Part shown: positions 1 to 59,161 of the stretch, in pieces
How positions within the stretch are numbered: position 1 is the first letter of the stretch
How the letters are laid out: the number at the start of each line of letters is the position of its first letter
Assembly (NCBI GenBank): GCA_900319355.1
Contig: ONOC01000002.1
Span: forward strand, 1-59,161
Source: an uncultured Eubacteriales bacterium
Lineage (GTDB): Bacteria > Bacillota > Clostridia > Lachnospirales > Lachnospiraceae
DNA length: 59,161 bases
Direction of reading: 5' to 3'
The notes under the pieces: model-generated
What the model saw: only the letters and a program-made list of their open reading frames with translations
Told to the model about the DNA's origin: nothing
The model's database searches: none
Position numbers and translations under genes: made by a program

Positions 1-456
1 GGCCTTCAGATAATAGGAATGGACGAAATAAACGTACGACTGGTCCGGGATGCCCCTGAACAGTCTTCCGTCACCCGTCAGATGAATGGAATTCCAGCCC
101 ATGTGGGGGATTTTTCTTCCTTCCCCGTCCGGAATCCTGAGGATGTGCCCCTTCAGAATGCCGAGTCCCTTCACGCCCGGGCTCTCCTCACTGTCCTCGA
201 ATAAAAGCTGCAGGCCGAGACAGATACCGAGAAAAGGTTTGCCGGAAGCACAGATGTCCCTGATGACATCGGAAAGTCCGTACTCGTTCAGTTTCGCCAT
301 GCAGTCGCCGAAGGCGCCGACACCGGGCAGGATCACCTTGTCCGCCTCTCCGAGCACGGAGGGATTTCTTGTGACGACAGCCGTCTGTCCGATGGAAGAA
401 AGAGCCTTTTCCACACTCCGGATATTGCCGGCATCATAATCAATAATCGCTATCAT
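1..456 (-). CDS. hisH: Imidazole glycerol phosphate synthase subunit HisH (3' end missing)
   Basis: This is the glutamine amidotransferase subunit of imidazole glycerol phosphate synthase. It hydrolyses glutamine and channels ammonia to HisF in histidine biosynthesis. Reading down from the ATG at 456 gives an N-terminus IIDYDAGNIRSVEKAL, then LPGVGAFGDCM, then the nucleophile-elbow motif GICLGLQLLFEDS with the class-I amidotransferase cysteine, then IPHMGWNS and YFVHSYY. These are in HisH order. About 152 of roughly 200 residues are present. The C-terminal part with the catalytic His and Glu lies beyond base 1. The reading frame runs open to the window edge. The next gene upstream on this strand is a TrpR-like regulator, separated by a hairpin. 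Confidence 0.93.
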   Translation of the reverse strand, partial: MIAIIDYDAGNIRSVEKALSSIGQTAVVTRNPSVLGEADKVILPGVGAFGDCMAKLNEYGLSDVIRDICASGKPFLGICLGLQLLFEDSEESPGVKGLGILKGHILRIPDGEGRKIPHMGWNSIHLTGDGRLFRGIPDQSYVYFVHSYYLKA

Positions 457-483
457 ATTCAGGACTCCAATCTCTGTATAAAG

Positions 484-519
484 CATGACCCGGCGGGCGT
501 CATCCGCCACCGGGTCATG
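484..519 (-). terminator. Inverted repeat downstream of the YerC-like gene
   Basis: A perfect 10-bp inverted repeat, CATGACCCGG and CCGGGTCATG, flanks a 16-base loop between the YerC-like gene and hisH. The sequence after it on the minus strand is GCTTTATAC, which is only weakly T-rich. It may be a terminator or an RNA-stability or attenuation hairpin ahead of hisH. Confidence 0.45.
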
Positions 520-530
520 AACATTCCGTC

Positions 531-845
531 TCAGTCGACGGGTTTTGCGGTTCCTTTTTCATTCATGCGCTTCAGAACCATTTCATATCCGTCATTTCCG
601 TAGATCAGCGAACGGTTCACACGGCTGATGGTCGCCGTTGACGCTCCTGTCTTCTTCGAAATATCAAGGTATGTCTTCTTGTCGCGCAGCATCCTCGCTA
701 CTTCGAATCGCTGCGACAGCGAAAGAATCTCATTAATGGTACACGCGTCCTCAAAAAACGTGTAGCAGTCCTCGACGCTGTTCAGTGTCAGGATCGCTTC
801 GAAAAGCTGATCGACCGCTTCCGTATGAATATCCTTGCTCATCAT
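531..845 (-). CDS. YerC/YecD family TrpR-related protein
   Basis: A 104-residue DNA-binding protein of the YerC/YecD branch of the TrpR superfamily. The central part, LSQRFEVARMLRDKKTYLDISKKTGASTATISRVNRSL, reads as a helix-turn-helix with the recognition helix at TGASTATISRVNR. The family is annotated as a regulator, often near histidine or tryptophan genes, and here it lies directly upstream of hisH on the same strand. Control of the his genes is therefore plausible but not shown. The start is ambiguous: ATG codons lie at 845 and 842, and a GGAGG at 850-854 is better spaced for 842. Confidence 0.85.
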   Translation of the reverse strand: MMSKDIHTEAVDQLFEAILTLNSVEDCYTFFEDACTINEILSLSQRFEVARMLRDKKTYLDISKKTGASTATISRVNRSLIYGNDGYEMVLKRMNEKGTAKPVD

Positions 846-906
846 GACACCTCCGATAGGCTTAACGGAAAATACAGGTCGATTTTAGCACGTTAAAATT
901 TCACAG

Positions 907-1842
907 TCAAGACGTGCCGTGTTCCGGCTGGAAATAGAGGTCGGCCGCTTCGATATCGCGGTCCACCTGATTTTTCAGTTCTTCCACAGAACTGAACTTT
1001 ACCTCGGGGCGACGGTAATGGAGCAGTTCGACGCGCGCCTGCTGATCATACAGATCAAGGCTGCAGTCAAACAGGTAGGTCTCCAGACCGAGTCGGCTGC
1101 CGTCCACGGTCGGTTTGACGCCGATATTCGTGATTCCCTGATAGAGCCGTCCCCCGACGAGCGTTCTGGAAAAATAGACGCCGTGCGGCGGAAGCATCTT
1201 GGCAGGATCCGGGATCTGGTTGATGGTCGGGAAGCCGAGCGTCCTGCCCAGCTGCCTGCCGTGAACAATCTGTCCGGTGACGAAATACGGATAACCGAGG
1301 AGCTCCGTCACCTTCTCTATGCGGCCGCCGGCCAGTTCCTCGCGGATATAGGTGCTGCTGATGTCGCGGCTGCCGTCCTTTTCCTTCTCTATCACCAGGA
1401 CGCGGAATCCGTATTTTCCGGCGATCTGTGCCAGAAATTCCGGCGAACCGCTGCGGTTTTTCCCGAAATGGAAATCCGTTCCGACGACCACGGCCTTCGC
1501 ATGAAGCTTTCCGACGATAATATCCCGGACAAAGTCCTCCGCGGTCATGGACTTCAGTTTCTCCGTAAACGGACACTCGATCAGCTGGTCAACGTTCAGC
1601 TCCCGCATGATTTCCGCACGTTCCGGATTGGTCATCAGCATCTGCTGCGGCCGGGCACCCATGACAATCTGAGGCGCAACGTCGAACGTGAAAACCGCCG
1701 TCTGCCATTCCTCCTCGCGGGCAAGTCTGTGAATTTCCGCGATCAGTTTTCTGTGACCGCGGTGAACGCCGTCGAACTTGCCGAGCGTCAGCGCGGTGGC
1801 AGCCGGCGATTCATAAGTGTCCACATTTCTGATATATTTCAT
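907..1842 (-). CDS. ribF: Bifunctional riboflavin kinase/FAD synthetase RibF
   Basis: Converts riboflavin to FMN and then FMN to FAD in the cytosol. The N-terminal adenylyltransferase domain shows LTLGKFDGVHRGHRKLI, a nucleotidyltransferase motif, and VVVGTDFHFGKNRSG near residue 120. The ISSTYIREELAGG segment is also typical. The C-terminal flavokinase domain begins near residue 185 and shows GRTLGFPTINQ and HGVYFSRT. The length of 311 residues is normal. It is the last gene of the rimP-infB-truB operon and follows truB after a 158-base spacer that contains most of a duplicated truB 3' end. Confidence 0.96.
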   Translation of the reverse strand: MKYIRNVDTYESPAATALTLGKFDGVHRGHRKLIAEIHRLAREEEWQTAVFTFDVAPQIVMGARPQQMLMTNPERAEIMRELNVDQLIECPFTEKLKSMTAEDFVRDIIVGKLHAKAVVVGTDFHFGKNRSGSPEFLAQIAGKYGFRVLVIEKEKDGSRDISSTYIREELAGGRIEKVTELLGYPYFVTGQIVHGRQLGRTLGFPTINQIPDPAKMLPPHGVYFSRTLVGGRLYQGITNIGVKPTVDGSRLGLETYLFDCSLDLYDQQARVELLHYRRPEVKFSSVEELKNQVDRDIEAADLYFQPEHGTS

Positions 1843-1910
1843 CTTCCGCAGCCTTTCCGTGCGCAGGTCTCCCTGCGGTTATCTCCGCATCCGCTCCCGG
1901 CTGTCATGCC

Positions 1911-2038
1911 CGTCATCCTGATTCTGATGCTCCGGGTTATCCCTGTTCAGCCTCTAACCTGCTTCTGACGTTACCGTCATCCTGATTCTGATGCTCCGGG
2001 TTATCCCCGTTCAGCCTGTAACCGGCTTCTGACGTTAC
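1911..2038. repeat. 64-bp tandem duplication at the truB 3' end
   Basis: Two adjacent copies of a 64-bp unit occupy 1911-1974 and 1975-2038 and differ at only a few bases. The copy nearer truB encodes its last codons and stop (ending RSRLQAERG). The second copy lies downstream in the spacer and would encode a nearly identical tail (RSRLEAEQG). The unit is not a multiple of three. It looks like a recent slippage or unequal-crossover duplication. Confidence 0.9.
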
Positions 2039-3041
2039 CGTCACTCTTCTTCTGTGATGATACTGCGGCATCGCCGTCCCCGGCGCCGCAGAACTTCACA
2101 TAGGGATTCTCGTCAACCATAACATCCGCGGGATCGTAGAACATTCTGACCGGCATCAGCATGCTGCGGTCCTCATTCACACGGTACAGTCCCGTAAAAA
2201 TCCCGACCGAGTCGTACAGGCGCACCTCTCCGGTGAACGGCATCTCAGATATCTGCGTCATCACATCACTGAGCATGCCGGTGGGAATCTTGTTTCCGTT
2301 GTGGGCGAGGACATCGCCTTCATTTCCCGTGGAAACAGAAGGAATTCCCGAAAAAACCTGATCGGTCGGGATCACGATGTCCTTCAGGCGGTTTTCAGCG
2401 GCGATCTCGGCGATTTTGCCAAGCGTCAGCGCATCCTCTTCCTTGAAAATCCCGACCCTGGTCCTCGTCAGATGTTCCATACACCCGCCGCATCCCAGCT
2501 TCTCTCCGATGTCATGACAGAGCGTGCGGATATAGGTGCCGCGCGAGCAGACGACGCGCATCGTCACACGCGGCAGATCAAAGGAAAGCGCCCTGATTTC
2601 ATAGAAGTGAACCGGACGGGGCGCACGCTCGACGGTCTTCCCCTCCCGGGCAAGCTCGTACAGCTTCTTTCCGTTCACCTTCAGTGCCGAATACATCGGC
2701 GGGACCTGCATCTGATCTCCCTCAAAGGATTTCAGCACCTCGCGGATCTCATCTTCCGTGCAGGATACCTCCTGCTGCCGCAGCACCCGGCCCGTCTTAT
2801 CCTGGGTATCGGTGTCCGTACCGAGCAGCATCACCGCCTCATAGGTCTTCGTTTCATCCGTAAGGATGTCCGTCACCCTTGTTGCCTTGCCGAAACAGAC
2901 AGGCAGCACGCCGACCGCTTCGGGATCCAGCGTTCCCGTGTGGCCGATTCTTTTCTGATGAACGATGCCCCGAAGTTTTGCGACTACATCGTGGCTGGTA
3001 AAACCGGCCTCTTTATAAACGTTAATGACTCCGTTAATCAT
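2001..3041 (-). CDS. truB: tRNA pseudouridine(55) synthase TruB
   Basis: Isomerises U55 in the T-loop of tRNAs to pseudouridine. The N-terminus MINGVINVYKEAGFTSHDVV and the motif RIGHTGTLDPEAVGVLP near residue 35 contain the catalytic aspartate of the TruB family. Later motifs include VPPMYSALKVNGKKLYELAR and VVCSRGTYIRTLCHDIG. The C-terminal third beyond residue 230 is variable and resembles the RNA-binding tail seen in other TruB proteins. At 346 residues it is somewhat longer than usual. The final residues lie inside the 64-bp tandem duplication, so the extreme C-terminus may be a recent extension. The stop of the upstream gene nrnA is 60 bases away. Confidence 0.96.
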   Translation of the reverse strand: MINGVINVYKEAGFTSHDVVAKLRGIVHQKRIGHTGTLDPEAVGVLPVCFGKATRVTDILTDETKTYEAVMLLGTDTDTQDKTGRVLRQQEVSCTEDEIREVLKSFEGDQMQVPPMYSALKVNGKKLYELAREGKTVERAPRPVHFYEIRALSFDLPRVTMRVVCSRGTYIRTLCHDIGEKLGCGGCMEHLTRTRVGIFKEEDALTLGKIAEIAAENRLKDIVIPTDQVFSGIPSVSTGNEGDVLAHNGNKIPTGMLSDVMTQISEMPFTGEVRLYDSVGIFTGLYRVNEDRSMLMPVRMFYDPADVMVDENPYVKFCGAGDGDAAVSSQKKSDGNVRSRLQAERG

Positions 3042-3101
3042 GATCCTGTCTCCGAATCGTCTGTGATATTCCCCCGATACATACGATCCGCCTGCCCCGG
3101 A

Positions 3102-4088
3102 TTATGACTTCTCCGTCTGCTCCTCTTCTGCCGGAGCCAGCTCTTTTTCCAGATAAAGCGTCAGATTATTGATCACATCATACTGCGAGCCGTGCATCGT
3201 GCATCCTGCGGCGCGCACATGGCCGCCGCCCTGGAATTTCTGAGCCACCTCGCTCACGTCCACATAAGACCTGGAACGGAGGCTGACCTTCCAGACCGAA
3301 GGCTCTCTCTCATACATGAAAATCGCTACTTCGACGCCGATGGTGTTGCGGAGCTCGTTCACGATCCCGTCCATATCCTTGGGCTCGACGCCGTAAAAGG
3401 CCATATCCTTATTTTTCACATAGCCGATGATCAGTCTGCCGTCGAAAACCAGGATTGACTCCATGACCGTCCGGCCCATGATCTGGTTCTGCGCATAGGT
3501 CTTCTGATAATAGGTATCGTCGACGATCCGGCTGAACGGAATGCCCTTTTCCATCAGATTCGCGGCCACCCGCATCGTCACGGGCGATGTGGACGAATAC
3601 TGGAAAATGCCGGTATCGTGCGCAATTCCCATGTACAGCGCTTCCGCGCATTTCTCCGAGATGCTGTCCGGATCCATGTAATGATAGATTACTTCCGCGG
3701 TGGAACTCATCTCCGGATAATTAAAAATCCACGTGTAATGGTCCCTGTTGGTGACGTGATGATCGAAGCACAGAATCTTATCTGCCAGCGGAAGAAGCGG
3801 CTGAATCACACCGATCCTGTCGCGGCTGCTGATATCCAGAAGGATGATCAGATCATATGCTTTTCCCTCTTCCGCTGTCATGCGGACCTCATCCGATCCC
3901 CTGAGAAACCGGAACACATCGCGCAGATTTTCCAGATAGGCATCAACCTGAAGCTCAGGATAATTGTCCTCCAGATACATCTTCATGCCGAGAACCGAGC
4001 CCACACAGTCGCCGTCCGGATTGACGTGGCCGGCTATCGCCACCGTCTTCACGCCATCCAGATAATCACCGATATTTCCTGAAATCAT
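3102..4088 (-). CDS. nrnA: DHH-family phosphoesterase NrnA (nanoRNase/pAp phosphatase)
   Basis: Degrades very short RNA oligonucleotides and dephosphorylates 3'-phosphoadenosine 5'-phosphate. DHH-domain motifs are in order: AGHVNPDGDCVGS near residue 19, LLDISSRDRIG near 105, and FDHHVTNRDHY near 125. The C-terminal DHHA1 domain ends with the substrate-binding motif GGGHVRAAG near residue 290. The length, 328 residues, is normal. The ATG overlaps the stop of rbfA, with a GAGGAAGG ribosome site just before it, so the two are translationally coupled. This position between rbfA and truB is standard in Firmicutes. Confidence 0.93.
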   Translation of the reverse strand: MISGNIGDYLDGVKTVAIAGHVNPDGDCVGSVLGMKMYLEDNYPELQVDAYLENLRDVFRFLRGSDEVRMTAEEGKAYDLIILLDISSRDRIGVIQPLLPLADKILCFDHHVTNRDHYTWIFNYPEMSSTAEVIYHYMDPDSISEKCAEALYMGIAHDTGIFQYSSTSPVTMRVAANLMEKGIPFSRIVDDTYYQKTYAQNQIMGRTVMESILVFDGRLIIGYVKNKDMAFYGVEPKDMDGIVNELRNTIGVEVAIFMYEREPSVWKVSLRSRSYVDVSEVAQKFQGGGHVRAAGCTMHGSQYDVINNLTLYLEKELAPAEEEQTEKS

Positions 4089-4465
4089 TGACCTTCCTCA
4101 CGTTTTTTTCTGTCCTCCGCCAGAACCTCATCGATACGGTGTGACATGTTCACACCGTATTCGATGGATTCGTCCAGACGGAAAATCAGTTCGGGCGTAT
4201 TGCGCAGATTCAGATTCTGCGCGAGCTCGTGCCGGATAAATCCGGCCGAGCTCTTCAGGCCCTCCATGGTATCCTTCTTGGCCTTCTCATCGCCGAGCAC
4301 ACTGACCATGACCCTGCAGGTCTTCAGATCCGTCGCCACCGTCGCGGAAGTCACGCTCGTCATCATGGCGATGCGCGGATCCTTGACGTCGGAACGGATA
4401 ATATTGCTCAGCTCTTCTCTGACGGCCTCATTGATTCTTGTATTCTTAATGCTGTTTTTTCTCAT
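4085..4465 (-). CDS. rbfA: 30S ribosome-binding factor RbfA
   Basis: A late 30S assembly factor that binds near the 5' end of 16S rRNA. The 126-residue protein starts MRKNSIKNTRINEAVREELSNI and continues with VKDPRIAMMTSVTSATVATDLK, matching the KH-type RbfA fold, and LNLRNTPELIFRLDESIEYG toward the end. It lies 24 bases after infB and overlaps nrnA by four bases, as in many Firmicute rimP-infB operons. Confidence 0.95.
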   Translation of the reverse strand: MRKNSIKNTRINEAVREELSNIIRSDVKDPRIAMMTSVTSATVATDLKTCRVMVSVLGDEKAKKDTMEGLKSSAGFIRHELAQNLNLRNTPELIFRLDESIEYGVNMSHRIDEVLAEDRKKREEGQ

Positions 4466-4489
4466 GATATCTTTCCCGCGTGTTTCCTG

Positions 4490-7400
4490 TTACCGCGGCA
4501 CTTCTTCCATTATGCTGGCCTCGATGCGGTCTCCCTCTTCGAATCCGTCAAATCCGTCGACAACAATACCGCACTCATAGCCTGCCTTGACTTCCTTTGC
4601 ATCATCCTTGAACCGCTTCAGGCTGCTGAGGTTGCCTTCAAAAATCTGATCCTCGCCTCTCTGCACGCGCACCTTGCATCCGCGGCGGATGGAACCGTCG
4701 AGCACGTAACTTCCGGCAATGGCACCGACACCGGAGGCTTTGAAGATCTGACGAACCTCTGCATGACCGATGACTTTCTCCTCGTAGACGGGCTCCAGCA
4801 TGCCGTTCATGGCAGCCGTGATGTCATCGATGGCCTGATAGATAACTCTGTACAGACGCACATCAACCTTCTGCTCGTCCGCCAGTGCCTTGGCTGTCTG
4901 ATCCGGACGGACATTGAATCCGATGACGATCGCATTGGAAGCTGCGGCCAGCGAGATATCGGACTCGGTGATGGCACCGACGCCGCCGTGGATGATCTTG
5001 ATCACGACTTCGTCGTTGGAGAGCTTCTCCAGCGCCTGCTTCAGCGCCTCGACAGAACCCTGTACATCCGCCTTGACAATCAGCTCCAGCTCTTTGACAG
5101 AACCGTCCCTGATCTGATCGAACAGCGCATCCAGCGACATTCTGGACTTGGTCTCCTCCAGCAGCTGATGTTTCCGCTCGTTGACGTAGGTCGCCGCAAT
5201 CTGTTTTGCTTCCTTGTCGGTCTCCGTCGCCAGCAGTACCTCACCGGCATCCGGCACGCCGTTCAGACCCTGTACGCCGACAGGTGTGGACGGACCGGCC
5301 GCTTTGACCTGTCTGCCGTTTTCATCCGTCATCGCACGGACCTTGCCGTACGCGGAACCGCAGGCAATGTAGTCGCCGATATGAAGCGTTCCCTTCTGCA
5401 CAAGCAGGTTGGCCACAGGGCCTCTGCCCTTGTCCAGCCTTGCCTCAAGCACAAGACCTCTCGCGAGACGGTCCGGATTGGCCTTCAGCTCGAGAATATC
5501 CGCCGTCAGCAGGATGGTCTCCAGAAGATCATCAATGCCCTGACCTGTCTTCGCGGAAACCTCAACCATTTCGGTCTGGCCGCCCCAGTCGGAAGCCACA
5601 AGGCCGTACTCTGTCAGTTCCTGCTTTACCCGGTCCGGATTGGCGCCCGGCTTGTCGATTTTGTTGATGGCCACAATGATTTCCACATTGGCGGCCTTTG
5701 CGTGGTTGATGGCCTCTATGGTCTGCGGCATGACACCGTCATCCGCTGCCACGACGAGCACCGCGATATCCGTGGAGTTTGCACCGCGCATACGCATGGC
5801 CGTGAAGGCCTCATGACCCGGTGTATCGAGGAAGGTAATCTTCCTGCCGTTGATCGTTACGCAGTACGCACCGATGTTCTGTGTGATGCCGCCCGCCTCG
5901 CGCTGGGTCACATGAGAGTGACGGATGCGGTCGAGAAGGGAGGTCTTGCCGTGGTCGACATGACCCATGACGCAGACTACCGGCGGACGCGGAACCAGTT
6001 TGCTCTCGTCCTCTTCGTCCTCCTTCAGCATCTCGGCAATGACATCAACGGTTTCCTCGTGATCGCAGAGAATATCATAATTCATCGCGATCTCTTCCGC
6101 CTTGTCGTAATCGACCTCCTGGTTGACGGTGTACATCTCACCCTTCAGGAACAGGTCTTTTACAATAACAGACGGATTCATCTTCATTCTTTCCGCAAGC
6201 TCACGGATGGTCAGTTTATCCGGCACCCTGATCTCGGTCACCTTATCTTCCTTCTTCTCGTCCTTCTTGTGCACCGGCTTCTGCAGCGCCTTCGGGATGA
6301 GCTTTCTGTTGTCATGACCGTGCTGCCCCTTGCGGCTGTCATTCGTAAACTTGTTTCCTCTTAAATCTTCCTTTGCCTTGTCCTTATCGTGATTTCTCGC
6401 ATCGCGGCCCGGCTTTCTCAGACCGGTCTCCGCGGGAGCTGCACCACCCGCATGACGTTCGCCGTGCGCACCGGGTCTTCCCTGATGCATGCCCGGACGT
6501 CCGCCTGTACCTGCGCCCTCCTGTCTGCCGAAGGGAGCGCCGCCCCTGCGGTTACCGAAAGCGGGACGACCCGGCTGAGCGCTCTGACCGGTTCTGCCGT
6601 TTCTGTCCGCAAAAGGCTTTCTGCCTCTGTCCTGACCGTTTCTGTCTCCGGTGTTTCTTCCGGAAAAACGATCCTGACCGTTTCTTCTGTTCCTGTCGGT
6701 CTGAGGTCTTGCCTGACCGTGATTTTCTGTCTTCTGCACAGATGCGGTATTTTCGGCAGCGGGTCTGCCCTGAAACTCCTGACGGGCTGTCTCCTGAGGA
6801 CGCACATCCTTTGTCCCGGCCGTCTTCTCTGCTGTTTCTGCCGGTTTCTGCTCGGCTGCCGCAGGCTTCTCCTGCACAGGTGTCACAGGGGATACCTTCG
6901 GTTCTTCCGCAGGACGTGCCGTCACATTTTCCACCGGTGCGGCCGCTGTGGTGCGGATCTCGTCCTTTACTGCCTCTTCAGCCGGCATCTGCGGTTTCTT
7001 CTCAGGCACATTGCTCATCTGCGGTTTCTTCTCAGGCACATTGCTCACCGGCGGCTTCGGATTCTCATTCCGGATCACGCCGTGAGGACGCGGTACATGA
7101 ACAAGCGGTGTCTTTGCCGCCGGCGCATTGCCGGCCGGACGTCCGCCTCTGTTCTCCTCTGCACGGCCGTGGCGCGGATCATGTGCTGTGCCCGGTCTTC
7201 CGACGGGATTTCTTCTGCCGTTATCGCGGTTCTTCTGCCCGTTTCCGTGACCGAAATTCTTTCCTTCGCGGCTGGAAGCATTCTGCGGATGAAACACGGC
7301 GATAACTCTCTTCTTTTTAGGTTTTTCCGCAGCGCCTGCCTGCGGATTCTTTGCGGCATCTGTTCCCTGTGTTCCTTCTTTTTTCATCTGACCTGCCTTT

Positions 7401-7618
7401 GCTGTCTCACCGGAAGACGGTGCTCCTGAAGCGGTTCCTGCCTGAGAACCCGCGTCCTGATTTTTACCGAAATGATGACGTACTTCCGCTGCCTCACGGT
7501 CTTCGAGGCCACTGGCGGCCGTCTTTCCGCTGATGCCCCTGGACTCAAGCGCATCGATCACCTTTTTCGATTCCACGCCAAGTTCCTTCGCAAGTTCCCG
7601 AATTCTGATTTTTGACAA
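4490..7618 (-). CDS. infB: Translation initiation factor IF-2
   Basis: GTPase that places initiator fMet-tRNA on the 30S subunit. The N-terminal IF2_N domain ([15 protein letters not shown]) is followed by a long charged linker rich in Lys, Gln, Asn and Arg, roughly residues 55-440. A second IF2_N domain ([20 protein letters not shown]) precedes the G domain, which shows [12 protein letters not shown] near residue 550, DTPGHEAF and AINKIDKPG. The length of 1042 residues is large because of the linker. The start is a TTG at 7618, two bases after the ylxQ stop, chosen because the encoded N-terminus matches the family and no ATG lies upstream in frame. Confidence 0.97.
6987..7047. repeat. 30-bp tandem repeat inside infB
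   Basis: Two consecutive 30-bp copies encode [10 protein letters not shown] twice in the disordered IF-2 linker. The copies are almost identical and in frame. This is a simple slippage duplication in a low-complexity linker. Confidence 0.85.
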
Positions 7619-7619
7619 A

Positions 7620-7943
7620 TTACAACACCGACCTTTCTGTCATTGCAGCTGCTTTAAGAATCGCTCCTGCAAGCCCCTCATCCGTCACGGCAAGACAGGA
7701 TCTCTCACCCGTCCCGACCGCTCTGCCAAGCTCTGCCTTGGGCAGAAAACGGATCACCCGCACCTGTCGTGCGGAAGCCATATCGGTAAATTTCTTCACC
7801 GTATTATCTGACGCGTCCTCCGACAGGATCAGAAGACATGCGCGGTTTTCCTTCACAGCCTTCTCCGCGGCAAACTCACCGCCCGCGATTTTTCCGGCCT
7901 TCCGCGCGATGCCGATCATCATGGCTGCCTTATGCCTGTCCAT
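7620..7943 (-). CDS. ylxQ: L7Ae-family ribosomal protein YlxQ
   Basis: A 107-residue member of the L7Ae/L30e/S12e RNA-binding family, which in Gram-positive bacteria is encoded between ylxR and infB. The start [23 protein letters not shown] and the segment [16 protein letters not shown] match this family, which binds kink-turn RNA. The gene overlaps ylxR by 14 bases and is followed two bases later by the TTG start of infB, indicating tight coupling. The physiological role is not well defined in the family. Confidence 0.9.
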
Positions 7944-8208
7944 GCGCCGTCATCTCCTTTTCCAGTTCCTCATAAACCTCCGGCGGGATTTCCTCCTTCA
8001 GTGCTCTGTCCAGGGAATGGCTTTTCTGCGCTTTTTTCAGACACGCTGTATTTCTGCACAGATAGGCGCCGCGTCCGTTCTGTCTGCCGGTCTCATCATA
8101 AACGACGGAACCGTCAGGCCTCTTTACGATTCTGGCTAGCGTTTTCTTCTCTTTTTTTTCACGGCATCCCACGCAGGTTCGCATGGGCATGCTTTTTCCT
8201 TCACTCAT
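7930..8208 (-). CDS. ylxR: YlxR/RnpM-type nucleic-acid-binding protein
   Basis: A 92-residue DUF448/YlxR protein. The conserved core MPMRTCVGCREKKEKKTLARIVK is followed by GRQNGRGAYLC, the usual family signature. Members have been linked to RNase P modulation and to operon regulation. The ATG at 8208 has a poor ribosome site. The internal ATG at 8190 (giving MPMRTCVGC) has AAGGA six bases upstream and may be the true start. It sits between nusA and ylxQ, the standard position. Confidence 0.9.
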   Translation of the reverse strand: MSEGKSMPMRTCVGCREKKEKKTLARIVKRPDGSVVYDETGRQNGRGAYLCRNTACLKKAQKSHSLDRALKEEIPPEVYEELEKEMTAHGQA

Positions 8209-8228
8209 CTGAATTCTCTGTCTTCTTT

Positions 8229-8270
8229 TATTTATTCTGCAGGCTCTTATTTATTCTGCAGGCTCTCCGG
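8229..8270. repeat. Short tandem repeat covering the nusA stop codon
   Basis: A 20-21 bp unit (GAGCCTGCAGAATAAATAA on the coding strand) occurs twice back to back. One copy contains the last Glu-Pro-Ala-Glu codons and stop of nusA. The second copy follows in the spacer. This is like the larger duplication at the truB end. Confidence 0.8.
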
Positions 8271-9543
8271 ATTCATCAGCATCACCGGCATCCTGTGAAG
8301 CGCCTGACTCTTCTGCATCATCATCCGCAGGTGCTGTCTCAAAGGTCTCTTCATCCCCGTCTTCTGCCGGAGCTGCGTCACCGGATACATCGCCGGCCGC
8401 ATCATCGGAGGTTTCCTGATACTCTTCCTCCTCGTAGCCTTCCTCGTATTCGCCGCCCTCTTCGTACTGTTCGAAGATGCCTTCTTCTCTCGCCTGCGTC
8501 TCACTCTTGATATCGATCTTATACTGGGTCAGATGTGCTGCGAGACGGGCATTCTGTCCTTCCTTGCCGATGGCAAGGGAAAGCTGATAATCCGGAACGA
8601 CAACGAGTGCCTTCTTCTCATCCGGATCCGCCAGAACGGAAATGACCTTGGCCGGAGACAGGGCATTCTCAATGAGGTACGCTTCATTCTCGTCCCAGTT
8701 GATGATGTCGATTTTTTCTCCGTCCAGCTCATCGACGATGGTATTGACTCTGCTGCCGTTGACACCGACACATGCGCCGACCGCATCCACGTTCTCATCG
8801 TTGGACCATACGGCGATTTTTGTACGGGAGCCGGCCTCACGGGCGATCGCCCTGATTTCAATGATGCCGCTCTGAATCTCGGCAACTTCTTCTTCGAACA
8901 GGCACTTTACAAGGTCCGGATGCGTTCTGGAAACCAGAATCTTCGGTCCCTTCGGTGTATCCCTGACCTCAAGCACATAAACCTTGACACGGTCCGTCGG
9001 CTTGAATGTCTCGCCGCGCACCATTTCCTTCGCGGTAAGCAGTGCGTCGACCTTACCGAGATTGATGCTCACGTTGTTGCCGATATAGCGCTGTACTACG
9101 CCGGTCACCACGTGATGTTCCTTCTCATAATACTCGTTGTACAGAGATTTTCTCTCTTCCTCGCGGATCTTCTGAAGAATCACGTTCTTGGCATTGCTCG
9201 CGGCAATTCTTCCGAAATTCTTCGAATCCAGCTCAATTCTGATCTGGTCGCCCGGCATGGCGGATGAATCATACTCAAAAGCATCCTGCTGCGTGATCTC
9301 CGCCTCGTCATCCACGACTTCATCCACGACGGTCTTCAGCTGATAGATGTGCGGTCTGCAGGTCTCAGGCTCGATCTCGACCACCACGTTATCCGTGCGG
9401 TCATACTGATTCTTGTAAGCCTGCAGCAGAGACTGCTCGATCGCCTCCAGCAGCGATTCCTTGCTGATGCCCTTCTCCTTCTCGATCAGGTTCAGCACTT
9501 CTACCATATTCTCCTGCGGTTCGGCCTTCTTTTTACCACGCAT
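8251..9543 (-). CDS. nusA: Transcription termination/antitermination factor NusA
   Basis: RNA-polymerase-associated elongation factor that promotes pausing and termination. The N-terminal domain (VEVLNLIEKEKGISKESLLEAIEQSL) is followed by the S1 domain (VVTGVVQRYIGNNVSINLGKVDALL) and two KH domains (GSRTKIAVWSNDENVDAVGACVGVNGSRV and LSLAIGKEGQNARLAAHLTQ). The last 70 residues or so are an acidic, Glu/Asp-rich tail (for example YEEGGEYEEGYEEEEYQE), longer than in Bacillus NusA. The ATG at 9543 has GGAGG 14 bases upstream; an internal ATG at 9507 with AGGAG close by is an alternative. Confidence 0.96.
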   Translation of the reverse strand: MRGKKKAEPQENMVEVLNLIEKEKGISKESLLEAIEQSLLQAYKNQYDRTDNVVVEIEPETCRPHIYQLKTVVDEVVDDEAEITQQDAFEYDSSAMPGDQIRIELDSKNFGRIAASNAKNVILQKIREEERKSLYNEYYEKEHHVVTGVVQRYIGNNVSINLGKVDALLTAKEMVRGETFKPTDRVKVYVLEVRDTPKGPKILVSRTHPDLVKCLFEEEVAEIQSGIIEIRAIAREAGSRTKIAVWSNDENVDAVGACVGVNGSRVNTIVDELDGEKIDIINWDENEAYLIENALSPAKVISVLADPDEKKALVVVPDYQLSLAIGKEGQNARLAAHLTQYKIDIKSETQAREEGIFEQYEEGGEYEEGYEEEEYQETSDDAAGDVSGDAAPAEDGDEETFETAPADDDAEESGASQDAGDADESGEPAE

Positions 9544-9597
9544 TTTTCTTCTTTTGTCCTCCTGTTCGTAACAAATCAGCCCGTATCAAACCGGTCT

Positions 9598-10065
9598 TTA
9601 AAAATCAAACGCCATTCTGATCAGCGAGATGTCCTCTCTGGCGAAGCTTTTCTTTCCGCCGTCATCATCCAGATCCAGTGTGACGGTGCTGTCATCATAA
9701 TCCGTCAGCACACCGGTAAAGCTCTTTTCATGATCAATGATCCGGTACGTGTGCACCTCAACCCGCTGTCCGAGCGCCCGCCTGTAATCGCGCTCCTTTT
9801 TCAGCGGACGGCCGAGTCCCGGAGAGCTCACCTCCAGCACATAGGCATCACTGATTAAATCCGCCGCATCCAGTTTTTCCTCGAAGGCACGGCTGATCAG
9901 CTCGCAGTCGTCAACCGTGATCCCGCCTTCCTTGTCGCAGTACGCTCTCAGATACCAGGTGCCCGCTTCCTTTACATATTCCAGATCCACGAACTCATAT
10001 GGAGGCTCAAGGACACTCATCAGAAGCTCTTCTGCGCGCTTTTCGATATTTTCCTTTCTGCTCAT
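9598..10065 (-). CDS. rimP: Ribosome maturation factor RimP
   Basis: Needed for 30S subunit maturation. The 155-residue protein shows the RimP core FVDLEYVKEAGTWYLRAYCDKEGGITVDDCE, then YVLEVSSPGLGRPLKKERD, and an Sm-like C-terminal domain ending in EDISLIRMAFDF. The start at 10065 (MSRKENIEKRAEELL) is preferred over the longer open frame because an AGGAG/GAGG site lies just upstream and the extra N-terminal codons do not resemble RimP. It is the first gene of the nusA-infB-truB operon. Confidence 0.95.
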   Translation of the reverse strand: MSRKENIEKRAEELLMSVLEPPYEFVDLEYVKEAGTWYLRAYCDKEGGITVDDCELISRAFEEKLDAADLISDAYVLEVSSPGLGRPLKKERDYRRALGQRVEVHTYRIIDHEKSFTGVLTDYDDSTVTLDLDDDGGKKSFAREDISLIRMAFDF

Positions 10066-10098
10066 ACCTCTTCTCCTGCAGCGCACCGTATGCACAGA

Positions 10099-10123
10099 GC
10101 CGGGAAAACCTGTGTCTTCCCGG
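10099..10123 (-). other. Hairpin in the rimP leader
   Basis: CCGGGAA and TTCCCGG arms flank a 10-base loop about 35 bases upstream of the rimP start. No T-run follows, so it is not a terminator. A structured rimP leader is a possible regulatory site, but nothing else in the sequence supports a mechanism. Confidence 0.35.
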
Positions 10124-10151
10124 GTTGTTCTGCCCGACGGCGGATTCTGCA

Positions 10152-10183
10152 CAAAATAAGAGTGGACCTCGCGGCCCACTCTT
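10152..10183 (-). terminator. Intrinsic terminator after mscS
   Basis: AAGAGTGG and CCACTCTT arms enclose a GC-rich loop. On the minus strand the stem is followed by ATTTTGT. It lies directly downstream of the mscS stop and separates mscS from the rimP operon. Confidence 0.75.
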
Positions 10184-10189
10184 ACCATG

Positions 10190-11176
10190 TCAACATTTAC
10201 CCTCTGACTCTAACACCTTCCCGTCCTCTTTGCAACCCAAAAATGCAGGATTTTCGTCCGTTCCGGCGTCATGGCGGATATGGATGTCAAGCTGACTGTA
10301 CGGAATTTCGATACCGGCCTCATCAAAGGCCAGTTTGACGCGTTCATTCATATCCCAGGTGACCTGCCAGTAGTCTTCCGTCCTGACCGGCGCCTTCATC
10401 TGCATCGTCACCTGGCTGCTGTCAAGCCCGGTGACCACGACAGAGGCATGGCTGTCGTCGACGCGCGGATCCTCCTTCAGCAGGTGTTCCATGATTTTTC
10501 TTGCCTTCTGGATATCCGCCGAATAGGAAATACCGCAGCTGACGGTGATATACCTTCTTCCGTCGGATGAAATATTTGTCACCTGATTGTTGGTCAGGGA
10601 GGAATTCGGGATAGAGACTCTCTCGTGCAGCATCGTCTCGATCGTCGTGTAGTACATATCGATCTTGCGCACCGTTCCTTCCGCATCAACGGCAGGCACA
10701 CGGATATAATCGCCCACACGGAAAGGCCTGGTCAGCAGAATCAGAATGCCGCCCGCAAAATTCGAAAGCGTTCCCTGGATCGCCAGTGAGATGCCGACGC
10801 CGGCCGCCGCGACAATCGCGGCGATCGTGCTTGCTTCCACGATGTTCAGCCAGATGCAGACCTCGACCACGGCCAGAAGCATGATGATCCAGCGCACCAG
10901 CGAAGTAATAAAACCGCGCACTGACGCGTCCACATTCTTTCTGGACATTCTCCGGTCGATGAAACCCGTTATCTTCTTCAGCACCTTCCAGAGTACAAAA
11001 AGGATCAGAACGCCGATGCCGATCCGGATGAGATAATTCAGTGCGGTCGCCCCGAACGACGAGAACCACTGCGCCATATTTCCCTTTTCCGCGGCACTGG
11101 CTCCGTTTTTTGTGGTTTCTTCTATTGTCTCAGCGGCTGCGCTGACTGACTGTACATCTTCCATATAAAAATCCAT
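10190..11176 (-). CDS. mscS: Small-conductance mechanosensitive channel (MscS family)
   Basis: Membrane channel that opens under tension and protects the cell from hypo-osmotic shock. The 328-residue protein has hydrophobic segments near residues 47-66, 88-110 and 115-140. The third, pore-lining segment contains the Ala/Gly-rich stretch IAAIVAAAGVGISLAIQGTLSNFAGG typical of MscS. The following beta domain has RPFRVGDYIRV and IETMLHERVSIPNSSLTNN. It ends with the usual alpha/beta C-terminal domain. It lies 13 bases after the glgB-like stop plus a hairpin and is followed by a terminator, so it is probably the last gene of an ftsH-glgB-mscS unit. Confidence 0.93.
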   Translation of the reverse strand: MDFYMEDVQSVSAAAETIEETTKNGASAAEKGNMAQWFSSFGATALNYLIRIGIGVLILFVLWKVLKKITGFIDRRMSRKNVDASVRGFITSLVRWIIMLLAVVEVCIWLNIVEASTIAAIVAAAGVGISLAIQGTLSNFAGGILILLTRPFRVGDYIRVPAVDAEGTVRKIDMYYTTIETMLHERVSIPNSSLTNNQVTNISSDGRRYITVSCGISYSADIQKARKIMEHLLKEDPRVDDSHASVVVTGLDSSQVTMQMKAPVRTEDYWQVTWDMNERVKLAFDEAGIEIPYSQLDIHIRHDAGTDENPAFLGCKEDGKVLESEGKC

Positions 11177-11199
11177 GCCTGCGCCTCATGAGCGCAGGC
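11177..11199 (-). promoter_or_regulatory. Hairpin holding the mscS ribosome-binding site
   Basis: Eight-base arms GCCTGCGC and GCGCAGGC form a stem whose 3' arm touches the mscS ATG. The only Shine-Dalgarno-like bases (GAGG) lie in or next to the loop. Folding in the mRNA would partly hide the start region. This suggests weak or conditional translation of mscS. Confidence 0.45.
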
Positions 11200-11212
11200 C
11201 CTTATCTGTCAT

Positions 11213-13912
11213 TTACGCCTTCGTGCTGCCGTCGGATTTCCTGCCCGTTCCGGAAACTTTTTTCACCGCGCTGTCCACAGCTTCACGGACTTTATCCGCG
11301 GCCTCTCCGGCCGTATCGGCTGCCTTTGACGCTGCCTTTTCGGCAGCTTTTCCCGCTTTTACCACGGTATCCCTGGCCTTTGCTGCTTTCGATGCCGCCT
11401 TTCCTGTCTTCTTTACTGCCGCCGCTGCATTCTTCCCGACCGTTTTCGCCGTTTTTCCGGCAGCTTTTCCTGCGGTCTGCACCGCTTTTCCGGCGGTCTT
11501 TACGGCTTTTCCGGCCGTTCTGCCGGCGGTCTGTACCGCTTTTCCGGCCGTTCTGCCGGCGGTCTGTACCGCTTTTTCCGCCGTTCTGCCGGCGGTCTGC
11601 GCTGCTTTTTCCGCCGCCTTCCCGACAGCCTGCTCCGCGTCCTCCGCTGCTTTCTTTGTTGTCGTCTTCACCTTCGCTGTGACATCGGAAAAACGCTCCA
11701 CGGCCTCGGTGAAACGATAAACCGCAACCGCCAGAGGCGCCACGCGGATTTTTATCGAATCTTTCCGCTCATCCTGCTCCACGGCACGGCTGAGCTTCAC
11801 TCTCGGATTCACGGCACCGGTGCCGCCGAACTCCACGGCATCGCTGGAGAAGATCTCCTTGTACTTGCCGGGATAAGGCACACCGACCATCATGTTCTCG
11901 TACGTGACATTGGAGAAGTTGGCAACGATCAGAAGCGTCTCCTCCGTCCTCATGCTCTTTCTCAGGAAAACAAGCAGATTGCGCTCCCAGTCAAGGTTGC
12001 TGATCCATTCAAAGCCCTCAGAATTTTCATCCAGCTCATACAGGGCCGGCTGTTCTCTGTACAGCTTCAGCAGGGCCCGGAAATAAGACGCCATCTGTTT
12101 TCCTTCTTCGGACTCCGCTTCCTTCCAGTCAACGCCGTCATAAGGCGTGATTCTGGCGCTCTGCCCGAAGTCCTGTCCCATCGCGATCAGCTTCTTGCCG
12201 GGATGCGTCAGAAGGTACGCATAGGTCAGGCGCAGATTGGCTCTCTTCAGTTCAGGCTTTCCGCCCGGCATCTGCCGGATCAGCGTTCTGCCGCCGTCCG
12301 CAAACAGATCGTGCGAAAGGGCAAGCATGAATTTCTCACTGTACATATAGACGGAGCTGAAAGTGAGATCATCCTGATGAGATCCTCTGAACAGCGGATC
12401 CAGCTGGATATACTGCATATAATCGTGCACGCAGCCGTTGTTCCACTTGTAGCTGAATCCCAGACCGCCGCCGGACACGCTTCCCGTGACCTGCGGATAG
12501 CCGGTCTCTTCTTCGGCCACCGTGATCACGCCGGGCATCTCACGGCCGATCTCCACGTTCAGCTTCTTCAGGAACTCAATGGCTTCCAGATTTTCATTGC
12601 CGCCATAGATATTCGCTATCCATTCGCCGGTCTTTCTTCCGTAATCCAGATAGAGCATCGTGGCCAGATCATTGATTCTCAGGCCGTCGGCATGGTAAGC
12701 CGTCAGCCAGAAGAGTGCGCTTGAAATCAGGAAGCTCTGCACCTCTCCCCGGCCGTAATTGAAAATCAGGCTTCCGTTCTTCGGGTGAACACCCTTCTTC
12801 GGATCCAGGTGTTCGTACAGGCAGGTGCCGTCAAAAGCCGAGAGGCCGCTGTTGCTTCTGGCAAAGCCGCCCGGCACCCAGTCAAGGATGACGCCGATGC
12901 CATGGCGGTGGAGCTCATTGACCAGATACGCAAAATCCTCCGGCGATCCCATCCGGCTCGTAGGCGCAAAAAATCCGCTCGTCGCGTAGCCCATGCTCTC
13001 GTCATCCGGATATTCCATCACCGGCATCAGCTCCACATGCGTGTAACCCATCTTCGTTACATAGGAAACAAGTTCAGGCGCCGTCTGCCTGTAGCCGAGA
13101 GGCGTTCCGTCGCTGTTCTGCTTCCATGTGTTCAGATTCACCTCGTACACCGCCACAGGTCTCGAGGAAAGATCTGTCGATTCTCTTGCCGAAAGCCAGT
13201 CTTCGTCATCCCAGGAGAAGTTCAGGTCGGTCACGACGGAAGCGCCGTCCGGTCCCTTCTGGTATGCCCAGGCATTCGGATCGGCCTTCAGATAAACCAG
13301 TCCCGATTTCGCCTTGATCTCGAATTTATAATAACTGCCCGCCTTTACGTCCGGCACGAAGAGTTCAAAAATGCCCGTCTCCGTCCGGTTCATCTGGCAG
13401 ACGCGTCCGTCCCATCCGTTAAAATCACCGACAACGGACACACGCATGGCATTCGGCGCCCAGACGGCGAAATACACGCCCTCGGTGTCGTTGATTTTCA
13501 TCAGGTGAGCGCCAAGTTTTTCCCATGCATGATATCCGATCCCGTTGGTAAACCGGGTCTCTTCCTTCTCCGTGATGCGTGAAGCAAAGGCATACGGATC
13601 TCTGACTTCCCTTCCGCCGTCTTCTTTGTCCTCAAGAATGAAGGAATAAGCCGGGATTTTCTTCCCGTCGAGCATCACAGCAAAGAATCCGGATTCATCC
13701 TCCTGGACCATCGGAATCGTCTTTCCGCCGGAACGGATACTTACCTTTTCCCGTCCGGGAAAATACGCCTGCACCAGAATCCCGCCTTCCGTCACATGCG
13801 GGCCGAGAATCCGGCCGGGCCTGTCCGCTTCCGCATACACAACGGCTTCGATACCGGCCCAGTCCATCAGGTCATAAATTCTGCTTTCCATACTGCTTCC
13901 CGTGCTGCTCAT
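11213..13912 (-). CDS. GlgB-like protein with altered active site and Lys/Ala 11-mer repeat tail
   Basis: Overall it aligns with 1,4-alpha-glucan branching enzyme: an N-terminal CBM48-type domain (VYFAVWAPNAMRVSVVGDFNGWDG, near residue 147), a GH13 barrel (HVELMPVMEYPDDESMGYATSGFFAPTSRMGSPEDF) and an all-beta end near residue 735. Two catalytic regions differ from active GlgB. The usual DGLRVDAV motif reads DGLRINDL, putting Asn at the nucleophile position (residue 414), and the usual DWVPAHF reads DWVPGGF, losing a conserved His. The AEE and LSHD motifs remain. After the fold comes a tail of about 160 residues of Lys, Ala, Thr and Gly with 11-residue repeats. The start at 13912 has GGGGGA upstream. 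It sits between ftsH and mscS. The family assignment is firm; branching activity is doubtful. Confidence 0.85.
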   Translation of the reverse strand: MSSTGSSMESRIYDLMDWAGIEAVVYAEADRPGRILGPHVTEGGILVQAYFPGREKVSIRSGGKTIPMVQEDESGFFAVMLDGKKIPAYSFILEDKEDGGREVRDPYAFASRITEKEETRFTNGIGYHAWEKLGAHLMKINDTEGVYFAVWAPNAMRVSVVGDFNGWDGRVCQMNRTETGIFELFVPDVKAGSYYKFEIKAKSGLVYLKADPNAWAYQKGPDGASVVTDLNFSWDDEDWLSARESTDLSSRPVAVYEVNLNTWKQNSDGTPLGYRQTAPELVSYVTKMGYTHVELMPVMEYPDDESMGYATSGFFAPTSRMGSPEDFAYLVNELHRHGIGVILDWVPGGFARSNSGLSAFDGTCLYEHLDPKKGVHPKNGSLIFNYGRGEVQSFLISSALFWLTAYHADGLRINDLATMLYLDYGRKTGEWIANIYGGNENLEAIEFLKKLNVEIGREMPGVITVAEEETGYPQVTGSVSGGGLGFSYKWNNGCVHDYMQYIQLDPLFRGSHQDDLTFSSVYMYSEKFMLALSHDLFADGGRTLIRQMPGGKPELKRANLRLTYAYLLTHPGKKLIAMGQDFGQSARITPYDGVDWKEAESEEGKQMASYFRALLKLYREQPALYELDENSEGFEWISNLDWERNLLVFLRKSMRTEETLLIVANFSNVTYENMMVGVPYPGKYKEIFSSDAVEFGGTGAVNPRVKLSRAVEQDERKDSIKIRVAPLAVAVYRFTEAVERFSDVTAKVKTTTKKAAEDAEQAVGKAAEKAAQTAGRTAEKAVQTAGRTAGKAVQTAGRTAGKAVKTAGKAVQTAGKAAGKTAKTVGKNAAAAVKKTGKAASKAAKARDTVVKAGKAAEKAASKAADTAGEAADKVREAVDSAVKKVSGTGRKSDGSTKA
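11435..11596 (-). repeat. 33-bp coding repeats (TAGRTAGKAVQ type)
   Basis: Near-identical 33-bp units encode TAGRTAEKAVQ, TAGRTAGKAVQ and TAGRTAGKAVK, then shorter derivatives TAGKAVQ and TAGKAAGKTAK. The 11-residue period resembles amphipathic 11-mer repeats such as those of group-3 LEA proteins. The whole basic tail spans about 11213-11698. Confidence 0.9.
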
Positions 13913-13943
13913 AGGCTTATCCCCCAATCGTGTAAAAATTACT

Positions 13944-15878
13944 TCAGCTTACCGGATCCTCTGTGTGAACATCCCCGCCGGCTGCCGCGCCGCTGTTCTC
14001 CGCCGTACCGCTTTCCGGGGCAGCCGCCTCTGCTGCGGCTCCGGATTTATCCTCGATCGGCTTCCGGTTCAGAATTTCCATGAATTCCTCGCCTGTGATG
14101 GTCTCCTTCTCATAGAGGTACTTTGCAAGTTCATGCAGCTTTGAAATGTGGCTGCTGAGCAGATCCTTTGCCTTGTTGTACTGCTTCTGCACCAGATCAA
14201 CAACCATCTGATCGATGCGCGCTGACGTCTCCTCCGAGCATGCCAGCGAGGTATCGCCGCCGAGGTACTGATTCTTCACCGTTTCCAGTGCCACCATGCC
14301 GAACTCATCGCTCATGCCGTATCGCGTGATCATGGCACGCGCCACCTTCGTCGCCTGCTCGATATCGTTGGACGCTCCGGTCGTAACCGAATGGAAGATC
14401 AGCTCCTCCGCCACACGGCCGCCGGTGAATGTCGCGATCTTGTTCTCAAGTTCCTCCCGGCTGAGCAGGTTGTGCTCACCTTCGTCCACCTGAAGCGTAT
14501 AGCCGAGTGCGCCGGAGGTTCTCGGAATGATGGTGATTTTCGTCACCGGAGCCGAGTGATTCTGCAGCGCCGCCACAAGAGCATGGCCTGTCTCATGGTA
14601 GGCGACGATCAGCTTTTCCTTGGTCGTCAGAACCTTGTTCTTCTTCTGGTAGCCCGCGATGACGGTCTCGACCGCCTCCATGAGATCCTTCTGTACAACA
14701 AACTTTCTGTTGTCACGGACCGCATTCAGCGCAGCCTCATTGATCATATTGGCCAGCTCGGCGCCGGAAGCGCCGGCCGCTGTTCTGGCGATCTCGTTGA
14801 AGTCAACATTATCGGAGATCTTGATATCCTTCGCATGAAGCTTCAGAATCTCCTCACGACCCTTCAGGTCAGGCAGTTCCACCGGGATACGGCGGTCGAA
14901 ACGGCCCGGACGGGTCAGCGCGGGATCGAGGATCTCCGGACGGTTCGTCGCCGCCAGGATGACAACGCCCTTTCTGCCGTCGAAACCATCCATCTCGGCA
15001 AGCAGCTGGTTCAGCGTCTGCTCACGCTCATCATTGCCTGAGAAACCGCTGCCGTCACGTTTTTTGCCGATGGTATCAATCTCATCGATGAAAACGATAC
15101 ACGGCGCCTTCTCATTCGCCTGCTTGAAAAGGTCACGGACCTTTGCAGCGCCCATGCCGACAAACATCTCCACAAACTCCGAACCGGAGATGGAGAAGAA
15201 CGGCACATCCGCCTCACCGGCAACAGCCTTCGCAAGAAGCGTTTTACCTGTTCCGGGAGGTCCCACGAGCAGGGCGCCCTTCGGCATTTTCGCACCGATT
15301 TCCGTATACTTGCCCGGGTTGTGAAGGAAATCAACGATCTCCTTCAGCAGATCCTTTGCCTCGTCCTCGCCGGCGACATCGGAGAATTTGATACCTGTCT
15401 CGGCCTGTACATAAATCTTGGCATCACTCTTGCCGAACTGCATGGCATCACCCATGCCGCCCATCCGCTTCGTCAGCGATCTGGTCACGGCAAGACTCAG
15501 AAGATAAATGATGACCAGCGGAAGGATCCAGCTGATCAGGAAGCTCAGCACCGGATTCATCTGCGCATTGATCGGGCTTTCAAAATCTTCAATGCCCGCA
15601 TCATACAGCCGGTCGACAAGTTTGTAATCATCCATCATGCCGGTCTTGTATTCCTGACCGCTGTTGTCTGTAAAATAGATCGTATCATTGCCGGAATCCA
15701 CTTCTACCTGGCTGATCTCATTCTGATCCAGCATCTTCAGGAAATTCCCGTAGGTGGATTCCTGGATTTTCGCTTCCTGCACACTGGGAATCAGGAGCAG
15801 ATTCAGCAGGACAAGAACGATCATGGCGATGATATAATAAAATATCAGCGGCTTTTTGTTGTTCTTTATTTCTTTCAC
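13944..15878 (-). CDS. ftsH: ATP-dependent zinc metalloprotease FtsH
   Basis: Membrane-anchored AAA+ protease that degrades misfolded membrane proteins and some regulators. Two transmembrane segments (about residues 11-30 and 110-130) flank an extracytoplasmic domain. The AAA module has Walker A GPPGTGKT at residues 206-213, Walker [13 protein letters not shown], and the second region of homology [19 protein letters not shown]. The zinc site is HETGH near residue 430. At 644 residues it is typical. The start is a GTG at 15878 with GAGGA upstream. The C-terminus is Ala/Glu/Ser rich. It is followed closely by the glgB-like gene. Confidence 0.97.
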
Positions 15879-15959
15879 CTGTTTTTTTCCTCGCTTTCTT
15901 GACGGCCGTCCGTATGTCCCTGCGATTTCTTCTTCCGGCCGTTTCTGTGGGGCAGCGCG

Positions 15960-16463
15960 TCAGTAGCTTCTGAGCCGGTCACTTTCTTCCTCCCCCGGAT
16001 TTTCGACCTTCAGGATTTCCACATCGTATTCCATCTGGTCGTTCACTTTCACATGACAGGTATCTCCAGCCCGGTGTCCCATCAGTGCCCTGCCGAGCGG
16101 CGACTCCGGCGTAATTCTGCCTTCCATCGAGTCCGCACGGACACTGGTGACGATTTTCAGCGTCATGGGTTCATCCCTGCCCGGCATTCGGAAGGTTACC
16201 CGCTTGTTCAGGCCCGCCTGGTCTTCCGCCATCCGGTCCTCGACAATAATCGCCGTGTCAATCATCCGCTGCAGATAATTGATCCGGCTGTTATTCTCAC
16301 GGTTTGCCTTCCTCGCCGCATAATATTCGAAATTCTCGGAGAGATCTCCCTGGGCTCTGGCCTCCTGAATTTCCTTCAGGATCTTCGGCCGGTCGACCAG
16401 CGTGCGGCGGTCGATCTCCTCCTGCATCTTCTGAATGTCACTTTTTGTCAGTTTATCATGCAT
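15960..16463 (-). CDS. greA: Transcription elongation factor GreA/GreB family
   Basis: Binds the RNA polymerase secondary channel and stimulates transcript cleavage in arrested complexes. The N-terminal coiled coil carries the tip motif AQGDLSENFEYYAARKANRENN, with the acidic Asp and Glu that promote cleavage. The C-terminal FKBP-like domain has GRITPESPLGRALMGHRAGDTCHVKV. At 167 residues it is slightly longer than usual owing to a short charged C-terminal extension. It lies upstream of ftsH on the same strand. Confidence 0.92.
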   Translation of the reverse strand: MHDKLTKSDIQKMQEEIDRRTLVDRPKILKEIQEARAQGDLSENFEYYAARKANRENNSRINYLQRMIDTAIIVEDRMAEDQAGLNKRVTFRMPGRDEPMTLKIVTSVRADSMEGRITPESPLGRALMGHRAGDTCHVKVNDQMEYDVEILKVENPGEEESDRLRSY

Positions 16464-16479
16464 ACCGGTTTATTCCTCC

Positions 16480-16735
16480 TCCGCTTATACCGTATGCGGC
16501 ACGGTGCTGTTACGCCGCACTTATACAATAAGCCCCATACTACAGGTAATGCCACATACTGTATAAGCTACGGATTGCTCCGTGCTTCGCACTCCCGCAA
16601 TCCTACAGGTATTCGGATTCCGCGCTATCGCGCTGCATCCTCATACCTGTTGCCTTCGAAACCGCATACAGCCTCTTACACACGCTCCGCGTGTGACGAG
16701 TCTGTCTGCGATTCGAAGAGCTTATACAATAAAGG
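16480..16735. repeat. Cluster of intergenic stem-loop repeats
   Basis: The 258-base gap between the M18 peptidase and greA has no gene. It holds several nested inverted repeats built on the plan TGTATAAG, then a stem-loop, then ACAGGTAT. One unit spans about 16555-16613 (GGATTGC and GCAATCC stem). A second, inverted, spans about 16609-16733 (CTTCGAA and TTCGAAG stem, plus CACACG and CGTGTG). A third lies at about 16488-16535 (TGCGGC and GCCGCA stem). A related unit precedes the NifX-FKBP gene near 47910. Confidence 0.65.
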
Positions 16736-18122
16736 CTCTGTAAGCAAGATAGGTCTCGTAGATATCTGCTTTGCTCGTGATTTCCCACGGCGCATGCATG
16801 TTCAGCACCGCCACGCCGAAGTCGATCACCTGCATGCCAAGGTTGGCGAGGATGTAGGCGATGGTTCCGCCGCCTCCCGCATCTACCTTGCCGAGTTCCG
16901 ATGTCTGATAGGTAATATCATGCTTATCCATCAGATTTCTGAGGAAGGCAATGTACTCGGCATTGGCATCGTTGGAACCGCTCTTGCCGCGGGCGCCGGT
17001 ATACTTGTTGAATACCGGTCCCTTTCCGAGATAGGCACAGTTATTCCTGTCCATGACATCCGGATAGGTCGGGTCAAAACCGGCACTGACGTCCGAGCTC
17101 AGCACCCTGATCTTTGTCAGCGTACGGCGGAGCGCCAGCTCGCTGTAGACGCCGAGCAGATCCATGACCTCGGCCAGCGTATTCTCAAAGAAACGGGAAT
17201 GCATGCCCGTCGCTCCGACAGAGCCGATCTCCTCCTTGTCGGTAAGCAGACAGATGGCCGTGTACTCCGGATCTTTTACATCCATGACGGCGCGGAAAGA
17301 AGGATACGCGCAGACCTTGTCATCCTGCCCGTAGCACATGATCATACTGCGGTCGATACCATAATCCCGTGCCGCACCTGCCGGTACGACCTCGATCTCG
17401 GCAGAGACAAAATCATCTTCCTCAATGTCGTATTTCTTCTTCAGGATGGCCAGGATATTTTCCTTTACGCTCTCCTTGGTATCCTCATCTGTATCCAGCG
17501 GACGGGAGCCGACGAGAACATTCAGGTTTTCACCCTCGACAACCTCGCTGCCTTTCTTTGCCATCTGCTTCGAAGCGAGATGAATCAGCAGATCGCTGAC
17601 GCCGAATACCGGGTCTGAAGGATCCTCGCCGACATTAACCGTAATCTCCGTGCCGTCCTTCTTCACAATCACACCGTGCAGCGCCATCGGAAGCGTAACC
17701 CACTGATATTTTTTGATACCACCGTAATAATGCGTATCAAACAGCGCCATCCCGGTATCCTCATAGAGCGGATGCTGCTTCAGGTCAAGCCTCGGGGAAT
17801 CAATATGAGCCCCCAGCATCCTTGCACCGTCGGTCAGAGGTTTTCTGCCGATGCGGACAATCATGAGTGACTTCTTCATCATATCCGTGTAGATCAGATC
17901 CCCTGCCTTCAGCGCGCCGCCTTTCGCGCGTGCCTCTTCAAGCGTCATGGCGCCGGCCTTCTTCAGCTCTTCCTCCATGCCCTTTACATTCTCACGCTCC
18001 GTTTTGTGCGCGCTCATGTACGTTCTGTAATCCGAGCAGAAAGCCTCGATATCCCTGCTGTCACGCTTCTGCCAGATTGTCTTTTTATCTTCTGTCTTTT
18101 CAGATGCTTTATCTTTATCCAT
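16722..18122 (-). CDS. M18 family aminopeptidase
   Basis: Cytosolic zinc aminopeptidase of the M18 family (aspartyl aminopeptidase/aminopeptidase I type), which removes N-terminal residues from peptides in a large oligomer. Expected metal and catalytic motifs are present in order: GAHIDSPRLDLK near residue 100, LTDKEEIGSVGATGMHS near 280, SSDVSAGFDPTYPD near 325, and VLNMHAPWE near 445. Its 466 residues are normal for bacterial M18 enzymes. The start at 18122 follows an AGGAGG site. It stands alone between two repeat-bearing gaps. It adds to the peptide-degrading capacity of the window. Confidence 0.93.
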   Translation of the reverse strand: MDKDKASEKTEDKKTIWQKRDSRDIEAFCSDYRTYMSAHKTERENVKGMEEELKKAGAMTLEEARAKGGALKAGDLIYTDMMKKSLMIVRIGRKPLTDGARMLGAHIDSPRLDLKQHPLYEDTGMALFDTHYYGGIKKYQWVTLPMALHGVIVKKDGTEITVNVGEDPSDPVFGVSDLLIHLASKQMAKKGSEVVEGENLNVLVGSRPLDTDEDTKESVKENILAILKKKYDIEEDDFVSAEIEVVPAGAARDYGIDRSMIMCYGQDDKVCAYPSFRAVMDVKDPEYTAICLLTDKEEIGSVGATGMHSRFFENTLAEVMDLLGVYSELALRRTLTKIRVLSSDVSAGFDPTYPDVMDRNNCAYLGKGPVFNKYTGARGKSGSNDANAEYIAFLRNLMDKHDITYQTSELGKVDAGGGGTIAYILANLGMQVIDFGVAVLNMHAPWEITSKADIYETYLAYRAFIV

Positions 18123-18215
18123 CTGTCATTTACCTCCTTTGTAAACATACATTCGTTATTTTACCACGACAGTGGACTATTTTCCACGTGAAACCGGCAG
18201 GCGGATGTCGTGCAT

Positions 18216-18329
18216 GGTTACTGTTCACTCAAGCCGCTGTCGCGGGCAGAGACTTCCGTCCCCGCCTTTCCTTTAAGCACAGCAGCGGCCGTCGGATGCC
18301 GTCATCTCTGAGCGGCTTCACAGAGCCGG
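18216..18329. repeat. Dispersed intergenic repeat, copy 1
   Basis: The 251-base gap 18123-18373 contains GGTTACTGTTCACTC at 18216, GAGACTTCCGTCCCC near 18249, and a 43-base block starting GGCCGTCGGATGCCG at 18287. The same blocks occur, in a different order, at 23384-23487. The TTACTGTTCACTC block recurs inverted at 26708-26752. No coding sequence is seen in this gap. Confidence 0.75.
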
Positions 18330-18373
18330 CGGAGATACACAGCAAATGTGACCGGAACGAAAAGGGTGACGCG

Positions 18374-19213
18374 TCACCCCGGGAACGGTTTCAGTTCTCC
18401 TCCGGACAGCGTAACCATGCTTCCCTCATCGATCCCGAGCCTGTACAGCATTCTGTCGGGTGCGGTGACGGCGCGCTGCACGCCCTTTCCGTCATCAAGG
18501 ATCACCCGGACCTGAACTTCCGCCTGATCCGGCAGCTCCTCGCAGCCGTAGTCCGCCTCCTCGATCCTCACAACCTTCCACACAGGGAGGCTGTCTCCTT
18601 CTTTTTCCGGTGTGCCGTTCTGTTCTGACGCCGCATGGCCGAGATATGATGCCGTCTCCCGCATGACCTGCCTCAGAATATCAATATCACGCATCACATC
18701 CCCCGTTTCCAGCGAATGGTTTGCCTGATCGATCTCCGTCAGCGGAACACGGCATCTGCGGCACCCTTCCTCCACGGTCCTGTCATCGACCCAGGGATCC
18801 TTCGTGCCGTGAAAGGCGATGCCGCTGTCCTCCGCCATGAATTCAAAAGTACCGGCAACCGGCGTGTAATACACATGGCGGTAATTCAGTTTCCGGCCGG
18901 TATCTGCTGTCCGGTGATGTGCTTCATAGGCAGCTGCCGCCGCAGTTCCGATACTCTTGGATATGAACAGGATCTCATCGCAGGAAGAAAGCCCGTGAAA
19001 ATCCAGCTGTTCCTCCATCTGCTCATAAGCCTTCTCAAACACCTCCCGCATTTTCTTTTCGTCACCGATCAGATTTTTCTTGCCGCCCAGATGACGGAAG
19101 GAGAGCTTCACCACATCATATCCTTCCGCCGCCGCAAGTTTCCCCGCGAAGTGAAGAAGCGGCCTGTCACACGTATAGCCGATGCCCGGCACAAGAACCG
19201 CTGTTTTTTTCAT
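18374..19213 (-). CDS. Alpha/beta hydrolase-like protein with C-terminal extension
   Basis: A 279-residue protein. The first 200 residues or so look like an alpha/beta hydrolase: oxyanion-side motif LVPGIGYTCDRPLLH, nucleophile elbow FISKSIGTAAAAAYE with Ser in S-K-S-I-G, acid region FHGTKDPWVDD, and a catalytic-type His in QANHSLE. The last 80 residues (from SLPVWKVVRIEEADYG) form a separate small domain I do not recognise. The substrate is unknown. The start at 19213 is chosen over an upstream start at 19327 because it begins the conserved fold, has a purine-rich site, and the longer frame would run through the uraA terminator. Confidence 0.7.
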   Translation of the reverse strand: MKKTAVLVPGIGYTCDRPLLHFAGKLAAAEGYDVVKLSFRHLGGKKNLIGDEKKMREVFEKAYEQMEEQLDFHGLSSCDEILFISKSIGTAAAAAYEAHHRTADTGRKLNYRHVYYTPVAGTFEFMAEDSGIAFHGTKDPWVDDRTVEEGCRRCRVPLTEIDQANHSLETGDVMRDIDILRQVMRETASYLGHAASEQNGTPEKEGDSLPVWKVVRIEEADYGCEELPDQAEVQVRVILDDGKGVQRAVTAPDRMLYRLGIDEGSMVTLSGGELKPFPG

Positions 19214-19245
19214 CTGTATCCCGTCCCTTCCTCCGTGAAACCTGT

Positions 19246-19298
19246 AAGAAAAGCCGCCCGGATCATCGGGAGACAACGCTGTCTCCTGTCCGGACGGC
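19246..19298 (-). terminator. Intrinsic terminator after the nucleobase permease
   Basis: A long hairpin with outer arms GCCGTCCGGA and TCCGGGCGGC and inner arms GGAGACA and TGTCTCC is followed on the minus strand by TTTTCTT. It lies 48 bases after the permease stop and just upstream of the hydrolase gene. Confidence 0.85.
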
Positions 19299-19345
19299 CA
19301 TGGCTGATTTTTCCAGCCTCTTATCATTCGTGTTCGTCTCTGATG

Positions 19346-20764
19346 TCAGAAGATTTTGCCTTCATCATCAGATTCGTATTTCTTTTCTGCTTCCTGCTGC
19401 TCCTCCATCGGGCTTCTGCCCCTGCGGAGCACAATATTAACAATGATACCGACAATCAGTGCCGTTGCGATCGAGGAGATCTGCACAGCGCCGAAGTTCA
19501 GAACCAGTCCGCCGATGCCGAGCACGAGAACCGCGCTGACAACGAACAGGTTGCGGTTGTCGTTCAGGTCTACCGTCTGAATCATGCGAAGTCCGGAAAC
19601 GGCGATGAAACCGTACAGGGCGATGCAGATTCCGCCGATGACACAGGTGGGAATCGTGTTGACGAAGGCCACGAACGGCGTGAAGAAGCTCATCAGCAGG
19701 CAGAGGATCGACGTCAGGATGATCGTGGAAACTGATGCATCACCCGTGATGGCCACGCAGCCGATGGCCTCGCCATAGGAGGTATTCGGGCAGCCGCCGA
19801 AGAATGATCCTGCAATGGAGCCGAGTCCGTCGCCGAGCAGGGTGCGGTGAAGTCCCGGGTCCCGGATCAGATCGCGTCCGATAATGGAGCCGAGGTTCTC
19901 ATGATCCGCGATATGCTCCGCAAAAACAACCAGTGCCACCGGTGCAAACAGAAGCAGCACATTCAGAACGCCTGTAGAGCCCATGTATTTCGTACCGTCG
20001 CGGAACATGCCGAAAAAAGTGAAATCAGGCACGCTCAGGAAACTGTTCAGCGTCAGCGGAGCGAAATTCTCAACCAGCGGCGTGTAATCGATGATTTTCA
20101 GATAATCAATGCCGGTCGCCCAGCCGATGGCCGTGAACACCGAACCCAGGGCATAGCCCGCAAGAATACCGATGATGAACGGGATCATGCGGACACCTTT
20201 ACCGCCCTTCACGGATGCGACAATGGTGACAATGAAAGCGACAAGTCCCGTCAGGATGGAAATCAGATTATAGGTCCCCGTCGTATCGGACTGCAGGTTG
20301 CTGACAGCTGAAGTGCAAAGAGACAGTCCGATCAGCGCAACGGTCGGTCCGATGATGACCGGAGGCATCAGTCTGTCAACCCATTTCGTTCCCGCCGCGC
20401 GGATGATCAGTGCCAGAATGACATAAACCGCACCGGCAAAAACCGCGCCGAGAAAAATCCCGAAGTAGCCGAAGCTGGCTGCTCCGATCAGAGGGCTGAT
20501 AAACGCGAAAGAGCTTCCCAGAAAGATCGGGCTCCTCCTCCTTGTGCAGAGCACATAAACGAGCGTTCCTACACCCGCACCGAACAGTGCCGCAGGCTGG
20601 CTCATCGTCACAGACGTTGCGCCGGCCGTTCCCGAATTGACGAGCGTCGGCACCAGCAGCGTCGCAGCGATGATCGCGAGAAGCTGCTGAAAAGCATACA
20701 CCAGATTTTTACCAAAAGGCGGTGTCTCTTCAACGTCGTACACAAGGTTATTTTTCCTGCTCAT
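19346..20764 (-). CDS. Nucleobase:cation symporter-2 family permease (uracil/xanthine)
   Basis: An integral membrane transporter of the NCS2/UraA type that takes up uracil, xanthine or related bases. The 472-residue protein has about 12-14 hydrophobic segments. Family motifs include the N-terminal FGKNLVYAFQQLLAIIAATLLVPTL, FGAGVGTLVYVLCTRRRSPIFLGSSFAF, and FGGCPNTSYGEAIGCVAITGDAS, which carries substrate-binding residues. The start at 20764 is set by GGAGGAAACGAGA. Which base it moves cannot be read from sequence alone. It is a single gene followed by a strong terminator. Confidence 0.88.
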   Translation of the reverse strand: MSRKNNLVYDVEETPPFGKNLVYAFQQLLAIIAATLLVPTLVNSGTAGATSVTMSQPAALFGAGVGTLVYVLCTRRRSPIFLGSSFAFISPLIGAASFGYFGIFLGAVFAGAVYVILALIIRAAGTKWVDRLMPPVIIGPTVALIGLSLCTSAVSNLQSDTTGTYNLISILTGLVAFIVTIVASVKGGKGVRMIPFIIGILAGYALGSVFTAIGWATGIDYLKIIDYTPLVENFAPLTLNSFLSVPDFTFFGMFRDGTKYMGSTGVLNVLLLFAPVALVVFAEHIADHENLGSIIGRDLIRDPGLHRTLLGDGLGSIAGSFFGGCPNTSYGEAIGCVAITGDASVSTIILTSILCLLMSFFTPFVAFVNTIPTCVIGGICIALYGFIAVSGLRMIQTVDLNDNRNLFVVSAVLVLGIGGLVLNFGAVQISSIATALIVGIIVNIVLRRGRSPMEEQQEAEKKYESDDEGKIF

Positions 20765-20930
20765 TCTCGTTTCCTCCTCATTCTCTGTTCCCATACATCT
20801 TTTTATTCAGCCGTCGTCACACCGGCCGTGCTTAAAGCCGTCATCACACCGGCAGTTCCCGTCATACGCGGAAGCCGCGTTTATATTAACTCAGTATGGT
20901 ACACCGGCGCAAGAAAGAATATCAGAAGTC

Positions 20931-21692
20931 TCACACAAATTTCCTGATGCTGAAGACGAGGTTTCCCTTCTTTGTGGAACGGACAGTGCCGCCGCAGACC
21001 GCCTTGCCCCAGCCGCGGATGGAAAGCGTGTCATTTTCCGAAAGTTTTCTGCTGTTGTCCGTCACGCAGAGCCCGTTGATAAAGACCTTCTCCGAACGGA
21101 AAAGTTCCACCACTTTCGATCGCGCCAGATTCGTCAGCTTCGCCGTCACCGCGTCCGCGCGTTCAGACGGCACGATCAGCTCTATTTCCTGAAAATGCGG
21201 TCCCGCATCGGGCGGCAGGGAATCCGCTCTGGTGACACGCACATGCGTGTGGCGAACCTCATCCAGATTCTGCATGATAAAATCTGCCATCCTCGACGCG
21301 GCAAAAATCCACGCGTTCTTCCCGCTGATCCTGATATCGCCGATGGTGTCCCGGTCAATGTTCAGTCCCATGAGACTGCCCAGATAATCCCGGTGGGAAA
21401 GCTCCTCGCCGAACTTCCCGATCACCGGTGAGATCTGAAGCAGCGTGATCGGAAACTCCTCAGTCCAGCCGAAGTCCTTTTCTGAACCAAAACGGGCCAT
21501 GCGGCGTTCAGCGCCCTCAAATCCGCCATACAGCGTGACATAGCTGCCGTCGATTTTTCCGCTTCTGACAAGCAGAAGCAGTGCCGATATCTCCGCCTCG
21601 CCCAGAAAATCCGTGAAGCAGTACCTTGTCTCCATGAAAGAGCGCTGATACAGATCGAGAAATCTGCGGGCTGATTTTTCTGTTTCATCCAT
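20931..21692 (-). CDS. ylmH: YlmH family RNA-binding protein (S4 domain)
   Basis: A 253-residue protein with the YlmH layout: an N-terminal domain (residues 1-75, LGEAEISALLLLVRSGKIDGSYVTLYGGFEGAERRMARFG), a middle domain with LSHRDYLGSLMGLNIDRDTIGDI, and a C-terminal S4 RNA-binding domain (LARSKVVELFRSEKVFINGLCVTDNSRKLSENDTLSIRGWGK). YlmH proteins are linked to ribosome rescue and to cell-division gene clusters in Gram-positive bacteria. Here it stands apart from divIVA-type neighbours. The downstream YcxB-like gene starts upstream on the same strand, so the two may be co-transcribed. Confidence 0.92.
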   Translation of the reverse strand: MDETEKSARRFLDLYQRSFMETRYCFTDFLGEAEISALLLLVRSGKIDGSYVTLYGGFEGAERRMARFGSEKDFGWTEEFPITLLQISPVIGKFGEELSHRDYLGSLMGLNIDRDTIGDIRISGKNAWIFAASRMADFIMQNLDEVRHTHVRVTRADSLPPDAGPHFQEIELIVPSERADAVTAKLTNLARSKVVELFRSEKVFINGLCVTDNSRKLSENDTLSIRGWGKAVCGGTVRSTKKGNLVFSIRKFV

Positions 21693-21712
21693 TTCTGATA
21701 CCCCGGTTCATT

Positions 21713-22219
21713 TCATTTCTTCCTGTCAGCCGTCAGCAGATCAGCAAAGGCTTTAAATGCCTCCGGCGTGCCTGCTTCAAACGAATCCCTGCGGAGCGCC
21801 AGTGTCATCTGCCCTTTAAGAAAGAGAACAAACATATTCTTCGTCTCCTGGCAGCGGATAATATCGGTGACCGGCACTTTCTTCTTCGTGTTGCTGACCG
21901 TTGTGTGAATCCACTCGTCATCGATCTCGATCTTCAGCCAGGGCGCATCCGTCCTGAAAGTGTTCGCGATGTTCTTTCTCTCCACCGCAATCGACTGTGT
22001 CATCTGCACATAAAGTGAGATAAAACCGATCACGCCGATCAGCGCCGGAATCAGAAACAGGACGGTCTCGAAGACCGGACTCAGCACACAGAAAAAAGCG
22101 ACCATAACGCCGAGGGCCACGAAGGCCTTCCGGTTCTTCCATTTCCAGTAGGCGCCCATGGCTTCCTTCGCAGTGGCTTTGTCGTACCTGTATCGATTCA
22201 CAAAATGATGCTGTTCCAT
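21713..22219 (-). CDS. YcxB-like membrane protein
   Basis: A 168-residue protein with two adjacent transmembrane segments at roughly residues 35-75 (KAFVALGVMVAFFCVLSPVFETVLFLIPALIGVIGFISLYV). A PH-like C-terminal region follows (WLKIEIDDEWIHTTVSNTKKKVPVTDIIRCQETKNMFVLFLKGQMTLALRRDSFEAG). This matches the YcxB-like C-terminal domain family, whose function is unknown. The start at 22219 follows GGGAGGAAAGGG; the longer open frame runs into the tRNA and is rejected. It lies 20 bases upstream of ylmH. Confidence 0.8.
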   Translation of the reverse strand: MEQHHFVNRYRYDKATAKEAMGAYWKWKNRKAFVALGVMVAFFCVLSPVFETVLFLIPALIGVIGFISLYVQMTQSIAVERKNIANTFRTDAPWLKIEIDDEWIHTTVSNTKKKVPVTDIIRCQETKNMFVLFLKGQMTLALRRDSFEAGTPEAFKAFADLLTADRKK

Positions 22220-22299
22220 CCCTTTCCTCCCGGTCTGTGACTTTCCTGACAGAATCCCGTACTTTTCATGCGTCGGATGATTTTCTGAAAGTACAGCAG

Positions 22300-22331
22300 A
22301 AGCGCCGGAAAGAATCAGCTTTCCGGCGCTT
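22300..22331 (-). terminator. 13-bp hairpin downstream of tRNA-Ala
   Basis: Perfect 13-bp arms AAGCGCCGGAAAG and CTTTCCGGCGCTT lie just after the tRNA on the minus strand. The following bases (CTGCTGTACTTTC) are not a T-tract. It may terminate or process the ispE-tRNA transcript. Confidence 0.5.
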
Positions 22332-22343
22332 CCCTGTGCTGTC

Positions 22344-22416
22344 TGGAGCATATCGGATTCGAACCGACGACCTCCACAATGCGAATGTGGCGCGCTCCCA
22401 ACTGCGCTAATGCCCC
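22344..22416 (-). tRNA. tRNA-Ala (anticodon CGC)
   Basis: A 73-nt cloverleaf on the minus strand. The acceptor is GGGGCAT with ATGCTCC, including the G3-U70 wobble that identifies alanine tRNA. The D stem is GCGC/GCGC, the anticodon stem CCACA/TGTGG with loop TTCGCAT (anticodon CGC), and the T arm GTCGG-TTCGAAT-CCGAT. The discriminator base is A. The 3' CCA is not encoded, since GAC follows. It lies 54 bases after the ispE stop. Confidence 0.95.
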
Positions 22417-22470
22417 CTGCCAACGACGCAATCATTCTACCGCAGTAAAGCGCTTCCTGCAAGTCCTTTT

Positions 22471-23331
22471 TCAGTTCAGGACATCCGGGCATGTCACGAA
22501 AACATCTTTCGCCATGCCTCCCTCTCTGACGGTCTCCGCCGCGCGTGCCGCCTGCGCTTCGTCAGAAAAAATCCCGAAAACCGTCGCCCCGCTGCCGCTC
22601 ATCAGCGTACCTTCCGCCCCTGCGCGATCCAGCCCGCGCCTTATGGCGGTGATCACCGGTGCATCCGCCGCCGTGACCGGTTCCAGTACATTTCCCAGGG
22701 TTCGTACGACACCTGCCAGATCCCCTCTGCGGATGGCATCCGCCTGGGCGTCAACATCGGGATGCACAACAGAAGTACAGCTGTCCAGTTTCCGGTACAC
22801 CACGCCCGTCGGGACATCCACGTCGGGTCTTGCCAGAACGATATGGCACGGCGGCATCGCCGGAAGTGCCGTCAGCTTCTCTCCGATGCCCTCCGCGAGC
22901 GCCGTACCGCCCATGACACAGTACGGCACATCCGCCCCGATCCGCACACCGCGCGCACACAGCTCATCATCAGAGAATCCCAGATGAAACAGCTCGTTTA
23001 CCGCGTGAAGCGCCGCCGCGGCATCACTGCTCCCGCCGCCGAGACCGGCCGCATGAGGGATTCTCTTTTCCAGGACGATTCTCACACCCTGCTGCACTTT
23101 TTTCTCTTTCATCAGCATATCACAGGCCTGCCATACAAGGTTCCGGCTGTCGCAGGGCACCCCGGGTTCCCGGCAGATCAGCTCAATACCCGGAGTATCC
23201 GTCTCTGTCACGCGGAGCGTATCCCACAGACTTACCATCTGCATGATCATCCGGACCTCATGATATCCGTCACTTCTCTTCCCCGTCACATCAAGACTGA
23301 GGTTAATTTTAGCGTACGCTCTCTTCTCCAT
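22471..23331 (-). CDS. ispE: 4-diphosphocytidyl-2-C-methyl-D-erythritol kinase IspE
   Basis: GHMP-family kinase of the non-mevalonate isoprenoid pathway, phosphorylating CDP-methylerythritol. The N-terminus AYAKINLSLDVTGKRSDGYHEVRMIMQ, the ATP-binding glycine motif PHAAGLGGGSSDAAAAL near residue 95, and the C-terminal LMSGSGATVFGIF near 250 are the three GHMP motifs. The length of 286 residues is typical. An AGGAG site precedes the ATG at 23331. It is followed by tRNA-Ala. Confidence 0.96.
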   Translation of the reverse strand: MEKRAYAKINLSLDVTGKRSDGYHEVRMIMQMVSLWDTLRVTETDTPGIELICREPGVPCDSRNLVWQACDMLMKEKKVQQGVRIVLEKRIPHAAGLGGGSSDAAAALHAVNELFHLGFSDDELCARGVRIGADVPYCVMGGTALAEGIGEKLTALPAMPPCHIVLARPDVDVPTGVVYRKLDSCTSVVHPDVDAQADAIRRGDLAGVVRTLGNVLEPVTAADAPVITAIRRGLDRAGAEGTLMSGSGATVFGIFSDEAQAARAAETVREGGMAKDVFVTCPDVLN

Positions 23332-23383
23332 TTCACATCTCCTGTCTCCCGTTTTATATCGATCTGACCTGTATGTCGCTGCC

Positions 23384-23487
23384 GGCCGTCGGATGCCGTC
23401 ACCCTCTGAGCAGCTTCACAGAGCCGGTGTACCTCCCGGTCAGTCAGGTGTTACTGTCCGCTCTTTGCCGGCCACTGTCCCACATGG
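23384..23487. repeat. Dispersed intergenic repeat, copy 2
   Basis: The block starting GGCCGTCGGATGCCG at 23384 (about 44 bases, ending GAGCCGG) matches 18287-18329 with a few differences. It is followed by TTACTGTCCGCTCTTTGCC and GAGACTTCCGGCCCC, which match blocks of copy 1 but in permuted order. Confidence 0.75.
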
Positions 23488-23604
23488 AGACTTCCGGCCC
23501 CGACACGCTCCCGCCTGTCCCCGGCCCGGGCGTCTCCGTGTGTTCCGCGGCTCTTGCGGATGTCTGAACTGTGACAGTCAGGTACCATGTTTCTGTACCG
23601 TGCA

Positions 23605-23633
23605 TTGCAAACCCGTTCCCGAATCAGTATAAT
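23605..23633 (+). promoter_or_regulatory. Sigma-A-type promoter for plsC
   Basis: TTGCAA at 23605-23610 and TATAAT at 23628-23633 are separated by 17 bases. The plsC ATG follows 66 bases later. No other plus-strand gene lies nearby. Confidence 0.65.
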
Positions 23634-23699
23634 GAAACAAAGCAGGCGCCGCCGGTTTTTTCCAGCGCGCGGCCGCAAATATATCATTCGGAGACTGTC

Positions 23700-24440
23700 A
23701 TGTTTCGATCACTCATCGGTATTCTTTTTGCTGTTCTTTATCTGATTCTCACGCTTCCCGTCCTCGGCATCCTGGAACTCACAGGGCTGAAGAATCCCGA
23801 AGCCCGTGACCGGGCGGCGGAAGCGATGATCCGCTGGTCATTCGGTGTCCTGCTCGGCATTGCCGGCACCAGAATCACCGTCAGGGGACTGGACAACATC
23901 CCGGACGAGCCGGTTCTGTTCGTCGGAAATCACCGCAGCATCTGGGACATCATCATGACCTATTATTACATGAAACGTCCCTGTGGCTACATTGCAAAAA
24001 TCTCCATGAAGAAAATCCCCGTTTTCAGCATCTGGATGAACCTGATCGGCTGCCTCTTCCTTGACCGCAGCGATCTGCGCTCCGGCATGCAGATGATGCT
24101 GGATGCCATAAACAAAATCAAAGGCGGCCACAGCATGTACATCTTCGCGGAGGGCACACGGAACAAAGCGAAAGAAGACCTGCCGCTCCTGGAGTTCCAC
24201 GAAGGCAGTTTCAAAATCGCAGTCAAGAGCGGATGCAAAATCGTTCCCGTGGCCATCAATAATTCCCAGAATATCATGGAGGCCCACAATCCCTGGCTGA
24301 AGGCCGTTCCCGTTGTCGTTGAGTTTCTCCCTCCGATCGATCCCTCGACGTTCGACAGAGAAGGAAAGAAACATCTCGGCGCCTATACGAGAGACCGCAT
24401 CACGGAGGCCATGGAAAGAAACGCGGCGCTGCTGCACTGA
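23700..24440 (+). CDS. plsC: 1-acyl-sn-glycerol-3-phosphate acyltransferase (PlsC family)
   Basis: Transfers an acyl chain to lysophosphatidic acid at the membrane in phospholipid synthesis. The 246-residue protein has an N-terminal transmembrane segment (residues 2-24). The acyltransferase motifs are VGNHRSIWDI (NHX4D, near residue 79), FLDRSDLRSGMQMM, FAEGTRNK (near 157) and IVPVAINNS (near 184). The start at 23700 is preferred over an upstream in-frame start at 23571, because the promoter lies between them and the hydrophobic N-terminus begins here. It is one of few plus-strand genes and ends at a bidirectional terminator. Confidence 0.93.
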   Translation: MFRSLIGILFAVLYLILTLPVLGILELTGLKNPEARDRAAEAMIRWSFGVLLGIAGTRITVRGLDNIPDEPVLFVGNHRSIWDIIMTYYYMKRPCGYIAKISMKKIPVFSIWMNLIGCLFLDRSDLRSGMQMMLDAINKIKGGHSMYIFAEGTRNKAKEDLPLLEFHEGSFKIAVKSGCKIVPVAINNSQNIMEAHNPWLKAVPVVVEFLPPIDPSTFDREGKKHLGAYTRDRITEAMERNAALLH

Positions 24441-24536
24441 ACCGCCGTTTCCATTTTCCGCCCTCCCGCTGATTTTTCAGCCGGGCAGAAACCGGATCAG
24501 AAACTGACAGCCCGTCATACACCCGATATATCAGAA

Positions 24537-24566
24537 AACCGGCAGACGTATCACCGCCTGCCGGTT
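24537..24566. terminator. Bidirectional terminator between plsC and the GDPD-like gene
   Basis: AACCGGCAG and CTGCCGGTT arms with a 12-base loop. The plus-strand side continues ATTTTTAT and the minus-strand side TTTTCTG. It serves two convergent genes. Confidence 0.85.
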
Positions 24567-24583
24567 ATTTTTATGGTTCTGTA

Positions 24584-25414
24584 TTATGGTTCAATATATT
24601 CGAACACCACGGAGGCTCCGCTGGTCTTTGCCGACTCGTAATCCTCAAGCGATCTGACGGTTCCTCTGACCACCGGCACCCTGTATACCGCTCTGCAGAG
24701 CCCGAGGCTCACGTTCGTCTGGCTGACAGGGGCTGCGATATAATCCGGTGCCGTCAGGAAATCCAGCAGCAGACTGCTCGTCAGAAAATCACACACACGG
24801 CTCATGAAAGAAGTGCCGCTGCGGTACGTGAAATCCGTCTGCTGTCCTCTCACGTATTCCGCTCTCTGCTTTCTGAACCAGCGGAGAACTCTCGCATCCA
24901 TGGATTCAATGGCAAATACGCCCTCGTACTCATCAACGATCTCGCAGACTTCATCGCAGAGTCCGTCATAGTTCCCGTCTTCCACTTCCAGCTCCAGGAT
25001 CACCGGCACCTGTCCGTCGACAATCTTCAGTGCCTCACTGAGTGTCAGGATCTCCTCGTCTGTCCCCGAAAGCTTCAGTGCCTTCAGTTCTTCCACCGTC
25101 GAATTCTCAACGGAGCCGCTCGCACCCGTCAGGCGCTCCAGACGCGTATCCGCAAAAATCACCGGCACGCCGTCACGGGTCATCCTGACATCCATTCTGA
25201 TGCCATAGCCATGATCGATCGCGTTCCGGAAGGCTGTTCCGCTGTTCTCAGGAACCTTCGGGTCACTGCCCGTAAAACCTCTGTTCGCATAATCATAGCG
25301 GCGCAGGTCCGACAGATCCGGTTTGTTGAAAAGTCTCGGCATCACGGCTGCTGTCCATGCGGCTGCCGCTGTCACAATGGCACCGAGGATTTTTTTCGCT
25401 CCCTTATTGCCCAT
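24584..25414 (-). CDS. GDPD-like membrane-anchored protein lacking catalytic residues
   Basis: A 276-residue protein with an N-terminal hydrophobic anchor (residues 8-26) and a glycerophosphodiester phosphodiesterase fold: YANRGFTGSDPKVPENSGTAFRNAIDHGYGIRMDVRMTRDGVPVIFADTRLERLTG. Active GDPD enzymes have HRG, E-x-D and HD at these places. Here they read NRG (Asn44), R-M-D (Arg73 for Glu) and AD (Ala88 for His). The PENS motif, DG-PV spacing and VILELEVEDG remain. The fold is therefore clear but hydrolase activity is unlikely. It may be a binding or scaffold protein. A strong AGGAGG site precedes the ATG, so it looks expressed. It is a single gene with terminator downstream. Confidence 0.82.
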   Translation of the reverse strand: MGNKGAKKILGAIVTAAAAWTAAVMPRLFNKPDLSDLRRYDYANRGFTGSDPKVPENSGTAFRNAIDHGYGIRMDVRMTRDGVPVIFADTRLERLTGASGSVENSTVEELKALKLSGTDEEILTLSEALKIVDGQVPVILELEVEDGNYDGLCDEVCEIVDEYEGVFAIESMDARVLRWFRKQRAEYVRGQQTDFTYRSGTSFMSRVCDFLTSSLLLDFLTAPDYIAAPVSQTNVSLGLCRAVYRVPVVRGTVRSLEDYESAKTSGASVVFEYIEP

Positions 25415-25577
25415 AAAACGACCTCCTGTATAAAAAAGAAATCAAGAAGTTTCCTTATCTGACGACATTTTATACATCTGATTATAACACGGCCGCATCG
25501 GCAAGGGAACCGCGGATTTTCAGACTTTCCGGGCGTATGGCAGTACCTGTACACAGGCAGTGCGGAAAACAGCTGTC

Positions 25578-26669
25578 TCAGAGTACGATCATATTTTTAT
25601 CAGAATGATTCAGTACTTCGCACTCGCCTTTATCGTTGACCATGACGACATCTTCAATGCGGATGCCGAAATCACCCGTCATGTAAATACCCGGTTCAAT
25701 GGAAAACGCCATGCCCGGCTCCAGCTTTCTGCGGTCAGACTGCTTGATCTCCGGCTGCTCGTGAATCGTATAGCCGACGCCGTGGCCTAGCCTGTTGATC
25801 AGCGTATGCGCATAACCCTTCTCGTCCAGCACCTCCCGTGCCTTCCTGTCGAGATCCGGTATCCATGCGCCCGGCTTCACCATAGCCTCAGCTGCCAGAT
25901 TGGCGCGGAGCACAAGGTCATAGGCCTCCCGGATCCTTTCCTCCGGCTCTCCGATAAATACCGTCCTGGTCATATCGGAATACAGGCCGTTGTACGTGCA
26001 TCCATAATCCATGAGAACGATATCTCTGTCGCCTGCCACGCCTTTATTGTCGATATAATGCGGGTAGCTGGCATTGGCACCGATGCCGACGATGCACTCC
26101 GGCGATCTGCCGCCGAGCTCCGCCATGCGCGTGAGCAGAAAATCCTGCAGCTCTGCCTCGGTCACGCCGGGATGAATCTTCGGAAGGATTTCCGTAAAAA
26201 CTCTGTCCGTGATCGCAGCAGAGTCGCGGAGTGCCTGCATCTCTTCCGGCGTCTTGTGAATGCGGATCTCCTCGATCAGCGCCTTGGCACTCCGGAAACG
26301 GATGTTCATGGCATCCGCGAGATCCAGCACATTAAAGGCCTGCGCCGAGGCATTCACGCCCACCGTTGCGCCTTCCAGTCCCTGTTCCTTAAAAATCCTG
26401 CTGACGACATCCGTCATGTCATCGTTGTCAAACCAGGTGTAAATGGCGATGTCATCCGGCAGATACTCCCGCATCTGTCCCTCATAGAGCAGATTGCAGA
26501 AGTAGAACATTTTTCCGTCCGCTTTGATGACCATGCCCTGAAAGCGCTCACACATCATAGGACTCGCGCCGAACAGAAACTGCAGTTCCTCGCCGGGCTG
26601 GATCAGCACCGCATCAAACCCGGCCTCCGGCATCATCCGGATCAGACGGTCCACATATTCTTTTCTCAT
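25578..26669 (-). CDS. M24 family Xaa-Pro peptidase (paralogue 2)
   Basis: A 363-residue creatinase/prolidase-type metallopeptidase, predicted to cut the bond before proline in small peptides. The N-terminal creatinase-like domain spans residues 1-130. Catalytic-domain metal ligands appear in DIVLMDYGCTYNGLYSDMTRT (two Asp), LGHGVGYTIHEQPEI (His), FSIEPGIYM (Glu) and GIRIEDVVMV (Glu). All are intact. It lies 85 bases downstream of a paralogue on the same strand. Both follow the opp peptide-transport operon, suggesting use of imported proline-rich peptides. Whether it is a dipeptidase or an aminopeptidase cannot be told. Confidence 0.92.
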   Translation of the reverse strand: MRKEYVDRLIRMMPEAGFDAVLIQPGEELQFLFGASPMMCERFQGMVIKADGKMFYFCNLLYEGQMREYLPDDIAIYTWFDNDDMTDVVSRIFKEQGLEGATVGVNASAQAFNVLDLADAMNIRFRSAKALIEEIRIHKTPEEMQALRDSAAITDRVFTEILPKIHPGVTEAELQDFLLTRMAELGGRSPECIVGIGANASYPHYIDNKGVAGDRDIVLMDYGCTYNGLYSDMTRTVFIGEPEERIREAYDLVLRANLAAEAMVKPGAWIPDLDRKAREVLDEKGYAHTLINRLGHGVGYTIHEQPEIKQSDRRKLEPGMAFSIEPGIYMTGDFGIRIEDVVMVNDKGECEVLNHSDKNMIVL

Positions 26670-26707
26670 CAGACTGTACTCCTTTTACAATACAGTTCAG
26701 ACGTACG

Positions 26708-26752
26708 CCAGAGCCACGGAACACATGGCTGGCAAAGAGTGAACAGTAACCC
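26708..26752. repeat. Dispersed intergenic repeat, copy 3 (inverted)
   Basis: Read on the minus strand this is GGGTTACTGTTCACTCTTTG followed by CCAGCCATGTGTTCCGTGG. It matches the TTACTG block of the copies at 18216 and 23448. It fills most of the gap between the two M24 peptidase genes. Confidence 0.65.
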
Positions 26753-26754
26753 TT

Positions 26755-27831
26755 TTACAGCTCGATCAGTTCCTTCGTCGCGGAGATCAGGTTTTCAATG
26801 CCATCCTTCGTGATCAGCACCTGATCCTCGACACGCACGCCGCCCCAGCCCGGAATATAGAGGCCGGGCTCAATGGTGTGGACCATATTTTCCTTCATGA
26901 TGTACTTGCTCTTCGGTCCAATAAACGGCTGCTCATGCACGAACATGCCGATGCTGTGACCGATGCCCGTATAGTGATATTTGAAATATTCCGTGCCCTC
27001 GATCGGTTTGATCGAAGCGGCATAGATATCCTTCGCTGCAACTTCGGGTCCGTCCACGGACTCCATGGCATCCACCATCTGCAGTTCAAGATCGTAAACC
27101 TTCCGCTGTTCCGGCGTTGCCTTGCCGACAACGAGCGTTCTCGTCATGTCCGACAGGTAGCCGTGATACTGGCAGCCGTAATCCATGAGGACAAAATCAC
27201 CGTACTCCACAGCCTTGTTGGAAGGAATGCCGTGCAGCAGTGAAGTTCTCGCACCGGAAATCAGGATATTGCCGTAAGGCTTGGTATCTGATCCTTCCAG
27301 AACCATATATCTGGACAGGTTTGCCGCCAGCTCCTTCTCTGTGATGCCCGGGCGGATATCCTTCTGGATCCTCTCATAGGCACGGGAAGCGATCTCGCAG
27401 GAAGCGCGGAGATACCCGATCTCCTTCGGTGTCTTGATCATGCGGAACTCTTCCACGACGCCCTGCACGCCGACGAGCTCTGCCTTTGTTTTTTCCTGCA
27501 TCTCCTTGTAAAAATTAACGACCAGATGATCCTCTTCATAGGCCAGCGTCTTCAGACCTTCCTGATCCGCGAGGCCTGCCGCTGTCGCCGGCACGGAGCC
27601 GTAAGTGTCGCGCCACTCGACGATCTGATATTCAGGGCATTCCATGGACGCCTGCTCTGTATAGCGGGGATCCGTGATAAAGAACTTCTTCTTTCTCGTG
27701 ATCAGAAGAAATGCATCATCACTCGTATAACCGCTGACGTAATTGACATTGACCGGACGGCTGATGAAAAATCCGTCCAGATTATTTTCTTCCAGATACT
27801 TCAGTATTTTTTCTTCTGCAATTTTGCTCAT
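26755..27831 (-). CDS. M24 family Xaa-Pro peptidase (paralogue 1)
   Basis: A 358-residue prolidase/aminopeptidase P-like enzyme. The N-terminal domain begins VNYVSGYTSDDAFLLITRKKKFFITDPRYTEQA, typical of creatinase N-domains. Metal ligands are in DFVLMDYGCQYHGYLSDMTRT, GIGHSIGMFVHEQPFIG, HTIEPGLYIPGWGGVRVEDQVLI. All five are present. An AAGGAGG-type site precedes the ATG. It lies 27 bases after the oppF stop, so it could be read from the same transcript as the peptide transporter. It is only partly similar to the second copy, so they are diverged paralogues, not a recent duplicate. Confidence 0.93.
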   Translation of the reverse strand: MSKIAEEKILKYLEENNLDGFFISRPVNVNYVSGYTSDDAFLLITRKKKFFITDPRYTEQASMECPEYQIVEWRDTYGSVPATAAGLADQEGLKTLAYEEDHLVVNFYKEMQEKTKAELVGVQGVVEEFRMIKTPKEIGYLRASCEIASRAYERIQKDIRPGITEKELAANLSRYMVLEGSDTKPYGNILISGARTSLLHGIPSNKAVEYGDFVLMDYGCQYHGYLSDMTRTLVVGKATPEQRKVYDLELQMVDAMESVDGPEVAAKDIYAASIKPIEGTEYFKYHYTGIGHSIGMFVHEQPFIGPKSKYIMKENMVHTIEPGLYIPGWGGVRVEDQVLITKDGIENLISATKELIEL

Positions 27832-27858
27832 TTCCTGCTTTCCTCCTTCTCAATTTCT

Positions 27859-28842
27859 TTACGTCAGCAGATGGCAGGCCGCGGAATGCTCCGGCGCCAG
27901 CTTTTTCAGTTTGGGCATCTCCTTAAAACATCTCTCCGTCGCATACGGGCACCGCTCTGCAAACTGACAGCAGTCTTTCGGATTGATCGGGCTGGGAATC
28001 TCACCTTTGATCGGGATACGCTTATTCGATTTGGCGAGTTCCGGATCAGCGACCGGGATCGACGAGAGAAGCGCCTGCGTGTACGGATGAAGCGGATGTG
28101 CATAAAGCTCTTCTGCCTCCGCCTCTTCGACGATCGTTCCGAGATACATGACGATCACGCGGTCCGAGATATACTTTACCACGCTCAGGTCATGAGCGAT
28201 GAACAGATAGGTCAGATGCATCTCACTCTGCAGCTTTTTCAGCATGTTGATGACCTGTGCCTGAATGGACACGTCCAGCGCCGAGACAGGCTCGTCGCAG
28301 ACGATGAACTCCGGATCTACAGAGAGCGCTCTCGCAATGCCGATTCTCTGCCGCTGCCCGCCGGAGAATTCGTGCGGATACCGCGACATATGCTCTTTGC
28401 CGAGGCCGACCCGGTTGAGCAGCGCCTCTGTCTTCTCGTCAAGTTCCGCCTCGGAGTAATTTCCGTGAAGCCGCATGCCCTCGCCGACGATCTCCTTGAC
28501 CGTCATACGGGGATTCAGCGACGCGTACGGATTCTGGAAAATCATCTGCACATTGCTGCAGAATTCCTTGTGCTCGGCCTTTGTCTGACTGGTAATATCT
28601 TTTCCACGGTAAAATACCTTGCCGGACGTCGGCTCATACAGCTTTACGAGACAGCGGCCGGTGGTGGACTTGCCGCAGCCGGATTCTCCCACGAGTCCGA
28701 CCGTCTCGCCGCGGCGCACCTCAAAGCTCACATGATTGACCGCCTTGAGCGTCTGCGTGCGGGAAATTTTAAAAAACTTGCACAGATCTTCTGCCCTTAC
28801 AAGAGGCGTATTGTCTCCTTCTTTCTGATTATAATTAGTCAT
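27859..28842 (-). CDS. oppF: Oligopeptide ABC transporter ATP-binding protein OppF
   Basis: One of two ATPases that power the peptide importer. Walker [17 protein letters not shown]-loop [12 protein letters not shown], signature [15 protein letters not shown] and Walker [13 protein letters not shown] are intact. The C-terminal oligopeptide-transporter extension with cysteine cluster ([16 protein letters not shown]) is typical of OppD/OppF and suggests an iron-sulfur site as reported in the family. The start at 28842 ([10 protein letters not shown]) is set by AAGGAG eight bases upstream; a GTG at 28851 overlapping the oppD stop is less likely. Confidence 0.94.
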
Positions 28843-28847
28843 ACGCC

Positions 28848-29906
28848 TCACTCCTTTGCCGCTGTATTTGTTTCAGACTGTCCGTCAGTCTTCCTGCCGC
28901 GTCTCTCCACATGGAGATCCACATCAGGTGCCATCTTGTTCTGCAGCCAGCACACCGTCTCATGGGATTCAGAGAGCTTTGCCTTCGGTGCCGGATAGTC
29001 CTGACATATCTTCATGGCGAACTCACATCTCGCCGCGAACGGACATCCCTTCGGCGGAGAGAACAGATCCGGCGGCGTGCCGTCGATCGGTTTCAGGACT
29101 GCATCCTTCGGCGTGGAGAGCCCTGCGATGGAATTCAGAAGTCCTCTCGTATACGGATGTGCGGTCTGATAGAAGATCTCATTGGCATTTCCGTGCTCCA
29201 TCACCTCGCCGCCGTACATGACGACGACACGGTCACAGATTCTTGCGATCACGCCGAGGTCATGTGTGATCATGATAATGGAGGTTCCCGTCTTCTCCCG
29301 GAGCTCCAGCAGGAGATCCAGGATCTGCGCCTCGATCGTCACATCCAGTGAAGTCGTCGGCTCATCGCAGATGATCAGGCTCGGCTTGCTCACCAGTGCC
29401 ATGGCGATCATGACACGCTGTTTCATGCCGCCCGACAGTTCGTGCGGGAACTGGCGGAATCGCTTCTCCGCATCCGAAATGCCGACCATCTTCATCATTT
29501 CCAGTGCGCGGTCATGCGCCTCCTTACGGGAGACATTATTCTGTCCCACGAAGACCTCTTCGATCTGCTTTCCGACTCTCATGGTCGGGTTCAGTGATGT
29601 CATGGGGTCCTGAAAAATAAAGCCGATCTTCTTTCCCCGGATATCCCGCATTTCCTTTTTACTGCATTTGAGAAGATCCTTTCCCTCGAAAAGAATCTCT
29701 CCTCCCTCGACAAATCCAGGAGGTTCCGGGTTCAGGCGCAGAATGCACTGCGCCGTTACGCTTTTTCCGCATCCGGATTCTCCGACAATGCCGAGGATCT
29801 CGCCTTTCCGCACATCATAGCTTACGCCGCGCACGGCCTTTACCGTGCCGCCGTAGGTGCGGAAGGAATATCTCAGATTTTTTATTTCCAGTAACTTTTC
29901 AGCCAT
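28848..29906 (-). CDS. oppD: Oligopeptide ABC transporter ATP-binding protein OppD
   Basis: Partner ATPase of OppF. It has Walker [16 protein letters not shown], signature [15 protein letters not shown], Walker [13 protein letters not shown], and the C-terminal [14 protein letters not shown] cysteine motif. The chosen start at 29906 ([15 protein letters not shown]) gives 352 residues. Upstream ATGs at 29915 and 29912 are alternatives. The last 30 residues are a charged tail ([19 protein letters not shown]) unusual for OppD. It lies downstream of oppC after a 174-base gap. Confidence 0.94.
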
Positions 29907-29939
29907 AATCATCATATCCTTATTTTTTAAGGTTTTAAG

Positions 29940-30060
29940 CCAGTACGCGGCAAACAGCACTGCAAACCTGACAGGTACACCGCTGCGCACTTCGTGTTTC
30001 CGCGATATGACAGGTGATCTCACGTACTGTATAAGTCTGCGTACGCTTCTTGCTTTTTTC
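29940..30060. repeat. Structured intergenic sequence between oppC and oppD
   Basis: The 174-base gap contains ACCTGACAGGTAC, GACAGGTGATC and GTACTGTATAAG, motifs shared with the stem-loop repeats near 16.5 and 47.9 kb. No gene is seen. Confidence 0.45.
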
Positions 30061-30080
30061 TCTCCCGTTTGCTGAAGTGT

Positions 30081-31052
30081 TTATTCAGTTCCACGGAGAT
30101 TCGGATCGAACGCATCGCGGAGTCCATCGCCGAGCAGGTTCAGCGCCAGCATCGTGGTGCAGATAAAGAATGCCGGGATGAGGATCTCGTGCGGAGCCAC
30201 GCGGAGCATCTTGATGCCGTCCTTTGCCAGAAGTCCCCAGCTGCAGTTCGGCGGTGTGATACCAAGGCCGATGTAGCTCAGGAATGCTTCCTGGAAGATA
30301 GCACCCGGAATAGCAAGGCACAGGTTGGTGACCAGAAGTCCCATGATATTCGGAATGATGTGTCTCGCGATGATCTGTCTGTCCGGCACGCCGAGGAGCT
30401 TTGCCGCCGAGACGAAATCACGTCCGCGGAGCCGGTATGTCTCGCCGCGCACCAGGCGGCAGGTTCCGATCCATCCGACGATGCACATGGCGGCGATCAG
30501 TGTCGTGATACCGGTACCCATGACGACCATCAGAAGGATGGTGACGATCATGCTCGGGATGCCGTAGAGGATATCGACGATACGCATCATGATCATATCG
30601 AACTTACCGCCGTAGTAGCCGCAGAGGCCGCCGAGGATGGCGCCGACGATCATATTGATCACAGCTGCGCTGATGCCGATCGTCAGGGATACGCGCGCGC
30701 CCATCCAGACACGCACCCACAGGTCACGGCCTGTCGAATCGCATCCGAGCCAGTGCGCTGCCGAGGGCCCCGCGTTGATCGCCGAAGCATCCATCGAGGT
30801 AAAGCTGTAATGACTCAGCATCGGTGCAAAAATAGCAAGGAGCGCATATACGATGATGATGATCAGTCCTGCGAAAGCCGCTTTATTTTTCTTCAGTCTG
30901 CGCCATGCGTCCTGCCAGAAGGACAGGTTCGGCCGGCTGATGCTCTCCATCTTCTCGGTATTTTCACCGACCACCTCGAACATATCCGGTGTCAGCTCAG
31001 GCATTGCCGCAGCAGAAGTTTCCTGTGCCGCTGTCTGACTGTTTTTATCCAT
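30081..31052 (-). CDS. oppC: Oligopeptide ABC transporter permease OppC
   Basis: Inner-membrane permease, 323 residues. The cytoplasmic N-terminus (residues 1-55) leads to a first transmembrane helix AFAGLIIIIVYALLAIFAPMLS. A periplasm-facing segment includes AAHWLGCDSTGRDLWVRVWMGARVSL, a family motif. The coupling motif for the ATPase reads RGRDFVSAAKLLGVPDRQIIARHIIPNI (EAA loop). It lies 16 bases after oppB. Confidence 0.94.
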   Translation of the reverse strand: MDKNSQTAAQETSAAAMPELTPDMFEVVGENTEKMESISRPNLSFWQDAWRRLKKNKAAFAGLIIIIVYALLAIFAPMLSHYSFTSMDASAINAGPSAAHWLGCDSTGRDLWVRVWMGARVSLTIGISAAVINMIVGAILGGLCGYYGGKFDMIMMRIVDILYGIPSMIVTILLMVVMGTGITTLIAAMCIVGWIGTCRLVRGETYRLRGRDFVSAAKLLGVPDRQIIARHIIPNIMGLLVTNLCLAIPGAIFQEAFLSYIGLGITPPNCSWGLLAKDGIKMLRVAPHEILIPAFFICTTMLALNLLGDGLRDAFDPNLRGTE

Positions 31053-31068
31053 ATGTAATCACCTGCCC

Positions 31069-31998
31069 TTACTGTGAATTGTTATCCGCAATACGCACAC
31101 GCGGATCGACGAGTCCGTAGAGGATATCGACGATGAGGTTGCATATAACGAGGAATATTCCATAGAATACGGTCATGCCGAGGATCATCGAGTAGTCATT
31201 GTTCGTAACACTCTCCACGTAGTAGCGGCCCATGCCGGGAATCGCGAAGATCGACTCGATGACGAAGGTACCGGTCAGCACGGAAGCGACGGTCGGACCG
31301 AGAATGGTAAGCACAGGCATGATCGCGTTTCTGATCTGATGCCTGAAGGTCACACGGAATTCCGAAATACCCTTCGCCCGTGCCGTCTTGATGTAATCCT
31401 GCTGAATCACATCCAGCATACTGGTGCGCATGATCTTCGTAACCTGCGCCAGTGTATAGAAGCCGAGGCCGATAGACGGCAGGATCGTGTAGGCAAAGCC
31501 CTTGTACTGCGCTACCGGGAGCAGGCCCCACTTGATACCGAATACATACTGAAGAAAAGCACCCATGATGAAATCCGGAATACTTGTGCCGAGGATGGCA
31601 ACGATGACACAGAAGATGTCAATGCCCTTGCCACGGTGTCTTGCGGAAAGGATTCCGAGCACGATACCGATGGAAATGGACATCACCAGAGCACGGATAC
31701 CCACGTCAGCTGAAAACGGGAAGGTCGATGCGATCATATCATTGACGGTCCGGTTGGTATAGAACATGGAATATCCGAAATTTCCCTGCAGAAGATTTCC
31801 GAGGTACTGGAAATACTGAACGATCAGCGGTTTGTCGAAGCCGTAATACGCTTCCAGATTGGCACGCACGGTCGGCGTGAGCTTCGGATTCGTGAAGGGC
31901 TCGCCCGGCATCAGACGCACCAGGAAAAATACGACCGTCGCGAGTACAAGGATCGTCACCGCTGCGGCGACCAGTCGTTTGATAATGTATTTAGCCAT
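31069..31998 (-). CDS. oppB: Oligopeptide ABC transporter permease OppB
   Basis: Inner-membrane permease, 309 residues, starting MAKYIIKRLVAAAVTILVLATVVFFLVRLMPGEPF, the standard OppB/DppB N-terminus. Six hydrophobic segments are seen. The EAA loop reads YIKTARAKGISEFRVTFRHQIRNA. GMGRYYVESVTNNDYSMILGM near the end is also typical. It is separated from oppA by a 284-base structured gap, which may set the ratio of binding protein to permease. Confidence 0.94.
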   Translation of the reverse strand: MAKYIIKRLVAAAVTILVLATVVFFLVRLMPGEPFTNPKLTPTVRANLEAYYGFDKPLIVQYFQYLGNLLQGNFGYSMFYTNRTVNDMIASTFPFSADVGIRALVMSISIGIVLGILSARHRGKGIDIFCVIVAILGTSIPDFIMGAFLQYVFGIKWGLLPVAQYKGFAYTILPSIGLGFYTLAQVTKIMRTSMLDVIQQDYIKTARAKGISEFRVTFRHQIRNAIMPVLTILGPTVASVLTGTFVIESIFAIPGMGRYYVESVTNNDYSMILGMTVFYGIFLVICNLIVDILYGLVDPRVRIADNNSQ

Positions 31999-32051
31999 AG
32001 AAGAACTCCCTGATTGATATACTGTATGAGGACGCAGCCACTCGACCCGAA

Positions 32052-32254
32052 TAACGGGATAAAACGCGCTTCGCGGGTTTTATCCCGTTATCGCGACGTT
32101 CGCCAAACCCGATCACTTCGTGATCAGATGTGGCTCTCTGTTCGCGTAAGCAAAGCTGGCGGATGGAGAACTGGAAGTCCTGCACCCGCCAGCTTATCAA
32201 CTGCTGTACAGAGGGACATCTCTGTCCACCCCGCTGCCGGGCGAACCCGGCAGC
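32052..32254. repeat. Structured intergenic sequence between oppA and oppB
   Basis: Three hairpins stand in the 284-base gap 31999-32282. One at 32052-32090 has perfect 14-bp arms (TAACGGGATAAAAC). One near 32120 has GATCACTTCGTGATC. One at 32233-32254 has GCTGCCGGG and CCCGGCAGC arms inside outer arms ACAGAGG and CCTCTGT. None is followed by a clear T-run. They could protect the oppA mRNA 3' end or partly stop transcription. Confidence 0.6.
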
Positions 32255-32282
32255 CTCTGTGTCTGTAAATCCGGCGGACTGC

Positions 32283-34007
32283 TTATGCGCTGATGTCCGC
32301 GTATACCCAGTCGATGTTGACGCTGCAGAAGTAGAAAACGACACCGGTCACCTTGCTGTTCAGCAGATAATGCTGCTGTCTCAGCTGAAGCGGAACAAAT
32401 GCACCGTCATCGAGGATCAGCTGCTCAGCCTGATTCAGTTCATCCATTCTTGTCTTGGCGTCAGTTTCTGTCTGAGAAGCCTTCAGAAGCTCGTCTACCT
32501 GATCATTCTGATATTTGCTGTAGTTGTAAGGGTTGTCGCCGCGGAAGAGGTCGAGGTAGGTGTAAGGATCCGAGTAGTCAGGGCCCCAGCCTGCATAGGC
32601 GATCTCATAATCTCCGTTCGGAAGAACCTCGCCGTAGATATTCGCATAGGTAACCTGCTGAACCTCTACATTGATGCCCAGCGTATCCTGCCACAGTTCC
32701 TGAACGACCTCTGCGATCTTCTTGCTGGACTCCTGATCGGTCGTCGTCAGCGTGATGGTAATGTCGGAAGCATTGGCAATGCCCTGATCATCCATAGCTT
32801 TCTGCAGATAATCAAGTGCCTTGTCCTTATCACCGTCAAGCGGATAGGAATCAAGCGTATACTCCTCGCCGTAGGTCTTCTCCACGCCGCTTACCAGAGG
32901 CATGACGAGCGTGTTGGCCGCTGTATAGACATTGTTGGTTGCGAGCTGGATGTAGGAATTTCTGTCGAGGCCATAGTTCAGAGCCAGACGGAAATTCTTA
33001 TCCGAGAGCAGCGGATTGTCGCTCTGCTCATTGATGTACAGGTAATCCTCGTTGCCGTTCATGTAGGACTGATCCTGGCCCTCGTAATTGGTTACCTGAT
33101 CTGTCGGGATCTTGACGTAATCCAGATCACCGGATTCATACAGGGCAAGTGCTGTGTTGTCATCCGTAACAACGCTGAGCTCGCAGCGGTCAAGCTTGAT
33201 GCTGTCCGCATCCCAGTATGTCGGGTTCTTCTCGAATACATAGGTCATATTGTCCGTGCTGGAAAGGACGAACGGTCCGCAGTATACATTTTTATCTGCT
33301 GTCGCTGCGTAATCCGTGCCATACTCTTCAACGATATCCTGGCGAACAGGTACGAACTGTGCCGATGCACCGATCAGACTGAGGAAATAGCTGGTCGGAT
33401 TCTCCAGCGTGATCACGACGGTCTTGTCGTCCGGTGCTTCCACGCCGAGTTCCTCAGGCTTCATGTCGCCGCTCTCAACAGCGGCACCGTTCTTGATCAC
33501 CTCGCCGATGAATGCATATTCACTTGCGGTGTCAGGATCCATGAGACGCTGCAGGCCATAGACGAAATCCTGTGCCTTGACGGGCTGGCCGTCGCTCCAC
33601 TGCGCATCTCTCAGATGGAATGTATAGGTGAGTCCGTCATCAGAAACGTCCCAGGATTCAGCGATACCGGGTGTGATCTCACCGCCGGTATTTCTCACAA
33701 GGCCTTCCTGAATCGCATGCTGGATCTCATTGTCGCCGATACTGTTGGCCTTATCCGGATCAAGCGTCGTAGGCTCTGTATTGACGGAGTAGCGGAACAC
33801 CTTTTCGCCATCAGAGGTTGTCTCTCCTGAAGCGGAAGCAACCGTTCCGGTCGAAGAAGCTTTTACGCTCTCCTCCGTGCCGGCCGCTGCAGATGATGCT
33901 GCTGACGAAGCTGAACTGCTGTCCGAGCTCTCATACACGCCGCATCCCGTCATGCCGACGACCATGGCTGCACTGAGAACGATCCCGAGGATACCTTTTC
34001 TCTTCAT
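32283..34007 (-). CDS. oppA: Oligopeptide ABC transporter substrate-binding lipoprotein OppA
   Basis: Cell-surface peptide receptor, 574 residues. The signal peptide MKRKGILGIVLSAAMVVGMTGCG ends in a lipobox with Cys22. A Ser/Ala-rich linker follows (about residues 27-60). The SBP family-5 core shows VFRYSVNTEPTTLDPDKANSIGDNEIQHAIQEGLVR, YTFHLRDAQWSDGQPVKAQDFVYGLQRLMDP and LRLALNYGLDR-like FRLALNYGLDRNSY. The start at 34007 follows AAAGGAGGG. It leads the opp operon and is preceded by a promoter and a leader terminator. Substrate preference for proline-containing peptides is only suggested by the downstream peptidases. Confidence 0.95.
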   Translation of the reverse strand: MKRKGILGIVLSAAMVVGMTGCGVYESSDSSSASSAASSAAAGTEESVKASSTGTVASASGETTSDGEKVFRYSVNTEPTTLDPDKANSIGDNEIQHAIQEGLVRNTGGEITPGIAESWDVSDDGLTYTFHLRDAQWSDGQPVKAQDFVYGLQRLMDPDTASEYAFIGEVIKNGAAVESGDMKPEELGVEAPDDKTVVITLENPTSYFLSLIGASAQFVPVRQDIVEEYGTDYAATADKNVYCGPFVLSSTDNMTYVFEKNPTYWDADSIKLDRCELSVVTDDNTALALYESGDLDYVKIPTDQVTNYEGQDQSYMNGNEDYLYINEQSDNPLLSDKNFRLALNYGLDRNSYIQLATNNVYTAANTLVMPLVSGVEKTYGEEYTLDSYPLDGDKDKALDYLQKAMDDQGIANASDITITLTTTDQESSKKIAEVVQELWQDTLGINVEVQQVTYANIYGEVLPNGDYEIAYAGWGPDYSDPYTYLDLFRGDNPYNYSKYQNDQVDELLKASQTETDAKTRMDELNQAEQLILDDGAFVPLQLRQQHYLLNSKVTGVVFYFCSVNIDWVYADISA

Positions 34008-34093
34008 ATTCAATCCCTCCTTTTGCCTGCAATGATATGCTGATGCTTCTGTTATCTGCTTCTTTTCAATGACGACCTTACCTGTGCATACAC

Positions 34094-34141
34094 AAAAAAA
34101 GGAAGACTTCCGCACAGATACCCCGTGCAAACGTCTTCCTT
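34094..34141 (-). terminator. Intrinsic terminator in the oppA leader
   Basis: AAGGAAGAC and GTCTTCCTT arms, with an inner GCAC/GTGC stem, are followed on the minus strand by a seven-T run. It lies between a strong promoter (34186-34213) and oppA. It could end the upstream proC message, but its place after the promoter suggests attenuation of opp. A 31-codon open frame starts with ATG directly before the 5' arm and runs through the stem. Confidence 0.8.
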
Positions 34142-34185
34142 GTCGTTCATTGCTTATAAATGATTATTCAGTTAACACAATCATA

Positions 34186-34213
34186 ATTATAATCGTTTTA
34201 TCCCGAATGTAAA
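34186..34213 (-). promoter_or_regulatory. Sigma-A-type promoter upstream of oppA
   Basis: On the minus strand TTTACA and TATAAT are 16 bases apart in an AT-rich stretch. The oppA start is about 180 bases downstream, leaving a long leader with a terminator. Confidence 0.75.
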
Positions 34214-34260
34214 CTGCTAAAATTGAACAATGGCATGACAGATTGAAATGACGGTCATGC

Positions 34261-35064
34261 TCAGCCCTTCCGCATCTCCGCGGATTTATCCGTCGCAGCC
34301 ATCACGCCCTCAAATACCGTGGACCGCAGATTGCCCTTCTCCAGCGCCCGTACGCCGGCGATGGTCGTTCCGGCAGGGGAAGTGACCATATCCTTCAGTG
34401 CGCCCGGATGCTTACCGGTATCCAGCACCATTTTTGCCGAACCGAGTACTGTCTGTGCGGCAAAAATATATGCCTGGTCTCTCTTCATGCCGCCGTTGAC
34501 AGCCGCATCCGCCATCGCCTCGATAAACATGAACACGTAGGCCGGGCCGCTGCCGCTGACACCGGTGACGATATCAAAGAGTGATTCCGGCATGATCTCC
34601 GCCTTGCCGAAGGCGCGGAGAATCTTCAGCCCGCGCTCTGTCTCTTCTTCTGTCACATATTCGTTCGGGCAGGCTGCCGACATGCCCTCGCCGACCTGTG
34701 CCGGCGTATTCGGCATCACGCGGATGATCTTCACGGGTTTTCCGAATTTTTCCGCGAGATAGTCAAGCGTTCTTCCCGCGCCGATGCTGATGAAGAGCTG
34801 ATCGTCTCTCACCTGATCCCTGATACCGTCGATCATACCGTCATAATACTGCGGCTTCACAGCAAAAAATACAGTCCCGCAGTTCCGGATGACTTCGTTA
34901 TTATCCGCCGTCACATGGATACCGTTGGCATCCGCCGTCTTTTTCCGGCTTCCCTCAGCGGGATCCGCACCCCAGATCTGATCCGGTGTGTACAGGCCGG
35001 CGCGGATCACGCCGCCCATGATCGCATTGGCCATTACGCCGCAGCCGATAAAACCAAGATTCAT
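34261..35064 (-). CDS. proC: Pyrroline-5-carboxylate reductase ProC
   Basis: Reduces pyrroline-5-carboxylate to L-proline with NAD(P)H. The Rossmann motif MNLGFIGCGVMANAIMGGVI is at the N-terminus. Later motifs include VKIIRVMPNTPAQVGEGMSA near residue 115 and VTGVSGSGPAYVFMFIEAMADAAVNGGM near 165, then SPAGTTIAGVRALEKGNLR, the proline-binding family signature. The length of 267 residues is normal. It lies 130 bases downstream of hypD on the same strand. HypD makes P5C, so ProC here is best read as the second step of hydroxyproline use rather than proline biosynthesis. Confidence 0.95.
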   Translation of the reverse strand: MNLGFIGCGVMANAIMGGVIRAGLYTPDQIWGADPAEGSRKKTADANGIHVTADNNEVIRNCGTVFFAVKPQYYDGMIDGIRDQVRDDQLFISIGAGRTLDYLAEKFGKPVKIIRVMPNTPAQVGEGMSAACPNEYVTEEETERGLKILRAFGKAEIMPESLFDIVTGVSGSGPAYVFMFIEAMADAAVNGGMKRDQAYIFAAQTVLGSAKMVLDTGKHPGALKDMVTSPAGTTIAGVRALEKGNLRSTVFEGVMAATDKSAEMRKG

Positions 35065-35194
35065 AACTGTCTCCTCTCTGCGGGACTGTCTGCGCCCGCG
35101 CTGTGTTTCTTTTTTCTATCTCATTACCGTCTTCCGCCGCCTGCAGAAATCCACACAGGCAGCTTCCCTCACATTCTGATCCGCCATACAGGGA

Positions 35195-37570
35195 TCAGGC
35201 GAATGACTGCTCGGTCCGGTTGATGACCTCATCCTGCAGTTCCCTGTCCAGATTCCGGAAGTAATCCGAATACCCGGCCACGCGGACGATGAGATCCTTA
35301 TACTCATCCGGATGCGCCTGCGCATCGAGCAGCGTCTGCCGGTCGATGACGTTGAACTGAATGTGATGCCCGTCCATCGCAAAATACGAGCGGATGAGTC
35401 CGGCCAGGTTGTCCAGTCCCTTTTCTCCGGCCAGGGCAGACGGTGTAAACTTCTGGTTCAGGAGCGTGCCGCCGGTCGAGATGTGGTCCATCTTCGCACA
35501 GGATCTGATGACAGCCGTCGGTCCGTGCGTATCCGCATGCTTTTCCGGAGAGATGCCCTCGGACACCGGCTTGTTCGCCAGACGTCCGTTCGGTGTAGCA
35601 CCGATCACGCTGCCGAAATATACGTGGCAGGTCGTCGGCAGCATGTCGACGCGGTAGGTCCCGCCCTTCATGTTCGGCCGTCCCGTGATGGTGTCGCGGA
35701 ACAGTGCGAAGGCATCCTTCATGATGTCATCGGCGTAATCATCATCGTTGCCGTACTTCGGTGTTTTTTCCGATACGAGATGGTAAATATCCTCATATCC
35801 CTCGAAGTTGTGATCCATGGCCTCCATCAGCTCATGCATCGTGAACTTCTTCTTATCGTACACATTGTATTTCACGGCGGCAAGCGAATCCGTCACCGTG
35901 CCGATGCCGACGCCCTGGATATAGTTTGTATTATACCGCGCACCGCCGGCATTGTAATCCCTGCCTTTCTTAATGCAGTCGTTTGTCACGATGGACAGGC
36001 AGGGTGCCGGCATGTATTCCGCATACAGACGCTCTATCACGTTGTTGCCGCGGATCTTGACCTCGACGATGTACTCCATCTGTCTGCGGAAAGCATCCCA
36101 CAGCTCATCCCAGGTCCTGAAATCTTCCGCACTGCCGAGCTGCAGGCCGATCTGCTTTCCGGAGATTTCATCGTAGCCGTTGTGGAGTGTGAGCTGAAAA
36201 ATCTTCGGGATATTCAGATATCCGGTGAGGATATATGCCTCATTGCCCCAGCTGCCGGTCTCCACGCATCCGGAGGAGCCGCCCTGACGCGCATCTTCCA
36301 GCGATTTCCCTGCGTTCAGAAGCTCCTGGATGATCTCATCGGTATTGTAAAATGCCGGCTGGCCCCAGCCCTTGCGCGCGATCTCGCAGGCGCGCTTCAG
36401 GAATTTCTGCGGCGTCTTCTTGCTGATCTGCACATTGGAGTTCGGCTGAACGAGTTTCATCTCGTCCATGCAGTCAAGAATCAGATAGCTCACGCGGTTG
36501 ACGCCGTCCGAGCCGTCCTCCGCCACACCGCCGGTGTTGATATTCGCAAAATCCGTGTAGGTGCCGCTCTCCTTCAGCGTGACGCCGACCTTGACCGGTG
36601 CCGGCTGATTGTTGAACTTCACCCACAGGCACTCCAGCAGTTCCAGTGCCTGACTGTCATTCAGTCTTCCGGCTTCCACATCCGCCTCGTAGAACGGGTT
36701 CAGATGCTGATCCAGACGTCCCGGGCTGAAAGCGTCCCACGGATTCAGCTCCGTCGTCACGGCCAGATGCGTGAACCAGTAGTGCTGGATCGCCTGCCAG
36801 TAGGTCTGCGGCCTGTACGCGGGAACGACCTCGAGGTTCTTCACCATCTGAAGCAGCTCGGCTTTACGTTTCGGATCCGTACATTTTTCCGCCTCGGCGG
36901 CGATCAGATCGTGATAACGCTTTCCAAGGATGCAGACAGCGTCGCAGTCGATCTTCATGGCCTCGAGCTCTTCTCTCTTATCCAGTGCCTCCGGATCATT
37001 CATGAAATCCAGATGATCGATCGCATCCTGAATATCTGCCTTATGTTCCATGTATCCTTCGGCGAACACATTCCTGCCGCCGCAGGTGTGGCCCGGACCT
37101 CTCTGCTCCATAAATTCCGTGAACATGCCCGCGTCGTAGCAGTCTCTCCACGCAGGGGTCATGCGGGAAAGCAGACGGTCACGCATGGATTTGCCCTTCC
37201 AGTAGGGAATAATGATCTCCTCCTGGTCTCTGATATCCTGCTCCGTCACCTTAAAGGATACCAGCTTCCGGTCGTTCATGATGTGCATGTCTTCGACCGT
37301 ATGACAGCAGAGCTCCGGAAATGTCGGCGATGCCTGCGGGTCTCTGCCCTTTTCTCCGACGATCAGCTCTCCCTCGCCGAGGTAAAGTGTCTTTCTGGAA
37401 AAATATTCCTTCAGCACCAGTGCTCTCAGCACCGGAAGGGATACTTTGTCTTCGTATTCTTTGTACACTTCGGTCTCAATCTTCGCCCGCTCCAGATCAA
37501 TATGCGCCGGGGTTTCCATGCTCACTCTGCGCAGCTGACGGATTCTGTCATTCATACCGCGTTCTTCCAT
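35195..37570 (-). CDS. hypD: trans-4-hydroxy-L-proline dehydratase (glycyl radical enzyme)
   Basis: Oxygen-sensitive glycyl radical enzyme that dehydrates trans-4-hydroxy-L-proline to pyrroline-5-carboxylate. The 791-residue protein has a PFL-like N-domain, the thiyl-radical cysteine in GGSSGCVETGSWG, and the glycyl-radical loop RVAGYSDYF with Gly766 near the C-terminus. The C-E-T arrangement and the ending NRTEQSF fit HypD more than pyruvate formate-lyase or glycerol dehydratase. The flanking proC and activase genes are the known HypD neighbourhood. The start at 37570 follows GAGAGGAGAAC; a longer frame runs back into a repeat tract and is rejected. Confidence 0.93.
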   Translation of the reverse strand: MEERGMNDRIRQLRRVSMETPAHIDLERAKIETEVYKEYEDKVSLPVLRALVLKEYFSRKTLYLGEGELIVGEKGRDPQASPTFPELCCHTVEDMHIMNDRKLVSFKVTEQDIRDQEEIIIPYWKGKSMRDRLLSRMTPAWRDCYDAGMFTEFMEQRGPGHTCGGRNVFAEGYMEHKADIQDAIDHLDFMNDPEALDKREELEAMKIDCDAVCILGKRYHDLIAAEAEKCTDPKRKAELLQMVKNLEVVPAYRPQTYWQAIQHYWFTHLAVTTELNPWDAFSPGRLDQHLNPFYEADVEAGRLNDSQALELLECLWVKFNNQPAPVKVGVTLKESGTYTDFANINTGGVAEDGSDGVNRVSYLILDCMDEMKLVQPNSNVQISKKTPQKFLKRACEIARKGWGQPAFYNTDEIIQELLNAGKSLEDARQGGSSGCVETGSWGNEAYILTGYLNIPKIFQLTLHNGYDEISGKQIGLQLGSAEDFRTWDELWDAFRRQMEYIVEVKIRGNNVIERLYAEYMPAPCLSIVTNDCIKKGRDYNAGGARYNTNYIQGVGIGTVTDSLAAVKYNVYDKKKFTMHELMEAMDHNFEGYEDIYHLVSEKTPKYGNDDDYADDIMKDAFALFRDTITGRPNMKGGTYRVDMLPTTCHVYFGSVIGATPNGRLANKPVSEGISPEKHADTHGPTAVIRSCAKMDHISTGGTLLNQKFTPSALAGEKGLDNLAGLIRSYFAMDGHHIQFNVIDRQTLLDAQAHPDEYKDLIVRVAGYSDYFRNLDRELQDEVINRTEQSFA

Positions 37571-37623
37571 GTTCTCCTCTCTTTCCGCAGGCTTCCTGCC
37601 GGGATATCGGCCGTCATTTTCTG

Positions 37624-37698
37624 TGCCGCCTGTCCGTGCTGTCTGTCTGTACTGTCTGTCTGTGTTGTCTGTCCATGCTGTCTGTGCAGTCTGTATCA
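37624..37698. repeat. CTGT-rich short tandem repeats upstream of hypD
   Basis: About 75 bases consist of imperfect CTGTCTGT units, read as ACAGACAG on the hypD strand. They lie between the activase stop and the hypD ribosome site. The pattern resembles slippage-prone microsatellite DNA. Confidence 0.8.
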
Positions 37699-37746
37699 TT
37701 GATCCGGGGAATCCCGTTTTTCTCTGTCAGTCATTCGACAGCCGGA

Positions 37747-38655
37747 TCAGCCTCCGATCGACACCTGATGAAATCCCGCGTCGCGGAACTGCTGAGCAAA
37801 CTTCTTCATTTCTTCATCGTCCGGTGCCGTGAAATTCTTTCCCGGATAATCGCGTCCGAGCTTTCCGTATTTATGGGAGCCTGTATTGTGATACGGCAGC
37901 AGATTCACCTGCGCCGCGCGGATATTTCTCCCGCGGAGAATGGCGATGATGGCATCGATGCTTTCGGGATCGCCGTTGACTTCCTTTACCACCGGAATCC
38001 GGATGTAAATCTTCGCTCCGGCATCCGATATTTTTTTCAGATTATCAAGAATCCTGCCGTTATCGCGTCCCGTGTACTTCCGGTGTTTTTCCGGATTCGG
38101 CACCTTGATGTCATACAGCCAGGTGTCGACGTACGGCAGAAGCTGTTCAAAAAATTCATACGGCGCTTCGCCGCAGGTGTCAATGTTCAGCGGAATCCCC
38201 TCATAGTCCAGTTCTTTCACGATTTTCAGGACGTAATCCTGATCCATCGTCATGACCTCGCCGCCGGAGAGGGTCACGCCGCCGCCCGAATTCTCGTAAA
38301 AAATCCTGTCCTGCATACAGATCTTCACGAGTTCCTTTACGCTGTAATCTCTGCCGGTCACCGTTCTGAGATCCAGGAGGCAGGCATCAGTACAGGTGCC
38401 GCAGACCGTGCACTTCGTCCGGTCCGTCTGTGCTTTTCCATCCACGATGGCGATCGCTCCGTTCGGACATCTGGCCGCACACCGCCCGCAGCCGGTGCAT
38501 TTCTTCGTGTCCACGGAGAGCTCGGCCTCATAGCGCTGTGTCTCGGGATTGTGGCACCACTGACAGCGCAGAGGACATCCCTTGAAAAATACGGTCGTCC
38601 GTATACCGTCACCGTCGTGAATCGAATATTTCTGAATATTCGTAATCTCGTGCAT
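37747..38655 (-). CDS. Glycyl-radical enzyme activating enzyme (radical SAM) for HypD
   Basis: Installs the glycyl radical on HypD using S-adenosylmethionine and a 4Fe-4S cluster. The 302-residue protein shows the radical-SAM cysteine motif CPLRCQWC near residue 27. Two ferredoxin-type 4Fe-4S sites follow: CTGCGRCAARCP and CTVCGTCTDACL. GGGVTLSGGEVM and the C-terminal VNLLPYHNTGSHKYGKLG are typical of PFL-activase-like proteins. The start at 38655 follows GGGAGGAATC. It lies 176 bases upstream of hypD and begins the operon. A palindrome sits at its promoter. Confidence 0.94.
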   Translation of the reverse strand: MHEITNIQKYSIHDGDGIRTTVFFKGCPLRCQWCHNPETQRYEAELSVDTKKCTGCGRCAARCPNGAIAIVDGKAQTDRTKCTVCGTCTDACLLDLRTVTGRDYSVKELVKICMQDRIFYENSGGGVTLSGGEVMTMDQDYVLKIVKELDYEGIPLNIDTCGEAPYEFFEQLLPYVDTWLYDIKVPNPEKHRKYTGRDNGRILDNLKKISDAGAKIYIRIPVVKEVNGDPESIDAIIAILRGRNIRAAQVNLLPYHNTGSHKYGKLGRDYPGKNFTAPDDEEMKKFAQQFRDAGFHQVSIGG

Positions 38656-38701
38656 GATTCCTCCCGTTGTTTCTCCGCGCCGGACCGGTGATTCGTGCAT
38701 C

Positions 38702-38719
38702 GGTCTAGACCACGGTCTA
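38702..38719. promoter_or_regulatory. TetR-type operator at the activase promoter
   Basis: The inverted repeat TAGACC-AC-GGTCTA spans 38706-38719 and overlaps a second palindrome GGTCTAGACC at 38702-38711. It lies just downstream of the -10 box of the hypD-activase promoter, where a repressor would block initiation. A TetR-family gene lies 0.4 kb away. Confidence 0.6.
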
Positions 38720-38727
38720 TAAAATTG

Positions 38728-38755
38728 ATTATATGATTGTCCTCCCGAAATTCAA
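38728..38755 (-). promoter_or_regulatory. Promoter of the hypD activase operon
   Basis: On the minus strand TTGAAT and TATAAT are 16 bases apart. The palindromic operator follows immediately. The activase ATG is about 73 bases downstream. Confidence 0.65.
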
Positions 38756-38858
38756 TAACAGAATTTCAGTACGCTGGTATTATAATGGTGAAGGCAATGC
38801 TGATACGGAAGCCGGATTCTTGCCGGCAGCAGCTGATAAAAGCAGTTGAGGAAATCCA

Positions 38859-39110
38859 ATGTCAGAAGAAGCAGAAAGGAAGCCCGCCGGCCGTGCCGTG
38901 GCACACTGTCACCTTCCGGGGCTGTTTGAATTTTATGATTTCTACCGCGTTTTCCTTCCGCTTTACCGGAAGCACCGCGAGTATTTCTATGACTTGCGAT
39001 ATCGGTTCGCTCTACGGAGCACCTGCCGGATGGCGCACAGGGCTACCGTTTTTCAGTCGCCATGGAAAAAGGCCCTGTATGCATCAGGCTCTGTACGCAT
39101 CAGACCCTGA
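38859..39110 (+). pseudogene. Frameshifted remnant of an unrecognised conserved protein
   Basis: A good ribosome site (GAGGAAATCCA) precedes an ATG at 38859. The frame then reads KPAGRAVAHCHLPGLFEFYDFYRVFLPLYRKHREYFYDL. After about residue 46 the meaningful sequence appears to continue in another frame as TCDIGSLYGAPAGW, consistent with loss of two bases near 38990. The product then runs into unrelated sequence and ends inside the tetR gene on the opposite strand. From memory the first part resembles the N-terminus of a larger conserved clostridial protein, but I cannot name it. A small intact gene of 83 codons is the alternative. Confidence 0.5.
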
Positions 39111-39738
39111 AGCTTCCGAAGAGAACAGGCATATACTCCCGGCTGAAATCACCGAGAGAATAGGAGCCGTTGTGCATACACCAGTCCGTGACCAGCGCCC
39201 GCTCACAGAGGCTGTAAATCCGGACGATCTCTGTCACCGGTTTGGTGCGGACCAGTTCATTTTTTCTCTGTCCTTCCTCGATGATTTTCGTGATCAGGCG
39301 GAAATAGTACCGGTTCTGATCGAGCAGATTCGCCTCATCCTCTTTGAGGAGCTGGGCGGAGTAAAGGCTCGCGATGAGCTGACAGTCGAAATTCCTGCCG
39401 ATATAATCATGCACTTCGGCGTTCAGATACATCAGCTTATCAAAGGCATGCATATCCTCCGGCAGCGATTCCGCGAGGGCGCGGTATTTCTCATCCAGAA
39501 GAACAGGCAGTGTATCCAGCAGCCGGTCCTTGCTCCGGAAGTAGTAATAGAAGGTTCCCTTGGCGATCCCCGCCTCGCGCAGGATATCGTTCACGGTTGT
39601 CTTCTCAAAGCCCTTCTTATAGAACAGGTTCCAGGCGGTACGGATGATGCGGTCGCGCACGCTCTCCGGTTCCTGCTCCGCCTGTTTCCCGTCCGCCTCT
39701 GTCGAAGCTTCTCTTCCCCGTGTTTTCTTCTCTGTCAT
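39100..39738 (-). CDS. TetR/AcrR family transcriptional regulator
   Basis: A 212-residue repressor-type protein. After a charged 25-residue N-terminal extension, the helix-turn-helix reads RIIRTAWNLFYKKGFEKTTVNDILREAGIAKGTFYYYFRSKDRLLDT, a textbook TetR DNA-binding domain. The C-terminal ligand domain is helical and not recognisable. A GAGGAAAAATC site precedes the ATG. It lies 20 bases after the SRAP gene and could be co-transcribed with it. The nearest TetR-type palindrome is at the hypD-activase promoter, so regulation of hydroxyproline use is a reasonable guess. Confidence 0.92.
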   Translation of the reverse strand: MTEKKTRGREASTEADGKQAEQEPESVRDRIIRTAWNLFYKKGFEKTTVNDILREAGIAKGTFYYYFRSKDRLLDTLPVLLDEKYRALAESLPEDMHAFDKLMYLNAEVHDYIGRNFDCQLIASLYSAQLLKEDEANLLDQNRYYFRLITKIIEEGQRKNELVRTKPVTEIVRIYSLCERALVTDWCMHNGSYSLGDFSREYMPVLFGSFRV

Positions 39739-39758
39739 GATTTTTCCTCCGCCGAGGG

Positions 39759-40457
39759 CTACTGATCAAACAGGCTCATCTGCTCATACGGCCGGTAACT
39801 TTCCAGAGAAGGTTTCCACCCCTCCGCGAGCGTTTTCGGGATCTGTCTGCCGCACACCCATGTCCTTACATCTTCCTGCCGGAGCATCACCGGCATACGG
39901 TCGTGTACTTTTTTCACATCGTCATTCGGCGACGTCGTCAGGATAACGAAACGCCATTCCCCGGTCCACTTCGCACATCCTGCCAGATAGATCACCCGCT
40001 CCTCTTTCCGGAAAAAAGAAACCTTCACCTTATCCGGCGTATATTCATAAAACCCGCTGACCGGGATGACACAGCGGCCCGCCTGCATCGCATACCTGAA
40101 AGCCGCCTTCGTATCCGCTGTCTCCGTGCGGGCATTGATGAGAAGCTTTTTCCGGGAATCATAATTTTCCTGAAATCCCCAGTGTGCTTCCGTGAGCCAT
40201 ATACCTGTCTCTTTGCGGTTTCCGTCAGCCGCTTCTTCCTCTGCACGCGGGCATGAAGGATCAGCCCCGGTACGCGAAACGGAACGGTCCGTCCCGCTCA
40301 TCATGACGGATCTCTCCGCCATGATCACCGGTGCAGCATCGGTCGGCCGCACATCACCGGAGGATATCCGCAGGGCTCCCGCCTGCTCCCTGAAGGAAGG
40401 AAAATCCGTCAGCAGTTCTTTCTGAAAGGTATCATCAATATAATATCTTCCGCACAA
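39759..40457 (-). CDS. SRAP (YedK/HMCES) DNA-protein crosslink protein, TTG start
   Basis: SOS-response-associated peptidase family protein, which forms a covalent thiazolidine with abasic sites in single-stranded DNA. The catalytic Cys must be residue 2. The only fitting start is a TTG at 40457, preceded by GGAGGTAATTGCG, which gives M-CGRYYID. Other active-site motifs are LINARTETADTKAAF (Asn, Arg), VIPVSGFYEYTPD (Glu) and KKVHDRMPVML (His). An insertion of about 40 polar residues follows GDVRPTDAAPVIM, making the 232-residue protein a little long. It lies directly upstream of tetR. Confidence 0.9.
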   Translation of the reverse strand: MCGRYYIDDTFQKELLTDFPSFREQAGALRISSGDVRPTDAAPVIMAERSVMMSGTDRSVSRTGADPSCPRAEEEAADGNRKETGIWLTEAHWGFQENYDSRKKLLINARTETADTKAAFRYAMQAGRCVIPVSGFYEYTPDKVKVSFFRKEERVIYLAGCAKWTGEWRFVILTTSPNDDVKKVHDRMPVMLRQEDVRTWVCGRQIPKTLAEGWKPSLESYRPYEQMSLFDQ

Positions 40458-40489
40458 CGCAATTACCTCCAAAGGTCCGGTACAGCTGA

Positions 40490-41869
40490 TCAGGTCGCAA
40501 TATGCAGGATACTGGTCGCCAGTGCGAAATAAATACTGAGCGAAACCGCATCGACGATGGTCGTGATCAGCGGGCTCGCCATGACCGCAGGGTCGAATCC
40601 GATCTTGTCCGTTACCATAGGAAGAATGGCACCGATAGTCTTGGAGAAGATCACGACGCACACCAGCGTGATACATACGATCAGTGCGATCTCCGGTGTG
40701 ACGCGGTCCAGCAGAATCAGCTTGAAAAAGTTCACGAAAGCCAGGGTGAATCCGCAGAGAACAGCCACTCTGATCTCCTTCCAGATGACACGCACCAGAT
40801 CACGGAACCTGATCTCCTGAAGCGACAGACCACGGATAACGGACACACTCGCCTGAGAACCCGCATTGCCGCCGGTATCCATCAGCATCGGGATATAAGC
40901 CGTCAGGACCACATACCTGGACAGCGCGTTCTCATAGCTTGTAATGATCGCACCCGTAAAGGTCGCCGAGATCATGAGAAGCAGCAGCCAGGGAATTCTC
41001 TTTCTGAAGGTTTCAAAAATCCCCGTCTTCAGGTATGGTTTCTCCGAAGGAATAATAGCGGCCATCTTCTCCATATCCTCCGTGGCCTCTTCCTCCATGA
41101 TGTCGACAACATCATCGATGGTGATGATGCCGACCATCCGGTTTTCCTTGTCCACGACAGGCATGACGGTAAAGTCATACTTCTGCATCTCCTGTGCGGC
41201 TTCCTCCTGGTCGGTCATCGTCGTCACGCTGATGACGTTCTCGTTCATGATTTTTCCGATCAGTGCATCCTGCGGCATGATCAGCAGATAGCGCAGAGCA
41301 ACCGTGCCCTTCAGCACACGCTTGTTGTCAAGCACATAACAGACGTTGACGGTCTCCGAATCAAGTCCGATCTTCCTGATTCTGTCAATGGCATCCTGAA
41401 CCGTCATGTCCTCCTTCAGGTCGACAAACTCGACGGTCATCACAGAACCGGCCGAGTCATCAGGATACTGAAGAAGATGATTGATATCCTTCCGCGTCTC
41501 CGGTGAGGCGTTTGCGAGGATTTTTTTCACGACGTTGGCGGGCATTTCCTCCAGAAGGTCGGTTGCATCATCGGCCATCAGGTTGTCGATGATGTTCGAC
41601 GCCTCCTTGTTGGACAGCTGCATGATGATGTATTTCTGATCATCGACCTCCAGCATGGGGAACACATCCGCGGCCAGATCCTTCGGAAGAATCCGGAACA
41701 TCTTCAGGGAATCCTCGTCTTCCATGGAGTCCATGATTGCCGCGATATCCGCTTCATTCATGTCCGCCACTTCACGTCGGAGCCTGCTGTACTGCTTTGT
41801 TTTCAGTAATTCGATCAGTTCTTCCGCCTGCAGTTCTTCGTTTTCCTGCTCCGATGTCTCTTCAGCCAT
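40490..41869 (-). CDS. mgtE: Magnesium transporter MgtE
   Basis: Homodimeric magnesium channel. The 459-residue protein has the MgtE N domain (residues 15-130, Leu/Asp-rich helices with DEDSLKMFRILPKDLAADVF), two CBS domains (MTVQDAIDRIRKIGLDSETVNVCYVLD and FTVMPVVDKENRMVGIITIDDVVDIMEEE), then five transmembrane helices beginning RIPWLLLLMISATFTGAII. The pore motif AYIPMLMDTGGNAGSQASVSVIRG is intact. The start follows GGGAGGCATCGCC. It is a single gene on the minus strand, divergent from the first MATE gene. Confidence 0.96.
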   Translation of the reverse strand: MAEETSEQENEELQAEELIELLKTKQYSRLRREVADMNEADIAAIMDSMEDEDSLKMFRILPKDLAADVFPMLEVDDQKYIIMQLSNKEASNIIDNLMADDATDLLEEMPANVVKKILANASPETRKDINHLLQYPDDSAGSVMTVEFVDLKEDMTVQDAIDRIRKIGLDSETVNVCYVLDNKRVLKGTVALRYLLIMPQDALIGKIMNENVISVTTMTDQEEAAQEMQKYDFTVMPVVDKENRMVGIITIDDVVDIMEEEATEDMEKMAAIIPSEKPYLKTGIFETFRKRIPWLLLLMISATFTGAIITSYENALSRYVVLTAYIPMLMDTGGNAGSQASVSVIRGLSLQEIRFRDLVRVIWKEIRVAVLCGFTLAFVNFFKLILLDRVTPEIALIVCITLVCVVIFSKTIGAILPMVTDKIGFDPAVMASPLITTIVDAVSLSIYFALATSILHIAT

Positions 41870-42106
41870 GGCGATGCCTCCCTTCTTTTCACTGCTGTTC
41901 CCGCCGGGCGTAAAATCCCGTCGTCATCTCTGATCATCCGTGTTGATTCGTGCAGAACACGGACATCTTATACTAGCAGAATCAGAAAGAAAAAACCATA
42001 AAACGGACATCAGAATTTTTCTGTCGTTTTTGTGAAAATGCATTTTATTTTTTCGAAAATTCTGTTAGAGTATAAAGGTTGCGTTGTGTATACAGAGGGT
42101 TAAAAA

Positions 42107-43456
42107 ATGCAGGAAAATAAAATGGGTGTGATGCCCGTCAGGAAACTGATCATCAACATGTCTGTACCGATGATGATTTCGATGCTGGTGCAGGCACTTT
42201 ACAATGTCGTTGACTCGATTTTTGTGGCCATGCTTTCCGAAAATGCTCTGACGGCGGTTACGATAGCGTTTCCGCTGCAGAACCTTATGATCTCGGTTGG
42301 CGCCGGTACCGGTGTGGGTATCAACGCCATGCTTTCCCGTGCCCTGGGGGAAAAGCGATATGACAGGTCAGACGCGGCTGCCAACACCGGTATACTGCTC
42401 GCTGTCTTCAGTGCGGCTGTTTTTCTTATCATCGGACTGACCTGTTCAGCACCGTTTATCAGTACACAGACGGCTGATCCCGAGATCCGGCAGCTCGGCA
42501 ATACCTATCTCACCATCGTCACCACCATCGGCATCGGTCTGTTCCTGCAGGTCACTTTTGAGAGGCTGCTGCAGTCCACCGGCCGGACAATGCTTTCCAT
42601 GGTCTCGCAGATCACAGGTGCTGTGATCAATATTATTTTTGATCCGGTATTCATCTTCGGTATCGGTCCTTTCCCGGAGATGGGCGTGGCCGGCGCTGCT
42701 TATGCCACCGTCATGGGCCAGTGTGCAGCGGCCTGCCTCGGACTTTTTCTGAATCTCCGTTACAACAAAGAGCTTCATTATTCACTGAAAAAAGTCTTCC
42801 GCCCTCAGGCATCCGTCATCGGACGCATCTATGCCGTCGGCGTTCCTTCCATACTGATGATGGCGATCGGGTCTGTCATGACATACTGCATGAACATGAT
42901 CCTGAAGGCTTTTTCGTCTACAGCCATCGCCGTATTCGGCGTATATTTCAAGCTGCAGTCATTCTTCTTCATGCCCGTTTTCGGACTGAATAACGGCATG
43001 ATCCCGGTTCTCGCTTACAATCTCGGCGCCAGGAAAAAAGAGAGGATCGATGAATCTCTGAAATTTGCGCTTAAGCTTGCCGTGCTGATCATGGTCTGCG
43101 GAACGCTGGTATTTGAGCTGTTTCCGAAACAGCTGCTTTCTCTTTTTTCACCGTCGGCCGATATGATCCGGATGGGTGTCCCGGCGCTCAGAACCATAGC
43201 CATACACTTCCCGATCGCCGCATGCGGTATCGTCATGGGTTCTATCTTTCAGGCGTTTTCGAGAAGCATCTACTCGCTTTTCGTATCGCTCGGCAGACAG
43301 CTCGTCATCCTCATACCTGCTGCGTGGCTTCTGGCTCAGACGGGAAATATAAACAATGTCTGGTGGTGCTTCCTCATCGCAGAGTGCGCGTCACTGACAC
43401 TGTCACTGATTTTCTTTAAGAAAGTATACAGAGAAGAAATCACGGAGAAATTCTGA
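42107..43456 (+). CDS. MATE family efflux transporter 1
   Basis: A 449-residue multidrug and toxin extrusion antiporter with about 12 transmembrane helices in two homologous halves. The N-terminus reads KLIINMSVPMMISMLVQALYNVVDSIFVAML, typical of DinF/NorM-type MATE proteins. FLQVTFERLLQSTGRTMLSMVSQITGAVINIIFDPVFIFG is a family hallmark. It is a single plus-strand gene in a mostly minus-strand region, with a rather AT-rich upstream sequence and its own terminator. The substrate is unknown. Confidence 0.93.
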   Translation: MQENKMGVMPVRKLIINMSVPMMISMLVQALYNVVDSIFVAMLSENALTAVTIAFPLQNLMISVGAGTGVGINAMLSRALGEKRYDRSDAAANTGILLAVFSAAVFLIIGLTCSAPFISTQTADPEIRQLGNTYLTIVTTIGIGLFLQVTFERLLQSTGRTMLSMVSQITGAVINIIFDPVFIFGIGPFPEMGVAGAAYATVMGQCAAACLGLFLNLRYNKELHYSLKKVFRPQASVIGRIYAVGVPSILMMAIGSVMTYCMNMILKAFSSTAIAVFGVYFKLQSFFFMPVFGLNNGMIPVLAYNLGARKKERIDESLKFALKLAVLIMVCGTLVFELFPKQLLSLFSPSADMIRMGVPALRTIAIHFPIAACGIVMGSIFQAFSRSIYSLFVSLGRQLVILIPAAWLLAQTGNINNVWWCFLIAECASLTLSLIFFKKVYREEITEKF

Positions 43457-43484
43457 TCCTGCCGTGTGGAAGTGACATGGAGAT

Positions 43485-43521
43485 GCAGCCTGCCGGGGAG
43501 TCCCCGCGGGCTGCACTTTTT
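43485..43521 (+). terminator. Intrinsic terminator after MATE 1
   Basis: GCAGCC and GGGCTGC outer arms with an inner CGGGG/CCCCG stem are followed by ACTTTTT. It lies 29 bases after the MATE stop. Confidence 0.85.
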
Positions 43522-43552
43522 GAAAATCAGATTTTCTGAAAATGAAAGTAAC

Positions 43553-43580
43553 AAAAGAGCAGCTGCCGTCGCAGCTGCTC
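43553..43580 (-). terminator. Intrinsic terminator after tRNA-Arg
   Basis: A perfect 10-bp stem, GAGCAGCTGC with GCAGCTGCTC, and a four-base loop are followed on the minus strand by TTTTGTTA. It lies 14 bases after the tRNA. Confidence 0.9.
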
Positions 43581-43593
43581 TCTTATATTGAAG

Positions 43594-43667
43594 CGTGCGT
43601 TAGAGGATTCGAACCCCCGGCCTTTTGGTCCGTAGCCAAACGCTCTATCCAGCTGAGCTAAACGCAC
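43594..43667 (-). tRNA. tRNA-Arg (anticodon ACG)
   Basis: A 74-nt cloverleaf on the minus strand. The acceptor is GTGCGTT/AACGCAC, the D stem GCTC/GAGC, the anticodon stem TTTGG/CCAAA with loop CTACGGA (anticodon ACG, normally A-to-I edited to read CGN), and the T arm is GGGGG-TTCGAAT-CCTCT. The discriminator is G. CCA is not encoded. It is a stand-alone unit with its own promoter and terminator. Confidence 0.95.
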
Positions 43668-43699
43668 ACACCTGACTGCTTCTGCAATCAGCAAATGTT

Positions 43700-43728
43700 A
43701 TAATAGCGCAACACGTCTCCAATGTCAA
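43700..43728 (-). promoter_or_regulatory. Consensus promoter of tRNA-Arg
   Basis: On the minus strand TTGACA and TATTAT are exactly 17 bases apart, about 33 bases upstream of the mature tRNA. Confidence 0.88.
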
Positions 43729-43836
43729 CAAAAAATTCAGATTATTTCCCGCAGATACATTGATCATCCTCCTCAGGATTAAACCGCAGGCCGCCGTTTT
43801 CCCGGCCGCAACGGTTTATAACTGTTCGTACAGCCT

Positions 43837-44532
43837 TCACTCATCCGTGCGTGAACGTACGATAATCAGTGAAAAATAGCCGGCCTTCTCCGGCAGATTT
43901 TCCGCTCCGGCATACTTTCTTTCGTCCGGCATGCCGCAGTTCTCCACCATGCGCACGTCCTGCCCGGACGTCTGCAGTTTTTCTCTTACTGCCGCGAAGC
44001 GTCTGCCTGATTTCATCAGAACCGTCGTCCCGCCTTCTCCGGGATCCCATGAGACTTCTGATGAGGCCGGGATCACCCTGATGGTGTCCTTCCCGTCCGC
44101 AAGGGAAATGCCGAGTGCTGCCGCTGCCGCGCAGAAAGAGGGAACGCCGCTGATCATTTCTGTCAGGTATCCGTCCGCTGCAGCGATCCGGTTCAGCCCG
44201 GAAAAAGTGGAATACACGGAAGGATCTCCCAGTGTCAGAAAAACCACATTCTTTCCCTCATCCATGATGGATTCGAGCACGGCCGCATTTTTCTTCCGTA
44301 CCTTTTCGAGCTTTTCCTCATCCGTCACCATCGGAAAATCAAGCGGAACCAGTTCTTTTTCTGCCATTTCCGGCACGGCACGGACGGCAATGCCATATGC
44401 CGTGGATTCTCCGGCGGATTTCCCTGGAAAAGCAATCACCGGATTTTCGCGGATCACACGCACCGCTTTCAGCGTCATCATCTCAGGATCGCCGGGACCC
44501 ACGCCGACGCCGATCAGTTTTCCCTTTGCCAT
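43837..44532 (-). CDS. cobI: Precorrin-2 C20-methyltransferase (CobI/CbiL)
   Basis: SAM-dependent methyltransferase of cobalamin biosynthesis. The 231-residue protein has the family glycine motif KLIGVGVGPGDPEMMTLKAVRVI at the N-terminus, FLTLGDPSVYSTFSGL near residue 100, and EMISGVPSFCAAAAALGISLADG. The start at 44532 (MAKGKLIGV) follows AGGAG eight bases upstream; a GTG at 44541 is less likely. No other cob/cbi gene is in the window, so it is either a detached member of a scattered pathway or part of corrinoid salvage. Confidence 0.92.
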   Translation of the reverse strand: MAKGKLIGVGVGPGDPEMMTLKAVRVIRENPVIAFPGKSAGESTAYGIAVRAVPEMAEKELVPLDFPMVTDEEKLEKVRKKNAAVLESIMDEGKNVVFLTLGDPSVYSTFSGLNRIAAADGYLTEMISGVPSFCAAAAALGISLADGKDTIRVIPASSEVSWDPGEGGTTVLMKSGRRFAAVREKLQTSGQDVRMVENCGMPDERKYAGAENLPEKAGYFSLIIVRSRTDE

Positions 44533-44586
44533 ACTGTTCACTCCTGCGGACCAGTTTTTCTGTCCGTCATTCTGTTTTCTTCACAG

Positions 44587-44617
44587 AAAAAGGGGCGGTG
44601 CGCCGCACTGCCCCCTT
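44587..44617 (-). terminator. Intrinsic terminator after desulfoferrodoxin
   Basis: GGGGGCAGTGCG and GCACCGCCCC arms (one mismatch) are followed on the minus strand by TTTTTCTG. It lies just downstream of the desulfoferrodoxin stop and upstream of cobI. Confidence 0.8.
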
Positions 44618-44645
44618 CTGTTTCACATCATGCATCTGTTCTCTG

Positions 44646-45023
44646 TCAGATATCGGCCTTCCAGAGTCCGTGCAGATTGCAGTAAGCATATGCCGCAACC
44701 GGCTTCTCACCTTCTGCCAGTGCGAACACCGCCTCAGGTGCGCCGCCGACAGTCAGATCCTTCTTCTGAAAACCATTTTCTGTCTCCAGAACGATGAACT
44801 CGATATGATGCTCAGCCAGCATCGGATGCGCAGCGGAACCGATCTTTACCGTTACCGTACTGCCGGACACCGTCACAACCGGTACATGCTTCTCTGCCGC
44901 AGCATCCGTCGTATTCGGCACCAGTTCCTTCATTTCCGTTCCGCAGCACTTCGGTGTGCAGGCCGTCTTCTCACCAAGAAAAGTCACAAAGTTGCCACAT
45001 CCTTCACAGCGATAAAATAACAT
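44646..45023 (-). CDS. dfx: Desulfoferrodoxin (superoxide reductase)
   Basis: Reduces superoxide to hydrogen peroxide in anaerobes. The 125-residue protein is the two-iron type. The N-terminal rubredoxin-like center has YRCEGCGNFV and CTPKCCG cysteines. The C-terminal catalytic iron site shows EKHVPVV, GSAAHPMLAEHHIEFIVLE and AYCNLHGLWK, which provide the four His and one Cys ligands. The start follows AAGGAGGG. Its presence supports an anaerobic host. It stands alone before a terminator. Confidence 0.96.
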   Translation of the reverse strand: MLFYRCEGCGNFVTFLGEKTACTPKCCGTEMKELVPNTTDAAAEKHVPVVTVSGSTVTVKIGSAAHPMLAEHHIEFIVLETENGFQKKDLTVGGAPEAVFALAEGEKPVAAYAYCNLHGLWKADI

Positions 45024-45189
45024 AAAAATCCCTCCTTTTGTTCCTCAGTTTCCGTATACATTCACGCGTCCTGCGTTCCGGCCTCCGCTGATCACGGGCA
45101 TCGCGTTCATCGAAGCCGTAAACACAGTTCCAGTATATCACACAGATTCACAGCGTGGCGGACGAAGTCATAAAAATCCGCCATGTTCT

Positions 45190-46062
45190 TCACGCCCTGA
45201 TCAGAGACTTCTGCCAGAGCGCCACGATCTCCGTCTGCAGCGCCGCCGGCAGGAGCGGCATAAAAATCCTGTACGCCACACAGTCTGCCGCAGGAATCAC
45301 CACAAGTTTTCCCTCCTGCATGCCAGCGAAACCGGCCTTTGCCACCTTTTCGGCACTGACGGCATTGACCGAATCCTTCTTGCCCGCACTGGCGCACCAG
45401 TTCGTCTTCGTCGGTCCCGGGCAGAGTGCGGTCACCGTCACCCCGGTTCCCTTCAGTTCGCCTCTCATGGCCTCCGTCAGCGCCAGAACATAGGATTTGG
45501 AAGGTCCGTACACATTAAAATATGGATCCGGTGTAAAGGCGACGATGGAGGCGACATTCATGATTTTTCCGGAGCTGCGGCGCACCATATCCTGTCCGAA
45601 GAGCCGGCAGAGCACCGTAACAGCCGTCACATTCATCTGGATCAGATTTTCCATCACGGAAGCATCCGTATCCGTCACCGTGCCCACCCTGCCGGCACCT
45701 GCATTGTTCACGAGCTGATCAATCACCAGCCCCCGTGAACTGATTTCGTCATACAGCTCCAGGGGTGCCTTCTCGTCCGTGAGGTCCTTCGGGATCAGCG
45801 TCACGCTCACGCCGAAGCTGTTCTCCAGTTCGATCTGCACTTCCCGGAGCTTCTCTTCGTTTCTCGCCACCAGCACCAGATCAAAATGGTGCTCCGCAAA
45901 AATAAAGGCCAGTTCTCTTCCGATGCCGCCGGATGCGCCGGTGATCAGTACGGTCTTCCCCGTGCCGTCCGTATGCATCGCCTTTTTCCTTCCTGCCGCT
46001 CCGTAAACGGCTGCTCCTGCCGCAGCTCCCGCCGCGCACAGCAGAATGCCTTTTCCGCTCAT
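45190..46062 (-). CDS. Short-chain dehydrogenase/reductase with N-terminal hydrophobic segment
   Basis: A 290-residue classical SDR. The cofactor motif is VLITGASGGIGRELA near residue 40, then DLTDEKAPLELYDEI, VNNAGAGRVG, and the catalytic pair YGPSKSY (Tyr and Lys) with Ser in NVASIVAF. The first 25 residues, GILLCAAGAAAGAAVYGAAG, form a possible membrane anchor. The family resembles YqjQ/DltE-like oxidoreductases of unknown substrate. The start follows GGAGGCATCTGAAT. It is a single gene on the minus strand. Confidence 0.9.
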   Translation of the reverse strand: MSGKGILLCAAGAAAGAAVYGAAGRKKAMHTDGTGKTVLITGASGGIGRELAFIFAEHHFDLVLVARNEEKLREVQIELENSFGVSVTLIPKDLTDEKAPLELYDEISSRGLVIDQLVNNAGAGRVGTVTDTDASVMENLIQMNVTAVTVLCRLFGQDMVRRSSGKIMNVASIVAFTPDPYFNVYGPSKSYVLALTEAMRGELKGTGVTVTALCPGPTKTNWCASAGKKDSVNAVSAEKVAKAGFAGMQEGKLVVIPAADCVAYRIFMPLLPAALQTEIVALWQKSLIRA

Positions 46063-46205
46063 ATTCAGATGCCTCCGCCATGTAAGGTTCTTTTCAGGTA
46101 TGTGTCCTGCAATATGACTGTCTTCAACAGTTCTATCTTACATCATGCGGACATGAAACAAAACAGACTTTGATGCTGTCATGAAAATCTGTTTGTCAGC
46201 CACTG

Positions 46206-47618
46206 TTACGCCTCCGGTACGGAAAGCGCCTTCATCTCTTTTACGATGACGACAAGTGAAATCACGAAAGTCAGAACATCCGAGACGGGCATGGAGTACA
46301 GCACACCGTTCAGTCCGAAAAACACCGGCAGCAGCAGGGCGAACCCGACGCCGAAGACCACTTCCCTGACAAAGGAGAGCATGGACGAGATGAACGCACG
46401 TCCCGCGCCCTGCAGATAAATGAAATTGCCCTTGTTCAGCGTGGCCAGCGGCATCATGCAGAGATAGATTCTGAAGCTCCTGACGGCAAAGTCAGTATAG
46501 TACCGGCTTTCATTGGCAGCACCGAAAATATCAGTCAGCTGCTTCGGGAAAAATTCAACCACGATCAGCGAGATAAGACCGAGGAGAAACTCGTGCAGAA
46601 GAACCATTCTGTAGAGCTGCTTTGCCCGGTCTTTTCGTCCTGCGCCGATATTGTATCCGACGATCGGGATGCAGCCTGCGCTCATGCCGACGGCAATGGA
46701 AATCACGATCTGGAACACCTTCATGACAATGCCGACGACAGCCATGGGGATCTGCGCATACTGCTGCTGACCGAAGACCGGATCCTGCGCGCCGTACACC
46801 TTCAGCATATTATTAATGGCTGCCATGGCTGCCACCAGCGAAATCTGGGAAAAGAAGGATGTCATGCCGAGAGACAGACATTTTCTGACGAGATCCGGTC
46901 TGAAGGCAAAGCTTGATTTTTCGAGTTTTACCGCCTTCATGTGACAGAGATACCAGATGGCCAGAACGGCTGTGATCAGCTGTCCCGCGACCGTGGCCAC
47001 GGCCGCGCCCATCATGCCCCAGTGGGCGATAAAAATAAACACCGGATCAAGAATGATGTTGGCAACGGCGCCGAGAAGTGTGGATACCATGGCAAATTTC
47101 GGGCTGCCGTCCGAGCGGATGATGGGATTCATGGCCTGACCGAACATATAAGCCGGGATGCCCATGGTAATATAGGTGAAATATTCTCTGCTCCGCTCAA
47201 AGGTTTCTTCGTTGACTCTTCCTCCGAACACCGTCAGAATCGGGCCCTGCCAGATGGCATACACGGCCGTGAGCGCCACACTGATCAGAAGAACCACCAC
47301 CACGGCATTGCCGATGGCTCTGTGGGAGTCCTCTTTTCTGCCCTGTCCCAGGCACAGACTGACGAAGGCACAGGTACCGTCTCCGACCATCACGGCAAGG
47401 GCGAGGGCGATGACCGTCATCGGGAAAACGACGGTGTTTGCCGCGTTGCCGTACGATCCGAGGTACGATGCGTTGGCGATGAAAATCTGATCGACGATGT
47501 TGTACAGCGCGGCAACCACCAGAGAGATCACGCAGGGAACTGCGTACTTTCTCATCAGCACGGAGAGTTTTTCCGTCTCCAGCCAGCTGTTTGCCTTTCT
47601 GTTTTCTGCTGCTTCCAT
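46206..47618 (-). CDS. MATE family efflux transporter 2
   Basis: A 470-residue MATE antiporter, only distantly similar to the first one. The N-terminus VLMRKYAVPCVISLVVAALYNIVDQIFIAN and GIPAYMFGQAMNPIIRSDGSPKFAM, with LGAVANIILDPVFIFI, are family motifs. About 12 membrane segments are visible. A strong AAGGAGG site precedes the ATG. Upstream lies a 401-base gap with a leader terminator, which hints at induction by attenuation. The substrate is unknown. Confidence 0.93.
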   Translation of the reverse strand: MEAAENRKANSWLETEKLSVLMRKYAVPCVISLVVAALYNIVDQIFIANASYLGSYGNAANTVVFPMTVIALALAVMVGDGTCAFVSLCLGQGRKEDSHRAIGNAVVVVLLISVALTAVYAIWQGPILTVFGGRVNEETFERSREYFTYITMGIPAYMFGQAMNPIIRSDGSPKFAMVSTLLGAVANIILDPVFIFIAHWGMMGAAVATVAGQLITAVLAIWYLCHMKAVKLEKSSFAFRPDLVRKCLSLGMTSFFSQISLVAAMAAINNMLKVYGAQDPVFGQQQYAQIPMAVVGIVMKVFQIVISIAVGMSAGCIPIVGYNIGAGRKDRAKQLYRMVLLHEFLLGLISLIVVEFFPKQLTDIFGAANESRYYTDFAVRSFRIYLCMMPLATLNKGNFIYLQGAGRAFISSMLSFVREVVFGVGFALLLPVFFGLNGVLYSMPVSDVLTFVISLVVIVKEMKALSVPEA

Positions 47619-47728
47619 TTCTGATTCCTCCTTTATGTCTCTTCAGATAAAACCTGAACCGTGCACCGGCACAGGTAAGAGATAAGACACGCTTCGCGGG
47701 GTAAAACCCGCCGCCGCGGCGCATGAAT

Positions 47729-47782
47729 AAAAAAAAGCAGGAAATGCGTCAGTCTCTAACCCGGACTTACGCATTTCCTGCT
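47729..47782 (-). terminator. Intrinsic terminator in the MATE 2 leader
   Basis: Perfect 14-bp arms AGCAGGAAATGCGT and ACGCATTTCCTGCT with a 19-base loop are followed on the minus strand by eight T residues. No minus-strand gene lies upstream, so it can only act on the MATE 2 leader transcript. A 43-codon frame starting ATGCGTAAG begins within the 5' arm and runs through it. Confidence 0.85.
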
Positions 47783-47909
47783 GCTCAGTTATCTGTTATT
47801 TCTATTTTAGCCTCTTTTCCGCTGCTTCATAATATGTCAAAATCACAAAAATCGTCTTTTTTGCCGGCGGCTGCCCTGAAATTTTGCCAACGGATGCCTG
47901 TCTGTGATA

Positions 47910-48000
47910 AAATCCTGTATAAGTCCGTCGCATGCCAGAGGCGGTCTGCACACCCGAAGGGTGCGCAAGGCCGACTGTGGCTTTGCGACGATAACAGGTA
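47910..48000. repeat. Intergenic stem-loop element before the NifX-FKBP gene
   Basis: CCTGTATAAG and ATAACAGGTAT flank nested arms CGTCGCA/TGCGACG and GCACACCC/GGGTGCGC. The plan matches the repeats near 16.5 kb. It lies just upstream of the ribosome site. Confidence 0.6.
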
Positions 48001-48019
48001 TGAACAGGAGGTATCAGTT

Positions 48020-48928
48020 ATGAAAATTGCAGTGCCCAGTGAAAACGGAAAGGTTTTTCAGCATTTCGGACGCACCGGATTCTTCACATACTATGATGTG
48101 ACCGACGGAAAGGTCTCGCCGGAGGGTACTTTTTCTACAGAGGGAACCAGTCATGAGGCGCTGGCGGATCTGCTCGCTTCAGCGCATGTGGATGTGGTCA
48201 TCTGCGGCGGTCTGGGCGCGGGAATGATCCATGCGCTTCAGTCATACGGCATCCGCGTCGTTCCCGGTGCTGAAGGCAGCACGGATGACGCCGTTGCCGC
48301 CTTTCTCAGCGGTGCGCTGACAGCATCGGACGTACCGAACTGTGACCGTCACGGCAAAGCGCATGACGGCGGAGATGAAGAAGCCGCGGAAGGTGCACAT
48401 GCCTGCGGCGGAGAAGAAGAGGCGGAAGGCGCGCATGCCTGTGGCGGATGCGGCGGCGGCTGCGGCGGATGCTGCGGTCATCACACCATGCCGGAAGTAA
48501 CGGGAAAGAATGTCGGAAAAACCGTCCGCGTTCATTACGAAGGCACTTTTAACGACGGAACCGTATTTGATTCCTCATGGGAGCGCAACGCTCCGCTTGA
48601 GTTTATCTGCGGTGCCGGCCAGATGATTCACGGCTTCGACCAGGCTGTGGCAGATATGGAACAGGGACAGACCGTTCAGATTCATCTCATGCCGGAGGAA
48701 GCCTACGGCATGCCGGATCCCGGGGCCGTTCTTACGTTTGAGATCAGTGATCTGCCGGGATCCGAAAATCTGAAACCCGGACAGCGGGTGCACCTGGAGA
48801 CCGACCAGGGACAGGTGGTTCCGGTTCGTGTCACGGCCGTCAGTGATCATGAGATCACGCTGGATGCCAACCATGAAATGGCCGGAAAAGAACTGAATTT
48901 CAGAATCGAACTGCTCGAGGTTGTCTGA
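48020..48928 (+). CDS. NifX/NifB-like domain fused through a Cys/His-rich linker to a SlyD-type FKBP
   Basis: A 302-residue fusion. Residues 1-110 match the dinitrogenase iron-molybdenum cofactor (NifX/NafY-like) domain: MKIAVPSENGKVFQHFGRTGFFTYYDV and VVICGGLGAGMIHALQSYGIRVVPG. A low-complexity linker follows with two GAHACGG units and a CGGCGGGCGGCCGHH-type cluster. Residues 160-302 are a SlyD-like peptidyl-prolyl isomerase: GKTVRVHYEGTFNDGTVFDSS, GAGQMIHGFDQAVADMEQGQ, MPEEAYGMPDP. The linker looks like a metal site. A role in metal or cluster handling is likely, and nitrogen fixation is not implied. The start follows AGGAGGTATCAGTT. Confidence 0.9.
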   Translation: MKIAVPSENGKVFQHFGRTGFFTYYDVTDGKVSPEGTFSTEGTSHEALADLLASAHVDVVICGGLGAGMIHALQSYGIRVVPGAEGSTDDAVAAFLSGALTASDVPNCDRHGKAHDGGDEEAAEGAHACGGEEEAEGAHACGGCGGGCGGCCGHHTMPEVTGKNVGKTVRVHYEGTFNDGTVFDSSWERNAPLEFICGAGQMIHGFDQAVADMEQGQTVQIHLMPEEAYGMPDPGAVLTFEISDLPGSENLKPGQRVHLETDQGQVVPVRVTAVSDHEITLDANHEMAGKELNFRIELLEVV

Positions 48929-48946
48929 CCTTCAGAGACAGCTGCT

Positions 48947-48990
48947 GCCGGTTCTGCACACTATCCCGGTGTGCAGGGCCGGCTCTTTTT
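48947..48990 (+). terminator. Intrinsic terminator after the NifX-FKBP gene
   Basis: GCCGG and CTGCACAC arms pair with GTGTGCAG and CCGGC, followed by TCTTTTT. The T-run overlaps the azlD stop codon on the opposite strand. Confidence 0.88.
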
Positions 48991-49333
48991 ATAACAGATT
49001 CAGCACGATCATATAAGCCGCGGTACCGGCTGCCATGGAGAGAAACATCTGTCTCCGTGCGGCAAAAACCGCAACAGTTACGACAAGGCCGATGATCGCG
49101 GGGATCCCGTGATTTCCGCCCGCCGCAAAAGATGTGATAAAATCCGTGTTCCGGAAGCAGTAGACACAGAGGAGACCGAAGACGGCCGGCCCCAGCACTT
49201 TTCCGAGATAGGTGACATATTTCGGGATCTTTCTTCCCTCAGGGAAGGCGATATACGGAAGGAACCTGGTAAAAACCGTTCCCGCCGTCACAACCAGAAT
49301 GGTAATGGCCATTTCTGCCGGTGTCATACTCAT
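48989..49333 (-). CDS. azlD: AzlD family branched-chain amino acid export subunit
   Basis: A 114-residue membrane protein with four hydrophobic segments, starting EMAITILVVTAGTVFTRFLPYIAFPEGRKIPKYVTYLGKVLGPAVFGLLCVY. This is the AzlD signature. It works with AzlC in export of branched-chain amino acids or their analogues. Its ATG overlaps the azlC stop (ATGA). Confidence 0.9.
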   Translation of the reverse strand: MSMTPAEMAITILVVTAGTVFTRFLPYIAFPEGRKIPKYVTYLGKVLGPAVFGLLCVYCFRNTDFITSFAAGGNHGIPAIIGLVVTVAVFAARRQMFLSMAAGTAAYMIVLNLL

Positions 49334-50211
49334 ATCCGCTCCTCTTCTGCCGCCTCATGTACGGCTTCTGTCTGGTTCATTTCATCTGCCTCCTTCTGAT
49401 GCTTCTCTTCTGCCGCCTCACCCACGGACGCTTCCTGATCCTTCTCTTCTGCCGCGTCATACACGGCCTCGACCGGCTTCCGTATCAGTGTCAGTATCGC
49501 AAGGATGACAATCATCGAAGGCACAATGAACCGGTCCGGCCCGAAAATCAGGAGGCAGAAGACCGACCCCGCGACGCCGGTGAGTTCCGGCGCGTGACGG
49601 AGAATCCAGTCCTGCAGGCTTATTTTCTTCCGGTCTTCCGCTGCTGATGCCTGCGCCGTTTTTTTCAGTTCGTCACGGTCCTTCATCCACTGGTTCATAA
49701 AAATCGACACAAACATGGCTGTCATGACGAAATCAAGGCCCTGCACAGGGATCGTGATCATCGATCCGAAGAAGGCGCCGAGCGCCGCACCGGAAACCCA
49801 GTACATCTGATCAAGAAAAGAAACCGCCAGATAATACTTCGTCCGGTCGCACCCGTGCGGAATCACCGCATCGTAATTCAGGGCGAAGGTTTCATCACTC
49901 GTCGTATAAATCAGGTAAAATTTTGCCTTTCCCGTTCCCCTGTATTTATTCAGCATGGAAATGCCGTAAAAAATATGACGCGCACCGATCATCAGCGCCG
50001 TGCCCAGCGCCGACACCGGGTTGAACGACGAAAGCAGAATATCCACCATCAGGAATTCCATGGATCCCGTGTAGATCACCAGTGCCGTCAGCACCGGCAG
50101 CCACGCCGGAAAGCCGTTCGTCGTCATCAGTATGCCGTAAATGATTCCAAGGAACACATATCCCGTCAGCACAGGGATGGTCTTCGGAAATGCACATTTC
50201 AGTTCTCTCAT
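49330..50211 (-). CDS. azlC: AzlC family branched-chain amino acid permease with repetitive charged tail
   Basis: Membrane partner of AzlD. The AzlC core occupies residues 1-240: FPKTIPVLTGYVFLGIIYGILMTTNGFPAWLPVLTALVIYTGSMEFLMVD, MIGARHIFYGISML and YLIYTTSDETFAL. The C-terminal 45 residues are unusual: three imperfect repeats built on EAVYDAAEEKDQEA, GEAAEEKHQKEAD and EAVHEAAEEE. This highly charged tail is not part of the standard family. It overlaps azlD by four bases. The start follows GAGAGGACAGC. Confidence 0.9.
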   Translation of the reverse strand: MRELKCAFPKTIPVLTGYVFLGIIYGILMTTNGFPAWLPVLTALVIYTGSMEFLMVDILLSSFNPVSALGTALMIGARHIFYGISMLNKYRGTGKAKFYLIYTTSDETFALNYDAVIPHGCDRTKYYLAVSFLDQMYWVSGAALGAFFGSMITIPVQGLDFVMTAMFVSIFMNQWMKDRDELKKTAQASAAEDRKKISLQDWILRHAPELTGVAGSVFCLLIFGPDRFIVPSMIVILAILTLIRKPVEAVYDAAEEKDQEASVGEAAEEKHQKEADEMNQTEAVHEAAEEERI

Positions 50212-50270
50212 GCTGTCCTCTCTGCTCTGTCCTCAGGAACAGAAACCTCATTTTCCTCCCTGTCACCCGG

Positions 50271-50722
50271 TCAGTCCAGATGCACGGTCTTTGTCGCGAT
50301 TTTTTCACGGAACGTCCGGTCATGTTCAACAAAAATCAGCGTCGGTGAGAACGCCGTGATCAGCTGCTCGATCTGCATTACGGACGGTACAGCGCCTCCG
50401 GTTCAATTTCCAGTCCTGAAGTCTCCTTCAGGAATTCCCAGTCCTCCGCCGAAGGGCAGATCTCCTCGAGGATCTCTATGGTCATGCGGCTCATGTCGCT
50501 TACCGGACAGGGGAAATAATCAAAGGTCACGGAGGAAATGATCCGCCCCGTATATGCCAGTTCTCCCTGAAGGAGCCTGAGGAAGGTTGTCTTTCCTCTG
50601 CCGTTCCGTCCGATCAGACCCAGTTTCCAGTCACTGTCAATCTGGAAACTGACGGAATCAAAAATATTTTCTCCGCTTTCAGGATAGGCAAAGGTCAGAT
50701 TTTCTGCTTTGATCACTGACAT
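50271..50722 (-). pseudogene. ABC-F ATPase remnant with large internal deletion
   Basis: The first 114 codons read as an Lsa/VmlR-like ABC-F protein: MSVIKAENLTFAYPESGENIFDSVSFQIDSDWKLGLIGRNGRGKTTFLRLL, with an intact Walker A. The frame then meets TAA right after EPEALYRP, the point where the signature region should follow. In another frame the next bases read MQIEQLITAFSPTLIFVEHDRTFREKIATKTVHLD and then stop, which looks like the far C-terminus of the same family. About two thirds of the gene (roughly 350-400 codons) is missing. ABC-F proteins protect ribosomes from antibiotics, so this would be a lost function. Confidence 0.75.
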
Positions 50723-50945
50723 CCGCTGCTGTTTCCTCCCTTGTCTTCTTTCTGTTCTCTCTTCTGACTTTCTCTTCCGGCTTTCTCCCCGGGTTTCCTC
50801 TCCGGGTTTCCTCTCCGGGTTTTCTGCCCGGGCTTCCCGCCCCGGACAGCTGCCGGTCATGATGACTGCAGACATTCTGAATGAGTATAACGCCGGAAAC
50901 GTCTGTTTAAAAGGGTATCCTGCGCTTACGCCCGGCGGACGGCAT

Positions 50946-50969
50946 AAAAAAAGGCGGCATCTGCCGCCT
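50946..50969 (-). terminator. Intrinsic terminator after the EamA transporter
   Basis: AGGCGGCA and TGCCGCCT arms with a three-base loop are followed on the minus strand by seven T residues. It lies 20 bases after the transporter stop. Confidence 0.92.
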
Positions 50970-50989
50970 GTCACTGCCTGTCTGATTTA

Positions 50990-51832
50990 TTATTTTTCGG
51001 CGAGCACCATGGCCGCCGCAACAACGACAATACCGATGATGCCGGTAACCGTCAGCTTCTCACCGTAGACAACAGCGCCGGCGATGGTCGCCGTCACCGG
51101 TTCCACTGAGGCAATCACCGATGCCACGGAATTTTCCACGTGAGTGAGACCGACAGTATACAGCACAAAGGGACATACGGTACAGATCACGCCGAGACCG
51201 ATGCTGACGGCCGCAAGAGGCAGTGTGGAAAACGCGGTGGAAAACAGCCGCGCCGGTCTGACACAGATCAGGGAAAAGACGGCTGCCACGAGAAAGGTAT
51301 AAAAGGTGATCGTCATGGAACTGTATGCGCGTTCGATGGCGAACCGCCCGAAAATCGAATAGAGCGCATACCCGAGACCGGCACCGAGGCCGGTCAGAAG
51401 TGTCATGAAGGATATCCCGCCGGATCCGGTCACGCCTGTCACGAGCGCACAGCCGGCCACGGTAAGAAGCGCTGCGGCGATTTTTCTCACCGTCAGCTTC
51501 TCCCTGAAAACAGCTGCCGATATCAGCATAACAAAGACCGGCGCCGTATAGAGGAGGACGGCCGCAACGGAAAGCGACGCCTCCTCGACCGTTTTAAAGT
51601 AGCACGCATTAAAGAAAACAATGCTCCCGATGCCCGTGCCGGCAAAAATCCACAGGTCCTTCAGTCTGATCCTGAAAGCCCGGCGGTTTCTGAAAAGAAG
51701 AATGAGGCCGGTCACCGAAGCCGTCACAGAGGCCCGCAGCGCCACGATATCCATGGACGCAAGGCCTGCGCCGTTCAGCTGCCTCGTAAACAGACCGATG
51801 ACGCCCCACAGGATGCCAGCCAGAAGAATCAT
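50990..51832 (-). CDS. EamA/DMT family transporter
   Basis: A 280-residue drug/metabolite-superfamily permease with ten hydrophobic helices in two EamA repeats. The N-terminus is ILLAGILWGVIGLFTRQLNGAGLASMDIVALRA. The second repeat ends with ENSVASVIASVEPVTATIAGAVVYGEKLTVTGIIGIVVV, a typical EamA signature. It probably exports an amino acid or metabolite, but the substrate cannot be told. The start is uncertain: ATG at 51832 lacks a near ribosome site, and TTG at 51844 with GGGGTGAG is an alternative. It lies downstream of the proline racemase on the same strand. Confidence 0.88.
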   Translation of the reverse strand: MILLAGILWGVIGLFTRQLNGAGLASMDIVALRASVTASVTGLILLFRNRRAFRIRLKDLWIFAGTGIGSIVFFNACYFKTVEEASLSVAAVLLYTAPVFVMLISAAVFREKLTVRKIAAALLTVAGCALVTGVTGSGGISFMTLLTGLGAGLGYALYSIFGRFAIERAYSSMTITFYTFLVAAVFSLICVRPARLFSTAFSTLPLAAVSIGLGVICTVCPFVLYTVGLTHVENSVASVIASVEPVTATIAGAVVYGEKLTVTGIIGIVVVAAAMVLAEK

Positions 51833-51979
51833 GAACAGATACAAGCTCTCACCCCGCTTTTTTGTGAAAATGCCGCATTTCTGCAGACAGCCGCCTGACA
51901 TTCGTCCTGTCGACCGCCGGACACTCAGTTCACATGACCGCCGGATACCCAGTTCACACAGCCGCCCGATACCGGCGGA

Positions 51980-53044
51980 TCACATGGCCGCCTTATGCTC
52001 AGTTTCCGGCGATACGGTTCCGCTGTCAAGCAGGAACCCGTAGCGGAGCGGATCGTCAGGATCGATGATCCAGGAATTCATCCCGGTGATGTAGGCGCTT
52101 CCGGTGATCTTCGGAATGATGGCTCTGTAACCTCCGACCTCGGTCTCCTCCACAGCCTCTCCGCGGAATTTCGATCCTGTGATGCTTTCATAGATAAATT
52201 CCTCATGCAGCCCGAGCTCACCTCTGGCATAGAGTGTGGCAAGCTTGGCGCTCGTTCCGGTGCCGCAGGGCGACCGGTCGGCCTGGGCATCTCCGAAGAT
52301 CACGCAGTTCTTCATGGAAGCACCGCTGTCTGCCTTCCGTGTGTAGAATTCCACCAGATCAACGGTCGTGATATCCAGCGTCGGATGCCGGATTTCCACA
52401 GAAGCGTTGATTTTTTCAAGCAGCTCCATGCCGAGACGGGTGATTTCTTCCATATGAGACGGATCCAGAACAAGACCGATCCTGTCCGCGTCTACCAGTG
52501 CGAAAAACGAACCGCCGAAGGAGATATCGTACGTCACCGTGCCCCATTCTGTCTCTGTCTTCAGATTCTTTCTGTAAAGAAAAGAAGGCACATTGTAGAT
52601 GCTGACATCCGCTGCCTTTCCATTCACGACATGCACCTTCGTCCGGATGAGACCGCTCGGGGAATCGAGCACCACCTCTGTATAAGGCTCGTGCACATCC
52701 ACCATTTTCGTGTCCACCAGCATGGATGCGACGCCGATGCTTCCGTGACCGCACATATTCAGATACCCGCCGCTGTTCAGGTAAATCACACCCACATCGG
52801 CTTCTTCATTCACCGGCTCGGTGAGCATCGCTCCGAACATATCGCGATGGCCCCTCGGTTCGAGCATCAGAGCAGCCCGGAGGAAGTCATAATGCTCCTG
52901 CATATACTGCTTTTTCTCCATCATGGTTCTGCCGGAAGGCTCCGGAATGCCGTCATAAATAATCCTGGTCGGCTCCCCCATCGTATGTGAGTCAATAACC
53001 TTGATGATAAAATTGTAGGAACTGATTTCCGGTGTGCGTCTCAT
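51980..53044 (-). CDS. prdF: Proline racemase PrdF
   Basis: Interconverts L- and D-proline, feeding D-proline reductase. Both catalytic cysteines are in their motifs: NMCGHGSIGVASM near residue 95 and RSPCGTGTSAKLATLYARGEL near 255. The N-terminal DSHTMGEPTRIIYDGIP and FGGSFFALVDAD are also typical. The 3-hydroxyproline dehydratase branch of this family has Thr in place of the second Cys, so Cys here supports racemase. 4-hydroxyproline epimerase also keeps both Cys and remains an alternative. The start at 53044 follows GGGGGATGCACC. It is last in the transporter-kinase-racemase run. Confidence 0.92.
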   Translation of the reverse strand: MRRTPEISSYNFIIKVIDSHTMGEPTRIIYDGIPEPSGRTMMEKKQYMQEHYDFLRAALMLEPRGHRDMFGAMLTEPVNEEADVGVIYLNSGGYLNMCGHGSIGVASMLVDTKMVDVHEPYTEVVLDSPSGLIRTKVHVVNGKAADVSIYNVPSFLYRKNLKTETEWGTVTYDISFGGSFFALVDADRIGLVLDPSHMEEITRLGMELLEKINASVEIRHPTLDITTVDLVEFYTRKADSGASMKNCVIFGDAQADRSPCGTGTSAKLATLYARGELGLHEEFIYESITGSKFRGEAVEETEVGGYRAIIPKITGSAYITGMNSWIIDPDDPLRYGFLLDSGTVSPETEHKAAM

Positions 53045-53060
53045 GGTGCATCCCCCGCTC

Positions 53061-53669
53061 TCATTCGTCGTCTGCTTCTCCGAACTTGGCCTTCGTGATC
53101 GCAGCCAGTGCTCTTGCCGTGCCCTCGACACCCAGCAGTGAACTGTTGATGATGATGTGCTTGTATTTCGGATCTCCCGGCGCATAGCCGGCGTAATGTC
53201 TGTGATAATTGAGCCTTGCCTTATCGACCTCACGGATCATTTTTCTGGCCTCTGCCCTGTCCATGCCAAGGGAATTGATGCAGTTCTCAAGCCGCGCTTC
53301 TTTGGGTGCGTAGATATAGACGTGGATGGCATTCGGATCATCCCGCAGGACATAGTCCGCGCATCGTCCGACAATGACACAGGATTCTGTAGCCGCAAGC
53401 TTCGCGATGATTTTGCACTGAACCTCAAAAACCCTGTTCTGCTGATCTGACGACTCCGTGCCCAGGGGAACCACCATGCGCCAGAAGCTGTTCTTCCTGT
53501 ATTCCTCCTGATCCCCCAGAACGGACACCGGAAGATTCATCATTCTGGAGGTTGCCTCCAGGATATCCCTGTCGTAATAGGAAACGCCGAGAAGCTCTGC
53601 CAGCCTTCTTGCTACCGGCCGGCCGAGACTTCCGAATTCCCTTCCGATCGTAATGACAAATTTTTTCAT
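53061..53669 (-). CDS. Cytidylate kinase-like family protein
   Basis: A 202-residue P-loop-type protein of the cytidylate-kinase-like family. The N-terminus MKKFVITIGREFGSLGRPVARRLAELLGVSYYDRDIL has the GREFGSxG motif in place of a classical Walker A. VIVGRCADYVLRD and a LID-like VDKARLNYHRHYAG follow. The family is common in Clostridia beside transport or regulatory genes, and its substrate is unknown. It lies 16 bases upstream of prdF and 33 bases after the ABC ATPase gene, so it is probably co-transcribed with both. It is unlikely to be the essential Cmk. Confidence 0.87.
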   Translation of the reverse strand: MKKFVITIGREFGSLGRPVARRLAELLGVSYYDRDILEATSRMMNLPVSVLGDQEEYRKNSFWRMVVPLGTESSDQQNRVFEVQCKIIAKLAATESCVIVGRCADYVLRDDPNAIHVYIYAPKEARLENCINSLGMDRAEARKMIREVDKARLNYHRHYAGYAPGDPKYKHIIINSSLLGVEGTARALAAITKAKFGEADDE

Positions 53670-53702
53670 CTGCTTTTCCTCCGTTACCTGTTCCGGCGTT
53701 TT

Positions 53703-54452
53703 TCAGGCCTGTGCGGCGTCCGTTCCGAGGAAACGGGACAGGAATGCCCTCGTCCGTGCTTCCTTCGGACTGCCGAAGATTTCCGCCGGCGCACCTTCTT
53801 CGACAATGTAGCCGTCCGCCATAAAAATCACCCTGTCTGCCACATCACGCGCGAAAGCCATCTCATGCGTGACCACCACCATGGTCATGCCTTCCTGCGC
53901 GAGATCTTTCATGACATTCAGCACCTCGCCGACGAGCTCGGGATCCAGTGCCGAAGTCGGTTCATCAAACAGCAGCACCTCCGGTTCCATCGCCAGCGCT
54001 CTGGCGATGGCCACACGCTGCTGCTGTCCTCCGGAAAGCATCATCGGCTTCGCCTTCGCCTTGCTCTCAAGTCCTACCTTCTTCAGAAGGTCCATCGCCA
54101 GTCCGGTTGCCTCGGCCTTTGATTTATGCTTTGTCAGGACCGGCGCCATCGTCACGTTGTCGATAACATTCTTCATCGGGAAAAGGTTGAACCTCTGGAA
54201 CACCATGCCCACTTCTTCACGGAACTTCCTGATGTCGGCGCCCTTCTCCAGCATGTTCTGGCCCTTGTAGATCACCTGTCCGGCTGAAGGAATTTCCAGC
54301 TGATTGATGCATCGGAGAAGCGTGCTTTTTCCTGAACCGGAGGGGCCGATAATGACGATCACCTCGCCCTTTTCCACCTGCATATTGATATCCTTCAGCA
54401 CCTGCAGATCATTAAATGATTTGGCGAGATGCCGGACTTCAAGTAATGCCAT
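53703..54452 (-). CDS. Polar amino acid ABC transporter ATP-binding protein
   Basis: A GlnQ/ArtP-type ATPase, 249 residues. Walker [16 protein letters not shown]-loop [10 protein letters not shown], signature [15 protein letters not shown], Walker [12 protein letters not shown] and the H-loop VVTHEM are intact. It lies 12 bases after the permease gene. Placement next to proline racemase and prd genes suggests proline as substrate, but this is inference. Confidence 0.94.
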
Positions 54453-54464
54453 ACCGATCCCTCC

Positions 54465-55109
54465 TTACTTTTTCAGATGACTTTCCACGGTCTTCTGGAT
54501 CACGATCAGCACCGAAATGATCACAAGATAAAATGCCGCGCCGATGGTATAGGCCTCGATGGTCTTGTATGTGATAGAAGCATAGTTCTGAATCTCATGT
54601 GTGATCTCATCCACGACGATAACGGAAAGCAGTGCCGTATCCTTCACGGAAATAATAAACTGGTTGAACAGCGACGGAAGCATCGAGCGGAAGGCCTGCG
54701 GAATAATGACATGCCACATGGTCTGCGCCGGCGAAAGGCCAAGGCTCAGGCCCGCCTCCCGCTGCCCCGGATCGATGGAATCCAGGGCGCCGCGGACAAT
54801 CTCGGCGATGAAGGCGCCGGAGTTAAAAGTAATGACAATGATGCCGGCTGCATTGCTTGAAAGATCAATGCCGATCAGCTTCGGTGTCACATAGTAGATG
54901 TACAGCGCCTGTACGATCAGCGGTGTTGCACGGATGATCCAGATATAGATTTCCGCAATGGTTCTTGCGATTTTATTTTTTGCCCTCAGCCCGAATCCGG
55001 CCAGAGCCCCGATGGCAAATCCAAGCAGGATACCGATAACGGCGATGTAGATTGTCGTTTTCAGGCCCCGGAACAGCATCGGGAGCAATACTTTCAAAAC
55101 CTCTGCCAT
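54465..55109 (-). CDS. Polar amino acid ABC transporter permease
   Basis: A 214-residue HisM/GlnP-type permease with five hydrophobic helices. The start region reads LKVLLPMLFRGLKTTIYIAVIGILLGFAIGALAG. The EAA-type coupling loop reads QREAGLSLGLSPAQTMWHVIIPQAFRSMLPSL. A GGAGGTATTTTTC ribosome site precedes the ATG. It is a single permease, so it would work as a homodimer with the adjacent ATPase. Confidence 0.94.
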   Translation of the reverse strand: MAEVLKVLLPMLFRGLKTTIYIAVIGILLGFAIGALAGFGLRAKNKIARTIAEIYIWIIRATPLIVQALYIYYVTPKLIGIDLSSNAAGIIVITFNSGAFIAEIVRGALDSIDPGQREAGLSLGLSPAQTMWHVIIPQAFRSMLPSLFNQFIISVKDTALLSVIVVDEITHEIQNYASITYKTIEAYTIGAAFYLVIISVLIVIQKTVESHLKK

Positions 55110-55198
55110 GAAAAATACCTCCCTCCGTATTTTGCTGGAAACTGCCCCAGGATCCGCGCTGAGGCGGTGTACATCAGTGTATCAGTGAAAGATTTTCA

Positions 55199-56188
55199 TC
55201 AGTCGAGCCATTTCGCCTTCAGTTCGTCGAAGGTTCCGTCATCAATGAGTGCCTGAATCGCCTTGTTGAAATCTTCCTGAAGTCCCGGAACCCGCTCGCA
55301 GGCCTCTTTGGAGATGGCAATGGCGTACGGCGCCTGGCCCTGGTTAAACTCGTCGCCGACAACCTCAAGCTTTGTGTCCGGCGTATTCTCTACGTAATAG
55401 TTGGCATTCGGGCCATCCTGAATCACCGCATCCACCTTGCCCTGTTCAAGGGATTCATAGGCGGTCGTGATCGTATCATGCACCTGAAGTCTGTCCGCCG
55501 GCACGCCGTTGTTGGTGCAGTACATGTGTGAGCAGGTGCCCTTCTCAACGGCGATGGTGTAATCGCCGGAAACCAGGGTATCGATGTCGGTGATTTCCGA
55601 CGGTGAGGTTTCCTTATTGATCATGACAACCTGACCGGAATCGCAGTAGGTATTCGAGAAGTTCATAACTTCCTTCCTCTCATCGGTTGCACACAGGGCA
55701 GCCATGCCGAAGTCGACCTGACCCTGCGCCAGCGATGTCGCGATTGCGGAATAATCCATAACCTGCGTATCACCGTCGATTTCAAATCCCAGGTAATCCT
55801 GCAGTGCCTTCTCAAAATCAATATCGAAACCGATAACCGTCGTACCGTCGGTATCATAGTAGGTGAACGGAGCAAAGAGTGCCGTCGTGGCAAAGGAGAG
55901 CTTTACACCTTTCAGCGCTCCCTTCGCTGAACCCGACGATGTGGAGGAAACTGCTGCCACTGTCTCTGTATCCGATGATGCCGAAGAGGATGCCGCCTCT
56001 GAAGAAGCCTCAGCTGATGCGGATTCCGTCGCGGAAGCGGAAGACGATGCCGTTCCGGAAGTCGAAGACGATGCTGCGGATGAACCTGCGGACGATGTCG
56101 AAGCTGAGCTGCTTCCGCATCCTGTCATCAGTGCGCCGGCCATAGCTGCCGATAAAAGAACCGATAACCATTTTCGAGATTTCATCAT
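55199..56188 (-). CDS. Amino acid ABC transporter substrate-binding lipoprotein
   Basis: Solute receptor of SBP family 3, 329 residues. The signal peptide KSRKWLSVLLSAAMAGALMTGCG ends in a lipobox. About 60 residues of almost pure Ser, Ala, Thr and Glu follow (residues 25-85), an unusually long flexible linker. The core shows LSFATTALFAPFTYYDTDGTTVIGFDIDFEKAL, VDFGMAALCATDERKEVMNFSNTY and VEKGTCSHMYC. Ligand identity is unknown; proline is suggested by the neighbours. ATGs at 56188 and 56185 are both possible, after GAGAGGAG. It leads the operon, behind a leader terminator. Confidence 0.93.
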   Translation of the reverse strand: MMKSRKWLSVLLSAAMAGALMTGCGSSSASTSSAGSSAASSSTSGTASSSASATESASAEASSEAASSSASSDTETVAAVSSTSSGSAKGALKGVKLSFATTALFAPFTYYDTDGTTVIGFDIDFEKALQDYLGFEIDGDTQVMDYSAIATSLAQGQVDFGMAALCATDERKEVMNFSNTYCDSGQVVMINKETSPSEITDIDTLVSGDYTIAVEKGTCSHMYCTNNGVPADRLQVHDTITTAYESLEQGKVDAVIQDGPNANYYVENTPDTKLEVVGDEFNQGQAPYAIAISKEACERVPGLQEDFNKAIQALIDDGTFDELKAKWLD

Positions 56189-56237
56189 AATTATTTCTCC
56201 TCTCTTTACTTGTCCCTGTCTTCGGGTTGCAGTATAG

Positions 56238-56282
56238 AAAAAGACAGGCCCCGGTGCTTCCGATTAAGCACCGTTGCCTGTC
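56238..56282 (-). terminator. Intrinsic terminator in the amino acid transporter leader
   Basis: GACAGGC and GCCTGTC outer arms and CGGTGCTT/AAGCACCG inner arms are followed on the minus strand by TTTTTCTA. No minus-strand gene lies upstream before prdB, and the LysR gene is on the other strand. It therefore sits inside the leader of the binding-protein gene. Confidence 0.85.
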
Positions 56283-56343
56283 CTGATCTATCAGTCATAT
56301 AAGTTTAACAGCCGTCTTCTTCTGCCTTCTGTTAATGTCTGAG

Positions 56344-56372
56344 ATTATATCTGCATTTATCTGAAAAGTAAA
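56344..56372 (-). promoter_or_regulatory. Sigma-A-type promoter of the amino acid transporter operon
   Basis: On the minus strand TTTACT and TATAAT are 17 bases apart. The binding-protein ATG is about 155 bases downstream. Confidence 0.78.
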
Positions 56373-56411
56373 ACATCATTTCGTGATAACCGGTATGCAA
56401 AATTGTAATGT

Positions 56412-56426
56412 CAGTAAAAATTACTG
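56412..56426. promoter_or_regulatory. LysR-type palindromic site
   Basis: CAGTAA-AAA-TTACTG is a perfect inverted repeat and fits the T-N11-A pattern of LysR regulators (T411 to A423). It lies 40 bases upstream of the -35 box of the divergent transporter promoter, the usual place for a LysR activator. Confidence 0.55.
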
Positions 56427-56540
56427 TAAATACGTTTGATTCTGAATTTTTTACATGAATCCTGACGAATCCGGTAGATTTTTGCATGATTTCTGTTATC
56501 ATAAAGTCTGTAAAAATCCATCCGGAAAGCAGGCTGTCAC

Positions 56541-57464
56541 ATGGATATTAACAAATTCATTGTATTCGAGAGCGTAGCTGATACGCTGAACTTCACCAAA
56601 AGCGGCGAGATGCTGGGATATACCCAGTCCGGCATCAGCCATATCCTGAAAACCCTGGAAACAGAACTTGGATTTCCTCTTTTTGTGCGTTCCCGCCAGG
56701 GGGTCACTCTGACTTCAAACGCACGTGCCCTTCTTCCGAAGGTCCGGGCACTGATCCGCATGAATGAGGAGATCGAACAGACCGTCAACGCCATCAACGG
56801 CATAGAAAGCGGCCATATCACGATTGCTTCCTTTGCCAGCATCTCACGCCGCTGGCTTCCGAAAATCATTTACAGCTTCCGGGAAAAATACCCGAAAATT
56901 GAAATTGAACTCCGTGAGGGCGGAACGGATGATATTACAGAATGGATTCTGAACACGGAAGCGGATTTCGGTCTGCTCAGCCACCGGCATATCGGCAGCA
57001 GCCTGACCTGGATTCCTCTCTATGAGGACCCGCTCGTCGCTGTCCTGCCTGCGGACTACCCTGTCGGAAACCGGAAATCGTTCCCGATCAAAGCCTTTGA
57101 CGGACAGCCTTTCATCATCTCCGCCGAGGGCGTGGATTATGATATTCACGCGGTTCTCGCGGACGGGCACGTCAATCCGGCTATCCGTTTCTCCTCGAAA
57201 GATGATCATGCCATTCAGTCCATGGTGGAAAATCATCTCGGCATCAGCATTCTTCCGAAGCTGGTTCTGGACCCGGAAATTCATGCCATACAGACGCTTC
57301 CGCTCTCTCCGGCCCGCAGCCGTGAACTCGGCATTGCAGCGCCGCCGGAAGAAGCCATTTCACCGGCAGCCGGAAAATTCATAGCGGCAGTGAGGGATTT
57401 CATTTCACCCCTTCCGGCAGACGGCAGCAATACCGCTGCCACAGAAGCTGCTCTGCACGCATGA
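56541..57464 (+). CDS. LysR family transcriptional regulator
   Basis: A 307-residue regulator. The N-terminal winged helix-turn-helix is MDINKFIVFESVADTLNFTKSGEMLGYTQSGISHILKTLETELGFPLFVRSRQGVTLTSNA. The effector domain begins near residue 92 (GHITIASFASISRRWLPKII). It is divergent from the amino-acid transporter operon and convergent with prdB, so it is a candidate regulator of proline uptake and use. Characterised clostridial prd loci use the sigma-54-type activator PrdR, so a LysR here would be a different arrangement. Confidence 0.93.
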   Translation: MDINKFIVFESVADTLNFTKSGEMLGYTQSGISHILKTLETELGFPLFVRSRQGVTLTSNARALLPKVRALIRMNEEIEQTVNAINGIESGHITIASFASISRRWLPKIIYSFREKYPKIEIELREGGTDDITEWILNTEADFGLLSHRHIGSSLTWIPLYEDPLVAVLPADYPVGNRKSFPIKAFDGQPFIISAEGVDYDIHAVLADGHVNPAIRFSSKDDHAIQSMVENHLGISILPKLVLDPEIHAIQTLPLSPARSRELGIAAPPEEAISPAAGKFIAAVRDFISPLPADGSNTAATEAALHA

Positions 57465-57504
57465 ACTTTCCGCTGCTCTCATGGGAAAGGTGAGTAAGAA
57501 CGGA

Positions 57505-58233
57505 TCAGACATTATGACGGTATTCGTATGGAAGAACCTTCAGCTGGTTGTAGCTCGGACAGTCGCGCACCCACTCCAGTGATTCCTTTACGATGGCCGT
57601 CTGCATCGGAATATTGTTCGGCTCACCGGCATTGGAACCGATCGGCACATGCGGCGCCGTAATTCTGGGCGCTCCCTGCTGACGTGCGATCGGCGGAAGC
57701 GCTGCGATAACGCAGCAGCTCATGCCCGCGGCCTCACAGCATCTGGTCACGATGGTCGCAGAGCGGTGGCATGTGCCGCAGCCGCCGGTGCAGAGAACGA
57801 CATCAACGCCCTGCGCCTTCAGCTTTCTCGCAATCTCCGGTCCCGTCTCATTGCGGAACTTCTCGACATTTCCGCCGCCGCCCATAAAGGTATAGGTTTC
57901 CTTCGGCAGCGATCCGATAAATCCTGATGCAACCAGCTCGTGCAGCCGGTCGATCGGGAACATGGCATTCACGTCCTTATTGATATCCGAGTTATCAAAA
58001 CCTCCGTGCGTTACCATAAGTTCACTTGACGGCGTATCGAATTCAATGGTCCGGTAGGAATAGTCACCGGAGGTATTGAACGGCACCTGGCTCTTCTTAT
58101 GGATGCCGCCTGCCGTGATAAAAGCAACACAGCACTCACTCAGCGGCTTCTTCAGTTCCGTAAAAACAGGTGGCGGTGTTACGGGAACAAAAATTTCAGA
58201 CTGCATGCCTTCTACCGTAGTCAACATAGTCAT
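57505..58233 (-). CDS. prdB: D-proline reductase subunit PrdB, cysteine form
   Basis: Catalytic subunit of D-proline reductase, which opens the D-proline ring to 5-aminovalerate. The 242-residue length, TTVEGMQSEIFVPVTPPPVF near the N-terminus, SELMVTHGGFDNSDINKDVN and MFPIDRLHEL, and the end VLPYEYRHNV match PrdB. In characterised PrdB the redox residue is selenocysteine (TGA codon). Here the motif reads CTGGCGTCHRSAT, with Cys152 encoded by TGC at 57778-57780. A nearby Cys148 is an extra. The ATG at 58233 is only two bases from GGAGG; ATG at 58227 is better spaced. It lies downstream of a small prd-linked gene and prdA. Confidence 0.9.
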   Translation of the reverse strand: MTMLTTVEGMQSEIFVPVTPPPVFTELKKPLSECCVAFITAGGIHKKSQVPFNTSGDYSYRTIEFDTPSSELMVTHGGFDNSDINKDVNAMFPIDRLHELVASGFIGSLPKETYTFMGGGGNVEKFRNETGPEIARKLKAQGVDVVLCTGGCGTCHRSATIVTRCCEAAGMSCCVIAALPPIARQQGAPRITAPHVPIGSNAGEPNNIPMQTAIVKESLEWVRDCPSYNQLKVLPYEYRHNV

Positions 58234-58250
58234 ATCCTCCTTCTGTCAGA

Positions 58251-58700
58251 TCAGATGCTCTCCACGGGAATACTGCTCATTCCGGTCACATCCATGCTGC
58301 TGTAATAAAATTCAACCTTCAGACCGGTCTTCAGCGGAACCGGCGTAAACAGCCACCGGCGGGGAACGGCGACGGTACCGAGGCCGTCCTGCACCGTGAT
58401 TCTTGCCGCGGTGTCATTGACCTCTGTGATGGTTCCGCTGACGAGCACCGGAAACGGATCCATCCCCTGTCTCAGTTCGGATGCATCGCATTCGACGGGA
58501 TCCGTCACAACCCACACATAGCTGAAATAAAAGGACAGCTCATGACCCGGGACAATCTCTTCATCGCCGCGGATCAGCCAGCGGGGCACCACGAGTACGC
58601 CGAGCCTTCCTCGGAGATGTATGCGGACAAGATCCTTCTCTGTTTCCTTCACAAGCCCGCCCATCCAGACGGGACTGATCGTATATTCAGGCATCTCCAT
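58251..58700 (-). CDS. Small protein encoded between prdA and prdB
   Basis: A 149-residue protein, MEMPEYTISPVWMGGLVKETEKDLVRIHLRGRLGVLVVPRWLIRGD and then a second half, VSGTITEVNDTAARITVQDGLGTVAVPRRWLFTPVPLK. The two halves are similar (LGVLVVPRWLI and LGTVAVPRRWLF), so it is an internal duplication, probably of a small beta-barrel domain. I recall a family named for clostridial proline-reductase loci (CBO2463/CBO2479 type) that fits, but cannot confirm. The start at 58700 follows GGAGGAGTGCAG. Its role is unknown; position implies a part in making or assembling proline reductase. Confidence 0.8.
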   Translation of the reverse strand: MEMPEYTISPVWMGGLVKETEKDLVRIHLRGRLGVLVVPRWLIRGDEEIVPGHELSFYFSYVWVVTDPVECDASELRQGMDPFPVLVSGTITEVNDTAARITVQDGLGTVAVPRRWLFTPVPLKTGLKVEFYYSSMDVTGMSSIPVESI

Positions 58701-58813
58701 CTGCACTCCTCCTTCCGCACGGACGTCTGCCTCGCGGCTCTTTCGCTGTTCTGGCTGCCCTTTCGCTTTCCTGAAAACGTTTTTCTGTTCCGGCTGTATC
58801 GTACCCGGATACC

Positions 58814-59161
58814 TCAGTGCATGGTTCCGTTATCGACCAGCTTCGTCTCCGGAAGACCGAGAAGACGGTTGTTCGCGTTGATGACATCATTGCTCCACTT
58901 CTTCGGTGCCGCCTTGATCTCCACGCCGGCCATGCGGTTTTTGAGCATCTGGATGGCACGTGCTGCAACTTCTTTTGTGATGCAGGAGCATCCTGCCACG
59001 TTGTTTTCGAATCCGCCGGCATCCATGTTCTCCTCGACCATGGCCGTCGCATATTTGTTGCCGACCACGAGCTGGCCCTGATAAGCGCAGAACGATACGC
59101 CGACCACCGGGATGCCTCTCTTGCCGGCCTGCCCGATATGCTGGATAAAATCAATGTGGTT
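58814..59161 (-). CDS. prdA: D-proline reductase proprotein PrdA (C-terminal end only)
   Basis: The last 115 residues of a gene that continues beyond the window. It reads NHIDFIQHIGQAGKRGIPVV, then GVSFCAYQGQLVVGNKYATAMVEENMDAGGFENNVAGCSCITKEVAARAIQMLKNRMAGVEIKAAPKKWSNDV. This fits the C-terminal part of PrdA, the precursor that is cleaved to give the pyruvoyl-bearing subunit of proline reductase. The cleavage site is outside the window. It lies upstream of the small prd gene and prdB, which supports the assignment. Confidence 0.83.
   Translation of the reverse strand, partial: NHIDFIQHIGQAGKRGIPVVGVSFCAYQGQLVVGNKYATAMVEENMDAGGFENNVAGCSCITKEVAARAIQMLKNRMAGVEIKAAPKKWSNDVINANNRLLGLPETKLVDNGTMH

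Follow-up and report, generated by a model that had tools for sequence, protein, structure and literature searches.

The stretch of DNA analysed here (the window; 59,161 nucleotides) encodes a GlgB-like protein that lacks both the nucleophile Asp and the region II His of glycogen branching enzymes. Our tree places it in a second GlgB clade of its family, which we call GlgB2 ('family' and 'genus' being groupings of the search tool), and catalytic residues have been lost repeatedly within this clade. We lean towards the view that the gene is a retained pseudoenzyme, probably a glucan-binding accessory without catalysis, comparable to plant ISA2. The branching active site of this second GlgB would then have been lost and its glucan-binding modules retained, so that GlgB2 might bind glycogen through its CBM48 and other surface sites. 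It could thereby serve to position or retain the glycogen particle, or else glycogen synthase and the true branching enzyme. Its tail, which is basic and amphipathic, may anchor it to the membrane or another anionic surface.

The GlgB2 ORF lies on the minus strand and runs from an ATG at 13912, with GGGGGA upstream, to a stop at 11213 (899 residues); with the alternative TTG at 13927 as start, the product would have 904 residues. Residue numbers are counted from ATG 13912, as in a preliminary description of this DNA. That description had held that the GlgB fold is kept, and we found that the Pfam domain architecture and the overall sequence both match the GlgB branching enzyme (GH13_9). The protein also scored above the cut-offs of NF003811 (748.9; cut-off 741), NF008967 (739.9; 577) and TIGR01515 (692.8; 463.95). 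Using a MAFFT alignment with E. coli GlgB as the reference for residue positions, we observed that Asn414, previously placed at the nucleophile position, indeed falls on Asp405 with no Asp aligned there, and that Gly349 falls on His340. The motifs concerned are DGLRINDL, which begins at residue 409, and DWVPGGF, which begins at residue 344, replaces DWVPAHF as had been described, and has Gly349 as its second Gly. Six of the eight listed residues are retained, namely Tyr309, Asp344, Arg412, Glu467, His534 and Asp535 (E. coli Tyr300, Asp335, Arg403, Glu458, His525 and Asp526), and these include the acid/base Glu458 (Glu467) and the stabiliser Asp526 (Asp535). Because Glu467, His534 and Asp535 remain, the active site is partly and not wholly gone. 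The other motifs had been called intact, which is slightly generous: LFADGG follows LSHD (EVVHGK in the reference), SMGYA stands for SWGYQ, and Asp415 stands for Ala406.

Table 1. Positions of GlgB2, its parts and its neighbours in the window
Feature	Position	Strand	Basis or remark
mscS-family channel gene, downstream	10190..11176	-	Pfam MS_channel domains; best solved-structure matches are MscS
GlgB2 ORF, putative pseudoenzyme	11213..13912	-	ORF translation; NF003811, NF008967 and TIGR01515 above cut-off
Basic Ala/Lys-rich tail with 11-residue repeats	11216..11710	-	Net charge +20; hydrophobic moment peak at 99 degrees
C-terminal all-beta domain (PF02806)	11711..12007	-	Pfam
GH13 barrel region, approximate limits set between Pfam domains	12008..13180	-	Pfam/NCBIfam/phmmer; mean retention 71%
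Asp415 codon, position of Ala406	12668..12670	-	Alignment; Ala in 142/142 intact and 0/38 dead rows
Asn414 codon (AAT), position of nucleophile Asp405	12671..12673	-	MAFFT alignment
Gly349 codon, position of E. coli His340	12866..12868	-	MAFFT alignment
CBM48 carbohydrate-binding module (PF02922)	13271..13519	-	Pfam; 94% mean retention in dead members
GlgB_N domain (PF22019)	13592..13861	-	Pfam
ftsH, upstream neighbour	13944..15878	-	Found beside GlgB2 in genus loci

Loss of catalytic residues proved to be a recurrent event in this clade. Such residues were lost ('dead' copies) in 38 of 138 sampled GlgB2 proteins and in none of 42 other GlgBs, the former being a biased frequency because 20 added loci were picked mostly among lower scores. 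Asp405 was present in all 42 GlgBs outside the clade, and up to seven of the eight listed residues were gone in dead relatives. The starred branches of the 180-row tree forced at least 12 separate losses, a count that varied with sampling (2 changes with 57 rows, 9 with 146 and 12 with 180). When the tree was built from 81 adjacent MscS proteins, products of a different gene, 12 changes were required, 8 of them forced. Ala406, which is no part of the definition of 'dead', was lost in 38 of 38 dead rows and in 0 of 142 intact ones. The trees leave out L003, L082, L159, L021, further fragments and duplicates; the placement of the long branches L058, L046 and L057 in the GlgB tree may be wrong. 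Family searches used score cut-offs of 1e-185 and 1e-120 and counts come from the best-scoring places among the matches listed, part of which were fetched, so diverged dead GlgB2 are under-sampled. N-terminal lengths are upper bounds because GlgB ORFs were taken from stop to stop.

The close homologues share both losses of the window protein. GlgB2 was obtained from 12 of 16 genomes of the genus, and none of the 12 copies (one of them, L021, a fragment) carried the nucleophile Asp, which makes chance or assembly error very unlikely. The nucleophile position was occupied by Asn, Pro, Gly or Ser, and position 349 by Gly, Cys, Tyr, Ser or Phe. These copies include that of [Eubacterium] cellulosolvens LD2006 (L037), whose record title bears no MAG label and whose protein is identical to L007.

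We also found that dead copies are maintained by selection. Five close pairs of dead GlgB2 gave dN/dS values of 0.06–0.08 (three of the pairs drawn from the same three sequences), and the window GlgB2 compared with L005 gave 0.13 at near-saturated dS. Catalytic residues have been lost while the gene remains under selection, as for an ISA2-type pseudoenzyme. The clade-wide repeated loss, this purifying selection, and the mscS pairing and tail repeats reported below all go beyond the preliminary description.

A canonical branching enzyme accompanies the altered one. The window genome encodes a second GlgB (L002) with all eight residues present, and glgA and glgP are present. A further GlgB match was found in all 31 searched genomes with a dead GlgB2, a set without those of L040, L044, L045 and L046, and in 30 of the 31 the eight residues of this companion were intact (two read from split pieces). 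The genomes of L217, L225, L226 and L232 each had two GlgB matches. Genomes carrying an intact GlgB2, 69 or 70 in number, were mapped by hand. The constant presence of a companion GlgB beside dead GlgB2 gave a Fisher p of 0.008, uncorrected for kinship; a kinship-corrected test of the companion as a prerequisite for GlgB2 loss had no power (same direction in 0.3 of 9 pairs).

The domains outside the active site were conserved. Among residues conserved in intact members, dead members retained on average 0.94 in CBM48, 0.97 in the C domain, 0.93 in GlgB_N and 0.71 in the barrel, where the lost columns concentrate in the active-site motifs. A transfer of the E. coli GlgB glucan-site map to the window protein was dropped, as sites I, II and VII are described as conserved in enterobacteria only (passages of PMC10254366). 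The earlier suggestion that the protein is unlikely to branch glucan normally, and that it might be a glycogen binder or a regulator of a different enzyme, fits the comparative evidence.

An alternative that we consider clearly less probable, but a serious contender, is that GlgB2 has become a scaffold outside glucan metabolism, as MKIP1 has in plants, with a tail that binds membrane, nucleic acid or MscS. The existence of MKIP1, a dead branching enzyme working outside glucan metabolism, would by analogy count against a glucan accessory role. Consistent with a scaffold, mscS was the commonest downstream partner of GlgB2, adjoining it in 100 of the 132 loci with room, a total made up of 23 of 36 dead and 77 of 96 intact members, compared with 1 of 24 other GlgBs with room, another 17 having none. 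Tails of at least 30 residues were found in 76 of 105 GlgB2 (72 net positive) versus 4 of 41 other GlgBs. In the window a 33-bp tandem repeat at 11490–11599 underlies the 11-residue tail repeats, and amphipathic repeats of this type also occur in the tails of L005, L009 and L020. The gene order in the genus fits a scaffold too: GlgB2 is flanked by ftsH and rimP-nusA-infB, and any mscS present also falls between these two. By contrast, the high retention of CBM48 residues is expected of a protein that still binds glucan, yet MKIP1 also kept a CBM. Intact members share the mscS pairing, which is therefore independent of catalytic loss and counts against this alternative. As a point against the favoured accessory reading, 6 of 11 listed genus loci had no adjoining mscS and short tails, so neither is needed for GlgB2 to be retained.

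Other observations on this locus concern its transcription and partners. A terminator-like hairpin at 11177–11199 between glgB2 and mscS may speak against a single transcript. Terminator-like sites numbered 13 against 6.5 expected, and the promoter scan found 3 against 3.4 expected. PADLOC returned one GlgB-like model and nothing further of use. We rejected ftsH as a clade-wide partner, since it stands beside GlgB2 in the genus loci and L020 and is absent from the other GlgB2 loci compared. A significant link between tail length and mscS was likewise dropped: the raw Mann–Whitney p of 0.04 ignores kinship, and once kinship was allowed for the median p was 0.125 and, in a later analysis, 0.375 (cut-off 70), other cut-offs being weaker.

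A more speculative possibility, which we regard as doubtful, is that GlgB2 and MscS form a module: the GlgB fold, catalytic or not, would bind glycogen, be tethered at the membrane by its tail and link the glycogen store with the mechanosensitive channel. Carbon storage and osmotic state would then inform each other, and catalysis would be dispensable, lost at least a dozen times and often with the same local rebuild after the nucleophile.

That rebuild raises the question of whether GlgB2 is still an enzyme whose nucleophile has shifted by one residue, from Asp405 to Asp415. The preliminary description had called such a takeover possible but unusual. It is now better founded, because BmaN1, reported to be an active amylase, has a nucleophile proposed to be shifted in this way (Lys202-Asp203; passages of PMC5347038) and because an acid directly after the nucleophile position is found in 26 of the 38 dead rows, 24 of them among the 32 without Asp405, and in none of the 142 intact rows. 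This acid accounts for 11 changes on the tree, and in the window GlgB2 Asp415 adjoins Asn414 and occurs together with Glu467 and Asp535. However, the acid does not track a preserved triad. Among the 24 dead members without Asp405 but with the acid, 19 retain Glu458, 7 retain Asp526 and 5 retain both, compared with 3 of the 8 that have neither Asp405 nor the acid. Within the genus, the acid is also seen where Asp526 is lost and the nucleophile position holds Pro, Gly or Ser. The commonest replacements of Asp405 include Asn, Thr, Ser and Gly, and together with the following acid they presumably resemble an N-cap where helix 4 begins. We consider a shifted nucleophile improbable, and an ordinary but slow branching enzyme that tolerates Asn at the nucleophile very unlikely: six retained residues and the NCBIfam scores would suit such an enzyme, but the additional loss of His340, the altered sequence after LSHD and around SWGYQ, the extensive losses in dead relatives and the invariance of Asp405 outside the clade argue against it. 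A decaying pseudogene or assembly error is scarcely credible and was set aside: the 4 of 16 genus genomes without a GlgB2 match (completeness 77–94%) and the roughly twofold greater depth of dead copies from the GlgB2 root (median 1.27 versus 0.69) would fit decay, but the long open frames, the low dN/dS, the same state across species, the spread through the clade and the conserved domains outside the active site speak against it.

If GlgB2 is a retained pseudoenzyme, the inactivation of one paralogue of a family on at least 12 occasions, under selection, amounts to a natural repeat of removing catalysis alone. Because repeated natural inactivation kept the rest of the protein, a non-catalytic role of a branching enzyme becomes directly testable. 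Having passed three curated NCBIfam equivalog cut-offs, the window GlgB2 would be annotated as a working branching enzyme, and such annotations could mislead reconstructions of glycogen pathways. In the literature covered, which included few subscription papers, we found no account of an inactive GlgB that stands free in a bacterium, and passages of papers naming both GlgB and MscS drew no link between them.

In domain order (N-CBM48-barrel-C) the window GlgB2 is the same as GlgB of GH13_9 from Cyanothece (5gr1; phmmer E 5e-187) and E. coli, from which it differs in the replaced nucleophile Asp and catalytic His, the altered motif flanks and the basic repeat tail. Gut bacteria such as Blautia obeum and Dorea longicatena similarly carry two or three glgB homologues per genome, inactive copies not being mentioned in the source passages (PMC10395257). 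Chlamydial GlgA–GlgB fusions also contain a bacterial branching-enzyme domain described as inactive, although passages of that source ascribe the inactivity to gene fusion (PMC11046441), whereas GlgB2 is a free-standing paralogue whose catalytic residues are replaced. The BmaN1 group of alpha-amylases shares a replaced nucleophile position followed by Asp, but BmaN1 is reported active and has His for the stabiliser Asp, whereas the window GlgB2 keeps Asp535 (passages of PMC5347038). Non-catalytic GH13 paralogues are already known in plants. MKIP1, an inactive homologue among the class III plant branching enzymes, shares the fold and has two catalytic Asp residues replaced (by His and Asn) with no activity; it differs in being a plastid protein with a 150-residue MatK-binding insertion and a role in intron splicing, according to passages of PMC13172542. 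The closest parallel to our favoured reading, ISA2 (GH13_11), is likewise a non-catalytic paralogue beside an active one, with the nucleophile among its losses, faster evolution and maintenance by selection, as described in parts of PMC12510319. ISA2 belongs instead to a debranching subfamily of plant plastids and derives from one ancient loss, and its binding to the active paralogue ISA1 is reported there.

Pfam places GlgB_N, CBM48, alpha-amylase and C-terminal all-beta domains in the window's protein, a second GlgB that we call GlgB2, and the solved structures most like it are GlgBs, with that of Cyanothece (5gr1) ranking first. Alignment to E. coli GlgB equated Asp405 with Asn414 and His340 with Gly349, which bears out the preliminary description on the Asn at the nucleophile position and gives the second substitution it had singled out a catalytic counterpart. 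The equivalents of Tyr300, Asp335, Arg403, Glu458, His525 and Asp526 are retained. Seven of these eight residues correspond to rice residues that have a described role in catalysis or in binding substrate (Tyr, Asp, His, Arg, Asp, Glu and His; PMC4395411); that source equates E. coli Arg403 and Asp405 with them, and we matched the remaining numbers. The stabiliser role of Asp526 follows the GH13 scheme (PMC5347038).

Features of the window around glgB2
Feature	Position	Strand	Details
GlgB2 ORF, 899 aa	11213-13912	-	ATG at 13912, stop at 11213
Terminator-like 9-pair hairpin	11177-11199	-	Between glgB2 and mscS; abuts mscS start codon at 11176
Clostridiales-1 RNA	16562-16726	-	Rfam RF01699, 110.9 bits; immediately upstream of greA

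We scored a GlgB2 as dead when any one of the eight residues was changed, and built a 180-row tree (138 GlgB2) with the catalytic columns blanked. GlgB2 forms a single clade in which most members are intact; 38 of its 138 rows were dead, as against 0 of 42 GlgBs outside it. The tree required 12 changes, all 12 forced by starred branches, and a tree of the adjacent MscS proteins (n = 81) likewise required 12, of which 8 were forced. Dead copies had lost one to seven of the eight residues, including His340 in 33/38 and Asp405 in 32/38. At position 405 the 38 carried Asn (8), Thr (6), Asp (6), Pro (4), Ala (3), Ser (3), Gly (3), Glu (2) and His, Val or Cys (1 each).

Two signs suggest that this inactivation is real. 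Ala406, which lies outside our definition of dead, is Ala in 142/142 intact rows and in 0/38 dead rows, and the losses are localised. We compared 34 dead with 71 intact rows over the columns whose conservation among intact GlgB2 reached 95%; dead copies retained 0.94 of CBM48 (30 columns), 0.97 of the C domain (12) and 0.93 of GlgB_N (10), with 0.80 for the linker (4) and 0.71 for the barrel (163); the columns most often lost lay within the active-site motifs. For dead copies compared in five close pairs, of which three were formed from the same three sequences, dN/dS was 0.06–0.08; between the window's copy and L005, a related locus, it was 0.13 (dS 1.7, close to saturation; value from one method). 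Six pairs of GlgB1, the other GlgB, gave 0.03–0.07; the comparison covers dead GlgB2 and GlgB1 pairs, as three intact GlgB2 pairs had no usable dS.

All 31 searched genomes with a dead GlgB2 contained another GlgB. Its eight residues were intact in 28; in genomes G015 and G025 it was read in two pieces, and in G014 it was counted as a match without a residue reading. A second match (E 1e-110) was missing in 13 of about 70 intact-GlgB2 genomes (Fisher p 0.008, kinship ignored, with 70 genomes entered and 69 by hand count); a kinship-corrected version had no power. The second canonical glgB sought in the window's genome exists as locus L002, with all eight residues. Close homologues lacking the nucleophile exist in the genus: GlgB2 was recovered from 12/16 genus genomes, and Asp was present in 0/12 (the G014 copy being a fragment). 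No GlgB2 was found in the other four (77–94% complete). L002 lacks a separate GlgB_N domain, a weak Pfam match overlapping CBM48; the first ~190 residues of its ORF (946-3390, +) form a long Ala/Lys-rich N-terminal extension resembling the GlgB2 tail in composition. The genome also contains glgA, glgP and a third GlgB-like gene (L003, G000:C98). Its product has an unusual region II (DIVTVHF) but retains all eight residues, and the gene after it encodes a WYL-domain regulator.

Judged from sequence, the likeliest reading of the window's GlgB2 is that it binds but does not cut glucan and would act as an accessory in glycogen synthesis or placement. We regard loss of glucan cleavage as very probable, and lean only slightly towards the specific accessory role. 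That the protein is still an enzyme whose nucleophile has shifted one residue to Asp415 seems improbable. In BmaN1, for which activity is reported, Lys202-Asp203 stands in place of the usual Asp (PMC5347038), much as Asn414-Asp415 does in the window's protein, which retains Glu467 and Asp535. An acid follows position 405 in 26/38 dead copies (21 Asp, 5 Glu; 11 changes on the tree), including 24 of the 32 rows without Asp405; however, Glu458 and Asp526 are both kept in 5/24 rows with the acid versus 3/8 without it. We read the recurrent residue pair as putative helix capping, arising once the catalytic constraint had gone.

A same-strand mscS directly follows GlgB2 in 100/132 loci with enough flank to read the neighbour (intact 77/96, dead 23/36), compared with 1/24 such loci for other GlgBs, 17 further loci being too short. 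Across nine loci, namely the window and eight named ones whose flanks extended to at most 8 kb, the frame of the channel recurred in 8, one antisense-frame cluster in 7 and every remaining frame in at most 5. The minus-strand order in the window is greA, ftsH, glgB2, mscS, rimP, nusA, infB, with 36 bases between glgB2 and mscS. The hairpin there may weaken the case for a single transcript; it might act either as a weak terminator or as an element controlling translation. Directly downstream of the dead GlgB2 in L168 (G077) lies a malQ-type 4-alpha-glucanotransferase gene (Glyco_hydro_77; 2802-4313, +) rather than mscS; in L090 (3842-4348, +) and L096 (3858-4352, +) a His-rich metal-sensitive repressor (Trns_repr_metal) takes the place of mscS after an intact GlgB2.

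C-terminal tails of at least 30 residues occur in 76/105 GlgB2 (72 of the 76 net positive) versus 4/41 other GlgBs. Within the genus, tails span 96–185 residues in five loci with adjacent mscS and 3–69 in six without; across the whole clade, tail length against mscS adjacency did not reach significance. The best repeat lag was 11 in the tails of the window's protein, L005 and L020, and 22 in L009; in all four the hydrophobic moment was maximal at 98–99 degrees, which corresponds to an 11/3 helix like the one formed by synuclein. The shuffle test (p 0.005) is not independent proof, because a tandem repeat itself makes periodicity likely. Thirteen of 57 tails gave p ≤0.03, nine of them beyond these four and at varied angles, and lag 11 also appeared in the intact GlgB2 of L102 and L114, with moment peaks at 102–103 degrees.

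Our literature search found no free-standing bacterial GlgB reported inactive and, in the text available from sources naming both, no GlgB–MscS link. GH13 pseudoenzymes are known (ISA2, PMC12510319; MKIP1, PMC13172542), as are several glgB genes in one gut bacterial genome (PMC10395257). ISA2 and MKIP1 indicate that GH13 pseudoenzymes can remain in, or depart from, glucan metabolism (PMC12510319, PMC13172542), and MKIP1 did not regain activity when its triad was restored (PMC13172542). Dead GlgB2 copies resemble ISA2 in evolving faster (median depth 1.27 versus 0.69 for intact copies), as ISA2 is also reported to do (PMC12510319).
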